Source: Paraglaciecola hydrolytica (GTDB lineage Bacteria; Pseudomonadota; Gammaproteobacteria; Enterobacterales; Alteromonadaceae). Taken from it: a stretch of 64,000 nucleotides of DNA. Positions 1 through 64,000 of the stretch are shown one piece after another. The stretch is from positions 189,025 to 253,024 of the forward strand of contig NZ_LSNE01000011.1 of NCBI RefSeq assembly GCF_001565895.1, in the 5' to 3' direction. Each line of letters begins with the position of its first letter. The stretch's first letter is position 1. The translations under genes and the position numbers were made by a program. The notes under the pieces were generated by a model. The model did no database searches. It was not told the origin of the DNA and was given only the letters and a program-made list of their open reading frames with translations.

Positions 1-608
1 CCCAGAGTCTGAATATTGAAGGCAAAGCAGGGCATTCAAGCGATCCATCCAAAGGCGTGAACGCCATCGAAATTATGTATCAAGCGATAGGCCAGCTAAT
101 GGATTTACAAAGCAAACTCAAAGCTAAATATCATGACGATGCTTTTAGTGTGCCCCATGTGACCATGAACTTGGGACATATTCATGGCGGCGATGGTGAA
201 AACCGCATTTGTGGTCAGTGTTTATTAAATTTTGATTTACGCGCGGTACCTGAATTATCCGATGAAGAAGCATTGGCGATGATAGAAGCTGCATTGGCGC
301 CAGTACGTGAGCGTTTTCCCAATCGTTTAAGTCTGGATTTAATGTATCCAACGGCTCCCTCTTTTGCCTGTAAAGACGAGCAAAATATTATTGCCTTAGC
401 CGAAAAACTCACAGGTAAAAAAGCCAAAAGCGCTAACTACGCCACTGAAGCGCCTTTTATTAACTTATTAGGTTGCGATACTTTGGTGTTGGGGCCGGGA
501 AGTATCGACCAAGCTCATCAACCGGATGAGTTTATGTCCTTAGGCTATGTAGAGCCTACTGTGCGTGTACTGCAGCAATTTATACAAGGTGTTTGTATTC
601 AGCATTAA
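1..608 (+). CDS. argE: Acetylornithine deacetylase, 3' part
   Basis: This is the C-terminal half of an M20-family metallopeptidase. It is cut by the window start and open from base 3. The product would remove the acetyl group from N-acetylornithine in arginine synthesis in the cytoplasm. Visible ArgE signatures are GHSSDP near the start, NLGHIHGGD, NRICGQC, a YATEAPF segment with the metal-binding glutamate, and GPGSIDQAHQPDE near the end. These fit ArgE better than DapE. The GTG at 57 is internal (GVNAIE continues the family alignment), so it is not the true start. The metal-binding N-terminal part lies outside the window. Confidence 0.9.
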   Translation, partial: QSLNIEGKAGHSSDPSKGVNAIEIMYQAIGQLMDLQSKLKAKYHDDAFSVPHVTMNLGHIHGGDGENRICGQCLLNFDLRAVPELSDEEALAMIEAALAPVRERFPNRLSLDLMYPTAPSFACKDEQNIIALAEKLTGKKAKSANYATEAPFINLLGCDTLVLGPGSIDQAHQPDEFMSLGYVEPTVRVLQQFIQGVCIQH

Positions 609-649
609 AAGGAGTAAGTTAGACGGTAAAAAGAGACAGGTAGGGGTTT

Positions 650-1768
650 ATGAATACAACAACACAAATAAATTCCGTGGATGATTTTCGGCGCCAAAGT
701 GATTTGGATTTTATCCTTAGCGCTAGGATCGGCCTGTTAGTGCAAATATTGGGTTGGTTACTGATAGTGATACTAACCGGTTTTTACAGTAAACAACCCT
801 TACTGACCCTACAGCTAAGCTGGCTGATTATTGTCATTTCTCTACTGCGTTTTACTCATATTGCCTTGCATCAATATTTTTATGCCAGCTCCTCGCGAAT
901 ATGGATGGCGACTCACTATTTTTTATTGCTCCTGCAAGCTTTGTTTTGGTCTGGATTTTATGTTTATCAAATCAACTTAGATGCTCTTAGCCCTGCTTTG
1001 CTGGCAAGTATTTTAATGTTAGCCGTGGACAGTAATGGGGCCATATTTAGTATGCGTTCTAAATTGGTAATGACTCAAATCTATCTTGTATTAATGCTAT
1101 TGCCGGCAGCAGCCATGAGTTTTGGGCAAGACAATCTGCAGTTTTTAGCTTACCTATTAATCGCTTATTGGATGTACCTATTAGCCTTTGCTTTGCGTTG
1201 TCACAAACATTACATCCTTAACCATAGCTTTCAGTTAAGTTTAATGAAAAATAAACAAGACATTGATTCAAAAGATAAAATAGATTCACTCACAAAGATT
1301 TATAATCGTCACTATTTTGAAGACTGTTTTGAATATCAATGGCAATTGGCGATACGAAATAGTACTGAGATTGCATTGCTGATGATTGATATTGATCATT
1401 TTAAAACCATCAACGAAGCCCATGGGCAAGAGTTTGGTGATCAATGTTTGGTGCATATCGCGGATGTCATCAGGCAAAGTGCCAAAAGACAAACCGACAT
1501 GGTAATTCGTTATGCAGGTGAGGAGTTTGTCTTGATTTTACCCGATACCGAACAGGCCGCAGCACTGAAACTGGCCGAGGTTATTCGACATAACCTAGAG
1601 TTTGAAGAATTTCAGTGTGGTGATGACAGCCATACTATTACCGCGAGCATTGGTGTGGGCGTGGTTCAACCTAAACAGTTTTCATCACCGACGTTATTAC
1701 TGCAAATAGCCGAAATGGCTTTATTTCAAGCCAAGATCCATGGACGTAATCGAGTTGAACTTGGTTAG
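650..1768 (+). CDS. Membrane-anchored GGDEF diguanylate cyclase
   Basis: The 372-residue product has about six hydrophobic segments in residues 20-185, then a GGDEF domain from about residue 210 to the end. Such proteins make cyclic-di-GMP from two GTP and steer motility versus attachment. Visible GGDEF features are [10 protein letters not shown], the metal-binding MIDIDHFK segment, and the signature loop RYAGEEF, with Ala in the first position. AGEEF variants are known to be active in other enzymes, so activity is plausible but inferred. The membrane part resembles a MASE-type sensor, but I cannot name the subtype. The gene starts 41 bp after argE and mgsA follows closely. Confidence 0.88.
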
Positions 1769-1802
1769 TGTCGATTTACATAAAAAACAACAAGGTTTAA
1801 CC

Positions 1803-2210
1803 ATGCAAAAAACCATTGCCCTAGTGGCACATGATCATAAAAAGCCCGATTTAATCAAATGGGCGCTAGAGCATAAAAGTGAGCTCAGTAAACATAAACT
1901 CGTGGCAACCGGCACCACCGGTGGCCTGTTAATGAAAGCCTTGGCCCTGGATATTCATCGTTATAAAAGTGGTCCACTAGGTGGTGACCAACAAATCGGC
2001 GCCTTGATAGCCGAAAACAAACTCGATTGTTTGATCTTTTTTTGGGACCCGCTGAATCCCGCACCCCACGATCCCGATGTAAAAGCCTTATTGCGTTTGT
2101 GCTCAGTGTGGAATGTGCCGGTGGCATGTAATATGTCTACAGCGGATATGGTGATAACCTCGCCGTTGTTTTTTGATGGGAGTTATCAACGGCAATTGCC
2201 GGATCTTTAA
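1803..2210 (+). CDS. mgsA: Methylglyoxal synthase
   Basis: The product converts dihydroxyacetone phosphate to methylglyoxal and phosphate, a bypass of lower glycolysis used when sugar phosphates accumulate. [10 protein letters not shown] at the N-terminus, the phosphate-binding [19 protein letters not shown], and [12 protein letters not shown] with the catalytic His/Asp pair are all present. The ATG at 1803 gives 135 residues and begins just before the conserved core. An upstream in-frame ATG at 1740 would overlap the GGDEF gene by 29 bp and add residues unlike the family, so I prefer 1803. The stop codon is immediately followed by the left arm of the first inverted-repeat cassette. Confidence 0.92.
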
Positions 2211-2546
2211 GCATGGCCTGCGGCCACGAAGCTTATCGCTACGCGACACAGCATGCGCGGTGCTTACTTTTAAAGCATCGCTTCGCGACCGCAATCCATT
2301 GCGTTTATGACATGTCATCCCTGACATGCCAGTTACTTTTTCCCAACAGCCGCAAAAAGTAACCCAAAAGGGCCGCTCTCCAATCAACTTACTATTCCAA
2401 TTTAAGCCCCAACTTGTTTTCAAACCGGTGCGGAGAGCACGTCCATATGCTCACCTCACCTTGTCCAGACATCCTGTCTGGTCATTTGACAAGTCGTGAC
2501 TCAAATCGGGTAAGTTGGAGTCGAGTGTAAAGCACTTTCTTCGATT
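2211..2546 (+). repeat. Left arm of inverted-repeat cassette 1
   Basis: This non-coding arm starts at the base after the mgsA stop codon. Its outer part is a string of very short palindromes (GGCCTGCGGCC, TCGCTACGCGA, TCGCTTCGCGA). Then come ACCGCAATCCATTGC, a hairpin CATGTCA-tccc-TGACATG (2311-2328), a hairpin with stem GTTACTTTTT/AAAAAGTAAC and loop containing CCAACAGC (2332-2363), GGGCCGCTCTCC, a nested hairpin CCAGAC-atcct-GTCTGG (2465-2481), GGGTAAGTTGGAGTCGAG and TTTCTTCGATT. The same order of blocks recurs at 12789-13181 and, inverted, at 3343-3645 and 13940-14297. Short open frames in it are by-products. Confidence 0.9.
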
Positions 2547-2618
2547 AAATTTCGTGTTGCTACATATAGCCTAATTCTGGTTAAATAAAAATTAAGGGCA
2601 CGAAAATTATAGGTTTTT

Positions 2619-3326
2619 ATGGAACGTACATTGGCAACGGTTGGTTCTGAGGTAAATACCCAAAAAATTCTAAGACGTTATTTAGATTTGCCAAAGCTTT
2701 TGGATATCTTACATTCGAAGTCTCTCTATTTTAGACGAGCAGATGGTTTTTCAGATCGTTTGGAAGGCGCGTTATTCCCATGTTTACGAAGGTCAATAGA
2801 TGAAGGGTGTAAAAATGGCGCAATAAAAACAAATTCGGACGAATTTTATAGAAGAGCGAGAGAAGAGAACTTTGTAAGCTGCTGGACTATCGGTGCCAAT
2901 GATAATATGGCTTTATGGCAGTTGTATGGTGGCATTAAGACTAGCGTCGCAATAACTACTACTGTTGAGAGAATTATTCATTGCGCATTAGATTGGAATG
3001 AACCTATTGATGTGCGTAAAGTAAAGTACATAAATCATAAAAAGCCTCCTAATTGTGGCATTGGGGCGCCTAGAGATGTATTGCAATTTAAGAGTGAAGC
3101 CTACAAATTCGAAAATGAACTTCGAGTCGTTGTGTCTCCACATAGGAATGTAAATCCATCAATGGGAATGCGTCTGCCATTGACAGATCTTAATAAATTA
3201 ATCAGAAGTGTTGTGCTTGCTCCAGAGGCAGAGTCTAATTTTGTTGAAGCCGTTTCGGATTTATGTGTGAAATATGGACTAAAGGCTCCAGTTCGAAAGT
3301 CGAAACTTTCTTTTGTGTCAGTATGA
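2619..3326 (+). CDS. DUF2971-like cargo protein of cassette 1
   Basis: This 235-residue soluble protein is the only gene between the two inverted arms of cassette 1. It has the layout I associate with DUF2971: an N-terminal ILRRYLDLPKLLDILHSKSL with LYFRRADGFSDRLEG, a central ENFVSCWTIGANDNMALWQL with YGG, then FKSEAYKFENELRVVV and a C-terminal VVLAPEA...YGL segment. The molecular function of this family is not known to me, and no signal peptide or membrane segment is visible. The gene looks more A+T-rich and codon-atypical than its neighbours, which fits acquisition as cargo. ATG 2619 lacks a strong ribosome site, so the start is reasonable but unproved. Confidence 0.75.
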   Translation: MERTLATVGSEVNTQKILRRYLDLPKLLDILHSKSLYFRRADGFSDRLEGALFPCLRRSIDEGCKNGAIKTNSDEFYRRAREENFVSCWTIGANDNMALWQLYGGIKTSVAITTTVERIIHCALDWNEPIDVRKVKYINHKKPPNCGIGAPRDVLQFKSEAYKFENELRVVVSPHRNVNPSMGMRLPLTDLNKLIRSVVLAPEAESNFVEAVSDLCVKYGLKAPVRKSKLSFVSV

Positions 3327-3342
3327 AATTTAATAAGGTATA

Positions 3343-3645
3343 AATTCGAAGAAATAGGTGTTCTTCTCGACTCATTGCTCCCTGAGCACCGCTGGTTTTA
3401 AAAGGTCAAAGTGCAGGGATGCACTTTGAGTGAGAATGATGTCGGGAACATCTGCTCACGGCCTTATAAAATCAAGACGCGCAGGGATTAGAGCAATGTT
3501 GGAGAGCGGCTTCTTTTGCCTACTTTTCTTAGCTGTTGAAGAAAAGTATGGTCGGACGGCAAGGACGCCGTTAGAAAAACGCAATGGATTGCGGTCGCGC
3601 AGCGATAAATAAGCAAAGCGCATGCCCCATCGCGTAGCGATGCTT
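3343..3645 (-). repeat. Right arm of inverted-repeat cassette 1
   Basis: Read on the minus strand, this arm repeats the block order of the left arm and ends one base before the stop codon of the convergent gene at 3646. Key blocks are TTCGAAGAA (3345-3353), hairpin CAAAGTGC/GCACTTTG (3407-3428), GAGAGCGGC, hairpin TACTTTTCT/AGAAAAGTA around GCTGTTG (3521-3548), hairpin ACGGC/GCCGT (3556-3571), CGCAATGGATTGCGGTCGCG (3580-3599) and TCGCGTAGCGA. It is far closer to the right arm of cassette 2 (13940-14297) than to its own left arm. A small open frame at 3430-3612 lies wholly inside the repeat and is not a gene. Confidence 0.88.
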
Positions 3646-4113
3646 TTAAGCTTCTGCTTTTAGCAGTGTTTGCCCGCAGCGTAAACGTCCAAACACCCAT
3701 CCCCCTATTGCGCCACATAAACATAAAGCCAATATCCCTGCATGAGAGCGGGCGCTGGCGATAAGCGTAATATTCATAATGGGTTGCATGGCGATTAACA
3801 TGAGTCCAACTGCACTGGCGCCAGCTAAGGGGTAAAGTAGCTTAAGTGGTGAATAAAGTGTGACTAGCCATTTTTTTAACAGCGTTAGGGCGAGCAAGCC
3901 TAAAAATAAACTCAAGCTAATAATGGGTCCAAGGGTAGGGAATAAACCCTGCAGATCTTGCCAGGTCATGCGTAGTCGATCAGACCAAGAAATCACGATG
4001 CCTAAGTCACTCAAGCCATGTAAGACAAACTGACTATGCACCATGCTGGCACAGATGAAGGTGAGCAGCGATGCCGCAAAAAAATGACCAACCAGAGTAA
4101 AAAAACGCTGCAT
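3646..4113 (-). CDS. Small integral membrane protein, unknown function
   Basis: This 155-residue protein has four predicted transmembrane segments, roughly at residues 8-28, 62-82, 90-112 and 125-145, and only short polar connections. I recognise no family motif or catalytic residue. It is convergent with mgsA, separated from it by cassette 1, and divergent from the sugar dehydrogenase at 4175. Its stop codon lies directly at the outer edge of the cassette's right arm. Membrane location is inferred from hydrophobicity. A role cannot be assigned. Confidence 0.65.
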   Translation of the reverse strand: MQRFFTLVGHFFAASLLTFICASMVHSQFVLHGLSDLGIVISWSDRLRMTWQDLQGLFPTLGPIISLSLFLGLLALTLLKKWLVTLYSPLKLLYPLAGASAVGLMLIAMQPIMNITLIASARSHAGILALCLCGAIGGWVFGRLRCGQTLLKAEA

Positions 4114-4174
4114 AAAGTATCTGCATAGATAGATATGATGACCATTATCATGGCACTATCGAGCTTATAACCCA

Positions 4175-5386
4175 ATGAAAAATTTTAGTGGTGCTGAGCT
4201 TATGATATTTCCCAATAATTTTATTCGAGTATTTCACCTCTTTGTTTTTTTGCTGACACTGACCCACATTGCATTTGCGACCGTCGCACAAGCTGAACCC
4301 GCTTCCGGCAAAAAGTTTTCGGCTTATCAAGTAAGCGAAGTAGCCACTGGTTTGTCTTTTCCGTGGTCATTGGCATTTTTACCCGATGATGCTTTATTGG
4401 TGACCGAGCGCACAGGACAGTTGCGCAAAGTCGTTGCTGGTGAAGTGTCGACACCAATCGGCGGCCTACCTGATGATATTTATGTTAAAGGTCAGGGGGG
4501 GTTATTGGATGTGGTGCTACATCCTGACTATGCCCAAAACGGCTGGATTTATTTAAGTTATGCATCTGGCACAGATCAGAATAATGCCTTAAAAGTCATG
4601 CGCGCTAAACTCAGTGGACTTAAATTGCTCGAGCAACAAGTGTTGTTTACGGTTACACCAACAAAAAATACCCCTGTGCATTATGGTGGGCGTATGGCGT
4701 TTTTGCCGGATAACAGCCTGTTAATTACTAGTGGTGATGGTTTTGATTTTCGTGAACAAGCACAACTTAAGTCGAGTTTGTTAGGAAAAATTATCCGCAT
4801 TATGGATGATGGTAGTGTGCCACTGGATAATCCTTTTGTTGAGAGTGGGGAGGAACTTACTTCGGCTGTAGATCATGAAAATAAGTCAATCCAATATATC
4901 TATTCTCTTGGCCATCGTAACCCTCAAGGGATTTTATATGATCCACAACGCCAGCAGATTTTTGCCCATGAACATGGTCCTGCAGGTGGTGATGAAGTTA
5001 ACATCATTAAAGCGGGTTATAATTATGGCTGGCCAGTGATCACCCAAGGTCTTGATTATTCAGGCGCGCGCATTAGTCCTTTTACCGAATACCCCGGTAT
5101 GCAACAACCTTGGGTTGATTGGACTCCGTCCATAGCGCCATCAGGCATGGTGATGTATCGCGGTGAGATGTTTGCTAATGCCCAAGGTGATTTACTTGCC
5201 ACCTCACTCAAGTTTAAACAAGTATATTGGTTGCAATTAGAGGGTGATAGGGTACTTACGCAAACAACCCTGTTTAGTGAAATTGGCGAACGTTTGCGCG
5301 ATATTCGTGTGCATCCTGATGGTAGCTTGTATTTGTTGACGGATGCAGCAGATGGAAAAATACTTCGAGTTACGGCGCTTAAATGA
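4175..5386 (+). CDS. Secreted PQQ-dependent aldose sugar dehydrogenase
   Basis: The product has a signal peptide (hydrophobic FHLFVFLLTLTHIAFA, cleavage near VAQAEP) and a six-bladed beta-propeller of the glucose/sorbosone dehydrogenase family, like E. coli YliI. Such enzymes oxidise aldoses in the periplasm using PQQ. Seen are GLSFPWSLAFLPD, GQGGLLDVVLHPD, HYGGRMAFLPD, SLGHRNPQG, EHGPAGGDEVN and NYGWPV, the usual landmarks of the PQQ and calcium sites. The length of 403 residues is normal. A second in-frame ATG at 4202 gives a tighter signal peptide and may be the true start. No PQQ biosynthesis genes are in the window. Confidence 0.88.
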   Translation: MKNFSGAELMIFPNNFIRVFHLFVFLLTLTHIAFATVAQAEPASGKKFSAYQVSEVATGLSFPWSLAFLPDDALLVTERTGQLRKVVAGEVSTPIGGLPDDIYVKGQGGLLDVVLHPDYAQNGWIYLSYASGTDQNNALKVMRAKLSGLKLLEQQVLFTVTPTKNTPVHYGGRMAFLPDNSLLITSGDGFDFREQAQLKSSLLGKIIRIMDDGSVPLDNPFVESGEELTSAVDHENKSIQYIYSLGHRNPQGILYDPQRQQIFAHEHGPAGGDEVNIIKAGYNYGWPVITQGLDYSGARISPFTEYPGMQQPWVDWTPSIAPSGMVMYRGEMFANAQGDLLATSLKFKQVYWLQLEGDRVLTQTTLFSEIGERLRDIRVHPDGSLYLLTDAADGKILRVTALK

Positions 5387-5574
5387 CTAAATGCTAGTTT
5401 TATGTTTAAAAAATGTTAATTTTCAGTGTCTTATCACCAAAATCAATAGTCACTATAGTTAAACTTTAGCCTAGATGAATTTTAATTTTGCATATAAGGC
5501 TTTATACTGCATAGGTTTATTTCCTAACCTCCACCATAAGTTGTATTTCCGGAGCCAACCAAGAGGATCGTATA

Positions 5575-8187
5575 GTGTTAGAAGCATATCGTAAACACGT
5601 TGCTGAACGTGCAGCAGAGGGTATCCCACCACAAGCATTAACTGCCGAGCAAACTGCCAGTTTAGTTGAGTTGTTAAAAGCGCCACCGGCCGGTGAAGAA
5701 GCGTTTTTACTTGAACTAATTTCTGAGCGTGTACCTCCTGGTGTAGATGAAGCAGCCTATGTTAAAGCTGGCTTTTTAAGCGCTATCGTTAAAGGCGAAA
5801 CAGAATGTGCGTTAATTTCTAAAGATGCAGCTATCCAATTACTAGGCAATATGCACGGTGGTTATAACATCGTGACTTTGGTTGATGCCTTGGATGATGT
5901 TGAATTAGCCGAGTTAGCCGCAGAAGAGTTAAAACATACTTTGTTAATGTTTGACCGTTTTCACGATGTTGAAGATAAAGCCCGCGCCGGCAACCAATAT
6001 GCTCAAGACGTATTGGAATCTTGGGCCGAAGCCGAATGGTTTACCTCTCGCCCTGATTTAGCTGAAAAAATTACGGTCAGCGTATTTAAAGTGACCGGCG
6101 AAACCAATACCGATGACTTGTCTCCTGCGCCTGACGCATGGTCACGTCCGGATATCCCATTACACGCGCGCGCTGCGTTTAAAATGACTCGTGATGGTTT
6201 AACACCTGAAAAACACGGCGAAGTGGGCCCACTAAAACAAATCGAAGCCATTAAAGCCCAAGGTTACCCCGTTGCTTTTGTGGGTGACGTTGTTGGTACA
6301 GGTTCTTCACGTAAGTCAGCCACTAACTCAGTATTGTGGTTCTTCGGTGAAGATATGCCGGGCGTACCTAACAAACGTGGCGGTGGTATTTGTTTTGGTA
6401 GCAAAGTGGCGCCAATTTTCTTCAATACCATGGAAGATGCCGGTGCTTTAGTATTTGAAGCCGACGTAGAAAAAATGAATATGGGTGACGTGATCGACAT
6501 CTTCCCTCTGGAAGGAAAAATCACTAACCACAAAACCGGCGAAGTGCTTGCCACTTACGAATACAAGTCAAAAGTATTGTTAGACGAAGTGCGTGCTGGT
6601 GGCCGTATTAACCTGATTATCGGCCGTGGTTTAACCGATAAAGCCCGTGAATCTTTGGGTTTACCGGCTAACGATATGTTCCGTAAACCAGAGCAACCAG
6701 CTGATACGGGTAAGGGTTATACTCTTGCTCAGAAAATGGTGGGTAAGGCTTGTGGTGTTAAAGGTATCCGTCCAGGCACTTATTGCGAACCTAAGATGAC
6801 GACTGTTGGTTCACAAGATACTACCGGTCCTATGACGCGTGATGAATTAAAAGACTTAGCGTGTTTAGGTTTTACGGCTGATTTAACTATGCAGTCTTTC
6901 TGTCATACAGCGGCTTACCCTAAGCCTATCGATATCGAAACTCAGCATACTCTACCTGATTTCATCATGAACCGTGGCGGTGTGTCTTTACGTCCAGGTG
7001 ACGGTATTATCCACTCTTGGTTAAACCGTATGTTATTGCCTGATACAGTCGGTACTGGTGGTGACTCACATACCCGTTTCCCTATGGGTATCTCTTTCCC
7101 TGCAGGTTCTGGTTTGGTGGCTTTTGCTGCTGCCACAGGTGTTATGCCTTTGGATATGCCTGAATCTATCCTTGTACGTTTTAAAGGTAAAATGCAGCCT
7201 GGTATCACCTTACGTGACTTAGTGCATGCCATTCCTTTATACGGCATCAAAGCCGGTTTATTGACGGTTGCTAAAAAAGGCAAAATCAATGCTTTCTCTG
7301 GCCGTATTTTAGAAATTGAAGGTTTAGATGGTTTAACTATCGAACAAGCTTTTGAATTATCTGATGCTTCTGCTGAACGTTCTGCGGCTGGTTGTACTAT
7401 TAAGTTGTCACAAGATTCTATCGCTGAATATCTGACTTCTAACATCACCATGTTACGTTGGATGATCAACGAAGGTTATGGCGACCAACGTACCCTTGAG
7501 CGTCGTGCACGTAAGATGGAAGCATGGTTAGCTAAACCAGAATTGATGGAAGCCGATGCTGACGCTGAATATGTTGAAGTATTAGAAATCGACTTAAACG
7601 AAATCAAAGAGCCGATTTTATGCTGCCCTAACGATCCAGATGATGCCAAAACTTTATCTGAAGTCGCTGGCGACAAAGTTGATGAAGTCTTCATCGGTTC
7701 ATGTATGACTAACATTGGTCACTTCCGCGCTGCGGGTAAATTGCTTGAGCAATATGACGGTACTTTGCCAACACGTTTGTGGATGTCTCCGCCGACTAAG
7801 ATGGACGAAGCCCAGCTTAAAGAAGAAGGCTACTACAACGTTTACGCTAAAGCGGGTGTACGTACTGAAATGTCGGGCTGTTCATTGTGTATGGGTAACC
7901 AAGCACGTGTTGAACCTGGCGCAACGGTATTATCGACTTCTACTCGTAACTTCCCTAACCGTTTAGGTGATGGTGCAAACGTGTATTTGTGTTCAGCTGA
8001 AATGGCCGCTGTTGGCGCTATCGTGGGTAAAATCCCCAGTGCTGCAGAATATATGGAATATGCTAATAAGATTGAATCAATGTCGGGCGATGTGTTCCGT
8101 TATTTGAACTTCGATCGTATGCCATCGTTCAAAGCAGCTGAAGAAGAAGCTAAGAAGAATATTATTCCTACTTTGCAACTTGCCTAG
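5575..8187 (+). CDS. acnB: Bifunctional aconitate hydratase 2 / 2-methylisocitrate dehydratase
   Basis: AcnB interconverts citrate and isocitrate in the TCA cycle with a [4Fe-4S] cluster. It can also act on 2-methylisocitrate and bind mRNA when the cluster is lost. The 870 residues match the AcnB domain order: an N-terminal HEAT-like domain ([15 protein letters not shown]), the swivel domain early in the chain ([20 protein letters not shown]), then the catalytic core with [26 protein letters not shown] and the cluster ligands in FIGSCMTN and [10 protein letters not shown]. The start is a GTG at 5575, preceded by AAGAGG at good spacing. A strong terminator follows, so it appears to be a single-gene transcript. 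Confidence 0.97.
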
Positions 8188-8207
8188 TTACTAGGTAACG
8201 AGCACTT

Positions 8208-8249
8208 AAAAAAGCCGGAAAGAGTGTTTAGCTTTCCGGCTTTTTTTTT
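8208..8249 (+). terminator. Rho-independent terminator of acnB
   Basis: AAGCCGGAAAG pairs with CTTTCCGGCTT around a short loop and is followed by a run of nine T. It lies 20 bp after the acnB stop codon. An A-run on the left also allows some function in the opposite direction. Confidence 0.9.
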
Positions 8250-8282
8250 GCGCAAAATTTAGCACACTCAAAACTCAGACAT

Positions 8283-8308
8283 AAAAAAAGGCCTCTAAAA
8301 TAGAGGCC
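8283..8308 (-). terminator. Rho-independent terminator facing xylA
   Basis: GGCCTCTA and TAGAGGCC form an 8-bp stem. On the minus strand the stem is followed by seven T. It would end transcripts coming from xylBA and also insulates acnB. Confidence 0.85.
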
Positions 8309-8372
8309 TTGCAAAAAGTCGACGAACCACGGGACACACACATTCGCCAACTGGTTTTTACAAACTGTGTTT

Positions 8373-8444
8373 TTTATACCCACCTTTCTTCACCCTTGAA
8401 ACGGCAGCGTTGTTGGCTGCCATTCCAATGCTATTGGGTATAAA
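8373..8444. repeat. Dispersed palindromic repeat downstream of xylA
   Basis: TTTATACCCA (8373-8382) pairs with TGGGTATAAA (8435-8444). Inside is a second hairpin, GGCAGC/GCTGCC (8403-8421), with the loop motif GTTGTTGGCTG. The phrase CCTTGAAACGGCAGCGTTGT resembles CCTTGTAACTGCACGTTTGT at 22124-22143, so this looks like a copy of a dispersed intergenic element. The rest of the 8188-8459 gap holds the two terminators. Confidence 0.55.
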
Positions 8445-8459
8445 TATCTCTATAAAGAA

Positions 8460-9779
8460 TTAACCAAATAGTACGCGGTTAACTTTATTTTCTAACAATT
8501 CTTGCTGACCACTAACGTGTTTTGGTTGCAAGTTATTGGCAACAGCAAATTCAGCCAAGGTCGCTAAACTGTGCTCACCGTTTTGGATAGCTTTACCTAA
8601 GTTACCGCTCCAGCCTGCATAACGTTGTTTAACAAAATCAGCTAAGAAGTCTTTTTCTAAGATGGCAGCTGCTTTACGTAGAGCTAATGCTAAGTGATCC
8701 ATACCACCAATGTGGCCATGGAACATGTCAGCAGGATCAGAACTTTGGCGACGTAGTTTACAGTCGAAGTTCATACCACCAGTAGTGAAACCACCTGATT
8801 TTAAGATTTCGTACATGACTAAAGTCAATTCAGGTACGTCGTTAGGGAACTGGTCAGTATCCCAACCTAATTGTGCATCACCACGGTTAGCATCTAAGCT
8901 ACCAAAAATACCTAAAGATACGGCGGTAGCGACTTCGTGATGGAATGAATGGCCAGCCAATGTTGCGTGGTTAGCTTCGATGTTAACTTTATATTCGTTT
9001 TCTAAACCGAATTGTTTTAAGAAGCCATAAACCGTGGCACTGTCGTAGTCGTACTGGTGTTTTGTTGGTTCTTGTGGCTTAGGCTCAATCAACAAAGCAC
9101 CTTTAAAACCGATTTTGTTTTTGTGCTCAACCACCATTTGCATGAAACGGCCAAGTTGCTCACGCTCTTGACGCAAATCAGTATTAAGCAGGGTTTCATA
9201 ACCTTCACGGCCACCCCATAATACGTAGTTTTCACCACCTAAACGCTTAGTGGCGTTCATGGCGTTAAACACTTGTGCTGCACCGTAGGCAAATACTTCT
9301 GGATCTGGGCTAGTGATAGCGCCACCGGCATAACGAGGGTGACTGAATAAGTTAGCTGTACCCCATAACAGTTTCATGCCTGTTTCAGCTTGTTTTTGCT
9401 CAAGCACATCAGTAATTTCAGCGAAGTTATTCACGTATTCTTTAAGATTGTTGCCACCAGGTGCAACGTCTGCATCGTGGAAGCAGTAATAAGGGGCGTT
9501 TAATTTAGAGAAAAACTCAAAAGCAACATTGGCTTTTTCTTTAGCACGTTGCATTTCATCGCCAGCTTGTAACCATGGACGGCCAAATACACCTTGTCCA
9601 AATACATCAGAACCGTCCCAGCAGAAGTTGTGCCAGTAGCATGAAGCAAAACGTAAATGCTCAGCCATGGTCTTACCTAAAATAACTTCAGTAGGGTTGT
9701 AATGATGAAAAGCTAAAGGGTTAGTAGACCCTGTACCTTCGTATTGGATTTTGGATATGTTTTTAAAATACTCAGCCAT
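8460..9779 (-). CDS. xylA: Xylose isomerase
   Basis: XylA converts D-xylose to D-xylulose in the cytoplasm. The 439 residues are typical of the longer class II enzymes. Visible active-site landmarks are [10 protein letters not shown] with the catalytic histidine, [26 protein letters not shown] with metal-binding residues, [14 protein letters not shown], and [20 protein letters not shown]. The start ATG at 9779 has AGGAGA at ideal spacing. The gene is the second of the xylBA pair, 198 bp after xylB, and the gap contains possible operator sites, so it may have its own promoter. Confidence 0.97.
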
Positions 9780-9817
9780 GTGGCTCTCCTGAAATGGTCA
9801 AAATAAAATGATTACGA

Positions 9818-9849
9818 TAGCGCTATGATGCTACTTAGCCGTAGCGCTA
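9818..9849 (-). promoter_or_regulatory. Paired TAGCGCTA palindromes upstream of xylA
   Basis: Two perfect 8-bp palindromes TAGCGCTA (9818-9825 and 9842-9849) lie 24 bp apart centre to centre, 39-70 bp upstream of the xylA start. The second sits in GTAGCGCTAACA, which matches the core of the xyl box I remember for LacI-type XylR in Xanthomonas. No LacI-type regulator is in the window. The operator role is inference. Confidence 0.5.
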
Positions 9850-9977
9850 ACAATTATGTTTTCTTAATTAGCCAGTGTGCTTTTTGTTGATATTTTGTTA
9901 AATATGCAATTTAAAACCTACCGCTAATGGTTTTCGGTTATTTGTGCACTATTTTTCGCAAACCATACTTACAAACC

Positions 9978-11438
9978 TTACTCACACATTAGCGGTGCGA
10001 GTTGGGTATAAAGTTTTTGAAAGGTTTGACGGCGTTTTTGCAACAAAGCTGAACGCTGTGCATTCGGTTCAAACACGGATTCAAGCTCAGGCTGTGGGCA
10101 AATTTGCTCTAAGCTTAGGGTTTTATCTGTGGCTAACTGCGCTAAACGAGCAGCACCCAATCCAGGACCGACATCGCCGCCAGTGCGATAATTTACTGGG
10201 CGTTGCAATACATCGGCCAGCAATTGGCGCCAATAATGGCTTTTTGCACCACCACCGATTAAGGTGATTTCCTCAGCTTGTGCACCCGCGGCATGTAATA
10301 CTTCAACACCATCAGCAAAGGCAAAGCTCACACCTTCTAATACCGCATAGGTCAGATTGACTTGAGCCGTTGAATGGTTCAAACCAAAAAAGCTGCCACT
10401 AGCAAAAGGGTTGTTGTGTGGGGTACGTTCACCGCTTAAATAGGGCAAAAATACCGGGCAATGCTCAAGTTGAATATCAGCATTATCCAACTCGTCGAGT
10501 AAGTCTTGCACCGGACGTTTGGCAATATTGTCGGCAAACCATTGCAAACAACTGGCGGCACTTAAAATTACCGACATCAAATGCCAAGTGCCGGGCAGGG
10601 CGTGACAAAAACTGTGAACTGCAGATTCAGGGTTGGCCGTAAAACCGTCAGCTACCGCAAAATATACCCCTGAAGTTCCAAGGGATAACATGGCTTGACC
10701 GGGTTTAACGATGCCAACACCCACAGCGCCCGCTGCGTTATCACCGCCACCGGCGATGACGGGGATAGCTTGCATGCCCCAGCGTTTAGCAATATCAGCT
10801 TTTAATGTGCCAGTAACTTGCGAACCTTCGTATAAAGCTGGCATGTGGGACTCGTTTAAACCACAGGCTTGAAGTAAACCACTATGCCAGGTGCGAGCGC
10901 CAACATCTAACCACATGGTGCCTGCCGCATCTGACATATCAGAAGCAAAGTCACCCGTTAATAAAAGGCGTAAATAATCTTTAGGTAACAGCACCTTGGC
11001 AACTCTGGCAAAATTAGCAGGCTCATTTTGTTTAACCCACAGTAATTTAGGCGCGGTAAAACCTGGCATCATGATGTTGCCGGTTATGCTTCGAGACTGA
11101 GGCACTAAACGTTCAATTTCTTTGCACTGGGCTTCACAACGGCCATCGTTCCACAAAATCGCTGGACGGATAATTTGATTGTCAACATCCATCAAAGTGG
11201 CGCCATGCATTTGACCTGATAGACCTAAAGCGAGTACGCCAGACAAGTCATGTTTACCGCTTAGTTTATCCATAGCAGTGCAAAAACCTGTCCACCAATC
11301 TTGTGGATTTTGTTCCGACCAAAGTGGCTTTGGGCGGCTGACTTCATAGTGGCTAGAGCTGCTATCTACAATCTGCCCTTCACTATTTGTTAACACTATT
11401 TTAATACCAGAGGTACCTAGGTCTACACCTATAAACAT
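9978..11438 (-). CDS. xylB: Xylulokinase
   Basis: XylB phosphorylates D-xylulose to xylulose 5-phosphate, feeding the pentose phosphate pathway. The 486-residue FGGY-family kinase shows the N-terminal phosphate loop FIGVDLGTSGIKIVL, LSGQMHGATL, AILWNDGR, the catalytic aspartate in the GGGDNAAGAVGVG region, SLGTSGVYF, and the ATP-binding IGGGAKSHYWRQLLADV. It is first in the minus-strand xylB-xylA unit and divergent from xylR across 183 bp, the usual arrangement for coordinated control by XylR. There is no xylose transporter in the window. Confidence 0.96.
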   Translation of the reverse strand: MFIGVDLGTSGIKIVLTNSEGQIVDSSSSHYEVSRPKPLWSEQNPQDWWTGFCTAMDKLSGKHDLSGVLALGLSGQMHGATLMDVDNQIIRPAILWNDGRCEAQCKEIERLVPQSRSITGNIMMPGFTAPKLLWVKQNEPANFARVAKVLLPKDYLRLLLTGDFASDMSDAAGTMWLDVGARTWHSGLLQACGLNESHMPALYEGSQVTGTLKADIAKRWGMQAIPVIAGGGDNAAGAVGVGIVKPGQAMLSLGTSGVYFAVADGFTANPESAVHSFCHALPGTWHLMSVILSAASCLQWFADNIAKRPVQDLLDELDNADIQLEHCPVFLPYLSGERTPHNNPFASGSFFGLNHSTAQVNLTYAVLEGVSFAFADGVEVLHAAGAQAEEITLIGGGAKSHYWRQLLADVLQRPVNYRTGGDVGPGLGAARLAQLATDKTLSLEQICPQPELESVFEPNAQRSALLQKRRQTFQKLYTQLAPLMCE

Positions 11439-11621
11439 ACATAAGCCTCATTAAAAGTTTCACGAATTCTAGCAGAAGGAATTATTTTTAAAGACCTGTA
11501 GGATTAATTACGAAATTAAATAATGATATTTCATAATAAACCTGTTGTCTTACGTCATAGCTATATGTAACAATTATGTTGCAAAATACGAAAAAACGTA
11601 AATAGCTTCGTTGGAGTGTCT
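11439..11621. promoter_or_regulatory. xylB-xylR divergent control region
   Basis: This 183-bp A+T-rich gap must hold both divergent promoters. Visible symmetric sites are GAAAT...ATTTC (about 11510-11532) and TGTAACAATTATGTTGCA (about 11565-11582). Either could be a regulator site. I cannot assign the promoters with certainty. Confidence 0.4.
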
Positions 11622-12788
11622 ATGTATCAAGCCAAGCACAGTATCAGTCTTTTATTTAATGCCAATAAGGTTTACGACCGCCAAGTTATTGAAGGTATTG
11701 GCCACTATTTACAATCCTCTAAAGTGGATTGGGATGTTTATCTGGAAGAAGATTTTCTCGCCCGTCTCGAACATATAGAAGAGTGGGGCGGCGATGGCAT
11801 TATTGCGGATTTTGATGATCCAGCCATTCAATCGGCCTTGTTAAATGCCAAGGTGCCGGTCATAGGCATTGGCGGCTCTTACTCTAATGATGAGGATTAT
11901 CCCGATGTGCCCTACGTTGCTACGGATAATTTTGAAGTGGTGAAAGCCGCTTACGAACATCTTAAGAAAAAGGGTTTAGAACGTTTTGCGTTTTACGGCT
12001 TTCCGGCAGATCAAAATCATCGTTGGGCGGTAGAGCGTGAACGTGCCATGGTCAAATTATGTAAAGCAGATGGTTACGATTGTTCGATTTACCGTGGCCA
12101 TCCAACTCGCCCCGAAACATGGCAATACACCATGAACCGCGTGACTGACTGGATCCAAGGTTTGCCTAATCCAGTGGGCATAGTTTCGGTAACCGATGCC
12201 CGTGCCCGCCATTTATTACAGGCCTGTGAGCATATAGGTAAACTGGTGCCCGACAGCATTTCCATCGTAGGTATTGATGACGATGATATCGCCCGTTATT
12301 TAAGTCGTATCAGTTTGAGCAGCGTGACCCAGGGCTGTTTTGATATGGGGTTCCAGGCCGCTAAATTGTTGCATCGTCATCTGGATAATCCTAATTTAAA
12401 AAATAAACGAGTATTGGTGCCGCCTGCAGGTGTATCAGAACGTCAGTCCACTGACTTTAAAGCCTTAAAAGATCCCTATGTTATCCAAGCCATGCACTAC
12501 ATACGGCAAAATGCCTGTCGGGGGATCAAGGTTGAGCAGGTATTAGATTATGTGGGCGTTTCCCGTTCAAACCTTGAACAGCGTTTTAGAGAAGAGCGTG
12601 GACACAGTATTCATACTGAAATTCATAATGAAAAACTGGCTAAGGCTTGCAAACTGTTAGCCGAAGAAAGCATGTCAACCAACGATGTCGCCCAAGTTTG
12701 TGGCTATCCATCCTTGCAATACATGTATGCCGTGTTTAAAAAGCATTATGACAAAACTCCCCGTGAGTTTAGGGATGGAGCGAAGTAG
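11622..12788 (+). CDS. xylR: Xylose operon regulator, AraC type
   Basis: This XylR homologue has a periplasmic-binding-protein-like sugar sensor (residues about 5-275) joined to a C-terminal AraC HTH domain (about 285-385). Sensor landmarks are SLLFNANKVYDRQVIEGI, DGIIADFDD, VPVIGIGGSY, SVTDARARHLL and GIDDDD. The HTH domain ends with SLQYMYAVFKKHYDKTPREFR. By analogy with E. coli it would activate xylBA when xylose is bound. I prefer ATG 11622, which has TGGAG at correct spacing, over the GTG at 11616. The stop codon is followed at once by the left arm of cassette 2. Confidence 0.92.
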   Translation: MYQAKHSISLLFNANKVYDRQVIEGIGHYLQSSKVDWDVYLEEDFLARLEHIEEWGGDGIIADFDDPAIQSALLNAKVPVIGIGGSYSNDEDYPDVPYVATDNFEVVKAAYEHLKKKGLERFAFYGFPADQNHRWAVERERAMVKLCKADGYDCSIYRGHPTRPETWQYTMNRVTDWIQGLPNPVGIVSVTDARARHLLQACEHIGKLVPDSISIVGIDDDDIARYLSRISLSSVTQGCFDMGFQAAKLLHRHLDNPNLKNKRVLVPPAGVSERQSTDFKALKDPYVIQAMHYIRQNACRGIKVEQVLDYVGVSRSNLEQRFREERGHSIHTEIHNEKLAKACKLLAEESMSTNDVAQVCGYPSLQYMYAVFKKHYDKTPREFRDGAK

Positions 12789-13181
12789 GCTTCTTGTCGC
12801 TACGCGACGGGCATGCGCTTCGCTTACTTTATGGCCTTCGGCCACTAAGATTATGCGCAACGCGCACTTATCGCTTCGCGACTAGGCATGCACTTCGTGC
12901 ACGGAGCATGCGCTGCGCTTACCGCAATCCATTGCTTTCTTCAAGCCGCGTCCCTGCGGCTTGAGTTACTTTTTCCCAACAGCCGCAAAAAGTAACCAAA
13001 AAGGGCCGCTCTCCGACCAACTTACTGATCCAATTTCAACCGTACCTTGTTGATCAAACCGGCGTGAGCGCACATCCTTGTGCACTACACGCCTTGACCT
13101 CACGTCCTGTGAGGTCATTTGACAAGGCACAATTGAAATCGGGTAAGTTGGAGTCGAGATAAAATGCCACTTTCTTCGATT
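12789..13181 (+). repeat. Left arm of inverted-repeat cassette 2
   Basis: The arm begins at the base after the xylR stop. Its outer 130 bp is an array of tiny palindromes, many with TTCG-type loops: GTCGCTACGCGAC, GGCCTTCGGCC, GCGCAACGCGC, TCGCTTCGCGA, GCACTTCGTGC. Then follow ACCGCAATCCATTGC (12921-12935), hairpin AAGCCGC/GCGGCTT with loop gtccct (12943-12962), hairpin GTTACTTTTT/AAAAAGTAAC (12964-12995), GGGCCGCTCTCC, hairpin GACCTCAC/GTGAGGTC with loop gtcct (13096-13116), GGGTAAGTTGGAGTCGAG and TTTCTTCGATT. Block order is identical to 2211-2546, but several stems differ in sequence with both sides changed together. Confidence 0.9.
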
Positions 13182-13290
13182 TATTTCCGCTTTTCTGGAT
13201 TTAACCCGATTCAGGTTAAATACAAATTATGGATCGAAATATTGCCTCTTTCATTTGAATAAGAGTATGAAATATTAAGAAAAATTTAAT

Positions 13291-13339
13291 ATTAGTCGGA
13301 ATAATGTTAAATCCGGAGCTAACATGAATTCCGACTAAT
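13291..13339. promoter_or_regulatory. Long perfect stem-loop upstream of cargo gene 2
   Basis: ATTAGTCGGAAT (13291-13302) and ATTCCGACTAAT (13328-13339) are exact 12-bp inverted copies. Inside them ATGTTA (13304-13309) and TAACAT (13320-13325) extend the stem to 18 bp with a small bulge and a 10-base loop. It lies inside the cassette, between the left arm and the cargo gene, and is absent from cassette 1. It could be an operator, a transcript structure or part of the recombination site. There is no T-run, so a simple terminator is unlikely. Confidence 0.6.
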
Positions 13340-13362
13340 TAACTTTATGCGCAACATAATAT

Positions 13363-13390
13363 TTGACATATTTGGTAACATGGTTACAGT
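13363..13390 (+). promoter_or_regulatory. Predicted promoter with internal palindrome, cargo gene 2
   Basis: TTGACA (13363-13368) is followed after 16 bp by TACAGT (13385-13390), a good sigma-70-like pair ending 31 bp before ATG 13422. The spacer holds the palindrome GTAAC-ATG-GTTAC (13375-13387). This is a plausible autoregulatory site for the ribbon-helix-helix-like product, though that link is inference. Confidence 0.5.
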
Positions 13391-13421
13391 GTGCCTTCGT
13401 CTAGATGTTGCAGAGGCAGTT

Positions 13422-13829
13422 ATGAGTCAAGTAATCCGAATTACCGAAAAACTGTATAATCGTCTTAAAAGTCACGCTGAAGGCTTTGATACTCCAGCCA
13501 GTGTGATCGAGAAAATCGTCAATGCATATGAAGCAAACGGCTTTAAGCCCACTACAACTATGCAAGAGATAGTTGCTTCAACAAAATTAGAGATAGAATT
13601 TGATGGCATGACAGAAGTGGTTTTTAAAAAGGCACTAATCAAAAACAAATCGGCTTATATAACCTTGTTCTTTACAGACGGCACAAGCAAATCTAAATTC
13701 TGGAAGGCATCAAAATTTTCTGAGGACTCCAATTTAGGAGCAAACTTAAGGTCTGGTTTTTTACGTGGCTGGCGATCCAAAGGCATTTATAAAGCAGTGC
13801 TATCTTTTAATGATCCAGAAAGCGCATAA
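13422..13829 (+). CDS. Cargo protein of cassette 2, ribbon-helix-helix-like N-terminus
   Basis: This 135-residue protein is the only gene of cassette 2. Residues 1-45 (SQVIRITEKLYNRLKSHA, FDTPASVIEKIVNAYE) look like a beta-strand plus two helices of the ribbon-helix-helix DNA-binding type. Residues 55-135 form a separate domain with AYITLFFTDGTSKSKFWKAS, then NLRSGFLRGWRSKG, which I cannot name. ATG 13422 has CAGAGG upstream and a promoter ends just before it. The longer frame from 13347 would begin inside that promoter, so I reject it. The gene looks A+T-rich and unlike its neighbours. It could be a regulator or an orphan antitoxin; no partner toxin is present. Confidence 0.6.
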   Translation: MSQVIRITEKLYNRLKSHAEGFDTPASVIEKIVNAYEANGFKPTTTMQEIVASTKLEIEFDGMTEVVFKKALIKNKSAYITLFFTDGTSKSKFWKASKFSEDSNLGANLRSGFLRGWRSKGIYKAVLSFNDPESA

Positions 13830-13939
13830 CAAACTGTTTAATCTTAGGACACATCCTGCTACGCACCTTTTTGTGCATGGCCTTCGGGCATCTTTGCACA
13901 AAAACTTGCTCCACAGACTGCGCCTATTATCAAGACGTT

Positions 13940-14335
13940 AATTCGAAGAATCGTTTGTTCCCTCGACTCCAACTTCCCCGATTTCAGTTGTGCCTTGTCA
14001 AATGTCCAAACAGGACGTTTGGACAAGGCGTGGTGAGTACAGGGAGGTAATCTCCACGTCGGTTTGATCAACAAGGTGCAAGTGAAATTGGAATAGGAAG
14101 TTGGTCGGAGAGCGGCTTCTTTTGCCTACTTTTCTTAGCTGTTGGAGAAAAGTATGGTCGGGCGGCAGGGACGCCGTTAGAAAAACGCAATGGATTGCGG
14201 TCGCGAAGCGATAAGTGCGCGCAGCGCATAATCTTAGTAGTGCAGTTATGCTTTTAAAAGCGCACGTAGTGCATGCTCTGTCGCGCAGCGACAACCCTTC
14301 GCTGCTCGCTGCTCGAAACTCGCCGCTAATTCTAT
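13940..14335 (-). repeat. Right arm of inverted-repeat cassette 2
   Basis: Inverted with respect to 12789-13181. From the inside outwards: TTCGAAGAA (13942-13950), CTCGACTCC, hairpin TGTCCAAAC/GTTTGGACA (14003-14025) nested in GCCTTGTC/GACAAGGC, TTGATCAACAAGGTG, GAGAGCGGC, hairpin TACTTTTCT/AGAAAAGTA around GCTGTTGG (14127-14154), hairpin CGGC/GCCG with loop agggac (14163-14176), GCAATGGATTGCGGTCGCGA, then short palindromes ending with TCGCGCAGCGA near 14290. The last 40 bp before the DUF4426 stop codon are a run of GCTGCTCG-like words, so the exact outer edge is uncertain. The 13830-13939 stretch between cargo gene and arm holds further small hairpins. Confidence 0.88.
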
Positions 14336-14797
14336 CTACTCAACATAAAACTTATGTTCAAACTTCAACTTTTGTTGGCTTTTGCCGTCGTTAATATCCA
14401 CATTGATGCGATAGTGTTCTTGATCGCTAAAGGGCAATACTGCCAAGTAATAAATGGCTTCGCCTTCTTTGACTTGTTTAAAACTGAGCTTTTTAGTCAC
14501 GCCTAATAAGTTTCTGGCTTCGCCGCTTAGGATTACGTTTTGTGCTGCTTGGCTTTTTTTATCCAGTACCGAGATATTAATCAAAGCGTTGTATTTGCTG
14601 CGCACTATACCGTTGTTTTTGGCAATTTCAGGCGTTAAAAAGGTGGTGTTGAAGGCGATGTAATGTACATCCCAAGTACCTAGTGCGACTTTTTGTTCAG
14701 CGTTGGCCTTGCTTGCAAAAGCAAACAAGGTTAGCGCAGCAAAAATGACACTCAGTGTTTTAGAGCAAGAAAAGCTAGAAAATACCAAACAAATCAC
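14336..14797 (-). CDS. DUF4426 periplasmic protein
   Basis: This 153-residue protein has an N-terminal signal peptide (TLSVIFAALTLFAFASKANA) and a single beta-rich domain beginning LGTWDVHYIAFNTTFLTPEIA. That is the pattern I know as DUF4426, usually found next to yggT in marine gammaproteobacteria. Its biochemical role is unknown. The ATG at 14797 overlaps the end of yggT by 23 bp, which suggests translational coupling in a proC-yggT-DUF4426 transcript. It is convergent with xylR across cassette 2. Confidence 0.8.
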   Translation of the reverse strand: MICLVFSSFSCSKTLSVIFAALTLFAFASKANAEQKVALGTWDVHYIAFNTTFLTPEIAKNNGIVRSKYNALINISVLDKKSQAAQNVILSGEARNLLGVTKKLSFKQVKEGEAIYYLAVLPFSDQEHYRINVDINDGKSQQKLKFEHKFYVE

Positions 14798-15317
14798 CCA
14801 TGAGTTTTTGCAAAAAGATTAAGATTAAAATCACTACCATGACCGATAAATCTAAACCGCCTAAGTCCGGCATGCGTTTACGGATGGGGGCAAGCATGGG
14901 TTCGGTCAGTTGATTTAATACCAATTCCATAGGATTACGTCCTTGGCTTATCCAACTCATGATGGCACGCAGAATCAAAACATAAACGACTAAGTCGATA
15001 GCTTCTTTTAGGACTAATATCAAGCCGGTAAAAGCCACTGCAAAATAGTTACTCAAACTGTAACCAATGACAAAACCCAAGACGACAATTTTGGCCACAG
15101 CCACTAACCAAGCGAGAACCAAGGTGGCGGTATCAAATCTGCCCATTGAAGGGATCACACGGCGTAACGGTGCCACTAAGGGATGAGTCGCTTTTACAAT
15201 AAACTGACTTAAGGGGTTGTAAAAATCGGCCCGTGTTAGCTGTAACCAAAACCGCAGTAATACAATCATGATATACAGCGTAAAGGGTAAACTAATTAAA
15301 AACTCAATCGAACTCAT
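14775..15317 (-). CDS. yggT: YggT family membrane protein
   Basis: The 180-residue protein consists of two YggT repeats. Each has hydrophobic helices and a conserved RRVIPS or RKRMPDLGGLDLS segment after the first or third membrane pair. YggT proteins are linked to osmotic or cell-division functions in other bacteria, but the mechanism is unsettled. It lies between proC and the DUF4426 gene, 54 bp after proC, in the conserved yggS-proC-yggT order. Confidence 0.93.
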   Translation of the reverse strand: MSSIEFLISLPFTLYIMIVLLRFWLQLTRADFYNPLSQFIVKATHPLVAPLRRVIPSMGRFDTATLVLAWLVAVAKIVVLGFVIGYSLSNYFAVAFTGLILVLKEAIDLVVYVLILRAIMSWISQGRNPMELVLNQLTEPMLAPIRKRMPDLGGLDLSVMVVILILIFLQKLMGDLFGIF

Positions 15318-15371
15318 ATTTTGCTTATTTCCTGCACACTAAAGACTTGGGTTTATATTTGCCTGATGTTA

Positions 15372-16193
15372 TTAAAACGTTCTGGCCATTTCTTGCGCTC
15401 TGGCGACAGCAGCTTGCATTGATTTTGCCACTATGTCACTTAAGTTGTGCGCGGCAAAGCTTTCAAGGGCTTTGGCTGTGGTGCCTCCTTTGGAGGTAAC
15501 TTGGGCGCGCAGCTCACTTATTTCAAGTTGTGGATTGTGACAAACCATTTCTGCTGCACCTAACATCGCTTGCTGCACTAACAATCTGGCGGTGTCATGA
15601 TCAATACCTTGACGTTCAGCTTCTTGTTGCATGGCTTCCAAAAAGGCAAAAAAGTAAGCAGGGCTGCTACCCGCTGCGGCAATTACGCTGTCGATGAGTG
15701 ATTCTTCATTGACCCATGCGATTTCACCCACATGTTTGAGTAGTTGTCCGGCATATTCTTTGTCGGCAGTGCTTATATTCTCAGGTGCAAATAAACCCGT
15801 CATGCCTTTACCTAGTGCACTTGGCGTATTAGGCATAGTACGAATAACTTTATCTTGGCCTTGTAACATCTCTTGTAAACGTTTGACGGGTAAACCTGCC
15901 GCAATGGAAATAAACAATTTGCCGTCGAGAGTATTACTGGCCGCTAAGTCACTACACATCTGTTCCATCAACTGGGGTTTAACCGCCAGTACTATCACGT
16001 CACATTGTGCTACAACTTCGGCATTGGACTGGCTAATTTGAATGCCCAAAGTATTATGGAGTTCGTCTAATTTGGGGCGTGAAGGGTTACTGGCAAAAAT
16101 GGATGAAGCGGGATAGCCGTTTTTAACTAAACCACTGATAATGCTTTTGCTCATGTTACCTGCGCCAATGAAGGCTATTTTTCTATGTTGCAT
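15372..16193 (-). CDS. proC: Pyrroline-5-carboxylate reductase
   Basis: ProC makes L-proline from pyrroline-5-carboxylate with NAD(P)H, the last step of proline synthesis in the cytoplasm. The 273 residues show an N-terminal Rossmann fold (IAFIGAGNMSKSIISGL), VILAVKPQ, the RTMPNTPSALGKGMTGL signature, and the C-terminal dimer domain with AAAGSSPAYFFAFLEAM and VTSKGGTTAKAL. It lies 29 bp after yggS in the same direction and is probably cotranscribed with it. Confidence 0.96.
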   Translation of the reverse strand: MQHRKIAFIGAGNMSKSIISGLVKNGYPASSIFASNPSRPKLDELHNTLGIQISQSNAEVVAQCDVIVLAVKPQLMEQMCSDLAASNTLDGKLFISIAAGLPVKRLQEMLQGQDKVIRTMPNTPSALGKGMTGLFAPENISTADKEYAGQLLKHVGEIAWVNEESLIDSVIAAAGSSPAYFFAFLEAMQQEAERQGIDHDTARLLVQQAMLGAAEMVCHNPQLEISELRAQVTSKGGTTAKALESFAAHNLSDIVAKSMQAAVARAQEMARTF

Positions 16194-16222
16194 TTTACCT
16201 CTGTCTATCTACTTTAAAATGT

Positions 16223-16906
16223 TCAAGCACGATGACCAAATATGGCCGTACCTATTCTTACCATGGTGCTGCCGTGCCTAATTGCAAGGCCCATGTCATC
16301 AGACATGCCCATCGACAAGGTATCCACCTCGGGATATAAAGCCCTTAACTGGCTAAAAAGCCCTGCCATTGTAGCAAAACTTTGTTGTTGTTCCTCAGCC
16401 GATGTATTGGCTTTAGGAATACACATTAAACCCCGCAGCGTTATATTACGCAGTTGGGCAACTTGCTGAGCAAAGTCCAGCACCTCAGTCACCGCCAATC
16501 CCGCTTTGTTGGTCTCATTATCTACATTGACCTGGATACAGACATTCAGAGTCTTGTGGGCACTGTGTTGATCATTTAAACGTTGCACGGTTTTGAGTCG
16601 GTCAATGGAATGTACCCAACTAAAGTTTTCTGCTACTAACTTGGTTTTATTCGATTGGATAGGACCAATAAAATGCCATTCAATATCGTGGTAATCCTGT
16701 AAAGCCTGAATTTTGCTCACCGCTTCTTGCACGTAGTTTTCGCCAAACAAACGTTGTCCGGCTTCATACGCTTGCACGATATCGGATACGGGTTTGGTTT
16801 TACTCACGGCTAGCAATTTGACCGAGTTTGGTGGACGATGGGCATCTACTGCAGATTGCTTGATTGTTTGGTATGCGCTTTTGAGACGTTCTGCTATTGT
16901 TTCCAC
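16223..16906 (-). CDS. yggS: PLP homeostasis protein (YggS/PROSC family)
   Basis: This 227-residue single-domain protein binds pyridoxal phosphate without known catalysis and keeps free PLP and amino-acid pools balanced. The PLP lysine is in KLLAVSKTKP. FGENYVQEA, WHFIGPIQSNK, VNVDNETNKAG, LRGLMCIP and the phosphate-binding LSMGMSDDMGLAIRHGSTMVR are typical. It is divergent from pilT, only 30 bp from the pilT start, an arrangement common in gammaproteobacteria. Confidence 0.95.
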   Translation of the reverse strand: METIAERLKSAYQTIKQSAVDAHRPPNSVKLLAVSKTKPVSDIVQAYEAGQRLFGENYVQEAVSKIQALQDYHDIEWHFIGPIQSNKTKLVAENFSWVHSIDRLKTVQRLNDQHSAHKTLNVCIQVNVDNETNKAGLAVTEVLDFAQQVAQLRNITLRGLMCIPKANTSAEEQQQSFATMAGLFSQLRALYPEVDTLSMGMSDDMGLAIRHGSTMVRIGTAIFGHRA

Positions 16907-16936
16907 GATATCAAAAATTTTGCGGGAGAATTTGGC

Positions 16937-17980
16937 TTGGATATTACCGAACTTTTAGCCTTTAGTGTGAAAAATAAAGCCTCTGATTTACATCTTTCAG
17001 CTGGTTTGCCCCCCATCATCCGGGTAGACGGTGAGATGCGTAAACTTAACGTGCCTGCCTTAGAGCACAAAGAAGTGCATGCGCTGATCTTTGAAATCAT
17101 GAATGATAAACAGCGTAAAGAATATGAAGAAAACCTCGAAACCGACTTTTCTTTTGAAGTGAAAGACTTGTCGCGTTTTAGGGTCAATGCCTTTGTACAA
17201 AACCGTGGGGCAGCAGCGGTACTCAGAACCATCCCCAGCACTATTTTGAGTTTGGATGAACTTGGTGCGCCACAGATATTCAAACAAATTATTAATCAGC
17301 CTACAGGAATTGTATTGGTTACTGGAGCAACAGGCTCGGGTAAAAGTACCACCTTGGCGGCCATGATCGATCATATCAATAGCACCAAACGTGAACACAT
17401 TCTGACCATTGAAGATCCCATTGAATTTGTGCACGAAAACAAATTGTGTGTGCTCAACCAGCGTGAAGTGCATCGTGATACCCACAGTTTTAATAACGCA
17501 CTGCGTTCAGCCTTGCGGGAAGATCCCGATATTATCTTGGTGGGTGAGTTACGGGATTTAGAAACCATTAGATTGGCGATATCAGCGGCAGAAACTGGCC
17601 ATTTAGTTTTTGGTACTTTGCACACCAACTCAGCACCTAAAACCATTGACCGTATTATTGATGTATTTCCGGCAGCGGAAAAATCCATGATCCGCTCGAT
17701 GTTATCGGAATCTTTACGGGCGGTTATCTCCCAGACTTTATTGAAAAAAGTGGGGGGGGGCCGAGTTGCTGCTCACGAGATCATGTTGGGTATTCCTGCT
17801 ATTCGTAACTTGATCCGTGAAGACAAAGTCCCGCAAATGTATTCGGTTATTCAAACCGGACAACAACATGGTATGCAAACTATGGATCAGTGTTTACAGC
17901 GTTTAGTGGCGCAAGGTTTAATTACCCCACAAGATGCAGCGGCTAAATCTATTGATAAAAAACCCACATCTGGTTTTTAA
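16937..17980 (+). CDS. pilT: Type IV pilus retraction ATPase PilT
   Basis: PilT is the cytoplasmic hexameric motor that disassembles type IV pili and powers twitching. I place the start at TTG 16937: it has GGGAGA 7 bp upstream, yields DITELLAFSVKNKASDLHLS exactly where PilT proteins begin, and gives the usual 347 residues. An open frame from 16838 would run antisense through yggS and is rejected. Seen are Walker A GATGSGKST, Asp box TIEDPIEFVHE, Walker B DPDIILVGELRDLET, the His box TGHLVFGTLHTNSA, and the retraction motif AIRNLIRE. pilU follows by 25 bp. Confidence 0.95.
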   Translation: MDITELLAFSVKNKASDLHLSAGLPPIIRVDGEMRKLNVPALEHKEVHALIFEIMNDKQRKEYEENLETDFSFEVKDLSRFRVNAFVQNRGAAAVLRTIPSTILSLDELGAPQIFKQIINQPTGIVLVTGATGSGKSTTLAAMIDHINSTKREHILTIEDPIEFVHENKLCVLNQREVHRDTHSFNNALRSALREDPDIILVGELRDLETIRLAISAAETGHLVFGTLHTNSAPKTIDRIIDVFPAAEKSMIRSMLSESLRAVISQTLLKKVGGGRVAAHEIMLGIPAIRNLIREDKVPQMYSVIQTGQQHGMQTMDQCLQRLVAQGLITPQDAAAKSIDKKPTSGF

Positions 17981-18005
17981 TTAGGGCCATACCAAGGACA
18001 CAACT

Positions 18006-19118
18006 ATGGAATTAACACCTTATCTCGAAGCCATGCAAGACGCAGGGGCCTCAGATTTATTTATTACTGTGGGTTTTCCGGTCAGTGCCAAAATTAATGG
18101 CCAAATGACACCCATCGGTAGCAGTTTATTGGATGAAGAGTCGGCACTCGCCTTAGTGCACGATGCCATGACAGATAAACAAATTCAGGAGTTTGCTGAT
18201 ACTAAAGAATGTAACTTTGCCATTGCCCGCGATGGTATAGGGCGTTTTCGTTGCAGTGCGTTTTGGCAACGTGATATGGCGGGTATGGTGGTTCGGCGCA
18301 TCGTTACGCAAATTCCCAAGGTGGAAGAGTTGGGACTGCCCGAAGTGCTTAAAGACATTATTATGTCTAAACGTGGTTTGTTGTTATTTGTGGGCGCGAC
18401 CGGTACAGGTAAATCAACTTCGTTAGCGGCCTTGATGGGGCATAGGAATCACAATTCACGTGGGCATATATTGACCATTGAAGATCCCATCGAATTTGTG
18501 CACGAACATGGCCAATGTGTCGTCACTCAGCGCGAAGTGGGAATAGATACTAAGTCCTTCGACGATGCCCTTAAAAGCTCTTTACGTCAGGCCCCTGACG
18601 TCATTTTGATTGGTGAAATTCGTTCTATGGAAACCATGGAATATGCTATGTCCTTTGCGGATACGGGACATCTGTGTGTGGCCACCTTGCACGCAAACAA
18701 TGCTAACCAAGCCATAGAGCGGATCATGCATTTAGCGCCCCACGATCAACATGAAAAACTGCGTTTTGATTTAAGTTTAAACATGCGAGCAATAGTGGCT
18801 CAGCAGTTGGTACCTACACCAGACGGTAAGGGACGAGTGGCGGCGATTGAAATTTTGCTTAATTCACCTTTAGTGACTGATTTAATCCAGCGCAATGAAA
18901 TTGGTGGCCTTAAAGAAGCCATGCGCAAGGGCAAAGAAATGGGTATGCAGAGCTTTGATATGGCCTTGTATGACTTGTATAAGTCCGGAAAAATCACCTT
19001 AGAACATGCGATCCATCATGCTGATTCACCTAATGATTTACGTCTGATGATTAAATTGGCGGGGGACGATGGCAATAAACTTGGCTCCTTGTCGAATGTT
19101 TCTATCGATATGGATTAA
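18006..19118 (+). CDS. pilU: PilT paralogue, accessory retraction ATPase PilU
   Basis: PilU helps PilT retract type IV pili. The 370 residues carry Walker A GATGTGKST, Asp box TIEDPIEFVHEHGQC, Walker B APDVILIGEIRSMET and the His box TGHLCVATLHANNAN, all intact. The AIRNLIRE motif of PilT is absent, as expected for PilU. The C-terminal extension after residue 340 is also typical. It follows pilT at 25 bp and is probably cotranscribed with it. Confidence 0.94.
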   Translation: MELTPYLEAMQDAGASDLFITVGFPVSAKINGQMTPIGSSLLDEESALALVHDAMTDKQIQEFADTKECNFAIARDGIGRFRCSAFWQRDMAGMVVRRIVTQIPKVEELGLPEVLKDIIMSKRGLLLFVGATGTGKSTSLAALMGHRNHNSRGHILTIEDPIEFVHEHGQCVVTQREVGIDTKSFDDALKSSLRQAPDVILIGEIRSMETMEYAMSFADTGHLCVATLHANNANQAIERIMHLAPHDQHEKLRFDLSLNMRAIVAQQLVPTPDGKGRVAAIEILLNSPLVTDLIQRNEIGGLKEAMRKGKEMGMQSFDMALYDLYKSGKITLEHAIHHADSPNDLRLMIKLAGDDGNKLGSLSNVSIDMD

Positions 19119-19129
19119 TAAGGTAATAA

Positions 19130-19441
19130 TTGAAAAAAATTTACAGTCATCATGATCGTTTTATGGTCTGGCAAATCAAAGGTTTGCTTGAGTCACATGG
19201 TATTCCATGTTTCATCAAAAATGAGTTTGCTATCGGTGGAGTGGGTGAGTTATCACCTTTTGACTCTTTACCTGAAGTATGGATAAGTGATGACGAATGG
19301 TGGCCTAAAACTCAGCAAGTTATCAGCGAGTTTGAGTTGCAACCTCAACAAAACAAAGATTGGTACTGTGCACAATGCCAAGAGCAAAACGATGCCAATT
19401 TTGAAGTGTGTTGGCAATGTGGTACAGACGCTAAGGCTTGA
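19130..19441 (+). CDS. DUF2007-like protein with C-terminal zinc ribbon
   Basis: This 103-residue protein starts with a DUF2007-type domain (MKKIYSHHDRFMVWQIKGLL, ESHGIPCFIKN, residues 1-70) and ends with a two-knuckle zinc ribbon CAQC...CWQCG (residues 82-98). The function is unknown; a signalling-adapter role has been suggested for DUF2007, but nothing here shows it. The start is a TTG 11 bp after pilU, with AAGG upstream, so it is probably part of the pilTU transcript. Confidence 0.75.
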   Translation: MKKIYSHHDRFMVWQIKGLLESHGIPCFIKNEFAIGGVGELSPFDSLPEVWISDDEWWPKTQQVISEFELQPQQNKDWYCAQCQEQNDANFEVCWQCGTDAKA

Positions 19442-19587
19442 TGCCAGCTATTTAATGTTACATCTTTGCAGCCTTTATGGTTTGGTTTCAGGGCTACAAT
19501 CCATTACACTCAACCGCCTAGCCCGTTGAAATTTTATTTAAGTAACGCGGTCATATTGTCCGATTACTGTTATCTATTAGGAAAGAA

Positions 19588-20310
19588 ATGAAAAATTGGA
19601 TTAAGCATAAGGCGTTTTGTTTAGCTCTTGTTATCAGCACTACGGCTGGTGCATCAACCCAAAACGACAATCTAGATCTTGTTAAAGCAAAGGTGCAGAG
19701 CACTCTGGGTATGCAAATTACGTCAATCGCCGACTCTCCGGTTGCTGGTTTATTGCAGCTCGAAACCAATAAAGGTTTATTTTACAGCAGTGACGACGGT
19801 AAGTTTTTATTACAAGCTCGAGTGTATAATCTCGATGAAGGAATGCGTAATGAGACTGAAATTGCTTTAAGCCACATACGTTTGGCAGGCATTGCTGAGT
19901 TCAAAGATTCAGTTATTGAGTTCAAAGCCAAGAACGAAAAATACGCAGTAACGGTGTTTACCGATATTAATTGTGGTTATTGTCGTAAGTTGCATAACGA
20001 AATGGATAAATATAATGCTCTTGGCATTACCGTAAGATATTTAGCCTATCCACGAGAAGGTTTACGCAGTGCAACCGCGCAAAATATGATGGCGGTTTGG
20101 TGTTCAGATAATAAACAACAAGCGATGAATAACGCTAAAAGCGATGAAAAAGTTAATGCCAAAGCCTGCGATTCAAAAGTAGCAGAACAATACGCTTTTG
20201 GTCAAAAAGTAGGGGTAAATGGTACACCTAATATCATATTACCAGACGGCACACTTATTCCCGGCTATCAACCGCCTAGTGCATTAGAACAAGCCTTAAA
20301 AGACATCTAA
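19588..20310 (+). CDS. dsbC: Thiol:disulfide isomerase DsbC
   Basis: DsbC is a periplasmic V-shaped dimer that rearranges wrong disulfide bonds. The 240 residues show a signal peptide (residues 1-22, cleavage near AGAS), an N-terminal dimerisation domain (about 25-90), a linker helix, and a thioredoxin domain with the active site CGYC after FTDIN, plus the cis-proline loop VNGTPNI. It precedes recJ as in many gammaproteobacteria. xerD, often just upstream, is not here. Confidence 0.95.
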   Translation: MKNWIKHKAFCLALVISTTAGASTQNDNLDLVKAKVQSTLGMQITSIADSPVAGLLQLETNKGLFYSSDDGKFLLQARVYNLDEGMRNETEIALSHIRLAGIAEFKDSVIEFKAKNEKYAVTVFTDINCGYCRKLHNEMDKYNALGITVRYLAYPREGLRSATAQNMMAVWCSDNKQQAMNNAKSDEKVNAKACDSKVAEQYAFGQKVGVNGTPNIILPDGTLIPGYQPPSALEQALKDI

Positions 20311-20329
20311 TACTAAAAGCCTGTTTATA

Positions 20330-20355
20330 CTCAGCCTGTATTGTTACAGGCTGAG
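20330..20355 (+). terminator. Terminator between dsbC and recJ
   Basis: CTCAGCCTGT pairs with ACAGGCTGAG around a 6-base loop and is followed by TTGTTTTA. It lies 20 bp after the dsbC stop. recJ begins 29 bp downstream, so this may be a partial terminator or a site limiting recJ expression. Confidence 0.7.
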
Positions 20356-20383
20356 TTGTTTTATAGCCATAAATAAAGAAACT

Positions 20384-22111
20384 ATGCCCAGCCTGACAAT
20401 TACCCGCAGAACACCCACTAACAGCGCTCATTTGCCAGCCAGTTTGCATCCTAAGATCAAACAAATTTATGCTGATCGTGGCGTGCAAAATGGTGCAGAG
20501 CTTGAGCGCAGTACCCAGTCTCTATTGCACTATAAGCAGTTGAGTGGCATTCAGGCGGCTGTGACTTTATTGGCCGATGCGATTAAAGCCCAGCAAAAAA
20601 TTATTATAGTGGGTGACTTTGATGCTGACGGGGCAACCAGTACGGCCTTGAGTTTACTGTCGTTACGCATGTTAGGCAGTGTGAATCATAGCTATTTGGT
20701 ACCTAATCGTTTTGATTTTGGCTATGGCTTAAGCCCCGAAATTGTTGAGGTTGCCGCGAGTCAACACGCCGATTTAATTATGACTGTGGACAGTGGCATT
20801 GCGTGTTTTGCTGGCGTGGCAAAAGCCAAAGAACTAGGCATTACCGTGGTTATTACCGATCACCACTTGGCGGCGGCTTCGTTACCTGTGGCTGATGCCA
20901 TTGTTAATCCAAATCAGCCAGGCTGTGAGTTTTTATCTAAAAACTTGGCCGGTGTTGGTGTGGCGTTTTATTTGATGTTGGCGCTGCGGGCAGAGTTAAA
21001 AAATCGTGATTGGTTTGCAACACAAAATATTGCCATGCCTAACTTAGCCGAGTTACTCGACATTGTGGCATTGGGAACCGTGGCGGATGTGGTGCCACTG
21101 GACAGCAATAATCGCATTTTAGTCCACCAAGGTTTGCAACGAATACGCAGTGAGCAATGCAGACCAGGTATTCAGGCCATCATGGAAGTGGCAGGGCGTG
21201 ATAAAAGTAAATTAGTTGCCTCAGATCTTGGTTTTGTCGTGGGGCCTAGGCTCAATGCTGCAGGGCGTTTAGATGACATGTCACTGGGGATTGAATGCCT
21301 CATCACCGACAGTCCAACGACCGCGCGGCAGATTGCAGTGCAATTAGATAGTTTAAATCGTGAGCGTCGTGAAATTGAAAGCTCCATGCAACAAGAGGCG
21401 GTTAAAGCGCTAGATACTCTTAATATCGAAGCCCAAAATATGCCCTTTGCCTTGGTATTATATCAAGCCGATTACCATCAGGGTGTTATTGGCATACTGG
21501 CCGGACGAATTAAAGATAAATATTTTCGCCCCACCATCGCCTTTGCCCATCAAGACGATGAGTTATTAAAAGGCTCGGCGCGCTCCATTCCTGGGGTGCA
21601 TATCCGTGATCTGCTCGAAACCATTAACCTGCAACATCCTGGTTTAATCATCAAGTTTGGTGGTCACGCCATGGCTGCTGGTTTAACCATTGAACTGGCT
21701 AAACTCAAGCAGTTCGAAGCAGTTTTTCACCAAGTAGCTCAGTACTTGTTGCACGATAAACCCATGGCTGGCGAAATATTATCCGATGGGAGTTTACGCA
21801 TGGAGCACTACAGCATTGAGTTTGCTCAGTTACTCAAAGAGGCTGGCCCCTGGGGGCAAGGATTTGTCGAGCCCATATTTGACGATGAATTTGAATTAAT
21901 TGAGCAAAAGTTACTGGGTGGTAAACATTTAAAAATGATGCTGCGTTATCAAGGTAAATTACTTATTGATGCCATCGCTTTTAATATCGACCCTCAAGTA
22001 TGGCCAAACATGAGTTGCAAACAGGTGAGGCTGGCGTTTAAGTTAGATATCAACGAGTTTCGTGGCCGCCGTAGCTTGCAATTGATGGTTGAAGCGATTC
22101 TTCCAGCCTAA
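20384..22111 (+). CDS. recJ: Single-strand 5'-3' exonuclease RecJ
   Basis: RecJ degrades single-stranded DNA from 5' ends in recombination and mismatch or base-excision repair. The 575-residue DHH-family enzyme has motif I VGDFDADGATSTALSLLSLR, motif II MTVDSGIACF, motif III TDHHLAAASLP, motif IV GTVADVVPL, GPRLNAAGRLDDM, and the DHHA1 part GVIGILAGRIKDKY with KFGGHAMAAGLTI. An OB-fold lies in the last 100 residues. All catalytic aspartates and histidines appear intact. Confidence 0.96.
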   Translation: MPSLTITRRTPTNSAHLPASLHPKIKQIYADRGVQNGAELERSTQSLLHYKQLSGIQAAVTLLADAIKAQQKIIIVGDFDADGATSTALSLLSLRMLGSVNHSYLVPNRFDFGYGLSPEIVEVAASQHADLIMTVDSGIACFAGVAKAKELGITVVITDHHLAAASLPVADAIVNPNQPGCEFLSKNLAGVGVAFYLMLALRAELKNRDWFATQNIAMPNLAELLDIVALGTVADVVPLDSNNRILVHQGLQRIRSEQCRPGIQAIMEVAGRDKSKLVASDLGFVVGPRLNAAGRLDDMSLGIECLITDSPTTARQIAVQLDSLNRERREIESSMQQEAVKALDTLNIEAQNMPFALVLYQADYHQGVIGILAGRIKDKYFRPTIAFAHQDDELLKGSARSIPGVHIRDLLETINLQHPGLIIKFGGHAMAAGLTIELAKLKQFEAVFHQVAQYLLHDKPMAGEILSDGSLRMEHYSIEFAQLLKEAGPWGQGFVEPIFDDEFELIEQKLLGGKHLKMMLRYQGKLLIDAIAFNIDPQVWPNMSCKQVRLAFKLDINEFRGRRSLQLMVEAILPA

Positions 22112-22114
22112 AAT

Positions 22115-22180
22115 TACCCTTCATCCTTGTAACTGCACGTTTGTTGGCTGGATGCTGACGGACTGAAGTCCGACCTACAC
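22115..22180. repeat. REP-like palindromic repeat after recJ
   Basis: Four bases after the recJ stop there is a block CCTTGTAACTGCACGTTTGT followed by TGGCTGGATGC and a 14-bp palindrome CGGACTGAAGTCCG (22159-22172). The first block resembles the element at 8396-8415 downstream of xylA. From memory, GTCGGACTTCAGTCCG-type palindromes are scattered in intergenic DNA of this order. A minus-strand open frame over it is not credible as a gene. The remainder of the gap to 22376 shows nothing definite. Confidence 0.6.
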
Positions 22181-22376
22181 AGGATTAATGTAAGCTCGGC
22201 CTTCTTTCCTATAAAAATGCCGTCATGGCTCGTGGGGGATGATTTCTGTGCCGCCACCGTGTAATTCCCATTATATGGTGTATTTACCGCCTCTTTTTTA
22301 AATAGTTGCCCACAAAACTGCATATTTGCTGTGTTTGGGTATATTATTGTTTTTTTTAGATAAGCTAAGTTTAACA

Positions 22377-22658
22377 ATGGCAAAAAAGACCGACGTAGAA
22401 AAATTATTGATCAAACATGAAAAGCTGACGCATTCTGATGATCTCAGTGTTGTATCTCATGTGCAACGTAATGAAGATGATTGGTTTGTAAATACGCTAA
22501 TGATCAAAGGCTATGATGTGCCGTTTAAATTTCGTCGTCGTAAAGTCTACAAAAATCTTACCGGGGCCAAAGTTAATCTGACTTATTACCCTATCATCGA
22601 AGAAGTCGCAGGCATGCAGTTTGAAGCCATGAAAGTGGTACGCATTAAAATAAGCTGA
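22377..22658 (+). CDS. Small conserved-looking protein upstream of recO
   Basis: This 93-residue soluble protein begins MAKKTDVEKLLIKHEKLTHS. It is rich in charged residues, with DDWFVNTLMIKGYDVPFKFR and RRRKVYKNLTGAKVNLTYYP in the middle. I do not recognise a family. Its codon use looks like that of its neighbours, and it runs closely into recO (stop to GTG about 31 bp), so it is probably a real gene cotranscribed with recO-pdxJ-acpS. The longer frame from 22326 adds a poorly supported hydrophobic stretch, so I start at 22377. Confidence 0.7.
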   Translation: MAKKTDVEKLLIKHEKLTHSDDLSVVSHVQRNEDDWFVNTLMIKGYDVPFKFRRRKVYKNLTGAKVNLTYYPIIEEVAGMQFEAMKVVRIKIS

Positions 22659-22689
22659 TTTGGTTGTTTGTATAACAGGTAAGAATAAC

Positions 22690-23427
22690 GTGTCTAGTAC
22701 CCCTCTGACTGGTTTTATCCTGCATCGCAGGCCCTATCGCGAAACCAGTTTCTTGCTTGATATTTTCAGTCTGGAATGGGGCAAATTCAGTGCCGTTGGT
22801 AAGGGCATACGTGGAGCTAAAAATGATAAAAAAAGTCTGCTGCAACCCTTTCAAGCCTTGCAACTTACTGTAGTCGGTAAACACGAGTTAAAAAATTTAC
22901 AACAAGTCGAAGCACTGGCACCGAGCCTTAATTTGCAAGGTAACTATTTGTTTTCTGCAATGTATATCAACGAAATAGTTAATCGTTTGTTGGCCCATGA
23001 CATTGCTCAGCCTGAATTATTCACCCTATATCAATCGACCTTAGGGGCATTGGCAAACGAGGAGCCAATAGAGCCGGTATTACGCCAGTTTGAACTGTCG
23101 TTATTAGCTGATTTAGGCTATGGTATCGACTTTTCTCAGGATGCTGAGTTTAGCCAAAACATTGAGCCAGAGGCCTATTATGGCTTTGTTTATGAACATG
23201 GTTGGTTACGCCAAAAAGTACCTTCGCAAAGTCGCTTTTGTTTTAAAGGTGAAACGTTATTATTAGTTGCACAATTAGAATGGACTGCGGCCAGTTTACA
23301 TTGTGCTAAACAAATCGCGAGGCTTTGTTTGGCCCAGTTATTGGGTACCAAACCCTTAAAAAGTCGTGAATTATTTAAACATAGTTGGTCACACAATGCC
23401 CCATCACAGTTGGAGAATGGCACATGA
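22690..23427 (+). CDS. recO: DNA repair protein RecO
   Basis: RecO works with RecR and RecF to load RecA on SSB-covered single-stranded DNA. The N-terminal OB-fold is visible as [36 protein letters not shown] and [10 protein letters not shown]. The rest is the helical C-terminal domain. GTG 22690 gives 245 residues, normal for RecO. A frame from 22660 adds ten unrelated residues. The stop codon overlaps the pdxJ start (ATGA), indicating coupling. Confidence 0.92.
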
Positions 23428-24161
23428 ATGATATTTTTTTAGGCGTGAATATTGATCACATTGCCACCTTAAGAAACGCGCGGGGTACTAGTTATCCAGA
23501 TCCGGTGCATGCTGCAGAAGTCGCCGAACGTGCCGGTGCCGATGGCATTACCGTGCATCTGCGTGAAGATCGCCGGCATATTACCGATCGTGATGTGAAC
23601 ATACTCAAACAAACCATTCAAACCAGAATGAATTTGGAAATGGCCGTGACCGAAGAAATGCTGTTGATTGCAGTACAAACTCGCCCGACCTATTGCTGTT
23701 TAGTTCCTGAAAAACGTCAAGAGTTGACCACTGAAGGTGGTTTAAATGTGGTGGCAAATAAGGTCAGCATTCAATCCGCCTGTGCTCGTTTGGCCGCGGC
23801 AGGTATTTTGGTCTCATTATTTATTGACGCAGACAAAAACCAAATTGATGCCGCCGTTGCTTGTGGTGCACCTTTTATCGAAATTCATACTGGTCAATAT
23901 GCTGAGGCTCATGGTGAGCAACAAATACTGGAATTAAACAAACTTAAAGCTGGAATTGAATACGCTCACTCCTTAGGACTTAAAGTGAATGCCGGACATG
24001 GTTTAAATTATCATAATGTTAAACCCATAGCGGCCATCCCTCAGTTATACGAACTGAACATTGGCCATGCGATTATTGCACGGGCCGCTTTTGATGGTTT
24101 ACACAAAGCCGTTGCCGATATGCGTTTGTTAATGCAAGAAGCGCGGAGTCAGTCGCTTTAA
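23424..24161 (+). CDS. pdxJ: Pyridoxine 5'-phosphate synthase
   Basis: PdxJ condenses 1-deoxy-D-xylulose 5-phosphate with aminoacetone phosphate to form pyridoxine phosphate in the DXP-dependent vitamin B6 route. Landmarks are [80 protein letters not shown] and [15 protein letters not shown] 23424 overlaps the recO stop and has GGAG upstream. The in-frame ATG at 23385 lies inside recO and is rejected. The substrate DXP is made by Dxs at 53796-55658. Confidence 0.96.
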
Positions 24162-24162
24162 T

Positions 24163-24543
24163 ATGGCTATCGTTGGCTTGGGTACCGATATTGTTGAGAT
24201 TGAACGCATTGCAGTGCAGCTTAAAAAATCACAACGTTTGGCTGAGCGTGTATTAACCGACAACGAATTGGTGACCTTTGCACAACATAAATTTCCTGAA
24301 CGGTTTTTGGCAAAACGTTTTGCCGCCAAAGAAGCAGCGGTTAAAGCCTTAGGTATTGGTATTGGTAATGGGGTGAGTTTTCAGCATGTCGAGGTTGTTA
24401 ACTTAGCCAGTGGGCAACCAAGCTTACAATTTTATGGTAGGTTTGCAGAACTGTGTGAGCAGCATGAGGTAAACAAAAGTTTTATTTCTATCTCAGACGA
24501 GCAACATTATGCCGTTGCCACAGTGTTGTTAGAAAGTGTTTAG
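24163..24543 (+). CDS. acpS: Holo-[acyl-carrier-protein] synthase
   Basis: AcpS transfers 4'-phosphopantetheine from coenzyme A to apo-ACP for fatty acid synthesis. The 126-residue protein has the metal-binding GLGTDIVEIERI at the N-terminus and RFLAKRFAAKEAAVKALG with the conserved glutamate and lysine in the middle. It starts one base after the pdxJ stop, completing the recO-pdxJ-acpS unit. Confidence 0.95.
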   Translation: MAIVGLGTDIVEIERIAVQLKKSQRLAERVLTDNELVTFAQHKFPERFLAKRFAAKEAAVKALGIGIGNGVSFQHVEVVNLASGQPSLQFYGRFAELCEQHEVNKSFISISDEQHYAVATVLLESV

Positions 24544-24793
24544 CTGTGTTGTTTGCACCTTAGTAGTGCTGTTGGAAGAGCACTAGGACTGCACTGCTCT
24601 TTAATGGAGCGGTTGGTTAGTTAAAATGCTATTTATTGGTGTTTTTGTGAGCAAAAACTTGGCTCGTATTCTGAATATTAAATGGAAAGCGAATAATATC
24701 GCGATATAACGTAATAGTGGGGAACGCTATTTAAAAGGTTAGCGATGGGCTCCGCTAAGTTAGCAATAAATAACCGCAATAGGGCAGAGTTGA

Positions 24794-26956
24794 ATGGTTT
24801 CAATCCGCACAGTGCATCAACCGCAACGACCTTCTTTTGAAGAGTGGTTAGCGAGTTTACATTTGACTGATACGTCAAAGCAAAAACTACGTGAAGTATC
24901 CGCTACTCCTGAGATCCTGCTGATAGGTCAGGAAATGGTGGAAATACTGCACGAATTGCACATGGACGATGAAACCCTGCAAGCTTCACTGGTGTATCCT
25001 TATTGTCAGATGCACGAACTGAGTGAAGAGCAAATCGCCGAGCAGTTTGGGGAAGGTATTCAAAAACTGATCGTCGGTGTTAGGCGGATGGACGCGATTA
25101 AATCCCTACATACTCGAGCTAATAGTGCCAAGAAAAACGATGAAACCCAAATCGATAATGTCCGTCGTATGTTACTCGCCATGGTGGAAGACGTTAGAGC
25201 CGTAGTTATCAAGTTGGCTGAGCGTATCTGTGCTTTGCAGCAAGTTAAAAAATCAGACGAAGAAACCCGCGTACTTGTCGCCCGTGAATGTGCCAGTATT
25301 TATGCGCCACTGGCTAATCGCTTGGGCATAGGCCAGTTAAAGTGGGAGCTTGAAGATCTTTCGTTTCGTTATTTGCACCCCGAGACCTACAAACAAATCG
25401 CTGGTTTACTCGACGAACGCCGTGCCGATCGTGAGCAATACATTGATGACTTCGTTAGCGAATTACAAAGTGTACTGGACGAACAAAACATCAAAGCCAA
25501 AGTGTATGGCCGGCCGAAACATATTTTTAGTATCTGGAAAAAAATGCAGAAAAAACATCTGTCTTTTGACCAGCTTTATGACATTAGAGCGGTGCGTATT
25601 ATCGCTGAGCGTGTGCAGGATTGTTATGCAGCCTTAGGTGTGGTGCATGGCAATTGGAAACATGTTCCCAATGAGTTTGATGATTATATTGCCACGCCTA
25701 AACCCAATGGTTATCAGTCTATTCATACGGTTACCTTGGGTAAACAGGGTAAAACCATCGAGATCCAAATTCGCACCCATAAAATGCATGACGATGCTGA
25801 GCTTGGTGTGGCAGCGCATTGGCGTTATAAAGAAGGCGCAGCGGTGAGTCGCTCAGCCTATGAAGAACGTATTAATTGGTTACGTAAAATCTTGCAATGG
25901 CAAGAAGAAGTGGCCGAATCAGGTGATTTGGTCGAAGAATTACGCAGCCAAGTATTTGATGACAGGGTTTATGTTTTTACCCCCAAAGGTGATGTAGTTG
26001 ATTTGCCCTTAGGTTCAACACCGCTGGATTTTGCCTATTATATTCACAGTAATGTGGGGCACCGCTGTTTAGGTGCAAAAATCAGCGGACGCATCGTACC
26101 TTTTACCTATCAACTGCAAACCGGTGATCAGATTGAAATTCTAACCGGTAAACAGCCTAATCCTAGCCGTGACTGGATGCACCCAGGTTTGGGTTATGTG
26201 CATTCGTCTCGCGCTCGCGCAAAAATCCATAGTTATTTTAAAAAGCAGGATAAAGATAAAAATTTAATCGCCGGTAAAGAATTACTTGAGCGAGAACTCT
26301 TTAAGGTAAATGTCGCTGGCAAAGACGCTATCGAAGCTGTTGCGCGTTTTAATATGCATAATCTGGATGATTTGTATGCGGCAGTCGGCGCGGGTGATAT
26401 CCGATTAATGCAGGTTGTTAACTTTCTGTCGCAAAGACTTGAACCTGCGCCGGTTATTGATCCTAGGATCAAAGCAAAAAAACCACAGAGTGATAAACAC
26501 AAAAAAGACACTATCGTGGTGGAAGGTGTAGGTAACTTGCTGACCCAGATTGCCGGCTGCTGCCAGCCTTTACCCGGCGAGCCAATCTTAGGATATATCA
26601 CCCAAGGCCGTGGTGTGAGTGTGCATCGTGAAGACTGTGAGCAGCTTAACCATTTACTCGACTCTCATCCTGAGCGGCAAATTGATGTTAATTGGGCGAG
26701 TAATGTTAAAGCGGCCTTTAAAACCGATATTGAAATCTATTGTGCTGATCGCGATGGTATTTTACGTGATGTCACTACGGTGTTGGCTAACGAAAAAGTC
26801 GGTTTGTTAGGAGTTAATAGCTTAAGTGATACTAGTAAACATACGGCTAAAATCAAACTGAGTTTAGAGGTTAAGGACTTAAACAGTTTGGCTAAAACCA
26901 TGACTAAAATTCAACAAATCAAAGGTGTGTCTGACGTCTTACGAGCAGATAACTAA
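24794..26956 (+). CDS. relA: GTP pyrophosphokinase RelA
   Basis: RelA makes (p)ppGpp on ribosomes stalled with uncharged tRNA. The 720 residues follow the RelA plan: a degenerate HD domain (HD catalytic pair not kept, LIVGVRRMDAI), the synthetase domain with YDIRAVRIIAERVQDCYAAL and the RelA-type EFDDYIATPKPNGYQSIHT, TGS (VYVFTPKGDVVDLPLGSTPL), helical and zinc-finger (IAGCCQPLPGEPILGYITQG) domains, and a C-terminal ACT domain. The acidic EFDD, in place of the RFKD of SpoT, marks a synthetase-only enzyme. The 24544-24793 gap upstream shows no gene; rlmD, often upstream, is absent. Confidence 0.95.
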   Translation: MVSIRTVHQPQRPSFEEWLASLHLTDTSKQKLREVSATPEILLIGQEMVEILHELHMDDETLQASLVYPYCQMHELSEEQIAEQFGEGIQKLIVGVRRMDAIKSLHTRANSAKKNDETQIDNVRRMLLAMVEDVRAVVIKLAERICALQQVKKSDEETRVLVARECASIYAPLANRLGIGQLKWELEDLSFRYLHPETYKQIAGLLDERRADREQYIDDFVSELQSVLDEQNIKAKVYGRPKHIFSIWKKMQKKHLSFDQLYDIRAVRIIAERVQDCYAALGVVHGNWKHVPNEFDDYIATPKPNGYQSIHTVTLGKQGKTIEIQIRTHKMHDDAELGVAAHWRYKEGAAVSRSAYEERINWLRKILQWQEEVAESGDLVEELRSQVFDDRVYVFTPKGDVVDLPLGSTPLDFAYYIHSNVGHRCLGAKISGRIVPFTYQLQTGDQIEILTGKQPNPSRDWMHPGLGYVHSSRARAKIHSYFKKQDKDKNLIAGKELLERELFKVNVAGKDAIEAVARFNMHNLDDLYAAVGAGDIRLMQVVNFLSQRLEPAPVIDPRIKAKKPQSDKHKKDTIVVEGVGNLLTQIAGCCQPLPGEPILGYITQGRGVSVHREDCEQLNHLLDSHPERQIDVNWASNVKAAFKTDIEIYCADRDGILRDVTTVLANEKVGLLGVNSLSDTSKHTAKIKLSLEVKDLNSLAKTMTKIQQIKGVSDVLRADN

Positions 26957-26957
26957 G

Positions 26958-27782
26958 ATGGTGGATAAAGCTGACAAAGCAGCCAAACTTAATGCTGAAT
27001 CCTTAGCTGATTTGCTCAAAACCATGCAAGTATTACGTGACCCACTTAAAGGTTGTGCGTGGGACAAACAGCAAACCTTTGTCAGCATAGTACCCCATAC
27101 CATCGAAGAAGCCTATGAAGTGGCTGACGCTATTGTCTCTGGTGATATGGCAGCGATCAAAGATGAGTTGGGCGACTTGTTATTTCAGGTGGTGTTTTAT
27201 GCCCAGTTAGCTAAAGAACAAAATGAGTTTGATTTTGCCGGTATTTGTGAGCAGTTAAACAGCAAATTGATTAGACGCCATCCCCATGTATTTGCGCAAT
27301 CTACTCAGTTGACTACGACCGAACTGAATCAACAATGGGAACACATCAAAGCCCAAGAGCGGGCGGGCAAACAGCAAGATACCGATGCCAGTATCCTCGC
27401 CAATATCCCCAAGGGCATGGCACCCTTACAACGGGCGCAAAAAATACAAAAGAAATGTTCTGCAATAGGTTTTGACTGGTCAACTTTACCGCCGGTAGTG
27501 GATAAAATTCACGAAGAAATCCAAGAAGTACTCGACGAGGTAAATGCGCCACAACCCAATCAACAAGCCATTGAAGAAGAAATTGGTGACTTGCTTTTTG
27601 CGGTGGTTAATTTGGCTAGGCACGCAAAAGTTGATGCCGAAACCGCCCTAATCAAAGCCAACCAAAAATTCGAAAAGCGCTTTCGCGCAGTTGAAACTAT
27701 CTTAAAGCAACAAGGACAGGGTATCGAAGCGGCCACTCTGGAGGAGATGGAAGCGGCTTGGCAAACAGTTAAAAAACAGTAA
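26958..27782 (+). CDS. mazG: Nucleoside triphosphate pyrophosphohydrolase
   Basis: MazG hydrolyses (d)NTPs to monophosphates and, beside relA, is thought to lower ppGpp effects under starvation. Two MazG domains are visible: CAWDKQQTFVSIVPHTIEEAYE with DELGDLLFQVVFYAQ (residues about 30-100), and IHEEIQEVLDEVN with EEIGDLLFAVVNLARH (about 180-240). Both hold the EExx...ExxD metal sites. ATG 26958 begins one base after the relA stop. An in-frame ATG at 26925 lies inside relA and is rejected. No pyrG follows; the next gene is convergent. Confidence 0.95.
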   Translation: MVDKADKAAKLNAESLADLLKTMQVLRDPLKGCAWDKQQTFVSIVPHTIEEAYEVADAIVSGDMAAIKDELGDLLFQVVFYAQLAKEQNEFDFAGICEQLNSKLIRRHPHVFAQSTQLTTTELNQQWEHIKAQERAGKQQDTDASILANIPKGMAPLQRAQKIQKKCSAIGFDWSTLPPVVDKIHEEIQEVLDEVNAPQPNQQAIEEEIGDLLFAVVNLARHAKVDAETALIKANQKFEKRFRAVETILKQQGQGIEAATLEEMEAAWQTVKKQ

Positions 27783-27801
27783 ATAGTAGCTATTTTCAGT
27801 T

Positions 27802-28728
27802 TTAGGATTTTATCGGCCTAGACAGTGCCAAGACCTTTTTTCTAGACTCTGCATCGATCAAACTATCATCTACGTAATTATCCACAATTCCATTGATGGC
27901 TTTGATATGGGGTATCAACCGTTCTTTGTCTTTGGCTTTAAGATTGTAATGATTTATGGTTCTTAATAATTTTATCGAGGCACTGTTTAAACTGTTATTT
28001 TGTCTGGGTGTGGGATTGTCGTGGGGCGTTGCTAGCCCCAGTAATTGCACCACTTCTTGAACTACATCAGCTTGGTAGTTAAATACACAAACGTTGTTTT
28101 TGCCAAACAGACTTTGGCAGTCAGTGACAAAACTTTGATAGTTTAAATGTTGCGCAAACCAAGGGATGTCTAACATCTGGGCAAAGGATAAGTCTTTGCC
28201 ATAACAGGGATTACTGGCCACTTGCGGGTTACGAATACATTGTTTGTAATAGCTTTCAATAAAGGCGAGGGGCTCCCGAAACCAGACCCAGACTTGCATA
28301 TCGAAGAGTTTATTTAACTCCGCTAACAGGGCTTTGGAAGCGTCAGGAAAATCCCACCAGTAATTATAAATCCCCTCTGATGACAGAATAATGGTGTGAG
28401 TATCGGGTTTAACCTGCGAGATGATATTTTTGAAGTTTTCTAAGAAGTTACTCACATGGCTTGTGATCAAGTTCTTCTCAAACCATTGGTGTGTGGGCGC
28501 CGCTGGGTTGTCAGATTTTTCCAGATTGTGCGGGTAAAGAATGCCTAAACCTCTGAGTTTACGTTGTTTTTTATTGAGGTAGGTTTGTAAACTTGTGGTG
28601 CCGGTTTTAGGTGTGCCGACGTGGATAATGAGTTTTAGTTTTTGTAGCTTAAGTTGCTGTAGAGTGGATTCAAATGGTACTAATAGCTCGGCTAATTCGT
28701 GAGCAAAATGACTAATTGATGTTTGCAT
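27802..28728 (-). CDS. PAPS-dependent sulfotransferase-like protein
   Basis: This 308-residue protein has the P-loop-like 5'-phosphosulfate motif HVGTPKTGTTSLQTYL (residues about 36-50) and a 3'-phosphate segment VWVWFREPLAFIESYYKQCI (about 150-170), as in the sulfotransferase family. Such enzymes move sulfate from PAPS to sugars or lipids; the acceptor here is unknown. No signal peptide or membrane helix is evident. It lies alone on the minus strand, convergent with mazG and followed upstream by an SGNH esterase, so a role with surface or algal polysaccharide is possible but speculative. Confidence 0.75.
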   Translation of the reverse strand: MQTSISHFAHELAELLVPFESTLQQLKLQKLKLIIHVGTPKTGTTSLQTYLNKKQRKLRGLGILYPHNLEKSDNPAAPTHQWFEKNLITSHVSNFLENFKNIISQVKPDTHTIILSSEGIYNYWWDFPDASKALLAELNKLFDMQVWVWFREPLAFIESYYKQCIRNPQVASNPCYGKDLSFAQMLDIPWFAQHLNYQSFVTDCQSLFGKNNVCVFNYQADVVQEVVQLLGLATPHDNPTPRQNNSLNSASIKLLRTINHYNLKAKDKERLIPHIKAINGIVDNYVDDSLIDAESRKKVLALSRPIKS

Positions 28729-28823
28729 TTATATATCTAAAAATATCTGACAGTGTGGCCTCATCATACAGCAACAACATTTTTGCTCACCCTTGAATTT
28801 TTTCCGCAGTGTTTTTTGTGCCT

Positions 28824-30143
28824 TCAACTTCCATCAGGCTTAACCTTAGCAAAACGCTCACTCATGGGCAAAGTCCAGTTTTGATAGTCATTCGGTTTAG
28901 CTGGGTTATAAGGTAACACGTCGGTTTTGATGGATTTTTGCAGCTTTAAACCCCTATCAACTATGCCCTGTAAAATGCATAAGGCAATTTCGTTGGCACC
29001 AAAGGTATTAAAGTGGGTATTGTCGTTGAGCTTGCTCGTTTGATTAGGAAAGGTATTGGCGCGGTATTGTACAAAGGCTTTGCGGGATAACTCGTCACCC
29101 CAAGCTTGATACATTGCTGTACTCATCTTAGTTACATCGATAAGTGGCACTTTGAGCTCGGTAGCCACGGCTCGCATGGCATCCGGAAAATCTCCGTGAG
29201 TGTGCTTAAGTGTGCCATCGGCATTAAACAAGCGTCTTTGTGTAGGTGTGACTAATACAGGTATGCCACCTTTGGCGCGGCTGGCTACTACATATTCTCT
29301 GAGTAAATCGCTGTAGCTTGTCCAAGGACCAATGCCTTCGCCCTTGAGTTTTTCATCATTATGGGCAAATTCGATAAAGATATAATCATCGCTTTGCATC
29401 AGCGAGAGTATTTTAGCCAGACGTTTACTTTGTTTAAAAGAGGTCAGCGATTCACCCGATTCGGCATAATTTGCCACGACCACACTGTCATCTAGATATT
29501 GCGTGAGCATTTGGCCCCAGGATGCCCAAGGTGCTTGTTCTTGGTCGGTTACCGTTGAATCACCGGCTAAAAAAATTGTCGTGACGTTGTTTACTTTACT
29601 GAGCTTAATTTGTTGGATGGCGCTAAGGGCTGCAAATTCTAAAGTGAGTTTGTTATCCCAGTTCAGGTAAGTTGCTTCTCTGGGTTTGATGGCTATGGCT
29701 TGTTGGTCGTCGATTTGTGGATTACGCAAGTTAACTAAAAAACGCTCTTTGCTGTTTTCTCCCTTGTTTAGTGCTAACTGATTTAACAGCACTCGTCTGG
29801 ATTCGACCTTAATGGTACTGACAGAATCCTGTTTTGGGCTACCTATCACTACCTCAAGACGATAATTACCTTCTGGCAATGACATTGAAAAATACACAGG
29901 TTTGTTTGCTATAAAACCTTGCTCTGCAAAATCCACATGGCTGCCACTGTCAAAATCAAAGCCGTAACTCTGTTGCTCGGAATAGCTAATGGCACTGTTT
30001 ATATGTGTGGTGTTATCGACCTGTTCTGCATTAGTTTGGTTATGCTGCGTGCCAAAATTGAATATTAAGGCACTGGCCTTAGCTTGCGATAGTAGGCTGA
30101 TAATAACAAAAGTACTCAGGCTAATGATTCGTGTGAAATACAT
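28824..30143 (-). CDS. Secreted SGNH/GDSL esterase, rhamnogalacturonan acetylesterase-like
   Basis: From ATG 30143 the product has a good signal peptide (residues 1-21, LSTFVIISLLSQAKA). A beta-sandwich-like region follows (about 25-165, beginning LIFNFGTQ), then an SGNH hydrolase domain: nucleophile IFLAGDSTVTDQ, block II YAESGES, block III FIEFAHND, and the catalytic DNTHFNTFGA. This arrangement fits esterases that remove acetyl groups from pectic rhamnogalacturonan. The frame extends upstream to ATG 30200, but the extra 19 residues spoil the signal peptide, so I prefer 30143. No other pectin genes are nearby, so the substrate is inferred only from the family. Confidence 0.8.
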   Translation of the reverse strand: MYFTRIISLSTFVIISLLSQAKASALIFNFGTQHNQTNAEQVDNTTHINSAISYSEQQSYGFDFDSGSHVDFAEQGFIANKPVYFSMSLPEGNYRLEVVIGSPKQDSVSTIKVESRRVLLNQLALNKGENSKERFLVNLRNPQIDDQQAIAIKPREATYLNWDNKLTLEFAALSAIQQIKLSKVNNVTTIFLAGDSTVTDQEQAPWASWGQMLTQYLDDSVVVANYAESGESLTSFKQSKRLAKILSLMQSDDYIFIEFAHNDEKLKGEGIGPWTSYSDLLREYVVASRAKGGIPVLVTPTQRRLFNADGTLKHTHGDFPDAMRAVATELKVPLIDVTKMSTAMYQAWGDELSRKAFVQYRANTFPNQTSKLNDNTHFNTFGANEIALCILQGIVDRGLKLQKSIKTDVLPYNPAKPNDYQNWTLPMSERFAKVKPDGS

Positions 30144-30241
30144 GCAAGAGATCCGCAAAATGAAACGCCAGACAGTAGGAAAATAACTTAAGTCAGGCAA
30201 GGTTTATCGGGCGTAACTTTCATAAATGAATATTAAACTGG

Positions 30242-30295
30242 GTATCGTTTTTACTGGCGATACAAACTAACAAGCCAGTCGAGGTGACTGGCTTG
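30242..30295 (-). terminator. Hairpins downstream of dapD
   Basis: CAAGCCAGTC and GACTGGCTTG form a 10-bp stem with a 5-base loop (30271-30295). A second stem GTATCG/CGATAC follows at 30243-30262 in the dapD reading direction, next to several T/A bases. They probably end dapD transcripts, though the T-run is weak. Confidence 0.6.
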
Positions 30296-30321
30296 TAAAC
30301 GTTTAATCGAATAGATTGTTG

Positions 30322-31221
30322 TCAGTCGTTGCTATGTAAACTGGCGTTGAGGCCGCCCCATTTACCTGCATCGGTCACTATGGCTTCTACCGCACCGGTT
30401 TGACTGTTACGACGGAACAATAAACCTGATAAACCGGATAATTTACGTGCCGCTACTACGTCACCATCTGGGGTGAGTACTTTGGTGCCAGCCGTAATGT
30501 ATAAACCCGCTTCAACTATGCAATCATCACCTAGTGAAATACCAATACCGGCGTTAGCACCTAACATGCTGCCTTTACCGATAGAGTTAATGGTTTTACC
30601 TCCACCAGATAGCGTACCCATAATCGAGGCACCACCACCAATGTCTGAACCATCACCCACAATAACACCTTGTGAGATACGGCCTTCCACCATAGAGTTA
30701 CCCAAAGTGCCAGCATTAAAGTTTACAAAACCTTCGTGCATTATAGTGGTGCCAGAGGCCAGATGAGCGCCTAAGCGCACGCGGTCGGCATCACCAATAC
30801 GCACACCTTCTGGAATAACATAGTCAGTCATACGTGGGAATTTATCGATAGAACTGACGGTTAGATGATGGTATTCATCGGCAAGTAGGGCTTTTAATTC
30901 TTCAACTTTAGCCGGTAATACCGGGCCTGCAGATGTCCATGCGACGTTATTAAGCAAACCAAACAAACCGTCTAAATTGATGGTGTTTGGTTTAACCGCA
31001 CCTTCAGATAGGAGGTGTAAACGTAAATAAGCGTCTTCGGTGGATTGTGGAGCTTGGTCAATTTCAATACTTAGTTCGACAAACTCGCTTTGAATTAAGC
31101 CAACTTTTTGCGCTAAGCAGCTACGTGAAACTTTTTGATTGCTGCGGGCAAACCAAACATCTAAGGTTTTGCCACTTTGCACATCGCTATATTTATGGCC
31201 TATACGAGTTATTGTCATCAA
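30322..31221 (-). CDS. dapD: 2,3,4,5-tetrahydropyridine-2,6-dicarboxylate N-succinyltransferase
   Basis: DapD adds succinyl from succinyl-CoA to tetrahydrodipicolinate in lysine and meso-diaminopimelate synthesis. The 299-residue protein is the Pseudomonas/actinobacterial-type form rather than the E. coli type. It shows [54 protein letters not shown], then left-handed beta-helix hexapeptides ([38 protein letters not shown]), and [14 protein letters not shown] second ATG at 31218 is equally possible. It appears to be monocistronic. Confidence 0.92.
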
Positions 31222-31375
31222 ACTATCCTATCTTCTTTGCAAAATCGGCGGTGATTATGGCCTGAATTGGCGCTGTAGGCAGCCACCTTTTGTTTATAGT
31301 TTACAACCAAAGTGTCTATAACTAAGTGTTGCACACATCAGGCAGAACTTAGTGCCTTATTTAATAGAGTTGGTC

Positions 31376-32536
31376 TTAACTGTTCATGCGTTGAGTAAGC
31401 CAGCTCTGATATTCGCCTGATTCAATAAAACTAAGCCCATCTTCAAATTCCGATATGACCTGAGGACTCATCACATAATTAAACTTCGCAACTAATACAT
31501 CCATCAAAGCAAGGCTCAGGCCATAGTCTTTAGCTAAAAACGATACTTGCAAGAGCACAAAATACACTTCGCGTTGATTTGGCTCAGCCAATATTGCCTG
31601 ACGTCCGTAACTTACGGCCGACTCAAACTGCCGATTGTAGGCATGTAATATTGCTAGTTCACTTTGCATTTTGCTGTCTTGCAAGGCAAATAAAGGTAAA
31701 CCTTCGACCATTTTTATGGCGGCAGCAAAGTTATCTAATTGAATATAATGTGCTTCAAACAACAAGGAGCTTTTCCCTGGTTGTTCTAGGTTGGCTAAAA
31801 CAATTGTTTGTAATTTTTTTGCATTTTCTGCCGGTAACTGACTGTATTTACGTAATAAAAAGTCATGTAAGGCCGCATCATTTTTAACGAGCGGATCGAG
31901 GTTGTTATATATTCTGACAGCTTCATCAAGTTCATTCATTTGCAAAGCTTTAACTAAATTATTGAGTTGCGACTGTGAGTTTGTGTATTGGGTAAATAAT
32001 TGGCTGAACTTACCGACAAAATCCAGCGCCGAAAAAGCATAAGATACCGAATGAAAATCATATATTTGGTAACTGTCTGGCTCCAACCATAAGGTAACGT
32101 AGCTATAACCACCATCACTATCGATGCGGTAATAAGCTGCGAGGCTATTGTCCTTGAAGGTTTCAGAGCGTAAATAATGCCAGCTAAAAGTCTGGGATAC
32201 ATCTAACATACCCGAGATAAGCTGTTGTTTAACATCGGCCGCTACTTTTGCGGTATTAAGCGGGTTGGCGTATTGCTCGGGATGTTTTAGGCGTAAGTGT
32301 CTGGCTATGCTCAAAACATCAATTTTACTTTGCAAGCTGGAGAGTGGATCTTGATTCAGTTCTTGCTCAAGCTGTTGGTTAAACTGTAAGAGAGATAGCT
32401 TGGCAGGAGCTAAATTTGGGACATTAGTGCTAGTTGCTTGAGCATTATTTACTTTAGTTGATGAACACGCCCACAGCGTTGCCAAACCCATAGCTACCAC
32501 GGTCCACTTTATACGGGACAACATTGCCTTTGACAT
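31376..32536 (-). CDS. Lipoprotein with TPR-like repeats
   Basis: From ATG 32536, preceded by GGAGA, the product is 386 residues with a lipoprotein signal (hydrophobic VVAMGLATLW, cysteine at about residue 24 followed by SST). The rest is helical, with TPR-like pairs near the C-terminus (ILHAYNRQFESAVSYGRQAI, VYFVLLQVSFLAKDYGLSLA). I do not recognise a named family. It begins one base after the stop of the transglutaminase-like gene, so the two are almost certainly one operon, perhaps acting together in the envelope. The in-frame ATG at 32551 would overlap that gene. Confidence 0.7.
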   Translation of the reverse strand: MSKAMLSRIKWTVVAMGLATLWACSSTKVNNAQATSTNVPNLAPAKLSLLQFNQQLEQELNQDPLSSLQSKIDVLSIARHLRLKHPEQYANPLNTAKVAADVKQQLISGMLDVSQTFSWHYLRSETFKDNSLAAYYRIDSDGGYSYVTLWLEPDSYQIYDFHSVSYAFSALDFVGKFSQLFTQYTNSQSQLNNLVKALQMNELDEAVRIYNNLDPLVKNDAALHDFLLRKYSQLPAENAKKLQTIVLANLEQPGKSSLLFEAHYIQLDNFAAAIKMVEGLPLFALQDSKMQSELAILHAYNRQFESAVSYGRQAILAEPNQREVYFVLLQVSFLAKDYGLSLALMDVLVAKFNYVMSPQVISEFEDGLSFIESGEYQSWLTQRMNS

Positions 32537-32537
32537 A

Positions 32538-34601
32538 CTACTCTCCTGCATTTTGTTCTGTTGCCAAACGACGTTGGTTTAGATTTTTTAAAAGGTTTTG
32601 CATTGATTGAATGCCAGGATCTTGACTGACATTGGTGATGCTGTTGTGATAACTCATGCGTTTAGCAATATCGTTGAGTAGGCTTAGGTGCGCTGCAACG
32701 TCAGCCACGGCCACATGATCTTGTTTGGCTTGATAGATATTAGAAAAAATCAGTAAACGTCTGTCATTGCTAATTTGTGAATCAAAGTTAATGTGTTGGT
32801 CGGCATAGCTCGCATTATCTACTTCGGTGCTAAAGTCGATATGTTCAGGCAGTTGTAGGGTGATTTTATGTTCAACACTAATGTTAGGGTAAATGGCTAA
32901 GGGTTGTTCACGTTTAATTGACTTAGGCAATTGCACATATTGACTTGAAAAATCAGCCTGTAACTCAAATTCGGCGTGCTGCTGTGCATTGAGTCGCCAA
33001 AAATCCACCACTAAATAACGTTCAACAATGGTGATTTGATTGTCGCCACGATTGTCGTTAATGCTCAATTGATCGAGACTTTCGATGTTGGGATAACGTT
33101 TGGCATAATAATTAAGGTAAGACTTGGCTAACTTTACCTGTCCTTCTGATTTTAGCCGATAGCGTAAATTATCTGCTTCACGGCCTGTCATCTTGGTGGT
33201 GATACGCCACTCAACTGCCGAGCTATAATCGGCTGCTATGATGTTTTCTGTGACCACAATACTGCTGTGATTATTAAGCGAAGGTTGGGCTGAAACGAGC
33301 TTGGTACTAGTGGGATTAACCAACAAAGCTGAACCAAAGTCCGTTTGAAATTTACTGACAAGTTTTGAACCTTGATGGGTGACCGTTGGGTCAATCCAAT
33401 AACTGATACCATTGAGCTGAATGTTAACAATGGCGTGATCAAACACGCCATGGCTAGGCAAATAATCATTAACATGTTGACGATTCACACTGGATACCAA
33501 GGCAGGGCTTGCGGTAACCCCCAATTCATTCAACAACATACTTAAAAACAAAGATTTATCTTTGCAGTCACCCTGCCTGTGATCAAACGTTTCGGCTGGA
33601 CTATGCGGACGATGAGAGTTTTCACCTAATTCCAAACCAAGATAACGAATTTGGTTTTGGCTAAAATTTATCGCTTCATCAATGGCATCGTTGAGTGGTT
33701 TGGTTTTTAAGTTACTGATAAATTCCACTAACTCAGGCGAAGGCGTTTTATCAACAGCAAACAATTCATTGGCCCAACTTGCCACTTCTTGCCAGCTTTG
33801 GTATTCACTAAATTGCACATGGGGATAAGGTGTGTACCACGAAGGAATATTATCTTCTTCAAATATTTCAGCGGTATCCAGTAAAGTAAGTTGATATAGG
33901 GTGTTTGTGTCTTTTGTTTGTTTTTTGACTTTGGCATCGCTGCGAAAGAGTTTGTATTGTAGTGGTCGATTACTGGGCATTAAAACCGCCACATTAATTT
34001 TGTCGACGGTTACGCCCCAACCTATAGTCGCTCCCGCCGAAAATTTATCGGCAAACACCGGATTACTGCCTACCACGGTATAACTGTAATCAATCACGTC
34101 ACCGACCCGCACATCTTTAAGCAAGACCACGGCTTCCACTTCGCCCGAATAAATATTGCTGTTTTGACGATCTTCAGCATTGATCACTTCAATATCGCTA
34201 CGTTTGAGTTGATTGACTACCTTGTTGTTACGTAAGACTTTAATGCCGTGAATATTTAAAACTTCGTAAGCGGGATTAAAACGAATATGAATATTGGCGT
34301 TAGATTCTATGCCTGACGGATCGGTTAATGAATACACAAAACGCGCATAAACCTGTTTACCGGCTACCCCGCTCACCTGTTTATCAACCAGATGGTAATG
34401 AGCAGGGCTACGCAAATCGACAAAATCAGCCACGGTATAGGTTTGCATATCAACCCACGTAGGAGAGTTGATAATATTAACCTGAGGTTCGTGAGAATTT
34501 AATCTATTGGCAGCGGCAATATTACTGGAGAGACAGACAAAAAACAGCACAATAAATGACGCAGGTAGGTTGCGATACCACTTTATTCGCCGGTTAGGCA
34601 T
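32538..34601 (-). CDS. DUF3857/transglutaminase-like exported protein
   Basis: This 687-residue protein has an N-terminal hydrophobic export signal (ASFIVLFFVCLSSNIAAA). A DUF3857-type beta-rich domain follows (about residues 40-220, with YTVVGSNPVFADKFSAG), then a papain-like transglutaminase core. The catalytic triad is visible as the cysteine in DHRQGDCKDKSLFL, the histidine in GVFDHAIVNI and the aspartate in YWIDPT. A C-terminal beta domain of the DUF3858 kind occupies the last 200 residues. Such proteins are common in the periplasm of Gammaproteobacteria and Bacteroidetes, with unknown substrates. It is directly coupled to the downstream lipoprotein. Confidence 0.85.
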   Translation of the reverse strand: MPNRRIKWYRNLPASFIVLFFVCLSSNIAAANRLNSHEPQVNIINSPTWVDMQTYTVADFVDLRSPAHYHLVDKQVSGVAGKQVYARFVYSLTDPSGIESNANIHIRFNPAYEVLNIHGIKVLRNNKVVNQLKRSDIEVINAEDRQNSNIYSGEVEAVVLLKDVRVGDVIDYSYTVVGSNPVFADKFSAGATIGWGVTVDKINVAVLMPSNRPLQYKLFRSDAKVKKQTKDTNTLYQLTLLDTAEIFEEDNIPSWYTPYPHVQFSEYQSWQEVASWANELFAVDKTPSPELVEFISNLKTKPLNDAIDEAINFSQNQIRYLGLELGENSHRPHSPAETFDHRQGDCKDKSLFLSMLLNELGVTASPALVSSVNRQHVNDYLPSHGVFDHAIVNIQLNGISYWIDPTVTHQGSKLVSKFQTDFGSALLVNPTSTKLVSAQPSLNNHSSIVVTENIIAADYSSAVEWRITTKMTGREADNLRYRLKSEGQVKLAKSYLNYYAKRYPNIESLDQLSINDNRGDNQITIVERYLVVDFWRLNAQQHAEFELQADFSSQYVQLPKSIKREQPLAIYPNISVEHKITLQLPEHIDFSTEVDNASYADQHINFDSQISNDRRLLIFSNIYQAKQDHVAVADVAAHLSLLNDIAKRMSYHNSITNVSQDPGIQSMQNLLKNLNQRRLATEQNAGE

Positions 34602-34768
34602 TTCCTTTTCCTAAAAGTAAATTTACGGTGTTTCAAAATTTGAGCGGCGCAGTATACCTTGTCTTTATTGCTTTGTTTATGCCTGTTTAAACTAATTTAA
34701 GCTAAGAGCCTTGGTGACGTTGGTTCATCAAGGCCATGAGAGTTTAGTTGCTGCATGCTACTAAATGA

Positions 34769-35188
34769 TTACGCTAAATAATGGCCTTGTTCATCTAACA
34801 TCATCTCACCATCTTCTTTGTAATAAGGGCCGGCAGGCCACTTATCCAATAGGGCGAGTACAGTCTCGCTTGGGCGACATAGTTTGACGCCTTTGGCAGT
34901 GCACACGATCGGGCGGTTAACCAGCACAGGATGTTCGAGCATGGCCTGTAAAATAGTGTCATCTGACACTCCTTCGTCAAGCAAGCCCAAAGCTTGAGCC
35001 GGTGATTTTGAGGTTCTTAACGCTGTACGCGGGGTTAAATCTGCTGCAGCAAATAAACCTAATAGCTGGGCTTGAGTCCAGCCTACTTGCAGATATTCAA
35101 TAACGGTAGGTTGATAGCCAGCATCTTTGATGACTTGTAGCACATTACGTGACGTACCACAGTCTGGATTGTGATAAATAACGATCAT
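34769..35188 (-). CDS. arsC: Arsenate reductase, glutaredoxin-dependent
   Basis: This 139-residue ArsC of the thioredoxin-fold (Spx-like) class reduces arsenate to arsenite using glutathione and glutaredoxin. The start [20 protein letters not shown] holds the catalytic cysteine. [18 protein letters not shown] and [20 protein letters not shown], which carries the conserved arginine for oxyanion binding, follow. ATG 35188 overlaps the acr3 stop (ATGA), so the two are coupled. The frame from 35215 lies in acr3 and is rejected. This is the second arsenate reductase in the operon, of a different fold from that at 36955. Confidence 0.94.
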
Positions 35189-36219
35189 ATTTGTGAGCCC
35201 TTGGTGGTAAACCAATGACGTGTGCGGTTAGCAAACCATACTAAGGATAACATCACGGGAACCTCAACTAGCACACCAACGACGGTGGCCAGTGCCGCGC
35301 CAGAATGTAATCCAAACAAAGAGATCGCTACGGCTACCGCCAATTCAAAGAAGTTAGAAGTGCCTATCATGCAAGCGGGTGCGGCCACATTATGGGGCAG
35401 TTTCATTTTAAGGGCGGCATAATAAGCGATGGCAAAGATACCGTAAGTTTGAATAAGCAATGGGATGGCGATTAACAAGATGGCTTCGGGTTTAGCAATA
35501 ATGGTTTGCGACTGAAAACCAAATAACAAAACTACCGTGGCTAATAAACCAATCATTGACCAAGGTTTCATGGTGCTCAAAAAACTATTTAGCCGAGTAT
35601 GGTTATCCGCCGAATCTAAAGCCCGACGAGTAAGGGTTCCCAGCACTAAGGGCACGACCACATACAAGAGTACCGAAAACAACAAGGTATCCCAAGGCAC
35701 GGTAATGTCGGTAACCCCCAAGAGCAAACCGGCAATGGGCGCAAAGGCAAAAATCATGATGATGTCGTTAATCGACACTTGTACCAAGGTGTAGTTGGCA
35801 TCACCTTTGGTCATTTGACTCCAGATGAATACCATGGCGGTACAAGGCGCTACACCTAATAAAATCATGCCCGCGATATATTCTGTTGCAGTTTGTGGGT
35901 CGACCCAATCGGCAAATAAGACTTTAAAAAATAACCAACCCAATAAGGCCATGGTAAAGGGTTTGATCAACCAATTTATCACCAAGGTTAAGGCCAAACC
36001 TTTGGGTTTTTTACCCACATCTTTAATGGACGAAAAGTCGATTTGCACCATCATTGGAAAAATCATTAACCAAATTAGTACGGCAATCACTAAGTTAACA
36101 TGGGCAAACTCTAAGGTAGCAATGGTGGCAAATTGAGCCGGGAAAAAACTACCCGCAGCAATACCCACTAAAATAGCCAAACCTACCCATACTGACAAAT
36201 AACGTTCAAACAATCCCAT
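35185..36219 (-). CDS. acr3: Arsenite efflux transporter, ACR3 family
   Basis: This 344-residue, ten-helix transporter exports arsenite. ACR3 signatures include [20 protein letters not shown], the conserved cysteine in [39 protein letters not shown] and [17 protein letters not shown]. The gene is the fourth of five in the operon, 8 bp after arsH and overlapping arsC by 4 bp. Reduced arsenate produced by either ArsC would be its substrate. Confidence 0.94.
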
Positions 36220-36227
36220 AATATTTC

Positions 36228-36953
36228 CTAAATAGCTCGTTGGTTAACCCGTTGACTGACCTGCTCAGCAGACTCAACCCGCTCAGAATAACGATCAACA
36301 AAGTAGTCTTTATTGTCACGCAGTAACAAGGTGAATTTCATCAGTTCTTCTAATACATCCACAATACGGTTGTAGTAGGGCGAGGGTTTCATGCGGTTAT
36401 TGTCATCAAATTCCATAAAAGCTTTGGCGACAGACGATTGGTTTGGAATGGTCACCATGCGCATCCAGCGGCCTAATATGCGCATTTGATTCACTGCGTT
36501 GAAAGATTGCGAACCGCCACTGACTTGCATGACTGCGAGGGTTTTACCTTGAGTGGGGCGTACACCGCCCAGACTTAGGGGCACCCAGTCGATTTGACTC
36601 TTAAAAATGCTGGTCATCGAGCCGTGACGTTCAGGTGAGCACCATACTTGACCTTCAGACCAAATCATTAAATCCCGTAGTTCTTTAACTTTCGGATGAT
36701 CTGCATCTGTGGTGTCGGTTTGCGGTAAACCTGTGGGGTTAAATATTTTAACTTCAGCGCCAAAATGCAACAAAATACGCGCGCTTTCTTCAATGACTAA
36801 ACGAGAAAACGAGCGCTCCCGTAAAGATCCATACAACAACAGAATACGGGGTTTATGCACTGAGGCCGGCTTTGTTGCGGTGGCAAAGGATTGACTATCG
36901 GGGATCTGCAACGAGGCCGCTTCAATATTGGGTAAAGTGTGATCGCTTAACAT
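36228..36953 (-). CDS. arsH: NADPH-dependent FMN reductase ArsH
   Basis: ArsH is a flavoprotein linked to oxidation of trivalent organoarsenicals and general redox protection. The 241 residues carry the FMN-binding [51 protein letters not shown] and [20 protein letters not shown] typical of the family. It lies one base from the LMW-PTP-type arsC and directly before acr3 in the operon. The presence of arsH suggests exposure to organic arsenicals, but that is inference. Confidence 0.93.
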
Positions 36954-36954
36954 T

Positions 36955-37425
36955 TTATATGGCTCCAGCTTTTAACAATGCAGCGCGAAGTTCTGTGCCT
37001 GCGAGTTGTTGGGCAGCGATAGTTTTTAGTACTTCAACTCGCTCGCTGATCAACTGCATGCAAGCCCTAAAACCTGCGGCTTTTTCACTTTCAGTCCCTT
37101 CAATTTTAGATGGGTCGCTTAAGCTCCAATGGACTTTTATACTATTGCCAAACCAAACAGGACAAGACTCGCCAGCCGCAGAATCACAAACCGTCACCAC
37201 CACATCAGGAGCAAAATCTTCAAATTCATCCCACGACTGACTTTGTAAACCTTCAACAGAAATGCCCGCTTCGCTTAAGTATTTAATCGATAACGGATGT
37301 ACTTCACCAACTGGCTGACTACCCGCACTTTTGGCTTCGATAAGACCCTCAGAAAGGTGAGTGGTGATGGCTTCAGACAATATGCTGCGACAACGATTAT
37401 GGGTACAGATATAGAGTATTTTCAT
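36955..37425 (-). CDS. arsC: Arsenate reductase, LMW-phosphatase type
   Basis: This 156-residue protein has the low-molecular-weight phosphatase P-loop CTHNRCRS at residues 7-14, [18 protein letters not shown], the conserved DPS near residue 104 and a second redox cysteine in [16 protein letters not shown]. This matches thioredoxin-coupled arsenate reductases of the Bacillus/Pseudomonas sort. It is the first gene after arsR, 13 bp away. Together with the glutaredoxin-type enzyme at 34769 the operon encodes two independent ways to reduce arsenate. Confidence 0.92.
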
Positions 37426-37438
37426 GTTCTTTCCTTGC

Positions 37439-37774
37439 TCAACAACAGGTTTCGGTGGTGCTTAAACAGACATTCAATTTAGTGAGTGCGTCTTTGTGGT
37501 AATCGGAGTTGTGGTTTGCCGTTTGTTCAATGACATTTTTTGCCCAAGTGGGCAGGCTAGGATGAAGTTTGTAATACACCCATTTGCCACGGCGTTCATC
37601 CAGCAAGATCCCACACTTACGTAGCTCTGCTAAGTGGCGAGATATTTTGGGTTGGTCAAGCTCAAGTGCCGCCATTAAGTCGCATACACAGGCCTCGTTG
37701 ACGGTGTTAATTAATAACAGCGACTTTAAGCGGGTATCGTCGGCTAGACATTTATAGAATTTGCAGGGATCCAT
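37439..37774 (-). CDS. arsR: Arsenical resistance repressor ArsR
   Basis: This 111-residue winged-helix SmtB/ArsR repressor would block the operon until trivalent arsenic binds. EACVCDLMAALELDQPKISR contains the family's CVCD metal site at the recognition helix. HLAELRKCGILLDERRGKWV and YYKL form the wing. A second cysteine pair (CC) ends the protein and might be an extra arsenic ligand, as in some atypical ArsR. It is first in arsR-arsC-arsH-acr3-arsC, all on the minus strand. A symmetrical site lies just upstream. Confidence 0.94.
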   Translation of the reverse strand: MDPCKFYKCLADDTRLKSLLLINTVNEACVCDLMAALELDQPKISRHLAELRKCGILLDERRGKWVYYKLHPSLPTWAKNVIEQTANHNSDYHKDALTKLNVCLSTTETCC

Positions 37775-37777
37775 AAT

Positions 37778-37815
37778 TCACATCTGAAATTTCACATATG
37801 TGTAATTTCGCATGT
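37778..37815 (-). promoter_or_regulatory. Likely ArsR operator
   Basis: The palindrome CACATATGTG (37793-37802) is centred about 23 bp before the arsR start, inside a wider partly symmetrical stretch where TTCACATCTGAAATT-like and AATTTCGCATGTG words repeat CACAT/ATGTG. The position fits autoregulation. Binding is inferred. Confidence 0.6.
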
Positions 37816-37940
37816 GTTGGCTTGTTTGTAAACCTTAAAATTTTAGTACGTGGATTTTAATTTGAAATGGGTAGGCTTTAGGGACTTAACGCAGCACTAA
37901 ACTTATGGCGCTACATTACTTAATCTTGATGAACACAAAG

Positions 37941-38801
37941 CTACAAAGACAGCGGAGTAGAGGCTTTGTTTAGGTGCTCTTGTTCGATGATGGTTTCTGC
38001 AATGCTAAAGTTAAGCAAACTAAACTCCAGTCCGCGACTTGCTGCATTGGCAGCGTTGGGGGCAAATGCGCAAAAAGTCAGTAACTCGTTAAAATTATCT
38101 TGCGGCCACACATAACACTGATCAAAACCTGCTGGAAACAAGGCTAAGTTTTGATTATCTTGAGAAATTTGCGCATTTCGCGCAAAACTCATTTTTTTGA
38201 AAAAGGTGACTGCGGCTGGTGAATTATCTTGTAGTGCATCAGCAAATTTTGCCAGTTTTACTTCACCTTTCGTTTGTTTACTCAAAGTGCGTACGTCCTG
38301 CATACTAAGTGGTTTGCCGTATTTGGCGATAGCGGCTTCTAACACTTGGGTTCTAACTGGCTCAATGCTGAGGTAAGCACTACTGATTTTATAACGCAAA
38401 TTGAGTTGATGGATAAAGCCCGAGTGTTTATTGAAATACAGCTCTAAACGTTGCTCAAGGCGCGACTCTTGATAAGGCTGAAAAAAACTAACAGTGATTT
38501 TTTCGCTGCGGGTACCACCTGTTATTGTATGGATCTCGCCGCCGTTTTCGATCAATGCAATAGCTTTGTCTAATATATTTTGACCAAGTTTTACCTCTTT
38601 GATATCCAAAGAAGATTGTAAAGTTTGCTTAGGGTTGGTTGGTGCACTGAGAGTTTGTTGGCGCGAAAAACGTTTTAGACCTTCAGTTTGTTCGAGGGGA
38701 TGTGCATAAGCCTGATTAAGTAATCCAAAGATGGCAGCGCCTAAAATCATAAGACGGCGGATGAAACACAACGCTTTGCTGCGAATAAGCAAAAGAAACA
38801 T
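37941..38801 (-). CDS. Exported protein of unknown function
   Basis: This 286-residue protein has a long N-terminal signal (hydrophobic LMILGAAIFGLLNQAYA, cleavage near AHP). The mature part contains DKAIALIENGGEIHTITG, YKISSAYLSIEPVRTQVLEA, AKYGKPLSMQDV and FPAGFDQCYVWPQDNFNEL. Two cysteines (QCYVW and TFCAFAP) could form a disulfide in the periplasm. I recognise no family. It lies between arsR and the divergent FG-GAP-like gene and has no clear partner. Confidence 0.65.
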   Translation of the reverse strand: MFLLLIRSKALCFIRRLMILGAAIFGLLNQAYAHPLEQTEGLKRFSRQQTLSAPTNPKQTLQSSLDIKEVKLGQNILDKAIALIENGGEIHTITGGTRSEKITVSFFQPYQESRLEQRLELYFNKHSGFIHQLNLRYKISSAYLSIEPVRTQVLEAAIAKYGKPLSMQDVRTLSKQTKGEVKLAKFADALQDNSPAAVTFFKKMSFARNAQISQDNQNLALFPAGFDQCYVWPQDNFNELLTFCAFAPNAANAASRGLEFSLLNFSIAETIIEQEHLNKASTPLSL

Positions 38802-39009
38802 GAAAATCCTCGTTGAACTAATTTGATTAAAGTGAAGACCAAGTTCAAGCCTAACATATAAGCTGTTGAATTAAGTATTGAAAAATGCTTAACAGCGGGC
38901 AAAACATACTTATAAACATTGAATTAAACATTTACATTTTAACACTGAATTTAAAAAAGGATTTGTTATGCTTAGCGCAATATTGAATGGCAAAAGGAAG
39001 GGCATAATC

Positions 39010-40638
39010 ATGTTACAGCAATGGCAGTTATCACTTAAGCAGTGCCTTATTTTAGGCTTGTTGAACCTATCTTTAGCAAGTGTTCATCTCTGCGCTCATG
39101 CCGCTAACTCTAGTCTTTTTAACGAACATCAAATTACCTTACCCTTTAATCTCACTCAGCCTGTGTATGCGGCCAATCTATTGACTAATCCGGGCAATGA
39201 AATGTTGCTGTTAGGTGTTAATGAAAGTGGTCAGCGCCAGTTTGCCATCTACGCACTGAATGCCAATAATCAGTTAGTATTAATGGATCACCTGCGCTTG
39301 GATAATAGTCTGTTTGCGTTTGATGTGGGCACTCCCGATAAAAATGGTCAGCAACAGTTATATTTTTTAAGTAAGGATCAGTTATTTCAGTATCAGTTTG
39401 TTGGTCCCGCTGCAGAGCCGATAAAGCCAAGCGGACCAATGATGGCCGCGCCTCAAGCAGAGGTCATTGCTAGTATTGAACATTCTAATTCACGCCTTGT
39501 AGCGATAAGCAAAATAAAGTCGATGTACTTAAGCGAAAAAGCCGATGCCATCATTACACTGGATTTTGCCAAAGACATTAATAACGATCTGCGTGATGAT
39601 TTTGTGCTGCCCCATTTTGAGCAGTTAAATCTGTATTTATCAGGTGAAGATGCCACTCAATTAACAGGCTTAAAAGAACAACATCTCAACATCCGATCTT
39701 TATTACGGGTTGATGGTGCCGATGTGCGTTTTAAACCCAGTGACTTGTTATTTGTGGATATGGACTTAGATACAAGAAACGACATAGTGTTGGTTGAATC
39801 TGGCCAGCTTAGAGTTTATCAGCAAACTTTGTCGGGCGATTTTAATCCTGAGCCTTTGTTGATTAAGGTAGCTGCCGAAATTGAGGGTATCAATTGGTGG
39901 GATAAAATTGATGTTGATGGTCAGCAAGTTGACCAAAGCCAGTTGAAGCATCGAAGCGTGGAAACCATAACCGATGTTAATGGTGATGCTTTGCCTGATT
40001 TAATTGTGCGGTTTACCCAAAGTTCTGGTGTGCTTGATCGCACCAACGATTATGAATTTTATTATGCCAGTGTGGTTGATGGGCACTTGAGTTATGCCCT
40101 TAAGGCCGACACACGTATTCAGTCTGACAGTACTTTGTCTGACTTTAAGTGGTTTGATTTAGACGGTGACGGTAAACAAGAGATCATGCTGTCGTCCTTT
40201 GATTTGAGCTTATCGCAAATTATCTCTGCCTTGTTATCCAGTAGTATTGAGCAAGAAGTATTGATATTTAAGATGGATGAAAATAATCTTTTTCCGGCTA
40301 AACCCACGGCCAGCCAGGACGTAGAAATTACTTTTAGTTTGTCTTCTGGGCGCAGTGGCGAGCCCATGGTTAAAGCCCAAGATATTGACGGTGATAAATT
40401 TAAAGATTTGATTTTTTCTGAAGGTGAAGAAGAAATAAAAGTATTATTTGCCAGTCGAGATGGTAAAAGACTTTTTAATAAACGTGCAGAAAAACACAAA
40501 GTGCAAGTGCCTAAAAATGCCAAGTCTATTACCCATAATGATTTAAACAATGATGGGAAAATGGATTTGATCTTACATTACAGTCGCGCCGATGCTGCCG
40601 ACTTGCTAAATAAAGTCATAGTGTTAATCGCTAATTGA
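39010..40638 (+). CDS. Exported FG-GAP/VCBS-repeat protein
   Basis: From ATG 39010, which has AAGGAAG upstream, the product is 542 residues with a signal peptide (ILGLLNLSLASVHLCAHAA). Five calcium-loop-like repeats of beta-propeller type are visible: FVDMDLDTRNDIVLVE, DVNGDALPDLIVRF, DLDGDGKQEIMLSS, DIDGDKFKDLIFSE and DLNNDGKMDLILHY. This suggests an extracytoplasmic propeller, possibly for binding; no enzyme motif is seen. An earlier in-frame ATG at 38968 would lengthen the signal peptide and is less likely. Confidence 0.75.
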   Translation: MLQQWQLSLKQCLILGLLNLSLASVHLCAHAANSSLFNEHQITLPFNLTQPVYAANLLTNPGNEMLLLGVNESGQRQFAIYALNANNQLVLMDHLRLDNSLFAFDVGTPDKNGQQQLYFLSKDQLFQYQFVGPAAEPIKPSGPMMAAPQAEVIASIEHSNSRLVAISKIKSMYLSEKADAIITLDFAKDINNDLRDDFVLPHFEQLNLYLSGEDATQLTGLKEQHLNIRSLLRVDGADVRFKPSDLLFVDMDLDTRNDIVLVESGQLRVYQQTLSGDFNPEPLLIKVAAEIEGINWWDKIDVDGQQVDQSQLKHRSVETITDVNGDALPDLIVRFTQSSGVLDRTNDYEFYYASVVDGHLSYALKADTRIQSDSTLSDFKWFDLDGDGKQEIMLSSFDLSLSQIISALLSSSIEQEVLIFKMDENNLFPAKPTASQDVEITFSLSSGRSGEPMVKAQDIDGDKFKDLIFSEGEEEIKVLFASRDGKRLFNKRAEKHKVQVPKNAKSITHNDLNNDGKMDLILHYSRADAADLLNKVIVLIAN

Positions 40639-40729
40639 CAAAAACTGTGTGAAAATTTAGCGGATTGTTCAAGTGTATATTTTCCATCACCGCTAAATTT
40701 GGCCTGCTGTAATAAACGTTAAGGAAACC

Positions 40730-41587
40730 ATGAAGACCCCCAAACGAATACAACCCCTTGTAGATGACGGTTTAGTTGACGAAGTGTTATATCAATTAAT
40801 GAGTGGCAAAGAAGCCACTGTTTATGCCGTACGCTGTGGTGAAGAAATTCGTTGTGCCAAGGTTTATAAAGAAGCCATGCAACGCAGCTTTAAAAAGGCC
40901 GCGCAATATCAAGAAGGCCGCAAAGTACGCAGTACGCGCCGTGCTCGTGCCATGGAAAAAGGCTCTAAATTTGGGCGTAAACAACAAGAAGATGCTTGGC
41001 AAAATACCGAAGTAGAAGCCTTATTTAAGTTAGCCAAAGCTGGTGTAAGGGTACCTCAGCCTTATGGTTGTTACGACGGTGTATTGTTAATGGAACTGAT
41101 CACTGACGAACAGGGAGACGTGGCACCGCGCCTCAATGATGTGCAGATGTCGGCAGAACAAGCCATCGAAGATCACTTACAAGTCATGCATTACGTCAAA
41201 CAAATGCTGTGCATTGGTTTAGTACATGGTGATTTATCTGAATTTAATGTACTGGTCGACGATTACGGCCCGGTGATCATCGACCTACCCCAAGTAGTTG
41301 ATGCTGCTGCCAACAACAATGCCTTTAGTATGTTGCAACGAGACGTACGTAATATGTCTGAATATTATGGCCAGTACGCCCCAGAGTTAGTCTCAACCTA
41401 CTACGCCGAAGAAATGTGGGAACTATTTGAAGCCGGTGAGCTTACACCCGATACCGAACTTAGCGGTACCTTTGAGTTTAGTGACGAAGCAGCTGACGTT
41501 GACTCGGTACTCGAAGAAATCAAAGCCGCTTTTGCTGAGGAGCAAGAACGTTTGGAACGTATTAATGTGGCGAATGAATCTGATTAA
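40730..41587 (+). CDS. RIO1-type serine/threonine kinase
   Basis: The 285 residues show the RIO kinase pattern: a phosphate loop MSGKEATVYAV, catalytic lysine in RCAKVYKEAMQRSFK, the RIO insert RRARAMEKGSKFGRK, hinge LLMELITDEQGD, catalytic loop LVHGDLSEFNVLV and metal-binding VIIDLPQVVDAAAN. An acidic tail follows residue 240. Bacterial RIO1-like kinases are widespread but their targets are poorly known. The gene stands alone, with the decayed TIR-like mini-operon immediately downstream on the other strand. Confidence 0.9.
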   Translation: MKTPKRIQPLVDDGLVDEVLYQLMSGKEATVYAVRCGEEIRCAKVYKEAMQRSFKKAAQYQEGRKVRSTRRARAMEKGSKFGRKQQEDAWQNTEVEALFKLAKAGVRVPQPYGCYDGVLLMELITDEQGDVAPRLNDVQMSAEQAIEDHLQVMHYVKQMLCIGLVHGDLSEFNVLVDDYGPVIIDLPQVVDAAANNNAFSMLQRDVRNMSEYYGQYAPELVSTYYAEEMWELFEAGELTPDTELSGTFEFSDEAADVDSVLEEIKAAFAEEQERLERINVANESD

Positions 41588-41617
41588 CTGGATTGGTAAA
41601 GCAGTGAATAGAGGCGA

Positions 41618-41740
41618 CTAAATAGAAACTACAAGCAAACTATTAGGATCCATTACCGCCAGTTGTATTGCGCTATCACAATATTGATTTAACCAATTTT
41701 GATCCTTATGGCTATAGCTGATAGAAGCAGAATATTTCAT
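41618..41740 (-). pseudogene. Truncated TIR-domain protein
   Basis: This 40-codon frame is too short for routine gene calls, but it begins MKYSASISYSHKDQNWL, the classic start of a bacterial TIR domain (ISYSHKD on the first strand). It has an excellent ribosome site, GGAGGTGAA, directly before the ATG. After about residue 20 the similarity ends and a TAG follows at 41618, so most of the domain, including any catalytic glutamate, is missing. It overlaps the preceding mini-frame by ATGA. I read it as the remnant of a deleted TIR effector gene; a real micro-protein cannot be excluded. Confidence 0.55.
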
Positions 41741-41826
41741 TTCACCTCCATCTCCTTGGGCTCTACCTTGAGCTCATTAATAATTGTCCTTGGTTTTTTG
41801 GGTTTTACCTTAAGTGACACTGCCAT
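41737..41826 (-). CDS. Short frame coupled to the TIR remnant
   Basis: This is a 29-codon frame from ATG 41826, lysine- and glutamate-rich (MAVSLKVKPKKPRTIINELK, then VEPKEMEVK). Its stop codon overlaps the TIR-like ATG (ATGA), and its last codons supply that gene's ribosome-binding site, a typical sign of a true gene pair. The frame stays open upstream for about 20 more codons without a clear start, so this may be the tail of a longer lost gene. No function can be assigned. Confidence 0.4.
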   Translation of the reverse strand: MAVSLKVKPKKPRTIINELKVEPKEMEVK

Positions 41827-41932
41827 GTCGTGCAAATGTTGACCATCTATTTTTAGATTATTAGGCTGTTTAAATGTTAAGGTATTTAGCTATAGCGCTG
41901 GTAAACTCAGACGTTTTGGAAAGGAATGTATA

Positions 41933-43633
41933 GTGACAATGTCTCCTCTTGCTATCAACATAGGTGTTTCTGGCCATCGAGATATTCCTGCTAAAGATTG
42001 GCCAAAATTAAAAGAAACGTTGGCAACTGAGCTCAATAGCCTTAAAGAACAATTTCCCCATAGCAGTATTAATGTTCTTTCAGGACTTGCTGAGGGGGCC
42101 GACCAACTTATGGCGCATGTAGCATTGCAATTGAATTTTAACCTCATTGGCGTGCTGCCTTTTGAGATTGATGAATACGAAAAGGATTTTGCAACTGAGG
42201 AGTCACTGGAGCAATTTCGCCATTATCTTAGTCAGTGCAGTGAGATAACAATATGCCGGCGAGAGGCTCACGTTCCTCGTGATAGTGGCTATAGTGAACT
42301 GGCAAAGGTATTAGTACAGTTTTCAGATTTGGTTATTGTATTGTGGGATGGCGTTGTAGAAACCAACCAAGATGGGACTATAAGTAGCCCACTGGCAGGT
42401 GGAACGGCTGATGTGGTTAATATGTGCCTAGAAGGTTTAGTCGATGATAGAAGTTTGCTGTTTTCTAAACCCAATAAAACATTTTGTAAGTGGTTGGCAG
42501 CAAACCGCGAAAGACATAACACACTGCCCGCCACTATTGGTAATCCTGAGATTATAGGCACCTGGAAACCCATCTTGCTCAAAGGTGAGCAGGATATTCG
42601 CCTGTTCAATGAAATATTACTTAAAACAGAACGTTTTAACGTAAATGCTTTGGGGGTTAAACAGGAGGCAAAAACGGCTAGCCGGGAATTTTTATTAGGT
42701 CCTACGTCTTCGCAAAAAGATTTAGCCGCTATTAATAAATTAATTGATGCCTATACAGTGGCGGATTGTTTGGCACAACTGCGTCAAAAACAACGTCTTA
42801 CCTCAATAAAATCTATTACTAGCTTGTCCTTCATTGCAATATTGGCTCAACAAATCTATGTCAGTCTGTACCCCAATTGGTTGTGGTTTTCCTTGCATCT
42901 TTTTCTGGTCATTGTGGCGGTGGGAATTTATCGAATATTTTTTGTCGGCACCGACACCAAAGAAGAACAATTTGTTGAATGGCGCGTGTTTGCAGAAGAT
43001 CTACGGGTACAAATATTTTGGTATTTAAGTGGTATTTCCGATCACTGTGCGAATTATTATCGCACCACCAAACTGAATGAAATGGATTGGATCGTAGATA
43101 ATTTAAACAAACTTATGCTAAATGTTGTTCCCCCCGTGGATTGTGATATTGCCTTTGTGCGGCAACAATGGATTTTAGATCAACGTAACTATTTTGTGGG
43201 CCAACGAGGAGAAAGAGGCAGAGCAGCATCTTATTTTCTCAAAGCCAAGCGCCTGCAAAATACCGCAATAGTGTTATTTTGTAGCGCCATTATTTTGATG
43301 TTTGTCAGTGTCATTAAAGTACATACTGATTTTTTTCCGGTTATGTCTACTTCAGTATTTTTTGTCATTATTGCCATGTTATTTATTACCTCTGCCCTGA
43401 TAAAAACCTTTGCGGTACAAATGGGTTTCGAAGAACTCAGTCAGCGTTACTTACGTACGGGGTATTATTTTCAACAAGCGATGGATAAATTAGCTTTGTT
43501 AGATAGGCACAATCAACAAGATACAGTCGCCTATCAAAAAATTATTAAAACCATCGGGATTGAAGCGCTCAATGAAAACGCGGCATGGTTGCAATTACAT
43601 AAGATGAACGCTTATAAAGTGCAGGTCAGCTAG
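41933..43633 (+). CDS. SLOG-domain protein with four transmembrane segments
   Basis: Residues 1-160 form a Rossmann-like SLOG nucleotide-sensor domain: INIGVSGHRDIP, INVLSGLAEGADQLMAHVAL, VLPFEIDEYEKDF, then a late LVIVLWDGV and GGTADVV. Four hydrophobic helices follow in two pairs, near residues 292-312, 316-339, 441-461 and 469-492, with a long charged linker. SLOG domains fused to membrane modules are predicted nucleotide-activated effectors in bacterial conflict systems (Burroughs and colleagues). The GTG at 41933 has GGAAAGGA upstream at good spacing; an ATG lies two codons later. It stands alone, divergent from a TIR remnant and convergent with hisIE. Defence function is inference. Confidence 0.7.
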   Translation: MTMSPLAINIGVSGHRDIPAKDWPKLKETLATELNSLKEQFPHSSINVLSGLAEGADQLMAHVALQLNFNLIGVLPFEIDEYEKDFATEESLEQFRHYLSQCSEITICRREAHVPRDSGYSELAKVLVQFSDLVIVLWDGVVETNQDGTISSPLAGGTADVVNMCLEGLVDDRSLLFSKPNKTFCKWLAANRERHNTLPATIGNPEIIGTWKPILLKGEQDIRLFNEILLKTERFNVNALGVKQEAKTASREFLLGPTSSQKDLAAINKLIDAYTVADCLAQLRQKQRLTSIKSITSLSFIAILAQQIYVSLYPNWLWFSLHLFLVIVAVGIYRIFFVGTDTKEEQFVEWRVFAEDLRVQIFWYLSGISDHCANYYRTTKLNEMDWIVDNLNKLMLNVVPPVDCDIAFVRQQWILDQRNYFVGQRGERGRAASYFLKAKRLQNTAIVLFCSAIILMFVSVIKVHTDFFPVMSTSVFFVIIAMLFITSALIKTFAVQMGFEELSQRYLRTGYYFQQAMDKLALLDRHNQQDTVAYQKIIKTIGIEALNENAAWLQLHKMNAYKVQVS

Positions 43634-43655
43634 ACACTATTTTGTATGTCTAGCT
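43628..43655. terminator. Convergent hairpin between SLOG gene and hisIE
   Basis: AGCTAGACA (43628-43636) pairs exactly with TGTCTAGCT (43647-43655). The stem begins within the last codons of the SLOG gene and covers the hisIE stop. It probably acts as a shared transcription end, although T-runs are short. Confidence 0.5.
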
Positions 43656-44257
43656 CTTAACACCCCAACTACATCACTCAGGCTCAAGTCACTGGCTTGC
43701 AGTAAAACAATCAAGTGATAAAGCAGGTCGGCAGATTCGTTTTTAAGTTCTTCCAAATCTTTTACTGTGGCGGCAAGGGCGGTTTCAACCCCTTCTTCAC
43801 CGACTTTTTGGGCAATGCGTTTAATGCCTTTACTGTACAAATGCGCGGTATAGCTGGAGTCGGGATCGGCACCTTTACGTGAAGCAATGACTTGCTCTAA
43901 CTCACCAATAAAACTCAAATCCGCAGACTCACTGTCGAACCAGCAGGTTTCAGTACCAGTATGGCAAGTTGGACCGACAGGGTTAACCAAGGCGAGGAGT
44001 GAATCGTCGTCACAATCGCTGGTTATCTCGACAAGGTTTAAACTATTGCCAGACTCTTCGCCTTTAGTCCATAAACGCTGTTTTGAACGGCTAAAGAAAG
44101 TGACTAAACCTGTTTCTAGGGTTTTATCTAATGCATCCTGATTCATATAACCCTGCATCAGCACTTTGCCTGATACTGCGTTTTGCACTATGCATGGCAA
44201 TAAGTTATCCATTTTTTGCCAAGCAAGTTTGGCGACATTATCTTTATTAATCTTCAT
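43637..44257 (-). CDS. hisI: Bifunctional phosphoribosyl-AMP cyclohydrolase / phosphoribosyl-ATP pyrophosphatase
   Basis: This fused HisIE protein performs steps two and three of histidine synthesis. The cyclohydrolase half (residues 1-115) shows [27 protein letters not shown], the aspartates of [12 protein letters not shown] and the zinc cysteines near [12 protein letters not shown]. The pyrophosphatase half (120-206) shows [20 protein letters not shown] and [10 protein letters not shown]. It is the last gene of the his operon, separated from hisF by 254 bp that hold a palindromic repeat. Confidence 0.96.
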
Positions 44258-44304
44258 TGTTATCTCTACAAAATTTAATCATGTGCCAAAAAGCCAAACT
44301 ATTT

Positions 44305-44508
44305 ACCACAGAGCGCTACGCTCACTGAGAAAGGCAAAGTGACATAAAGTTAAGAAAATAAACGCTTAAATATTACCCAAAACCAAAAAGTGAGCATGTA
44401 AAGTATTAACGCAGTTTTTCTAATCTTTTTCTCCGAGTACTCTGTGTTCTCTGTGGTTCATATGTCTTTTGTCTTTAGCTAGCTACTCGTTTCTAGCTTC
44501 TATTTACT
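44305..44508. repeat. Palindromic repeat after hisF, copy 1
   Basis: The element opens with ACCACAGAG (44305-44313) and closes with CTCTGTGTTCTCTGTGGTT (44440-44458), so its ends are inverted copies. A tail rich in AGCT/TTCTA words runs to 44508, just short of the hisF stop. The same end and tail recur at 45338-45501 behind ilvE in the same orientation. Confidence 0.7.
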
Positions 44509-44511
44509 GGG

Positions 44512-45285
44512 TTAATCCCTAATCGCTATTTTCTGCGCTCTTAAATAAGCTTTTAAGTCTTGAATAGGGATAATGCCTTTGTGAAATACCGAGGCCGCTA
44601 GGGCGCCGTCCACATCGGCTTGTTCAAATACGTCTTTAAAATGAACTAACTCACCGGCACCGCCTGAGGCAATCAAGGGGACTTTGCAGGCTTTACGAAT
44701 GGCCGCCAGTTGGGCGATGTCATAACCCTGACGTACACCATCTTGGTTCATACAATTGAGTACGATTTCGCCTGCGCCACGTTGCTGTACTTCTTTCACC
44801 CAGTCAGCGGTTTGCCAGGTAGTAACCTGAGTGCGGCTTTCATCGCCGGTATATTGATGCACTTGGTAGACACCGGTTTCTTCGTTGTAATAGCTGTCGA
44901 TGCCGACAACCACACATTGTTGGCCATAGGTATCGTGTAAACGAGTAATCAATTCAGGATCCGCTAAGGCAGGGGAGTTGACCGAAATTTTATCGGCACC
45001 CATTTCCAGAATATAACCCGCTTGTTCAACGGTTTTAATGCCTCCAGCCACACAAAACGGAATGTCGATGACTTGGGCGATACGGGTAACCCAGCTTTTA
45101 TCTACCACACGTTGGTCGCTAGAGGCGGTAATGTCGTAAAACACTAATTCGTCGGCACCCTCTTCAGCATAACGCTGAGCTAGGGGCACTATGTCGCCGA
45201 TGATCTCATGGTTACGGAATTTAACCCCCTTAACCACTTTGCCATCTTTTACATCTAAACAGGGGATAATGCGTCTTGCGAGCAT
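44512..45285 (-). CDS. hisF: Imidazole glycerol phosphate synthase, cyclase subunit
   Basis: HisF, with HisH, forms imidazole glycerol phosphate and AICAR from PRFAR and ammonia. The 257-residue TIM barrel has [20 protein letters not shown] with the catalytic Asp, [27 protein letters not shown], the second catalytic Asp in VVVGIDSYY and [12 protein letters not shown]. In this operon it is separated from hisA by ilvE and two gaps, instead of following hisA directly. Confidence 0.97.
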
Positions 45286-45337
45286 AATAAACCTTATAAA
45301 AAATTACCGGCAGTACAGTACTGCAAAAATATTCAAT

Positions 45338-45501
45338 ACAGAGAATGCAGAGAACACCCAATTATCTTTCTCAAAGAGCTTAGTGATATGTTAAAGCCAA
45401 GTTGGAGTGTTTACTCTGTCTTTGGCTTTACCTATCGACCCTCTGTGTTCTCTGTGGTTAATTGCTTTTAGTCTTTGAGCTATTTACTAGTATCTATTTA
45501 C
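45338..45501. repeat. Palindromic repeat after ilvE, copy 2
   Basis: The element opens with CAGAGAATGCAGAGAAC (about 45339-45355) and closes with CTCTGTGTTCTCTGTGGTT (45441-45459), again with inverted ends. A tail of TTTTAGTCTTTGAGCT...TCTATTTAC leads up to the ilvE stop. The interior differs from copy 1, so the ends are the conserved part. It interrupts the ilvE-hisF junction. Confidence 0.7.
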
Positions 45502-45507
45502 GGACGT

Positions 45508-46506
45508 TTAGCAGACCTTAGTTAACCAACCATGAGTGTCAGGTGCTTTGCCCCACTGAATATCGTTCAGTGCTTGGCGTAATTTTTGGGTTGTAGGACC
45601 TGCTTCGCCTGAGCCTACTTTGATCTCTTTTCCATTATGGATAAAGGTGCCAATAGGCGTTAATACCGCCGCGGTTCCTGATAACGCGGCTTCTACACCG
45701 GGTTTGGCAGCACGTTCAAGTAGTTCTCTCACCGTGAGGTTACGTTCGCTAATGGTCATGCCCAAATCAGCCGCTAGGGTCAATATGCTTGAGCGAGTTA
45801 CACCATGTAAAAAGCTTGAATCTAAACCTTTGGTGATGATTTCGTTGCCATCAATAAGTAAGAAGTTGGCCGCGCCGGTTTCTTGCACGTCGCCATTGGG
45901 ACAGAACAAAATTTGGTCGGCTTGTACTTCTGCTTTAGCTTTTAGGATAGGGCCCAACGCGCTGGCATAGTTACCACCACTTTTGATCATGCCCATGTGA
46001 GGCGCGCAACGCATGCCCGTTTCATCTAGTAAAATCCGTAAAGCTTTAGCGCCGCCGGCAAAATAGTCGCCAACCGGTGATAACAAAACGTACAACATGG
46101 ATGATAAAGTGGGTGCTGCGGCTTTGCCGATAGCGCCTTCCGTGCCAATGTGGGTCGGACGAATGTACATCGAACCCGGAGGTAGAGGTACATCAGCAGC
46201 GTATTGGGCCACGATGTCCACTATCATCTTAGATACTTGTGCTTCGTCGATGGCGGGCAAAGATAAAAAACGGCTGCTTTGGGCAAAGCGTTTGACGTTT
46301 TGATCCATACGAAATAAATGCACACTGCCATCACTGTGGCGGAAGGCTTTTAGCCCTTCAAAGCAGGTGCTTGAATAGTGCAATACATGGGCGCCGGGAT
46401 GTAATTGTATACTGTCCGCAGCCACTGTTTGTGCCTGACCCCACTGATTATTTTCGAAGGTGGTTAATGCCATCTTTGGCATAAACACTGTACCAAACGC
46501 CGCCAT
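45508..46506 (-). CDS. ilvE: Branched-chain amino acid aminotransferase
   Basis: This 332-residue fold-type IV PLP enzyme transaminates leucine, isoleucine and valine. Markers are HVLHYSSTCFEGLKAFRHSD, MYIRPTHIGTEGAIG, the PLP lysine in MGMIKSGGNYASALGPILKA, VQETGAANFLLI and EAALSGTAAVLTPIGTF. This is the longer bacterial type II form. Its place inside the his operon, between hisA and hisF, is unusual. It shares no substrate with histidine synthesis, so it is probably an insertion kept in the transcript or transcribed on its own. The 147-bp gap upstream could hold a promoter. Confidence 0.93.
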   Translation of the reverse strand: MAAFGTVFMPKMALTTFENNQWGQAQTVAADSIQLHPGAHVLHYSSTCFEGLKAFRHSDGSVHLFRMDQNVKRFAQSSRFLSLPAIDEAQVSKMIVDIVAQYAADVPLPPGSMYIRPTHIGTEGAIGKAAAPTLSSMLYVLLSPVGDYFAGGAKALRILLDETGMRCAPHMGMIKSGGNYASALGPILKAKAEVQADQILFCPNGDVQETGAANFLLIDGNEIITKGLDSSFLHGVTRSSILTLAADLGMTISERNLTVRELLERAAKPGVEAALSGTAAVLTPIGTFIHNGKEIKVGSGEAGPTTQKLRQALNDIQWGKAPDTHGWLTKVC

Positions 46507-46653
46507 TGTCTTTTCCTATTTAGTTAGTTTTTACCCATACATGTCACACATTGTTTCATGTACTAATATTTGTCTGCCAATTATTCAATAACGGCTTTAA
46601 ACACGCAATCTTAGTGCTGGTATTAGCTCCGCTCGTTTGGCTCAATTTGTTTG

Positions 46654-47993
<1,340 letters not shown>

Positions 47994-47995
47994 GA

Positions 47996-49066
47996 CTATA
48001 AGGTTCCTTTACTGCTGGGTAGGGCTTCACCTTGTTTGTGAATAGCCTGACGTAAAGCACGGCCAAACACTTTAAACAAACTTTCGACTTGATGATGGGC
48101 ATTGCCCTCGGTGGTAGAAAGGTGCAATGACAAACCCATAGCCTGAGCAATCGAATAAAAGAAATGGGGCACCATTTCGGTGGCCATTTCACCTACGGTA
48201 TCGCGGCTAAACACGGCATCAAATTTAAGGTGAGGGCGGTTCGAAATATCCAAAATACATTCGGCGCGACATTCATCCATGGGTAAAGCAAACCCAAAAC
48301 GACCTATACCCCGTTTGTCACCAAGGGCCTTTTTCATGGCTTCACCTAAGGCAAGGGCGGTATCTTCCACACTGTGGTGATCATCGATGTGCAAGTCGCC
48401 ATCGGTTTTTAAGATCAATTCAAATCCGCCATGGGTAGCGATTTGGTCCAGCATGTGATCAAAAAAGCCCACGCCAGTATGAATAGTCGACTTGGCCGTA
48501 GAGTCTAAATCCACCGTCACTTCGATATTAGTCTCGGAAGTTTTGCGCACTACAGTAGCCACGCGGCTAGAAGCCAAAAGTTGTTTTTGAATGGCAGGCC
48601 AGTCATTAAGAATGCGGTCATACTTGATGCCCACAATGCCCATATTTTCAGCTAGCTGGATATCAGTTTGACGATCACCAATTACAAAGGAGCGGGTAAA
48701 ATCCACTCTACCTTGTTGTAAATAGTCTTTCACTAGCCCGAGTTTGGGTTTACGGCAACTGCAGTTTTGATTATCAAAATGTGAGCAAATCAATACGTCA
48801 TCAAAAATCACGCCTTGGCTGGAAAAAATATCCATCATTTTATTGTGAGCCAAATCAAAATCGGCTTGTGGAAAACTATCTGTACCTAAACCGTCTTGGT
48901 TCGACACTAAAACTAAACGAAAACCACTTTGTTGTAGTTTAAGTAATACCGGAATAACTTGCGGTTCAAAAACCAGTTTTTCTAAGGTATCTAATTGTTT
49001 ATCAATAGCTGGCTCTTCAACTAGGGTACCGTCACGGTCGATAAAAAGAATGGCTTGTTGACTCAT
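47996..49066 (-). CDS. hisB: Bifunctional histidinol-phosphatase / imidazoleglycerol-phosphate dehydratase
   Basis: The N-terminal half (residues 1-165) is a HAD-family histidinol phosphatase with [13 protein letters not shown] and the zinc cysteines of [14 protein letters not shown]. The C-terminal half (about 166-356) is the manganese dehydratase with [38 protein letters not shown], and [20 protein letters not shown] with its histidines. The fused form is typical of gammaproteobacteria. It overlaps hisC by 4 bp. Confidence 0.97.
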
Positions 49067-50193
49067 GCTGGGCTTCCTGTGTTCGATTGGCTGGCAAAAA
49101 ATTGTTTAATAAGGCTTAGCAAGTGCTGGTTTTGTTCAACATTACCCACGGTAATGCGCAAGCAATTGGCTAAATTACGTTGTTTACTTTGGTCGCGAAT
49201 AAACATCTTGTGAGAGACTAAAAAGTCCATCAAAGCTTGCTTTTGCGCGCTGCGGAATAAGATAAAGTTGGCCTTATCATCCCCCACTAACTCAATACCT
49301 GGGAAGTTGCTTAAAGCCTGTTTAAGCTTGGCTTTTTCATCGCTGATAGTCTCAACCTGTAAGGTCATCAAAGCTAAACCTTTGGCACTTAGCGCTTGCT
49401 CGGCAATCTGTGCTACAGGTTGTGGCATAGGGTAGGGCGCAATTACTTTTAATAAAGTATGAATAATGGCTTCGTTAGCCAGAGTAAAACCGCAGCGAAT
49501 ACCGGCTAAAGCAAAGGCTTTAGATAAAGTACGCAAGATCACTAAATTAGGATATTCAGCCAGTTTAGTGGCAAAGGTACACGTGGCATCAAATTCAATA
49601 TAGGCCTCGTCAACCACCACTAAAGCCGAATCAGCAAAGTGGTTTAACACTTGTTCAATTTGCTGTGGCGCAACGCTAGTGCCTGTTGGGTTATTGGGTG
49701 AGCAGATAAAAACGATGTTGACCTTATCTTTGAAGGTTTTGATGGCCTCAATATCTAAGGAAAAATCAGGCTTGAGCAAGGCAACATCAACACCCACATT
49801 GCAGGTTTCTGCACTAATGGCATACATGCCGTAAGTAGGGGGGCAGATTAATATGCTGTCTTTACCTGGGGTGCAAAAAGCGCGAATGAGTAACTCTATG
49901 CCTTCATCGGCACCACGACTAACCAGCAGTTGTTTGTTGTTCACACCTGCATAGGACGCGTAGGGCTTAATGACTGCACTGGGCTGACAATCGGGATAGC
50001 GATTTAACAAGTCACTGTCTATCGAATACTCGTTGGCAAAAGGCGATTCGTTGGCGTTTAGCCATACCGGGACTTGTGCATCTTGGTTATTATCGCTGGC
50101 GGCAAACAAACGGCGTGCCGATTCGTAGGGCACTAAGGCTTTGAGATTTTCGCACACCAGTTTGTCCACTAGAGTTTGAACATTGGCTGTCAT
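49063..50193 (-). CDS. hisC: Histidinol-phosphate aminotransferase
   Basis: HisC transfers an amino group from glutamate to imidazole acetol phosphate. The 376-residue fold-type I PLP enzyme shows [64 protein letters not shown] and the PLP lysine in [17 protein letters not shown]. It overlaps hisD and hisB by ATGA, so the three are tightly coupled. Confidence 0.97.
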
Positions 50194-51491
50194 TGCGTAG
50201 CGTCTCCATCTTGTAATCTTAACGCCACGGCTTGTCTGTGGGCGTCTAAACCTTCTGCATCGGCTAAGTCCATGATGGCATTGCCAATATTTTTAAGGCC
50301 CTGATAAGAGAGTTCTTGCACGGTATAACGGCGCATAAAATCGGCTAAACCTAAGCTCGAATAATTACGTGCATAACCGTAGGTGGGCAATACATGGTTA
50401 GTGCCACTGGCATAATCGCCTGCTGATTCGGGTGACCACTTACCCACAAATATGGAGCCAGCGTTAGTCAACTTAGGCAGAGCTGCACGGGCATTTTCAA
50501 TCTGCACAATTAAGTGTTCAGGTGCGTAAGCATTACTCACCGCAAAAGCCTGCTCGAGTGAGTCCGTGAGAATATAACGACTGTGTTGCACCGCTTGCTC
50601 AGCGATATTTTGGCGACTCAAAGTTGTTAATTGTTTAGTCACTTGTGCTTTAACCGCATCGATAAGCGTGGCACTGTCAGACACTAATACTGCCTGTGAA
50701 TCAGCGCCATGTTCGGCTTGGGATAATAAGTCAGAAGCTACAAATACTGGGTTAGCTTGAGAGTCAGCAATCACTAATACTTCTGAAGGGCCTGCAGGCA
50801 TATCAATAGCTGGGCCAGCCGGAATACGGCTAACTTGTTGTTTGGCTTCGGTCACAAAGCTATTGCCAGGACCAAATATTTTATCCACTTTGGCAATAGA
50901 TTCAGTGCCTAGAGCGAGTGCTGCAATCGCCTGAGCGCCACCGACTAAATAGATTTCATCAATGCCACAAAGCTCGGCGGCGTAACGGATCTCAAGAGCT
51001 ATTTCGCCGTCTTTGTTAGGCGGCGTACACAGCACTTTGCGTGCACAACCAGCGACTTGAGCGCTTACACCTAACATTAAAACAGTCGAGGGCAGTGGTG
51101 CACTACCACCTGGAATATACAAACCCACTGAGCTTAAAGGCGCATGTTTTAATTCACACACTACACCGGGGGATGTTTCAACTGTTACATCTTGTGGATA
51201 CTGGGCTTGATGAAAGGCTTTGATGTTGGCATAAGCCACTTCAATAGCGCTTTTTACCTTGGGACTAAGCTGTGCTGCGAGGTTTTGCATGGCTGAGTCA
51301 GCAATACGTAATTGGCTCAGTTTCGCCCCATCAAAACGTTCGGTCAGAGCCAATAAGGCTTGATCACCTTGGCTACTGACTTGACTGATAATGTCGGCCA
51401 CAATCTGGCTTAACGTAGCCGAGTCTGCCATGGCAGGACGGCTCAGTAAGCTTTGCTGTTGCTGTTGATTAAGTAGGGACCACTTTTGCAT
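50190..51491 (-). CDS. hisD: Histidinol dehydrogenase
   Basis: HisD oxidises L-histidinol to histidine in two NAD-dependent steps with zinc. The 433 residues include GLYIPGGSAPLPSTVLMLGV, VGGAQAIAALALGT, KIFGPGNSFVTEAKQQV, IDMPAGPSEVLVIAD, the zinc-binding SQAEHGADSQAVLVS, and YASGTNHVLPTYGYA. It lies 15 bp after hisG. Confidence 0.97.
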   Translation of the reverse strand: MQKWSLLNQQQQQSLLSRPAMADSATLSQIVADIISQVSSQGDQALLALTERFDGAKLSQLRIADSAMQNLAAQLSPKVKSAIEVAYANIKAFHQAQYPQDVTVETSPGVVCELKHAPLSSVGLYIPGGSAPLPSTVLMLGVSAQVAGCARKVLCTPPNKDGEIALEIRYAAELCGIDEIYLVGGAQAIAALALGTESIAKVDKIFGPGNSFVTEAKQQVSRIPAGPAIDMPAGPSEVLVIADSQANPVFVASDLLSQAEHGADSQAVLVSDSATLIDAVKAQVTKQLTTLSRQNIAEQAVQHSRYILTDSLEQAFAVSNAYAPEHLIVQIENARAALPKLTNAGSIFVGKWSPESAGDYASGTNHVLPTYGYARNYSSLGLADFMRRYTVQELSYQGLKNIGNAIMDLADAEGLDAHRQAVALRLQDGDATQ

Positions 51492-51506
51492 GAGACCTGC
51501 TCGCTC

Positions 51507-52406
51507 CTAGTTCATCATCTTTTCAATGGGCATAACCAGTATTGAACTGCAGCCCAATGCTTTAAGTTTTTCCATGGTTTCCCAAAATAGATTTTCTGGA
51601 CTCACCACGTGAATGGCCACGGTTTTATCATTACCCGCCAGTGGCAATACTGTTGGGTTTTCTGAACCGGGCAACAAGGATTTAACTTGCTCTAAATAGG
51701 CCAAAGGTGCGTGCAACATGATGTATTTGCTTTCTTTGGCTTGAATAACGCCATCAATACGAGGTAATAATTTGTTGATCAAAGATTGTTTGGCTTCAGT
51801 CAGTTCGCCAGCACGTTGAATAAATACCGCTTTTGAACGGAAGATCACATCTTCTTCATGCAAACCATTGGCTTCTAAAGTGGCACCAGTTGAAACCAAA
51901 TCACAAATCGCATCGGCCACACCAGCCCGTGGTGCAACTTCTACCGAGCCGGTTAACATAACCGCTTTAGCTTCAACGTTTTGCTCTTTGAAAAAGCGTT
52001 CAAGTAAAAACGGATAAGTAGTCGCGACTTTTTTACCGGCTAAGGACTGCACACCTTGATAATTAAATTCATTAGGTACAGCTATGGATAAACGACAGCC
52101 ACCATAGTCTAAACGGCGTAATTCAATATATTCGTGTTGCTTGCCTGCCGCTTGGCGTTCGAGCATTTTTTCTTCTAATTCGTTTTCACCAATAAAACCA
52201 AGATCAACCACGCCATCCATTACCAGACCAGGGATATCGTCGTCGCGCACTAACAATAAGTCGATGGGTTGATTGGTAGAATGAGCAATGAGTAAACGAT
52301 CACGAATTTGTAGTTTAATGCCAATGGCTTTTAACAAAGCGATACTGTCGTCGCTAAGGCGACCGGATTTTTGTACCGCGATACGAAGTCTGTTGCTGTC
52401 ACTCAT
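51507..52406 (-). CDS. hisG: ATP phosphoribosyltransferase, long form
   Basis: HisG starts histidine synthesis by joining ATP and PRPP. At 299 residues it is the long form, with a C-terminal regulatory ACT-like domain (about 225-299) for histidine feedback, so no HisZ is needed. Visible parts are [68 protein letters not shown], the PRPP loop [20 protein letters not shown], and [20 protein letters not shown]. First gene of the operon, behind an attenuator. Confidence 0.97.
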
Positions 52407-52482
52407 GTTTGTTCCCGTTTTATAAAATCAAAAAGTTAATAGTTTGCTTGCCGTTCATTCTCTTCTTGGGGCCATTTAAATG

Positions 52483-52513
52483 AAAAACCCCCGGAAGTTG
52501 CCTTCCGAGGGTT
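52483..52513 (-). terminator. his operon attenuator terminator
   Basis: On the minus strand CCCTCGGAAG and CTTCCGGGGG pair around GCAA and are followed by TTTTT. It lies between the leader peptide and hisG. Upstream stems CTGGAAGG/CCTTCCAG (52532-52558) can form alternative pairings, as expected of an attenuator. Confidence 0.88.
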
Positions 52514-52573
52514 GAGAAAATTTTCTGCGCCACTGGAAGGATTCAATAAACCTTCCAGCCTAGACCTGAAAGG

Positions 52574-52615
52574 TTAAGCTTTGTGGTGATGGACGACTTG
52601 CAGTGAATTTTTCAA
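52574..52615 (-). CDS. hisL: his leader peptide
   Basis: This 13-residue frame reads (TTG)KNSLQVVHHHKA and stop, with three consecutive histidine codons right before the attenuator stems. Ribosome stalling at these codons when histidyl-tRNA is scarce would favour the anti-terminator. The start is a TTG (an ATT two codons earlier would be rarer), with AGGA upstream. Only three His codons in a row is fewer than the seven of E. coli. Confidence 0.75.
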   Translation of the reverse strand: MKNSLQVVHHHKA

Positions 52616-52691
52616 AATAAATTAATCCTGTTTGAAAGTGCTGAGCAACCCATGTTGCTTTTAAAAATGTTGGCACTCAATAATGGCGCAT

Positions 52692-52720
52692 ACATTATGC
52701 AATTGAGGGGCTTATTGCAA
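52692..52720 (-). promoter_or_regulatory. his operon promoter
   Basis: On the minus strand TTGCAA (52720-52715) is followed after exactly 17 bp by TAATGT (52697-52692), about 80 bp before the leader peptide. The match to sigma-70 consensus and its position are good. Confidence 0.7.
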
Positions 52721-52780
52721 GGGTAAATACAGGGCAATTATCAGGTTTTTGCCTCTTACTTAAAACAAAATCGACTATTA

Positions 52781-52803
52781 AAGGTCTTATCTTATAAGAC
52801 CTT
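52781..52803. promoter_or_regulatory. Perfect 10-bp inverted repeat between his promoter and the next gene
   Basis: AAGGTCTTAT and ATAAGACCTT are exact inverted copies with a 3-base centre. It lies about 60 bp upstream of the his -35 box and 80 bp before the gene at 52884. It could be a regulator site or a terminator-like hairpin (GTTT follows on the plus strand). Confidence 0.45.
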
Positions 52804-52883
52804 GTTTATCTCAGTGATTTAAAGACTTAAGTAAAAGAGGCGATATAGGTTTACAACTGCTTAAAAAATGGACGGATATTGTT

Positions 52884-53177
52884 ATGAGTAACGATTTGCT
52901 ATTTTCAGTATTACCTCGTCAGGGCACGGTACCTATTGCCCATGATGAACACAAAGTACAGAAAGTCTCGAAAGAGGCTGCTTTGCGTGCGCTTAACGAT
53001 GAAGAGCAGGAGTTACATCTAGAAGAGCGAGAGGCCCGTGAAAAACAGCAGCAATCGCAGTCAAAAAATAAATCTCAAGTCCCTGCCAAAGAAGAAGAGG
53101 CTAGTGAAGACAATCAGCAAATCAAGGACAAGGATAAATCAGATAAAGGTTTTAAACACTTAGATATTTACGTTTAA
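52884..53177 (+). CDS. Small charged, probably disordered protein
   Basis: This 97-residue protein begins MSNDLLFSVLPRQGTVPIAH and then becomes very rich in Glu, Gln and Lys (about residues 38-90), probably a coiled coil or disordered tail, ending KGFKHLDIYV. No family is recognised. A divergent position relative to the his promoter and a regular start with clean codon use suggest it is real. It is followed by gene debris on the other strand. Confidence 0.6.
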   Translation: MSNDLLFSVLPRQGTVPIAHDEHKVQKVSKEAALRALNDEEQELHLEEREAREKQQQSQSKNKSQVPAKEEEASEDNQQIKDKDKSDKGFKHLDIYV

Positions 53178-53180
53178 GGC

Positions 53181-53489
53181 TTAAAGGGATTTTTGTTCAA
53201 TCTGTGTAAGTGCATGCTGTAATTCTTCAAGATACTGGGTTTTATCGAAACAAGGGGTTGGGAAGTCTTTTTAGCTCCAATACCAACCTTGTTTCTGTTT
53301 TGTTTTGTCATCACGATGGGGATTGAGCCAATGTCCCTAGTATACAAACTGTTGATAACATTCCATTTTTGCCAAAAATATCCAACAACTATATTCACCA
53401 CAATCGCAGGCGTAAGACATTAAAGTTGTCGTTTGTTGGTTTAATGCGGCCTGAATATCCGTGATAGAAAAAGTTGGTATAAGAGCCAT
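53181..53489 (-). pseudogene. Broken gene with two in-frame stop codons
   Basis: A single minus-strand frame of 103 codons starts at ATG 53489 (MALIPTFSITDIQAALNQQT) and ends DKTQYLEELQHALTQIEQKS-L at 53181. It is interrupted only by TAG at 53337-53339 (codon 51) and TAA at 53271-53273 (codon 73). The pieces look protein-like: cysteine- and aromatic-rich SYACDCGEYSCWIFLAKMEC, GHWLNPHRDD and GWYWS-stop-KDFPTPCFD. No family is recognised. Nonsense decay is the simplest reading; the start codon is weakly supported. Confidence 0.45.
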
Positions 53490-53675
53490 TAATTTCCCAC
53501 AAATAACAGCGCGAGCTAAAAGTTAATACGCCCTAGTGTAAGTAAAATATTCTACAATGAAATAGTAACGAGCTTGCATGATGAAGCCACTTTTGTTGTG
53601 CTCGCCAGGCATGGTGCGTAGCTGGGAGAGGAGGGCCATTTTCGCCATTACTCTCAAACATCCTAGGGACTGACT

Positions 53676-53741
53676 TTAATAACGAGCTTGAACGCCGAGG
53701 ACATAAGTTCTGCCGTTAGGCGGATGACTGTAGTATCTATG
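53676..53741 (-). pseudogene. Possible outer-membrane receptor C-terminal remnant
   Basis: A 21-codon tail reads HRYYSHPPNGRTYVLGVQAR-Y and stop on the minus strand. A GRTYxLGV...aromatic end is typical of TonB-dependent receptor last strands. A stop codon lies directly in front, so nothing else of the gene remains here. The 11-bp word TAACGAGCTTG occurs both here (53679-53690) and at 53569-53580, suggesting local rearrangement. The rest of 53490-53795 shows no gene. Confidence 0.35.
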
Positions 53742-53795
53742 TCAAAAGTGACCACGTGGGGCAGCGCGTTTTTTTTAACGTTTCCCTTCAAAAGC

Positions 53796-55658
53796 TTAAG
53801 CTTGAAAAGCAGCGATTTTCGCTAGTATCCCCGCTGCATCCATGCCCAATTCAGCATACATTTCTTGTTGGGTACCTTGCATAATAAACTCATCAGGCAA
53901 ACCTACTTGCAGTAGTTTACAGCTGTGTTTACTCGACATGAGATATTCCGCAACTGCGCTGCCTGCACCGCCCATGATTGCACCGTCTTCTAGGCTGACA
54001 AATAAGTCGTGGTTGGCTGCCAGTTGCTCAATGATGGCGGTGTCTAATGGTTTAACAAAACGCATATCAATGACCGTGGCGTTGATTTGTTCGCCAGCCG
54101 CCTGAGCAAAAGGTAATAACACCCCAAAGTTTAGAATCGCGACTTTTTCGCCTGTGCGAATAGTGCGGCTTTTGCCCAGTGGCATCTCCGTCATTTCGGT
54201 TTCAGGGGTAACGCCAGTTGCGGCACCACGGGGGTAACGCACTGCGGCGGGTTTGTTGAGTTTATGGCCGGTATACAACATTTGGCGGCATTCATTTTCG
54301 TCGGCAGGCGCCATGATCACCATGTTGGGAATACAGCGCAAAAACGGGATGTCAAAGGCACCTTGGTGAGTTGGGCCATCGGCACCCACTAAACCTGCAC
54401 GATCGATGGCAAACAATACCGGCAAATTCTGTAAGGCTACATCGTGGATCAATTGATCGTAAGCCCGTTGTAAAAAGGTTGAATAAATCGCAACTACAGC
54501 GTTGAGGCCTTCTTTGGCGAGGCCTGCGGCAAAGGTTACGGCATGTTGTTCGGCAATGGCTACATCAAAGTACTGCTCAGGAAACTGTTGGGAAAATTTT
54601 ACCATGCCCGAGCCTTCTCGCATGGCCGGAGTGACTGCCATTAATTTAGGATCAAGTGTTGCCATGTCACACAACCAGTCGCCAAAGATGGCGGAAAAGG
54701 TGGGGTTGCTGGGGGCTGATTTGGGTAAACCTGCGGCATTAGGATTAAATTTGGGGACAGCATGAAATTTAATGGGGTCACGCTCGGCGAGCTCAAAACC
54801 CTTACCTTTTTTGGTCACTACATGCAGGATTTGTGGACCCTTGATATTGCGCATATTACGCAGAGTTTCGACTACGCCTTTAACATCATGGCCATCGATA
54901 GGGCCAATATAATTAAAGCCCAGTTCTTCAAATATGGTGCCTGGTACTACCATGCCTTTGATGTGCTCTTCGGCGCGGCTGGCAAATTCTTTGATGGGGG
55001 GCACAGAGCTTAGTAATTTTTTACTGCCATCTCGAATGGTATTAAACAAACTGCCGGTGAGTAAGCGGGCCAAGTGGCTATTAAGCGCACCAACGTTTTC
55101 GGAGATAGACATCTCGTTATCGTTCAGTACCACTAACAAATCTTTGTCGATGTCTCCACCGTGATTTAAGGCTTCAAAAGCCATGCCGGCGGTCATCGCA
55201 CCATCGCCAATCACGGCAACAACTTTACGGCCTTTATTTTCTTTTTCGGCCGCAACGGCCATGCCCAAAGCGGCACTGATAGACGTGGACGAATGTCCCA
55301 CGGCAAAAGTATCGTATTCACTTTCGGGCGGCCAAGGGAAGGGGTGTAACCCTCCTTTTTGGCGAATAGTAGGCATACGCTCACGTCTGCCGGTGAGTAT
55401 TTTATGTGGATAGGCTTGATGGCCCACATCCCATAACAAACGATCAAAAGGGGTGTTATATACGTAATGCAAAGCCACGGTTAACTCAACCGTTCCCAAC
55501 CCTGAGGCAAAATGACCACTACTTTGACTAACACAAGTTAACAGGTACTGACGTAACTCGGCAGATAGCTGTTGGAGTTTTTCTTGTGGTAAGCCACGCA
55601 GTTGGTCAGGCGTATTGGCTTGCGCCAATATGGGGTAGTTTGCAAGATCTAGGGTCAT
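53796..55658 (-). CDS. dxs: 1-deoxy-D-xylulose-5-phosphate synthase
   Basis: Dxs joins pyruvate and glyceraldehyde 3-phosphate to DXP, the entry to isoprenoid, thiamine and (via PdxJ) vitamin B6 synthesis. The 620-residue thiamine-diphosphate enzyme shows [15 protein letters not shown], the ThDP motif [20 protein letters not shown] ending in a LNDNEMSIS segment, [16 protein letters not shown], the catalytic Glu in [16 protein letters not shown], and [17 protein letters not shown]. It ends the xseB-ispA-dxs operon, 63 bp after ispA. Confidence 0.97.
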
Positions 55659-55721
55659 GAATGGCTAGTCAACTATAGGGTTATTATTTTTCATGCAATG
55701 CCATACAAATATTAGTTTGGT

Positions 55722-56612
55722 TTAATACTTGCGCTGAATAATGAAATCGGTAAAAGATTCCAACATCTGGGTATTGTAAGGTAAAGCGTGCAAAGCTTGA
55801 AGCGCTTGTTGATGTAAGTCGTACAGATAAGCCTTCGCTTGCTCTAATCCAAGCAGAGCCGGATAGGTACTTTTGTTTAATGCTTGGTCTGAACCCTGTG
55901 GTTTACCTAAGGTGGCCGAATCACTAGTCACATCAAGAATGTCATCTTGCACTTGAAACGCTAGGCCGATGAGTTGGGCATAACGCTGCATGTGCATGTT
56001 ATTTTCTGTACTTACGTCATCTGTTAAGGCCATTACCATCGACACACAGGCAGAGATCAAGGCGCCAGTTTTTTTGCTGTGCAATGATTCAAGTTGTTGT
56101 TGGTCAATGAGTTGATTAGTCGCGGCCAAATCCATAGCTTGGCCTCCACACATGCCCGAATAACCAGCGGCCTGACTTAATATTTTAACCAAATCAATGC
56201 GCTTAGCTTGGGTTTTGTCACTTAATTCACAATGACAGAGTATTTCAAAAGCAAGGGTTTGCAAGGCATCACCGGCCAATATCGCGGTGGCTTCATCAAA
56301 TTTAATGTGGCAAGTAGGTTGTCCACGACGCAGATCGTCATCATCCATGGCGGGTAAATCGTCATGGATTAGGGAATACGCATGGATTGCTTCAATGGCA
56401 GCAGCAGGGCCTAGCAAATCAGCGGCTTTAAGACCGATCATTTCACCACAGGCCATAGTCAAAAACGGTCGCATACGTTTGCCTCCAATTAACAAGGCAT
56501 AACGCATGGCCTGTTTTAATTGTGGTGCGTGTTCTGGCAGTCGCTCAATGACATCAACTAAATAGCTATTAACAGCGTGGGAAACCTGCTGCTGGTATTC
56601 GTTAAGATCCAT
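55722..56612 (-). CDS. ispA: Farnesyl diphosphate synthase
   Basis: IspA condenses DMAPP and GPP with IPP to farnesyl diphosphate. The 296 residues include LIGGKRMRPFL, the first aspartate motif LIHDDLPAMDDDDLRRGQPT, the KTGALISACV segment, the second motif FQVQDDILDVTSDSATLGKP, and GSDQALNKSTYPALLGL. It overlaps the xseB stop by one base and leads into dxs, the standard gammaproteobacterial order. Confidence 0.96.
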   Translation of the reverse strand: MDLNEYQQQVSHAVNSYLVDVIERLPEHAPQLKQAMRYALLIGGKRMRPFLTMACGEMIGLKAADLLGPAAAIEAIHAYSLIHDDLPAMDDDDLRRGQPTCHIKFDEATAILAGDALQTLAFEILCHCELSDKTQAKRIDLVKILSQAAGYSGMCGGQAMDLAATNQLIDQQQLESLHSKKTGALISACVSMVMALTDDVSTENNMHMQRYAQLIGLAFQVQDDILDVTSDSATLGKPQGSDQALNKSTYPALLGLEQAKAYLYDLHQQALQALHALPYNTQMLESFTDFIIQRKY

Positions 56613-56863
56613 TAGTTGTCAGTATTATCAGTGTCGAAATCTAACAAGTTAGCCTGGCCATTTTGGCTCATCAAAATCTGTACTTTTTGCTCAGCATCTT
56701 TCAGTTTCTGCTGACTCAATCGGGCCAGTTGGATGCCTCGTTCAAAATTTTGCAGAGCATCTTCCAAGGGCAAATCGCCTTGTTCCATTTTACTGACTAT
56801 GGTTTCAAGTTCTTGCATCGACTGTTCAAAGGATAAGGTTTCTACTTTTTTACGCGTGGTCAT
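56612..56863 (-). CDS. xseB: Exonuclease VII small subunit
   Basis: This 83-residue helical protein is the small subunit that binds several-fold to XseA. The pattern [38 protein letters not shown] and CxxxL-like [11 protein letters not shown] is diagnostic. xseA is not in the window. It is first in the xseB-ispA-dxs operon; the 284-bp gap to pomA holds divergent promoters that I cannot pin down. Confidence 0.95.
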
Positions 56864-57147
56864 ATTGTCTTCGATATGGCTGGCCTAAGTGCCAAGTTGA
56901 GCGCACCATACCTGAGCAAAAAAATCGGGTCAAACACTTTTCAATGTCATTTAGCTGCTTTATTTGGTGGTTGTTTAGCAACTTATCCTGTTTTGTTAAT
57001 ATGGGCCTATAGTATCTGCTTAATTAGTCGATAAAATACTGAAATATGTCAGTAATTTAGTTGTTTTAAGATGGCCTTTTATACGGCAAACTGCATTATA
57101 GTGGTTTCAGTTAACATGATCTGTTTAGTTATCTTTGGGAGTAGAGT

Positions 57148-57912
57148 GTGGATTTAGCAACCATAATAGGAATTCTTGGCTCTATCGGCTTTGTCGTTAT
57201 GGCAATGGTGCAGGGGGGGGAATTAATGATGTTTGTTAACGTACCTTCTATCCTGATTGTATTTTGTGGCAGTCTTTTTGTGGTCTTGTCTCAATATACT
57301 CTTGGACAATTTTTTGGTGCCGGAAAAATAGCCGGTAAAGCCTTTATGTTCAAAATCGAAACCCCAGAGTCACAAATTGAAAAAATTGTCGAAATGGCCG
57401 ATGCTGCCAGAAAAGGGGGGTTTTTGGCCTTAGAAGAAGCTGAAATTGCCAATCCTTTTATGCAAAAAGGGGTGGATATGTTGGTAGATGGTCATGACGT
57501 GGAAGTGGTTAGAGCCACGTTAGCCAAAGATATTAGCATGACCTCAGAGCGCCATTTATTTGGTAAAAGTATTTTTAAAGGCTTAGGCGATGTGGCACCT
57601 GCCATGGGCATGATAGGTACACTGGTGGGACTTGTTGCCATGTTATCAAACATGGATGATCCTAAATCTATCGGTCCGGCGATGGCCGTGGCCTTGTTAA
57701 CAACTTTATATGGTGCAATGTTGGCCAACCTTGTTTGTTTGCCAATAGCGGTAAAACTGGGTAACCGTGCAGACGAAGAAAAGCTCAATCAAAGTTTAGT
57801 GCTCGACGGCATCATTGGTATAGCTGATGGGCAAAACCCGAGGGTTATTGAAGGTATTTTGAAAAGTTATCTTGCTGCGAATAAACGCGGTAAAGAAGCG
57901 GACGCCGAGTAA
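57148..57912 (+). CDS. pomA: Flagellar motor stator protein, PomA/MotA type
   Basis: This four-helix stator subunit couples ion flow to flagellar rotation in the inner membrane. The 254 residues are close to the Vibrio sodium-type PomA: DLATIIGILGSIGFVVMAMV, VPSILIVFCGSLFVV, FMFKIETPESQIEKIVEMAD, the cytoplasmic charged loop, then FGDVAPAMGMIGTLVGLVAM-like and AVALLTTLYGAMLANL helices. The start is GTG 57148, with GGGAGTAG upstream. The ion type is inferred from similarity. Confidence 0.94.
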   Translation: MDLATIIGILGSIGFVVMAMVQGGELMMFVNVPSILIVFCGSLFVVLSQYTLGQFFGAGKIAGKAFMFKIETPESQIEKIVEMADAARKGGFLALEEAEIANPFMQKGVDMLVDGHDVEVVRATLAKDISMTSERHLFGKSIFKGLGDVAPAMGMIGTLVGLVAMLSNMDDPKSIGPAMAVALLTTLYGAMLANLVCLPIAVKLGNRADEEKLNQSLVLDGIIGIADGQNPRVIEGILKSYLAANKRGKEADAE

Positions 57913-57915
57913 GCT

Positions 57916-58854
57916 ATGGCTGACGAACAAGATTGTCCCGTTTGTCCACCGGAGGGTCTACCTGCTTGGATGGGCACCTTTGCCGATTTAATGTCGCTAT
58001 TGATGTGTTTTTTTGTTTTGTTGTTATCCTTTTCGGAAATGGACGTACTTAAGTTTAAACAAATCGCAGGCTCGATGAAGTTTGCTTTTGGTGTGCAGAA
58101 TAAAATTGAAGTCAAAGATATTCCCAAAGGCACCAGCGTGATTGCCATGGAGTTTAGACCTGGGCGCCCAGAACCCACGCCTATTGATACTATTCAACAA
58201 CAAACCATCGAAATGACTCAGCAGATGTTAGAGTTTCAAGCCGGTAGTGAAGATTCTGCGGGCGGCAGACAAAAACAACGGGGTGAGCAAAGAGGCGGGG
58301 CAGCCCAACAAACTGCCAGCGAGCAAAGTGCGAGTAGTCAAACTGCTCAGAGTAAAGATCCCAGCCAAGAACAAACCAGTGAGCGCCTGAAAAAGGTGGA
58401 GCAACAATTAGAAAAAGAAATTGTTGATGGGGCCATCGAGATGGAATCTTTAGGTCAGCAAATCACCATAAGGATCCGCGAGAATGGTTCTTTCTCGGCA
58501 GGCTCGGCTTTTTTACAACCCCAGTTTAAGCCGATTATACGCAAAATTGGTATGGTGCTGGCGGATATGCCAGGAGATGTAGAAATTTCTGGGCACAGTG
58601 ATAGTCAGCATATTTCCAATGAACTGTATCGCTCTAATTGGGATTTATCTGCCCAGCGTGCTGTGGCAGTGGCCGAAGAATTACGCAAGGCTCCTGGTTT
58701 TGACGAAAGCCGTATGTCTGTAGTGGGCAAAGCTGATACTGATCCTCTGGTGCAAGCCAAAGATGCGCAAGGTCGTAGTCGCAATCGGCGGGTAGAGATT
58801 GCGATTAAACAAGGTAAACCTAAGATCTCTGAGCCTATTTCGGTGCTGGAATAA
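57916..58854 (+). CDS. pomB: Flagellar motor stator protein, PomB/MotB type
   Basis: The 312-residue partner of PomA has a short cytoplasmic N-terminus with CPVCPPEG, one membrane helix with the ion-binding aspartate in FADLMSLLMCFFVLLLSFSE, and a long Gln/Ser-rich linker (about residues 95-165). It ends with an OmpA-like peptidoglycan domain (SGHSDSQHISNELYRSNWDL, GKADTDPLV, GRSRNRRVEIAI). It starts 3 bp after pomA, so the two are coupled. Confidence 0.94.
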   Translation: MADEQDCPVCPPEGLPAWMGTFADLMSLLMCFFVLLLSFSEMDVLKFKQIAGSMKFAFGVQNKIEVKDIPKGTSVIAMEFRPGRPEPTPIDTIQQQTIEMTQQMLEFQAGSEDSAGGRQKQRGEQRGGAAQQTASEQSASSQTAQSKDPSQEQTSERLKKVEQQLEKEIVDGAIEMESLGQQITIRIRENGSFSAGSAFLQPQFKPIIRKIGMVLADMPGDVEISGHSDSQHISNELYRSNWDLSAQRAVAVAEELRKAPGFDESRMSVVGKADTDPLVQAKDAQGRSRNRRVEIAIKQGKPKISEPISVLE

Positions 58855-58998
58855 GTACTTGTCTATCGCTGTATTAGTCTGTGCGATAAGAGACGTGTAT
58901 CAAGCATATGTTTCATTTGAAGTGGCTTGTGTCGGTGTTGCTTTAGTTGCGAATATTTATAGAAACTCTGCACCATCTCCTAATAAACCTCAGACACA

Positions 58999-59024
58999 AA
59001 AAAAGCGCTAGGCTAGCGCTTTTT
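58999..59024. terminator. Bidirectional terminator between pomB and bamD
   Basis: AAAAGCGCTAG and CTAGCGCTTTT form an almost closed stem with A-runs on one side and T-runs on the other, ideal for ending both convergent transcripts. Confidence 0.9.
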
Positions 59025-59049
59025 CATCGAACATCGAATTACTTGCTAC

Positions 59050-59817
59050 TTAACTAATAAAACTGCTATTGGGGTAGTTAAGTTTTAAGGTTTTCATGGC
59101 GTTGATTTTGAGCTCTTCCAAATTTAGCTGATCATAACATTCCACCATGATTTCCAGCGCTTCTTGCACGTGGGTGGTGTCTGAATAATATTCCAGTACA
59201 TAGCGGCCACGGTTAGCTGCAGCGACAAAAGCCTCACGGCGCATGTAAAAACGTGCGATGGCTATTTCATATTTAGCTAAACGACTTTTAATATGCAACA
59301 TGCGTTTTTGCGCATCTGCGGCATATTTACTTTCGGGAAACTTTTCAATCAGGTGTCTGAAATCTTCAAAGGCTTCACGAGAATGGGAAGGGTCGCGATC
59401 AGAACGGTCGATACCAATCAATTCTTGAAATAAATTTTTATCGGTTTCCATATTGGTTAAACCACGCATATACAGAGCATAATCCACATCGGAATGATTA
59501 GGGTTGAGGCGGGTAAAACGGTCAATGGTGGCAATGGCTTCGGTGCTTTTACCCGATTTGTAATAACTATAAATGAGATCAAGCTGGATTTGATGGGAGT
59601 AAGGACCAAAAGGATATTTGGAGTCAAGGGAGCTAAGGGTGGCTGTCGCCGCACCGAAGTTACCTAACTTCATTTTTTCTTTGGCATCCAAGTACATCGC
59701 TTGTTCGCTGCGGTTTCCAATGACGATATCCTGTTCATCTGGAGATGAGGAACAGCCTACTACTAAGATAAGCACACCGCTTAGCATTAAGGTATAAATT
59801 GAAGATCTTTTGCTCAT
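59050..59817 (-). CDS. bamD: Outer membrane assembly lipoprotein BamD
   Basis: BamD is an essential part of the BAM complex that folds outer-membrane proteins. The 255 residues begin with a lipoprotein signal (TLMLSGVLILVVGCSSSPDE, cysteine 22) and continue with five TPR-like helical pairs, including AKEKMKLGNFGAATATLSSL, YPFGPYSHQIQLDLIYSYYK, ATIDRFTRLNPNHSDVDYAL, and FPESKYAADAQKRM. It is divergent from rluD, as in many relatives. Confidence 0.95.
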   Translation of the reverse strand: MSKRSSIYTLMLSGVLILVVGCSSSPDEQDIVIGNRSEQAMYLDAKEKMKLGNFGAATATLSSLDSKYPFGPYSHQIQLDLIYSYYKSGKSTEAIATIDRFTRLNPNHSDVDYALYMRGLTNMETDKNLFQELIGIDRSDRDPSHSREAFEDFRHLIEKFPESKYAADAQKRMLHIKSRLAKYEIAIARFYMRREAFVAAANRGRYVLEYYSDTTHVQEALEIMVECYDQLNLEELKINAMKTLKLNYPNSSFIS

Positions 59818-59984
59818 ATTGTTTCTAATTACTCTTATTTATTGACTGATACCTGATATGTCGTTCATTGAGTATCAAAAATCCGTTAGAATAGTCGTTT
59901 ATCGATAATTGCTGCGCATTCTACCCTAGCAAATTGGGCTATGCACATATTAATCGTCATGTAACCCTACTGGATCTTTATTGA

Positions 59985-60968
59985 ATGTCTACCCACAGTG
60001 AAAAAATTCACTTGCAAGCAAGTGTACCGCAAAATCTATTTGGCAAACGCTTAGATCAAGCTTTAGCCGAAATGTTCCCTGATTATTCACGTTCACGCTT
60101 AAAAGAATGGATTTTAAGCGATTGTGTGACCATAAATAACCACGTAGTTAACGTACCCCGTGAAAAAATGATGGGCGAAGAAACGATTGAAATCAACGCC
60201 ACCATTGAAGTACAGGTGCAACACGAAGGTCAAAAAATCAAGTTAGATATCGTCTACGAAGATGATGACATTTTAGTGATCAATAAACCGGCTAACTTAG
60301 TGGTGCACCCTGGTGCAGGTAATAACAGTGGCACAATCTTAAATGCGCTAATTAACCATGCACCCCAAATTGCCAACGTGCCGCGTGCAGGCATTGTGCA
60401 TCGTTTAGATAAAGATACTACCGGTTTGATGGTGGTGGCCAAAACCATTATTGCCCAATCTAAATTAGTCGAGCAGTTGCAAGCCCGTGAAGTTAGCCGC
60501 GAATACGAAGCTATTGTTTACGGTACTATGGTGGCAGGTGGCACAGTAGATGCGCCTATAGGTAGACATCCAACTAAACGAATCAATATGGCGGTGCGCG
60601 AGTCCGGTAAGCCAGCGGTGACTCATTATCGGGTAAAAGAAAAATTCCGCGCTCATACCTATATTAGACTTAAATTAGAATCGGGTCGTACTCACCAAAT
60701 ACGAGTGCATATGTCGCATATTCGTTTTCCTATTGTGGGCGATCCTAATTATGGTGGTCGTCCACGTCCACCTAAAGCCGCCAACGAGGAGTTTATTGAA
60801 ACCTTACGCGCCTTTCGCCGTCAGGCATTACATGCGGTGCAATTAGAATTAGTGCATCCGGTAAGTGGTGATTGGATGAGCTGGCATGCGCCATTGCCTG
60901 CCGATTTTGTGCATTTGTTGTCGATAATTCGTGGCGACAAAGTCATTAATGGCAATGGTGAGATTTAG
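59985..60968 (+). CDS. rluD: Ribosomal large subunit pseudouridine synthase D
   Basis: RluD makes pseudouridines 1911, 1915 and 1917 (E. coli numbers) in 23S rRNA helix 69. The 327 residues have an N-terminal S4 domain (GKRLDQALAEMFPDYSRSRL, KEWI) and the catalytic domain with LVVHPGAGNNSGTILNALI, the catalytic Asp in GIVHRLDKDTTGLMVVAKT, GRHPTKRINMAV and LESGRTHQIRVHMSHI. pgeF follows after 2 bp. A terminator is not visible between them. Confidence 0.96.
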   Translation: MSTHSEKIHLQASVPQNLFGKRLDQALAEMFPDYSRSRLKEWILSDCVTINNHVVNVPREKMMGEETIEINATIEVQVQHEGQKIKLDIVYEDDDILVINKPANLVVHPGAGNNSGTILNALINHAPQIANVPRAGIVHRLDKDTTGLMVVAKTIIAQSKLVEQLQAREVSREYEAIVYGTMVAGGTVDAPIGRHPTKRINMAVRESGKPAVTHYRVKEKFRAHTYIRLKLESGRTHQIRVHMSHIRFPIVGDPNYGGRPRPPKAANEEFIETLRAFRRQALHAVQLELVHPVSGDWMSWHAPLPADFVHLLSIIRGDKVINGNGEI

Positions 60969-60970
60969 TT

Positions 60971-61729
60971 TTGCCTGAGATTGATTTAATTAAACCTAAG
61001 TGGCAAGCACCGGCTAATGTGGTGGCTTATACAAGCTGTCGCACTGGTGGTGACTCGCTGCCACCTTTTGCATCGTTTAATGTCGCCCAACATGTGGGTG
61101 ACGATGCAAAGACAGTGGAGTTAAATCGCCAAAAACTCAGCAACCATAAAAATTTTGTGTGGCTGCAACAAGTGCACAGTAATCTGTGCCTAACATTGCC
61201 ACTACAAGCTTCCTTGCAAAATAATGCATCACTGGCAGTGGACGCAGTTTGCACTCGCGAGCCGATGCAGGTTTGCGCAGTGATGACAGCAGATTGTTTG
61301 CCAATTTTATTGTGTAATAAACAAGGAACTCAAGTTGCAGCAGTGCATGCTGGTTGGCGTGGTTTAGCCGATGGCATCATCGAAAACACCGTCAAACAAA
61401 TGAATGATGCTGGAAGTGAGTTGCTAGCCTGGTTAGGTCCGGCTATTAGTCAGGCTAATTTTGAGGTGGGTAGCGAGGTTTATCAGGCTTTTTCTGCCTA
61501 TCCCGAGGCGTTTATATCCTCCCCCAATAGCACTCTAGACCAACCCAAATACCTCGCTGATTTATATGCAATTGCTCGACGCAAACTGACTGCCCTTGGA
61601 ATAAGCAATATCACAGGAGGAGATTTTTGCACCTATGCTCAAGATTCGTTATTTTTCTCTCATCGACGCGCTACACACCTGGGTTTAAACACCACAGGGC
61701 GCATGGTCAGTGCAGTTTATTTACGCTGA
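60971..61729 (+). CDS. pgeF: Multicopper-oxidase-like purine nucleoside phosphorylase (YfiH/PgeF)
   Basis: The 252-residue protein of the DUF152/YlmD family is linked to peptidoglycan editing and to nucleoside phosphorylase activity. Seen are SFNVAQHVGDD, WLQQVHSN, the metal cysteine and histidines of VCAVMTADCLPILLCNKQG and AAVHAGWRGLADGII, WLGPAISQANFEVGSEV, and CTYAQDSLFFSHRRA. The start is a TTG two bases after the rluD stop, with GGTGAG upstream. rluD-yfiH-clpB is the common order. Confidence 0.93.
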   Translation: MPEIDLIKPKWQAPANVVAYTSCRTGGDSLPPFASFNVAQHVGDDAKTVELNRQKLSNHKNFVWLQQVHSNLCLTLPLQASLQNNASLAVDAVCTREPMQVCAVMTADCLPILLCNKQGTQVAAVHAGWRGLADGIIENTVKQMNDAGSELLAWLGPAISQANFEVGSEVYQAFSAYPEAFISSPNSTLDQPKYLADLYAIARRKLTALGISNITGGDFCTYAQDSLFFSHRRATHLGLNTTGRMVSAVYLR

Positions 61730-61765
61730 AATATTAAAAATTTTATTGGATTCTAAAAAACCTTA

Positions 61766-61794
61766 CTTGAATTGTGGTTATATGGCACCCATAA
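61766..61794 (+). promoter_or_regulatory. Heat-shock (sigma-32) promoter of clpB
   Basis: CTTGAA (61766-61771) is followed after 16 bp by CCCATAA (61788-61794), very close to the sigma-32 consensus CTTGAA / CCCCAT. It lies 34 bp before the clpB ATG. Confidence 0.82.
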
Positions 61795-61827
61795 CTGACT
61801 CATATACAATCGTTATGGAGTCATATT

Positions 61828-64000
61828 ATGCGATTAGACAGTTTTACCAGCAAATTCCAGTTAGCCATCTCTGAAGCTCAATCATTAGCCTTAGGCAGAG
61901 ACCATCAATATATTGAGCCAGTGCATTTATTAAGTGCCTTATTAAATCAACAAGGTGGTTCGGTTCGTTCCTTATTTGATCATGCTCAGCTAAATATCAA
62001 CGGCTTACGTTCCGCTTTGGCAGAAGCATTGGATAAACTACCTCGTGTTGATGGTACAGGTGGCGATGTGCAACTTGGCAAAGACACCATCGTCTTACTG
62101 AATTTAAGCGATAAAATTGCGCAAAAACGTAAAGATCAGTACATCACCTCTGAGATCTTTGTGCTGGCTGCTGTGCAAGATAAAGGTAGGTTAGGGCAGA
62201 TACTTAAACAATTTGGTGCTGATGAGCAAAAAATTGAAAAAGCCATAGAAAAAATGCGTGGCGGACAAAAAGTCACCGATCAAAATGCCGAAGATGTGCG
62301 TCAGGCCTTAGAAAAATTTACCACTGATCTAACCGAGCGAGCCGAACAAGGTAAGCTCGATCCTGTTATTGGGCGGGATGATGAAATTCGCCGCACTATT
62401 CAAGTCTTACAACGTCGTACCAAAAATAATCCAGTGTTAATTGGTGAGCCGGGTGTGGGTAAAACCGCCATTGCCGAAGGTTTAGCTCAGCGTATTATTA
62501 ATGGTGAAGTGCCTGAAGGTCTTAAACATAAACGAGTATTGTCTCTGGATATGGGCGCGTTGATTGCGGGTGCTAAATTTCGTGGTGAGTTTGAAGAACG
62601 TTTAAAAGCGGTACTAAATGAACTCGCCAAAGAAGAAGGCCGGATTATTCTGTTTATCGACGAGCTGCATACCATGGTTGGTGCCGGTAAAGGTGAGGGC
62701 GCAATGGACGCCGGCAATATGCTTAAACCTGCCTTAGCACGAGGTGACTTGCACTGCGTGGGGGCGACCACGCTTAATGAATATCGCCAATATATCGAAA
62801 AAGATGCTGCTTTAGAGAGACGTTTCCAAAAGGTATTGGTGGATCAACCCAGTGTCGAAGATACCATTGCCATTTTACGTGGTTTGAAAGAGCGTTATGA
62901 ATTACATCATTCGGTGGAAATCACCGATCCGGCCATCGTTGCAGCGGCATCTTTATCCCATCGTTATATTAGTGATCGCCAATTACCCGATAAAGCCATT
63001 GATTTAATTGATGAAGCGGCATCGAGTATCCGTTTGCAAATGGACTCTAAACCAGAAGAAATGGACAAACTCGAAAGGCGAGTGATCCAACTTAAATTAG
63101 AAGAGCAGGCGCTATCCAAAGAAAAAGATGACGCCAGTCATAAACGTCTAGAGCTGATTGAAATTGAACGTGAACAAGCTGAACTCAAATTTTCGGAATT
63201 AGAGACAGTATGGTTGGCCGAAAAACAAGCAATGCAAGGCACCCAAACGATTCGCTCTGAACTTGAGCAAGCGAAGCTAGATTTAGAAATAGCGCGCCGT
63301 GCCTCAGATTTAAGTCGTATGTCTGAGTTGCAATATGGCCGTATTCCAGAGTTAGAAAGCAAACTCGAATTAGCCACCGAGTCAGAAAATCTCGAAACCA
63401 CCTTATTAAAAAACCGTGTAACCGAACATGAAATAGCCGATGTGTTGTCACGTTGGACTGGTATTCCAGTGTCCAAAATGCTCGAAGGCGAAAAAGAAAA
63501 ACTGCTGAATATGGAAAGTGCATTGCATCAACGTGTGGTTGGCCAAGCTGAAGCCGTCAGTGCGGTAGCAAATGCCATAAGACGTTCAAGAGCAGGTTTA
63601 TCAGATCCCAATCGTCCTATAGGTTCATTTTTGTTTCTAGGGCCTACAGGTGTGGGTAAAACCGAACTGTGTAAAACCTTAGCAAGTTTTCTGTTTGATA
63701 CCGAAGATGCCATGGTACGTATAGATATGTCTGAATTTATGGAACGACATTCAGTGGCGCGTATGGTGGGAGCGCCTCCCGGCTATGTGGGATACGAAGA
63801 AGGTGGTTATTTAACCGAGGCCGTGCGCAGAAAACCTTATTCAGTTATCTTGCTGGATGAAGTTGAAAAAGCCCACCCGGATGTATTTAACATATTGTTG
63901 CAAGTGCTTGATGATGGTCGTTTGACCGATGGACAAGGGCGCACGGTGGATTTTAAAAACACCGTGATCATCATGACCTCCAACTTAGGCTCTGATATTA
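61828..64000 (+). CDS. clpB: ATP-dependent disaggregase ClpB, 5' part
   Basis: ClpB pulls apart protein aggregates with DnaK after heat stress. The first 724 codons are present; the gene is open at the window end. The N-domain ([20 protein letters not shown], residues 1-145) is followed by AAA-1 with Walker [15 protein letters not shown] and Walker [16 protein letters not shown], the coiled-coil middle domain (about 400-525), and AAA-2 with [30 protein letters not shown] and [17 protein letters not shown] 61828 has GGAG upstream. About 130 C-terminal residues are missing. Confidence 0.96.

Follow-up and report, generated by a model that had tools for sequence, protein, structure and literature searches.

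Cassette 2 of the analysed DNA and its relatives are, in the reading that we consider likely, integron platforms without an integrase of their own: each would offer one attI-like slot between two outward-facing arms, and the slot would be loaded in trans. The DNA is a stretch of 64,000 nucleotides from Paraglaciecola hydrolytica (the window, whose numbering we use throughout; L numbers denote other loci and G numbers genomes). The arms, their motif and orientation, the attI-like leader, the cassette boundaries and the attC-like site of cassette 2 can be read from the sequence. An earlier note on the window had described two foldback-like cassettes with polar ends and swapped cargo. Our analysis bore out a cassette system with swapped cargo. 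The foldback-like, polar ends were not upheld: the arms are copies of TwoAYGGAY without left/right polarity, and the exchangeable part of cassette 2 resembles an integron cassette in an attI-like site.

Anatomy of the two cassettes

Inverted arms of ~300-400 bp bracket unrelated single genes at both loci (profile bounds: 2228-2600 and 3293-3677 in cassette 1, 12779-13234 and 13888-14314 in cassette 2), confirming the repeated arms that had been noticed there. The 3' ends of two convergent genes flank cassette 2, which, judged by its sequence, is ordered as left arm, attI-like leader, gene cassette with a 3' attC-like palindrome, and right arm. Its left arm (12779-13181, plus strand, outer to inner) has an outer part of short palindromes, starting from the stop codon of a 390-aa gene that ends at 12788, followed by a TwoAYGGAY (RF01731) match on the minus strand that points outward (13000-13169; 55.6 bits, gathering score 43, E 1.9e-6). 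At 12789-12920 and at the outer ends of other arms we observed runs of ~20-bp mini-palindromes with varying stems and a TNC loop; in several arms these runs start at the stop codon of the adjacent gene.

The start of the attI-like leader (13152-13344, plus strand) overlaps the left arm; the leader is common to other arm-bracketed units and ends in the attI-like core CCGACTAATTAACT at 13331-13344. Several other units and integrase-adjacent attI sites end in ..CTG|TTA; cassette 2 has T, not G, before the cassette. The integron-type gene cassette (13345-13937, plus strand) consists of the start TTATGCGC, an ORF and the attC-like site. The cassette start TTATGCGC at 13345 is the reverse complement, over 8 nt, of the attC start GCGCATAA at 13822, so that cassette 2 carries the complementary start of an integron cassette. 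The cargo ORF (13422-13829, plus strand) encodes 135 aa, or 160 aa from an alternative start at 13347. It partially matches NF047386 (E 7.2e-8), and its score of 32 bits, against a cut-off of 110, means that it is not a member of that family by this cut-off. The attC-like imperfect palindrome (13822-13940, plus strand; GCGCATAACAAACTG..AAGACG|TTA) folds better as single-stranded DNA than its shuffles (z -2.9 for the top strand, -2.3 for the bottom strand). It is joined by the right arm (13938-14314, minus strand), whose inner edge is TTAATTCGAAGAA, whose TwoAYGGAY match lies on the plus strand and again points outward (13954-14117; 54.7 bits, E 3.1e-6), and whose outer end adjoins the 3' end of a 153-aa gene (14336-14797).

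Cassette 1 displays just part of this integron-like anatomy. Its left arm (2228-2546, plus strand) carries TwoAYGGAY at 2381-2525 on the minus strand, and a leader remnant follows (2530-2609, plus strand; E 1.7e-8) that comprises the first part of the leader, without the attI core. The cargo (2619-3326, plus strand; 235 aa) matches PADLOC PDC-S31 (E 3.1e-15) and, below the cut-off, Pfam DUF2971 (E 0.032). No attC was seen between the ORF and the right arm (3341-3677, minus strand), the outer half of which is 92% identical to that of cassette 2 and the inner half of which belongs to another subtype. Cassette 1 may thus be a decayed unit or one of another type.

Distribution and orientation of the arms

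In an Rfam scan, the cores of three of the four window arms reached at least the gathering score of TwoAYGGAY; the right arm of cassette 1 stayed under the RF01731 cut-off. The scan also returned a histidine operon leader (RF00514) at 52483-52596. Because their core is this Rfam family, the arms recur genome-wide: the genome-wide look proposed in the earlier note gave 60 places matching the left arm of cassette 2 and 47 matching its right arm in the 5.2-Mb P. hydrolytica genome. Arm cores examined at other loci mostly match TwoAYGGAY, many of them over the gathering score. An alignment of 17 TwoAYGGAY copies has compensatory changes at 17 of 44 predicted pairs. DNA similarity to the arms was detected in 13/13 genomes of the same genus versus 0/8 of other genera (21 genomes), and the plasmids that were searched yielded nothing. 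At the level of the order, 66 of 295 genomes have RF01731 matches over the cut-off; within the genus, 9 of 22 do.

Left arms carry TwoAYGGAY on the minus strand and right arms on the plus strand, so that the motif points out of the cassette on either side, and this outward orientation is a general rule. At 40 loci of the genus (distance below 6 kb, at least 40 bits) neighbouring arms formed 19 outward, 0 inward and 18 tandem pairs; at 20 loci from other genera, picked from the best matches and counted within the fetched locus, the numbers were 12, 0 and 22 (13 + 9). Ten further loci of the genus contributed one inward pair, at L320, where two units stand side by side. L255 and L258 have only tandem arms within the stretch examined. 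At L254 (6446-7745), from another genus of the same family, three tandem TwoAYGGAY copies lie ~576 bp apart with two genes around them and no cargo. In L059 an arm is split near model position 170 by an IS110-type transposase gene (L059 5661-6635), and at L052 6661-7650 there is a Y1/REP-associated-type transposase of ~330 aa that is multi-copy across the genus (75 matches in G001).

Comparison between species supported the earlier claim of a cassette system with constant ends and swapped single-gene contents, which recurs in other species. Downstream of mgsA, 3 of 20 genomes have arms and the other 17 have none within the 1.5 kb examined; in G024 the same kind of arm surrounds a different gene of 137 aa. 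Arms are present in 1 of 22 genomes behind the DUF4426-type gene to the right of cassette 2 (mgsA, xylR, gcvP and DUF4426 are presumed gene names). To the right of L052 lies a 1233-aa gene that has an arm in P. hydrolytica and in none of 15 other genomes; its orthologues (identity at least 84%) were found in 17 other genomes, of which 16 stretches were fetched and 15 were long enough, G027 ending at a contig edge. This patchy presence indicates that units come and go. Flanking gene order was too variable to define an exact empty site, and no precise one was found in the species comparison. A lone arm lies right behind the same 969-aa gene in G006, G007 and G008 (L323, L324, L325), so some arms are kept vertically. 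Vertical inheritance together with neighbouring genes, which had been named as grounds for abandoning the cassette idea, therefore holds for some lone arms. We discarded the idea of a hot spot at the 1233-aa gene, since no arm lies behind its orthologues and the large genes beside the L076, L078 and L080 arrays are not its orthologues by position. DUF3800, presumably linked to TwoAYGGAY through an Rfam clan, was likewise dropped as a partner of the arms; it is present in 5 of 22 genomes of the genus and absent from P. hydrolytica.

Leader, attC-like sites, integrases and cargo

A leader of ~190 bp is shared 5' of the cargo by cassette 2, L047, L048, L059 and L237 (G024). On the 3' side of the cargo lies an imperfect palindrome, whose clear forms start with TAACAA and end with GCGTTA and which is joined to the TTAATTCGAAGAA of the right arm. 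Leader, cargo and palindrome are arranged as attI, cassette and attC are in an integron. The right junction TTAATTCGAAGAA is found in five units (cassette 2, L047, L054, L059 and L237) and is preceded by an attC-type end in four; a similar end is also present in L045.

In integrons, the start of a cassette is complementary to that of its own attC. Complementarity of at least 8 nt was found at 8 of 12 arm-associated sites, versus 0.6 expected from random positions, and complementarity of 9 nt at 6 of 12, versus 0.2 expected; the count leaves out L047 and L270, and would be 8 of 13 with L047. L237, L054, L155 and L246 are without 8-nt complementarity, and the match of L048, which lies inside its ORF, is probably due to chance. 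All ten cassettes tested from the integron array of P. hydrolytica itself were complementary over 7 nt (no shuffle control). At L320 (4244-5618; G003) an arm pair shows a cassette-like 8-nt complementarity of start and end and a weaker attI core.

Two other attC-like sites, in L059 (z -1.3) and L047 (z +0.6), show no clear folding advantage over their shuffles. A loose attC screen returned 28 matches, versus 25 in shuffles, and strict attC forms alone were therefore counted. No attC was visible in L250 and L239, which come from other genera of another family and have single-gene cargo. An exact-pattern scan of genome contigs, from which close genomes were possibly absent, gave 0 matches to the right junction; the attI core had one match in an unrelated genome and one in a viral contig, both taken as chance. 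A promoter-only reading of the attI core was rejected, as it leaves the complementarity and the attC unexplained. We also rejected an intrastrand triplex for TACTTTTT..AAAAAGTA, since PMC4666352 describes a main motif that is G/C-rich.

By sequence, the leader is related to attI sites that adjoin integrases. A leader profile trained on five units also matched the DNA in front of a genuine integrase gene in G028 (L270, E 3.7e-5). Conversely, an independent profile was built from 10 integrase-adjacent attI sites, most of them from a different family (nine of f11 and one of f6), representing 10 of 20 integrase loci (eight loci had no core and were left out, as were L307 and L309, whose cores were different or weaker). 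Searched against 803 kb of arm loci, it matched L245 (1.5e-13), L255 (4.7e-7) and L247 (1.1e-6), each time immediately before a cargo gene. The sites of L245 and L247 lie inside outward arm pairs and that of L255 beside tandem arms. Eight of the 11 cargo-bearing arm pairs counted in P. hydrolytica have a leader match, four of these being training units and two partial (cassette 1 and L046). A further, short match lies in L064, whose left arm is weak. L049, L055 and the IS-bearing L052 gave no match to the leader profile.

The arm units have no integrase gene adjoining their attI-like site, and a search of 63 arm loci with seven integrase queries (E 1e-3) found no integrase remnant. Elsewhere in the P. 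hydrolytica genome lie two integron integrases that pass the curated cut-off, one of which adjoins a cassette array with the same attC type. Integrases over the cut-off are present in 18 of 22 genomes of the genus and in 17 of 20 genomes of other genera that have TwoAYGGAY, a proportion without a baseline because these 20 were chosen for their TwoAYGGAY matches. In three other genomes an arm lies directly behind intI (G003, L283; G146, L299/L315; G131, L317, a 59-nt remnant), placed and oriented as the 5' arm is in an orphan unit. The orphan unit thus resembles the series arm-(no intI)-attI-cassette-arm. Such arms behind intI are rare, since an Rfam scan of 39 integrase loci found TwoAYGGAY near one, and intI and TwoAYGGAY are not strictly linked, since G002 and G009 (2 of the 9 genomes of the genus with RF01731 over the cut-off) have no integrase over the cut-off.

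Matches to the defence library recur between arms. PDC-S31 matches lie between the arms of cassette 1, L048, L083 and L250; DUF2971/PDC-S31-type genes are a recurrent cargo, in two families. PDC-S05 is matched in the first cassette of L059 and PDC-S49 in L239; L076 has matches to Septu PtuA and PtuB, and L078 one to an OLD/AriA-like ATPase. Toxin-antitoxin genes are present in L080 and L319. Nine of 21 distinct proteins matched the defence library at E ≤ 1e-3, many of them having been preselected as defence-like; in a less selected set of cargos the proportion was 1 of 10. Many cargos, that of cassette 2 among them, belong to no clear family.

Interpretation of the units

Inverted arms around unrelated single genes, as the earlier note had observed, are real, and the left/right polarity that it ascribed to them is absent. 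When 17 of 28 aligned arms were classed by the side of the cargo on which they lie, mean identity was 0.570 for 5'-5' pairs (n=36), 0.599 for 3'-3' pairs (n=28), 0.575 for 5'-3' pairs between elements (n=64) and 0.533 for 5'-3' pairs within an element (n=8). The window arms gave 0.75 for the two left arms, 0.61 for the two right arms (92% over their outer 126 nt) and 0.76 for the left and right arms of cassette 2. The sides differ inside the arms, with the attI-like leader 5' and TTAATTCGAAGAA 3' of the cargo, each in some units. Polarity resides between the arms and not in them.

These values bear on a foldback- or MITE-like transposon, in which the arms would be terminal inverted repeats that move with their cargo by means of a transposase in trans. 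Inverted arms, exchanged cargo, many copies and species-wise presence or absence would all suit such an element, as would the Y1-type transposase gene between the arms of L052. However, near-identical ends within an element, as in a TIR transposon, were not found, the arms of one element being no more alike than arms of different elements. The cassette boundaries track attI and attC rather than the arms, no target duplication was seen by eye at cassette 2, the sole element compared, and the exact outer ends cannot be fixed. The Y1 gene was rejected as the engine of the arms, as it belongs to a genus-wide, multi-copy IS; of the 30 loci examined, one has an arm on either side and two more have partial arms. 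We regard a transposon of this kind as quite unlikely. The position of the arms suggests another explanation, in which they are independent 3'-end repeats (REP-like or terminator-like) and cassettes enter adjacent secondary sites of the attG type: in P. hydrolytica, 33 of 42 outer arm ends face the 3' end of a gene at a median distance of 18 bp, lone and cargo-less arms occur, and insertion of cassettes at attG is on record (PMC12901181). We think this explanation unlikely, given that the units have a ~190-bp leader related to true attI rather than a bare secondary site, that attI-like sites lie between outward arms in several units and that arms lie behind intI in three genomes.

The arms may also function at the RNA level, perhaps as sponges that bind CsrA/RsmA or as 3' UTR elements of the cargo. 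Among 77 hairpins, G-T pairs on the AYGGAY strand outnumber A-C mismatches by 24 to 5 (p 5e-4), an excess from which one strand probably works single-stranded; to judge by this bias, the AYGGAY strand, as RNA or single-stranded DNA, is probably the functional one. Seven of the eight window hairpins (stem of at least 5, ANGGAN loop) fall in arms, and it is this clustering that counts, the total of eight being slightly above the 1 to 7 of 20 mononucleotide shuffles. A 2010 screen has TwoAYGGAY only in a row of a table, without a function (PMC2864571); a CsrA-binding role is proposed for it in PMC4333381. Against a role as RNA, an arm downstream of the cargo can be wrongly oriented for its mRNA in tandem arrays (L078, L080), and the inverted pairs and the attI are left unexplained. 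As the explanation of the units, such a role appears doubtful to us, though it is compatible with the one that we prefer. Arms as the ends of a dispersible unit are our first choice, ahead of regulatory RNA.

In the integron platform that we propose for cassette 2, two outward TwoAYGGAY arms between convergent genes bracket an attI-like site that would hold a single integron-type cassette (ORF plus attC). An IntI encoded elsewhere in the genome would probably insert and exchange cassettes in trans, and the arms would probably mark the ends of the units, which are scattered over the P. hydrolytica genome and others. Loading in trans, mobility of the units and the role of the arms are what we infer from these features. 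A more far-reaching version, a distributed integron in which TwoAYGGAY arms delimit a mobile or dispersible platform, most copies of which lack an integrase, and one integrase serves many small attI slots across the chromosome, a good share of them stocked with single-gene phage defences, is a possibility that we raise tentatively.

The usual picture of an integron is a single platform adjoining its integrase. The units share with integrons the attI-like leader, the cassette start complementary to the attC start, the attC-like palindrome and the single-gene cargo. They differ in that the unit here is without an integrase, the platforms are scattered and TwoAYGGAY arms lie around them. MITE-flanked integron mobilization units likewise carry a short repeat at either end of a piece of integron, whereas the arms here are copies of a structured RNA motif at many chromosomal sites in several genera. 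According to PMC9024848, CALINs are attC clusters without an integron integrase, a single attC is under the quoted default threshold, and attI sites other than those of class 1 are poorly described and go undetected by IntegronFinder. Like CALINs, the units hold cassettes without a neighbouring integrase, but there is often one cassette, plus an attI-like site and arms; cassette 2, with one attC-like site, lacks the at least two attC of a CALIN. Cassettes inserted at attG (Loot et al. 2024, as cited in PMC12901181) also lie outside the main integron, but the site here resembles attI over ~100-190 bp.

Our literature search found no paper joining TwoAYGGAY with integrons. If the distributed integron is real, TwoAYGGAY would be an integron-associated element, which would give this orphan RNA family its first functional context. 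Our reading provides TwoAYGGAY with a concrete, testable setting. Scattered orphan attI slots would let cassettes be held and expressed at many sites per cell, and would escape tools that do not search for attI. The arm-bracketed slots would also be a place to seek single-gene defences, as PDC-S31, PDC-S05, PDC-S49 and Septu matches lie there.
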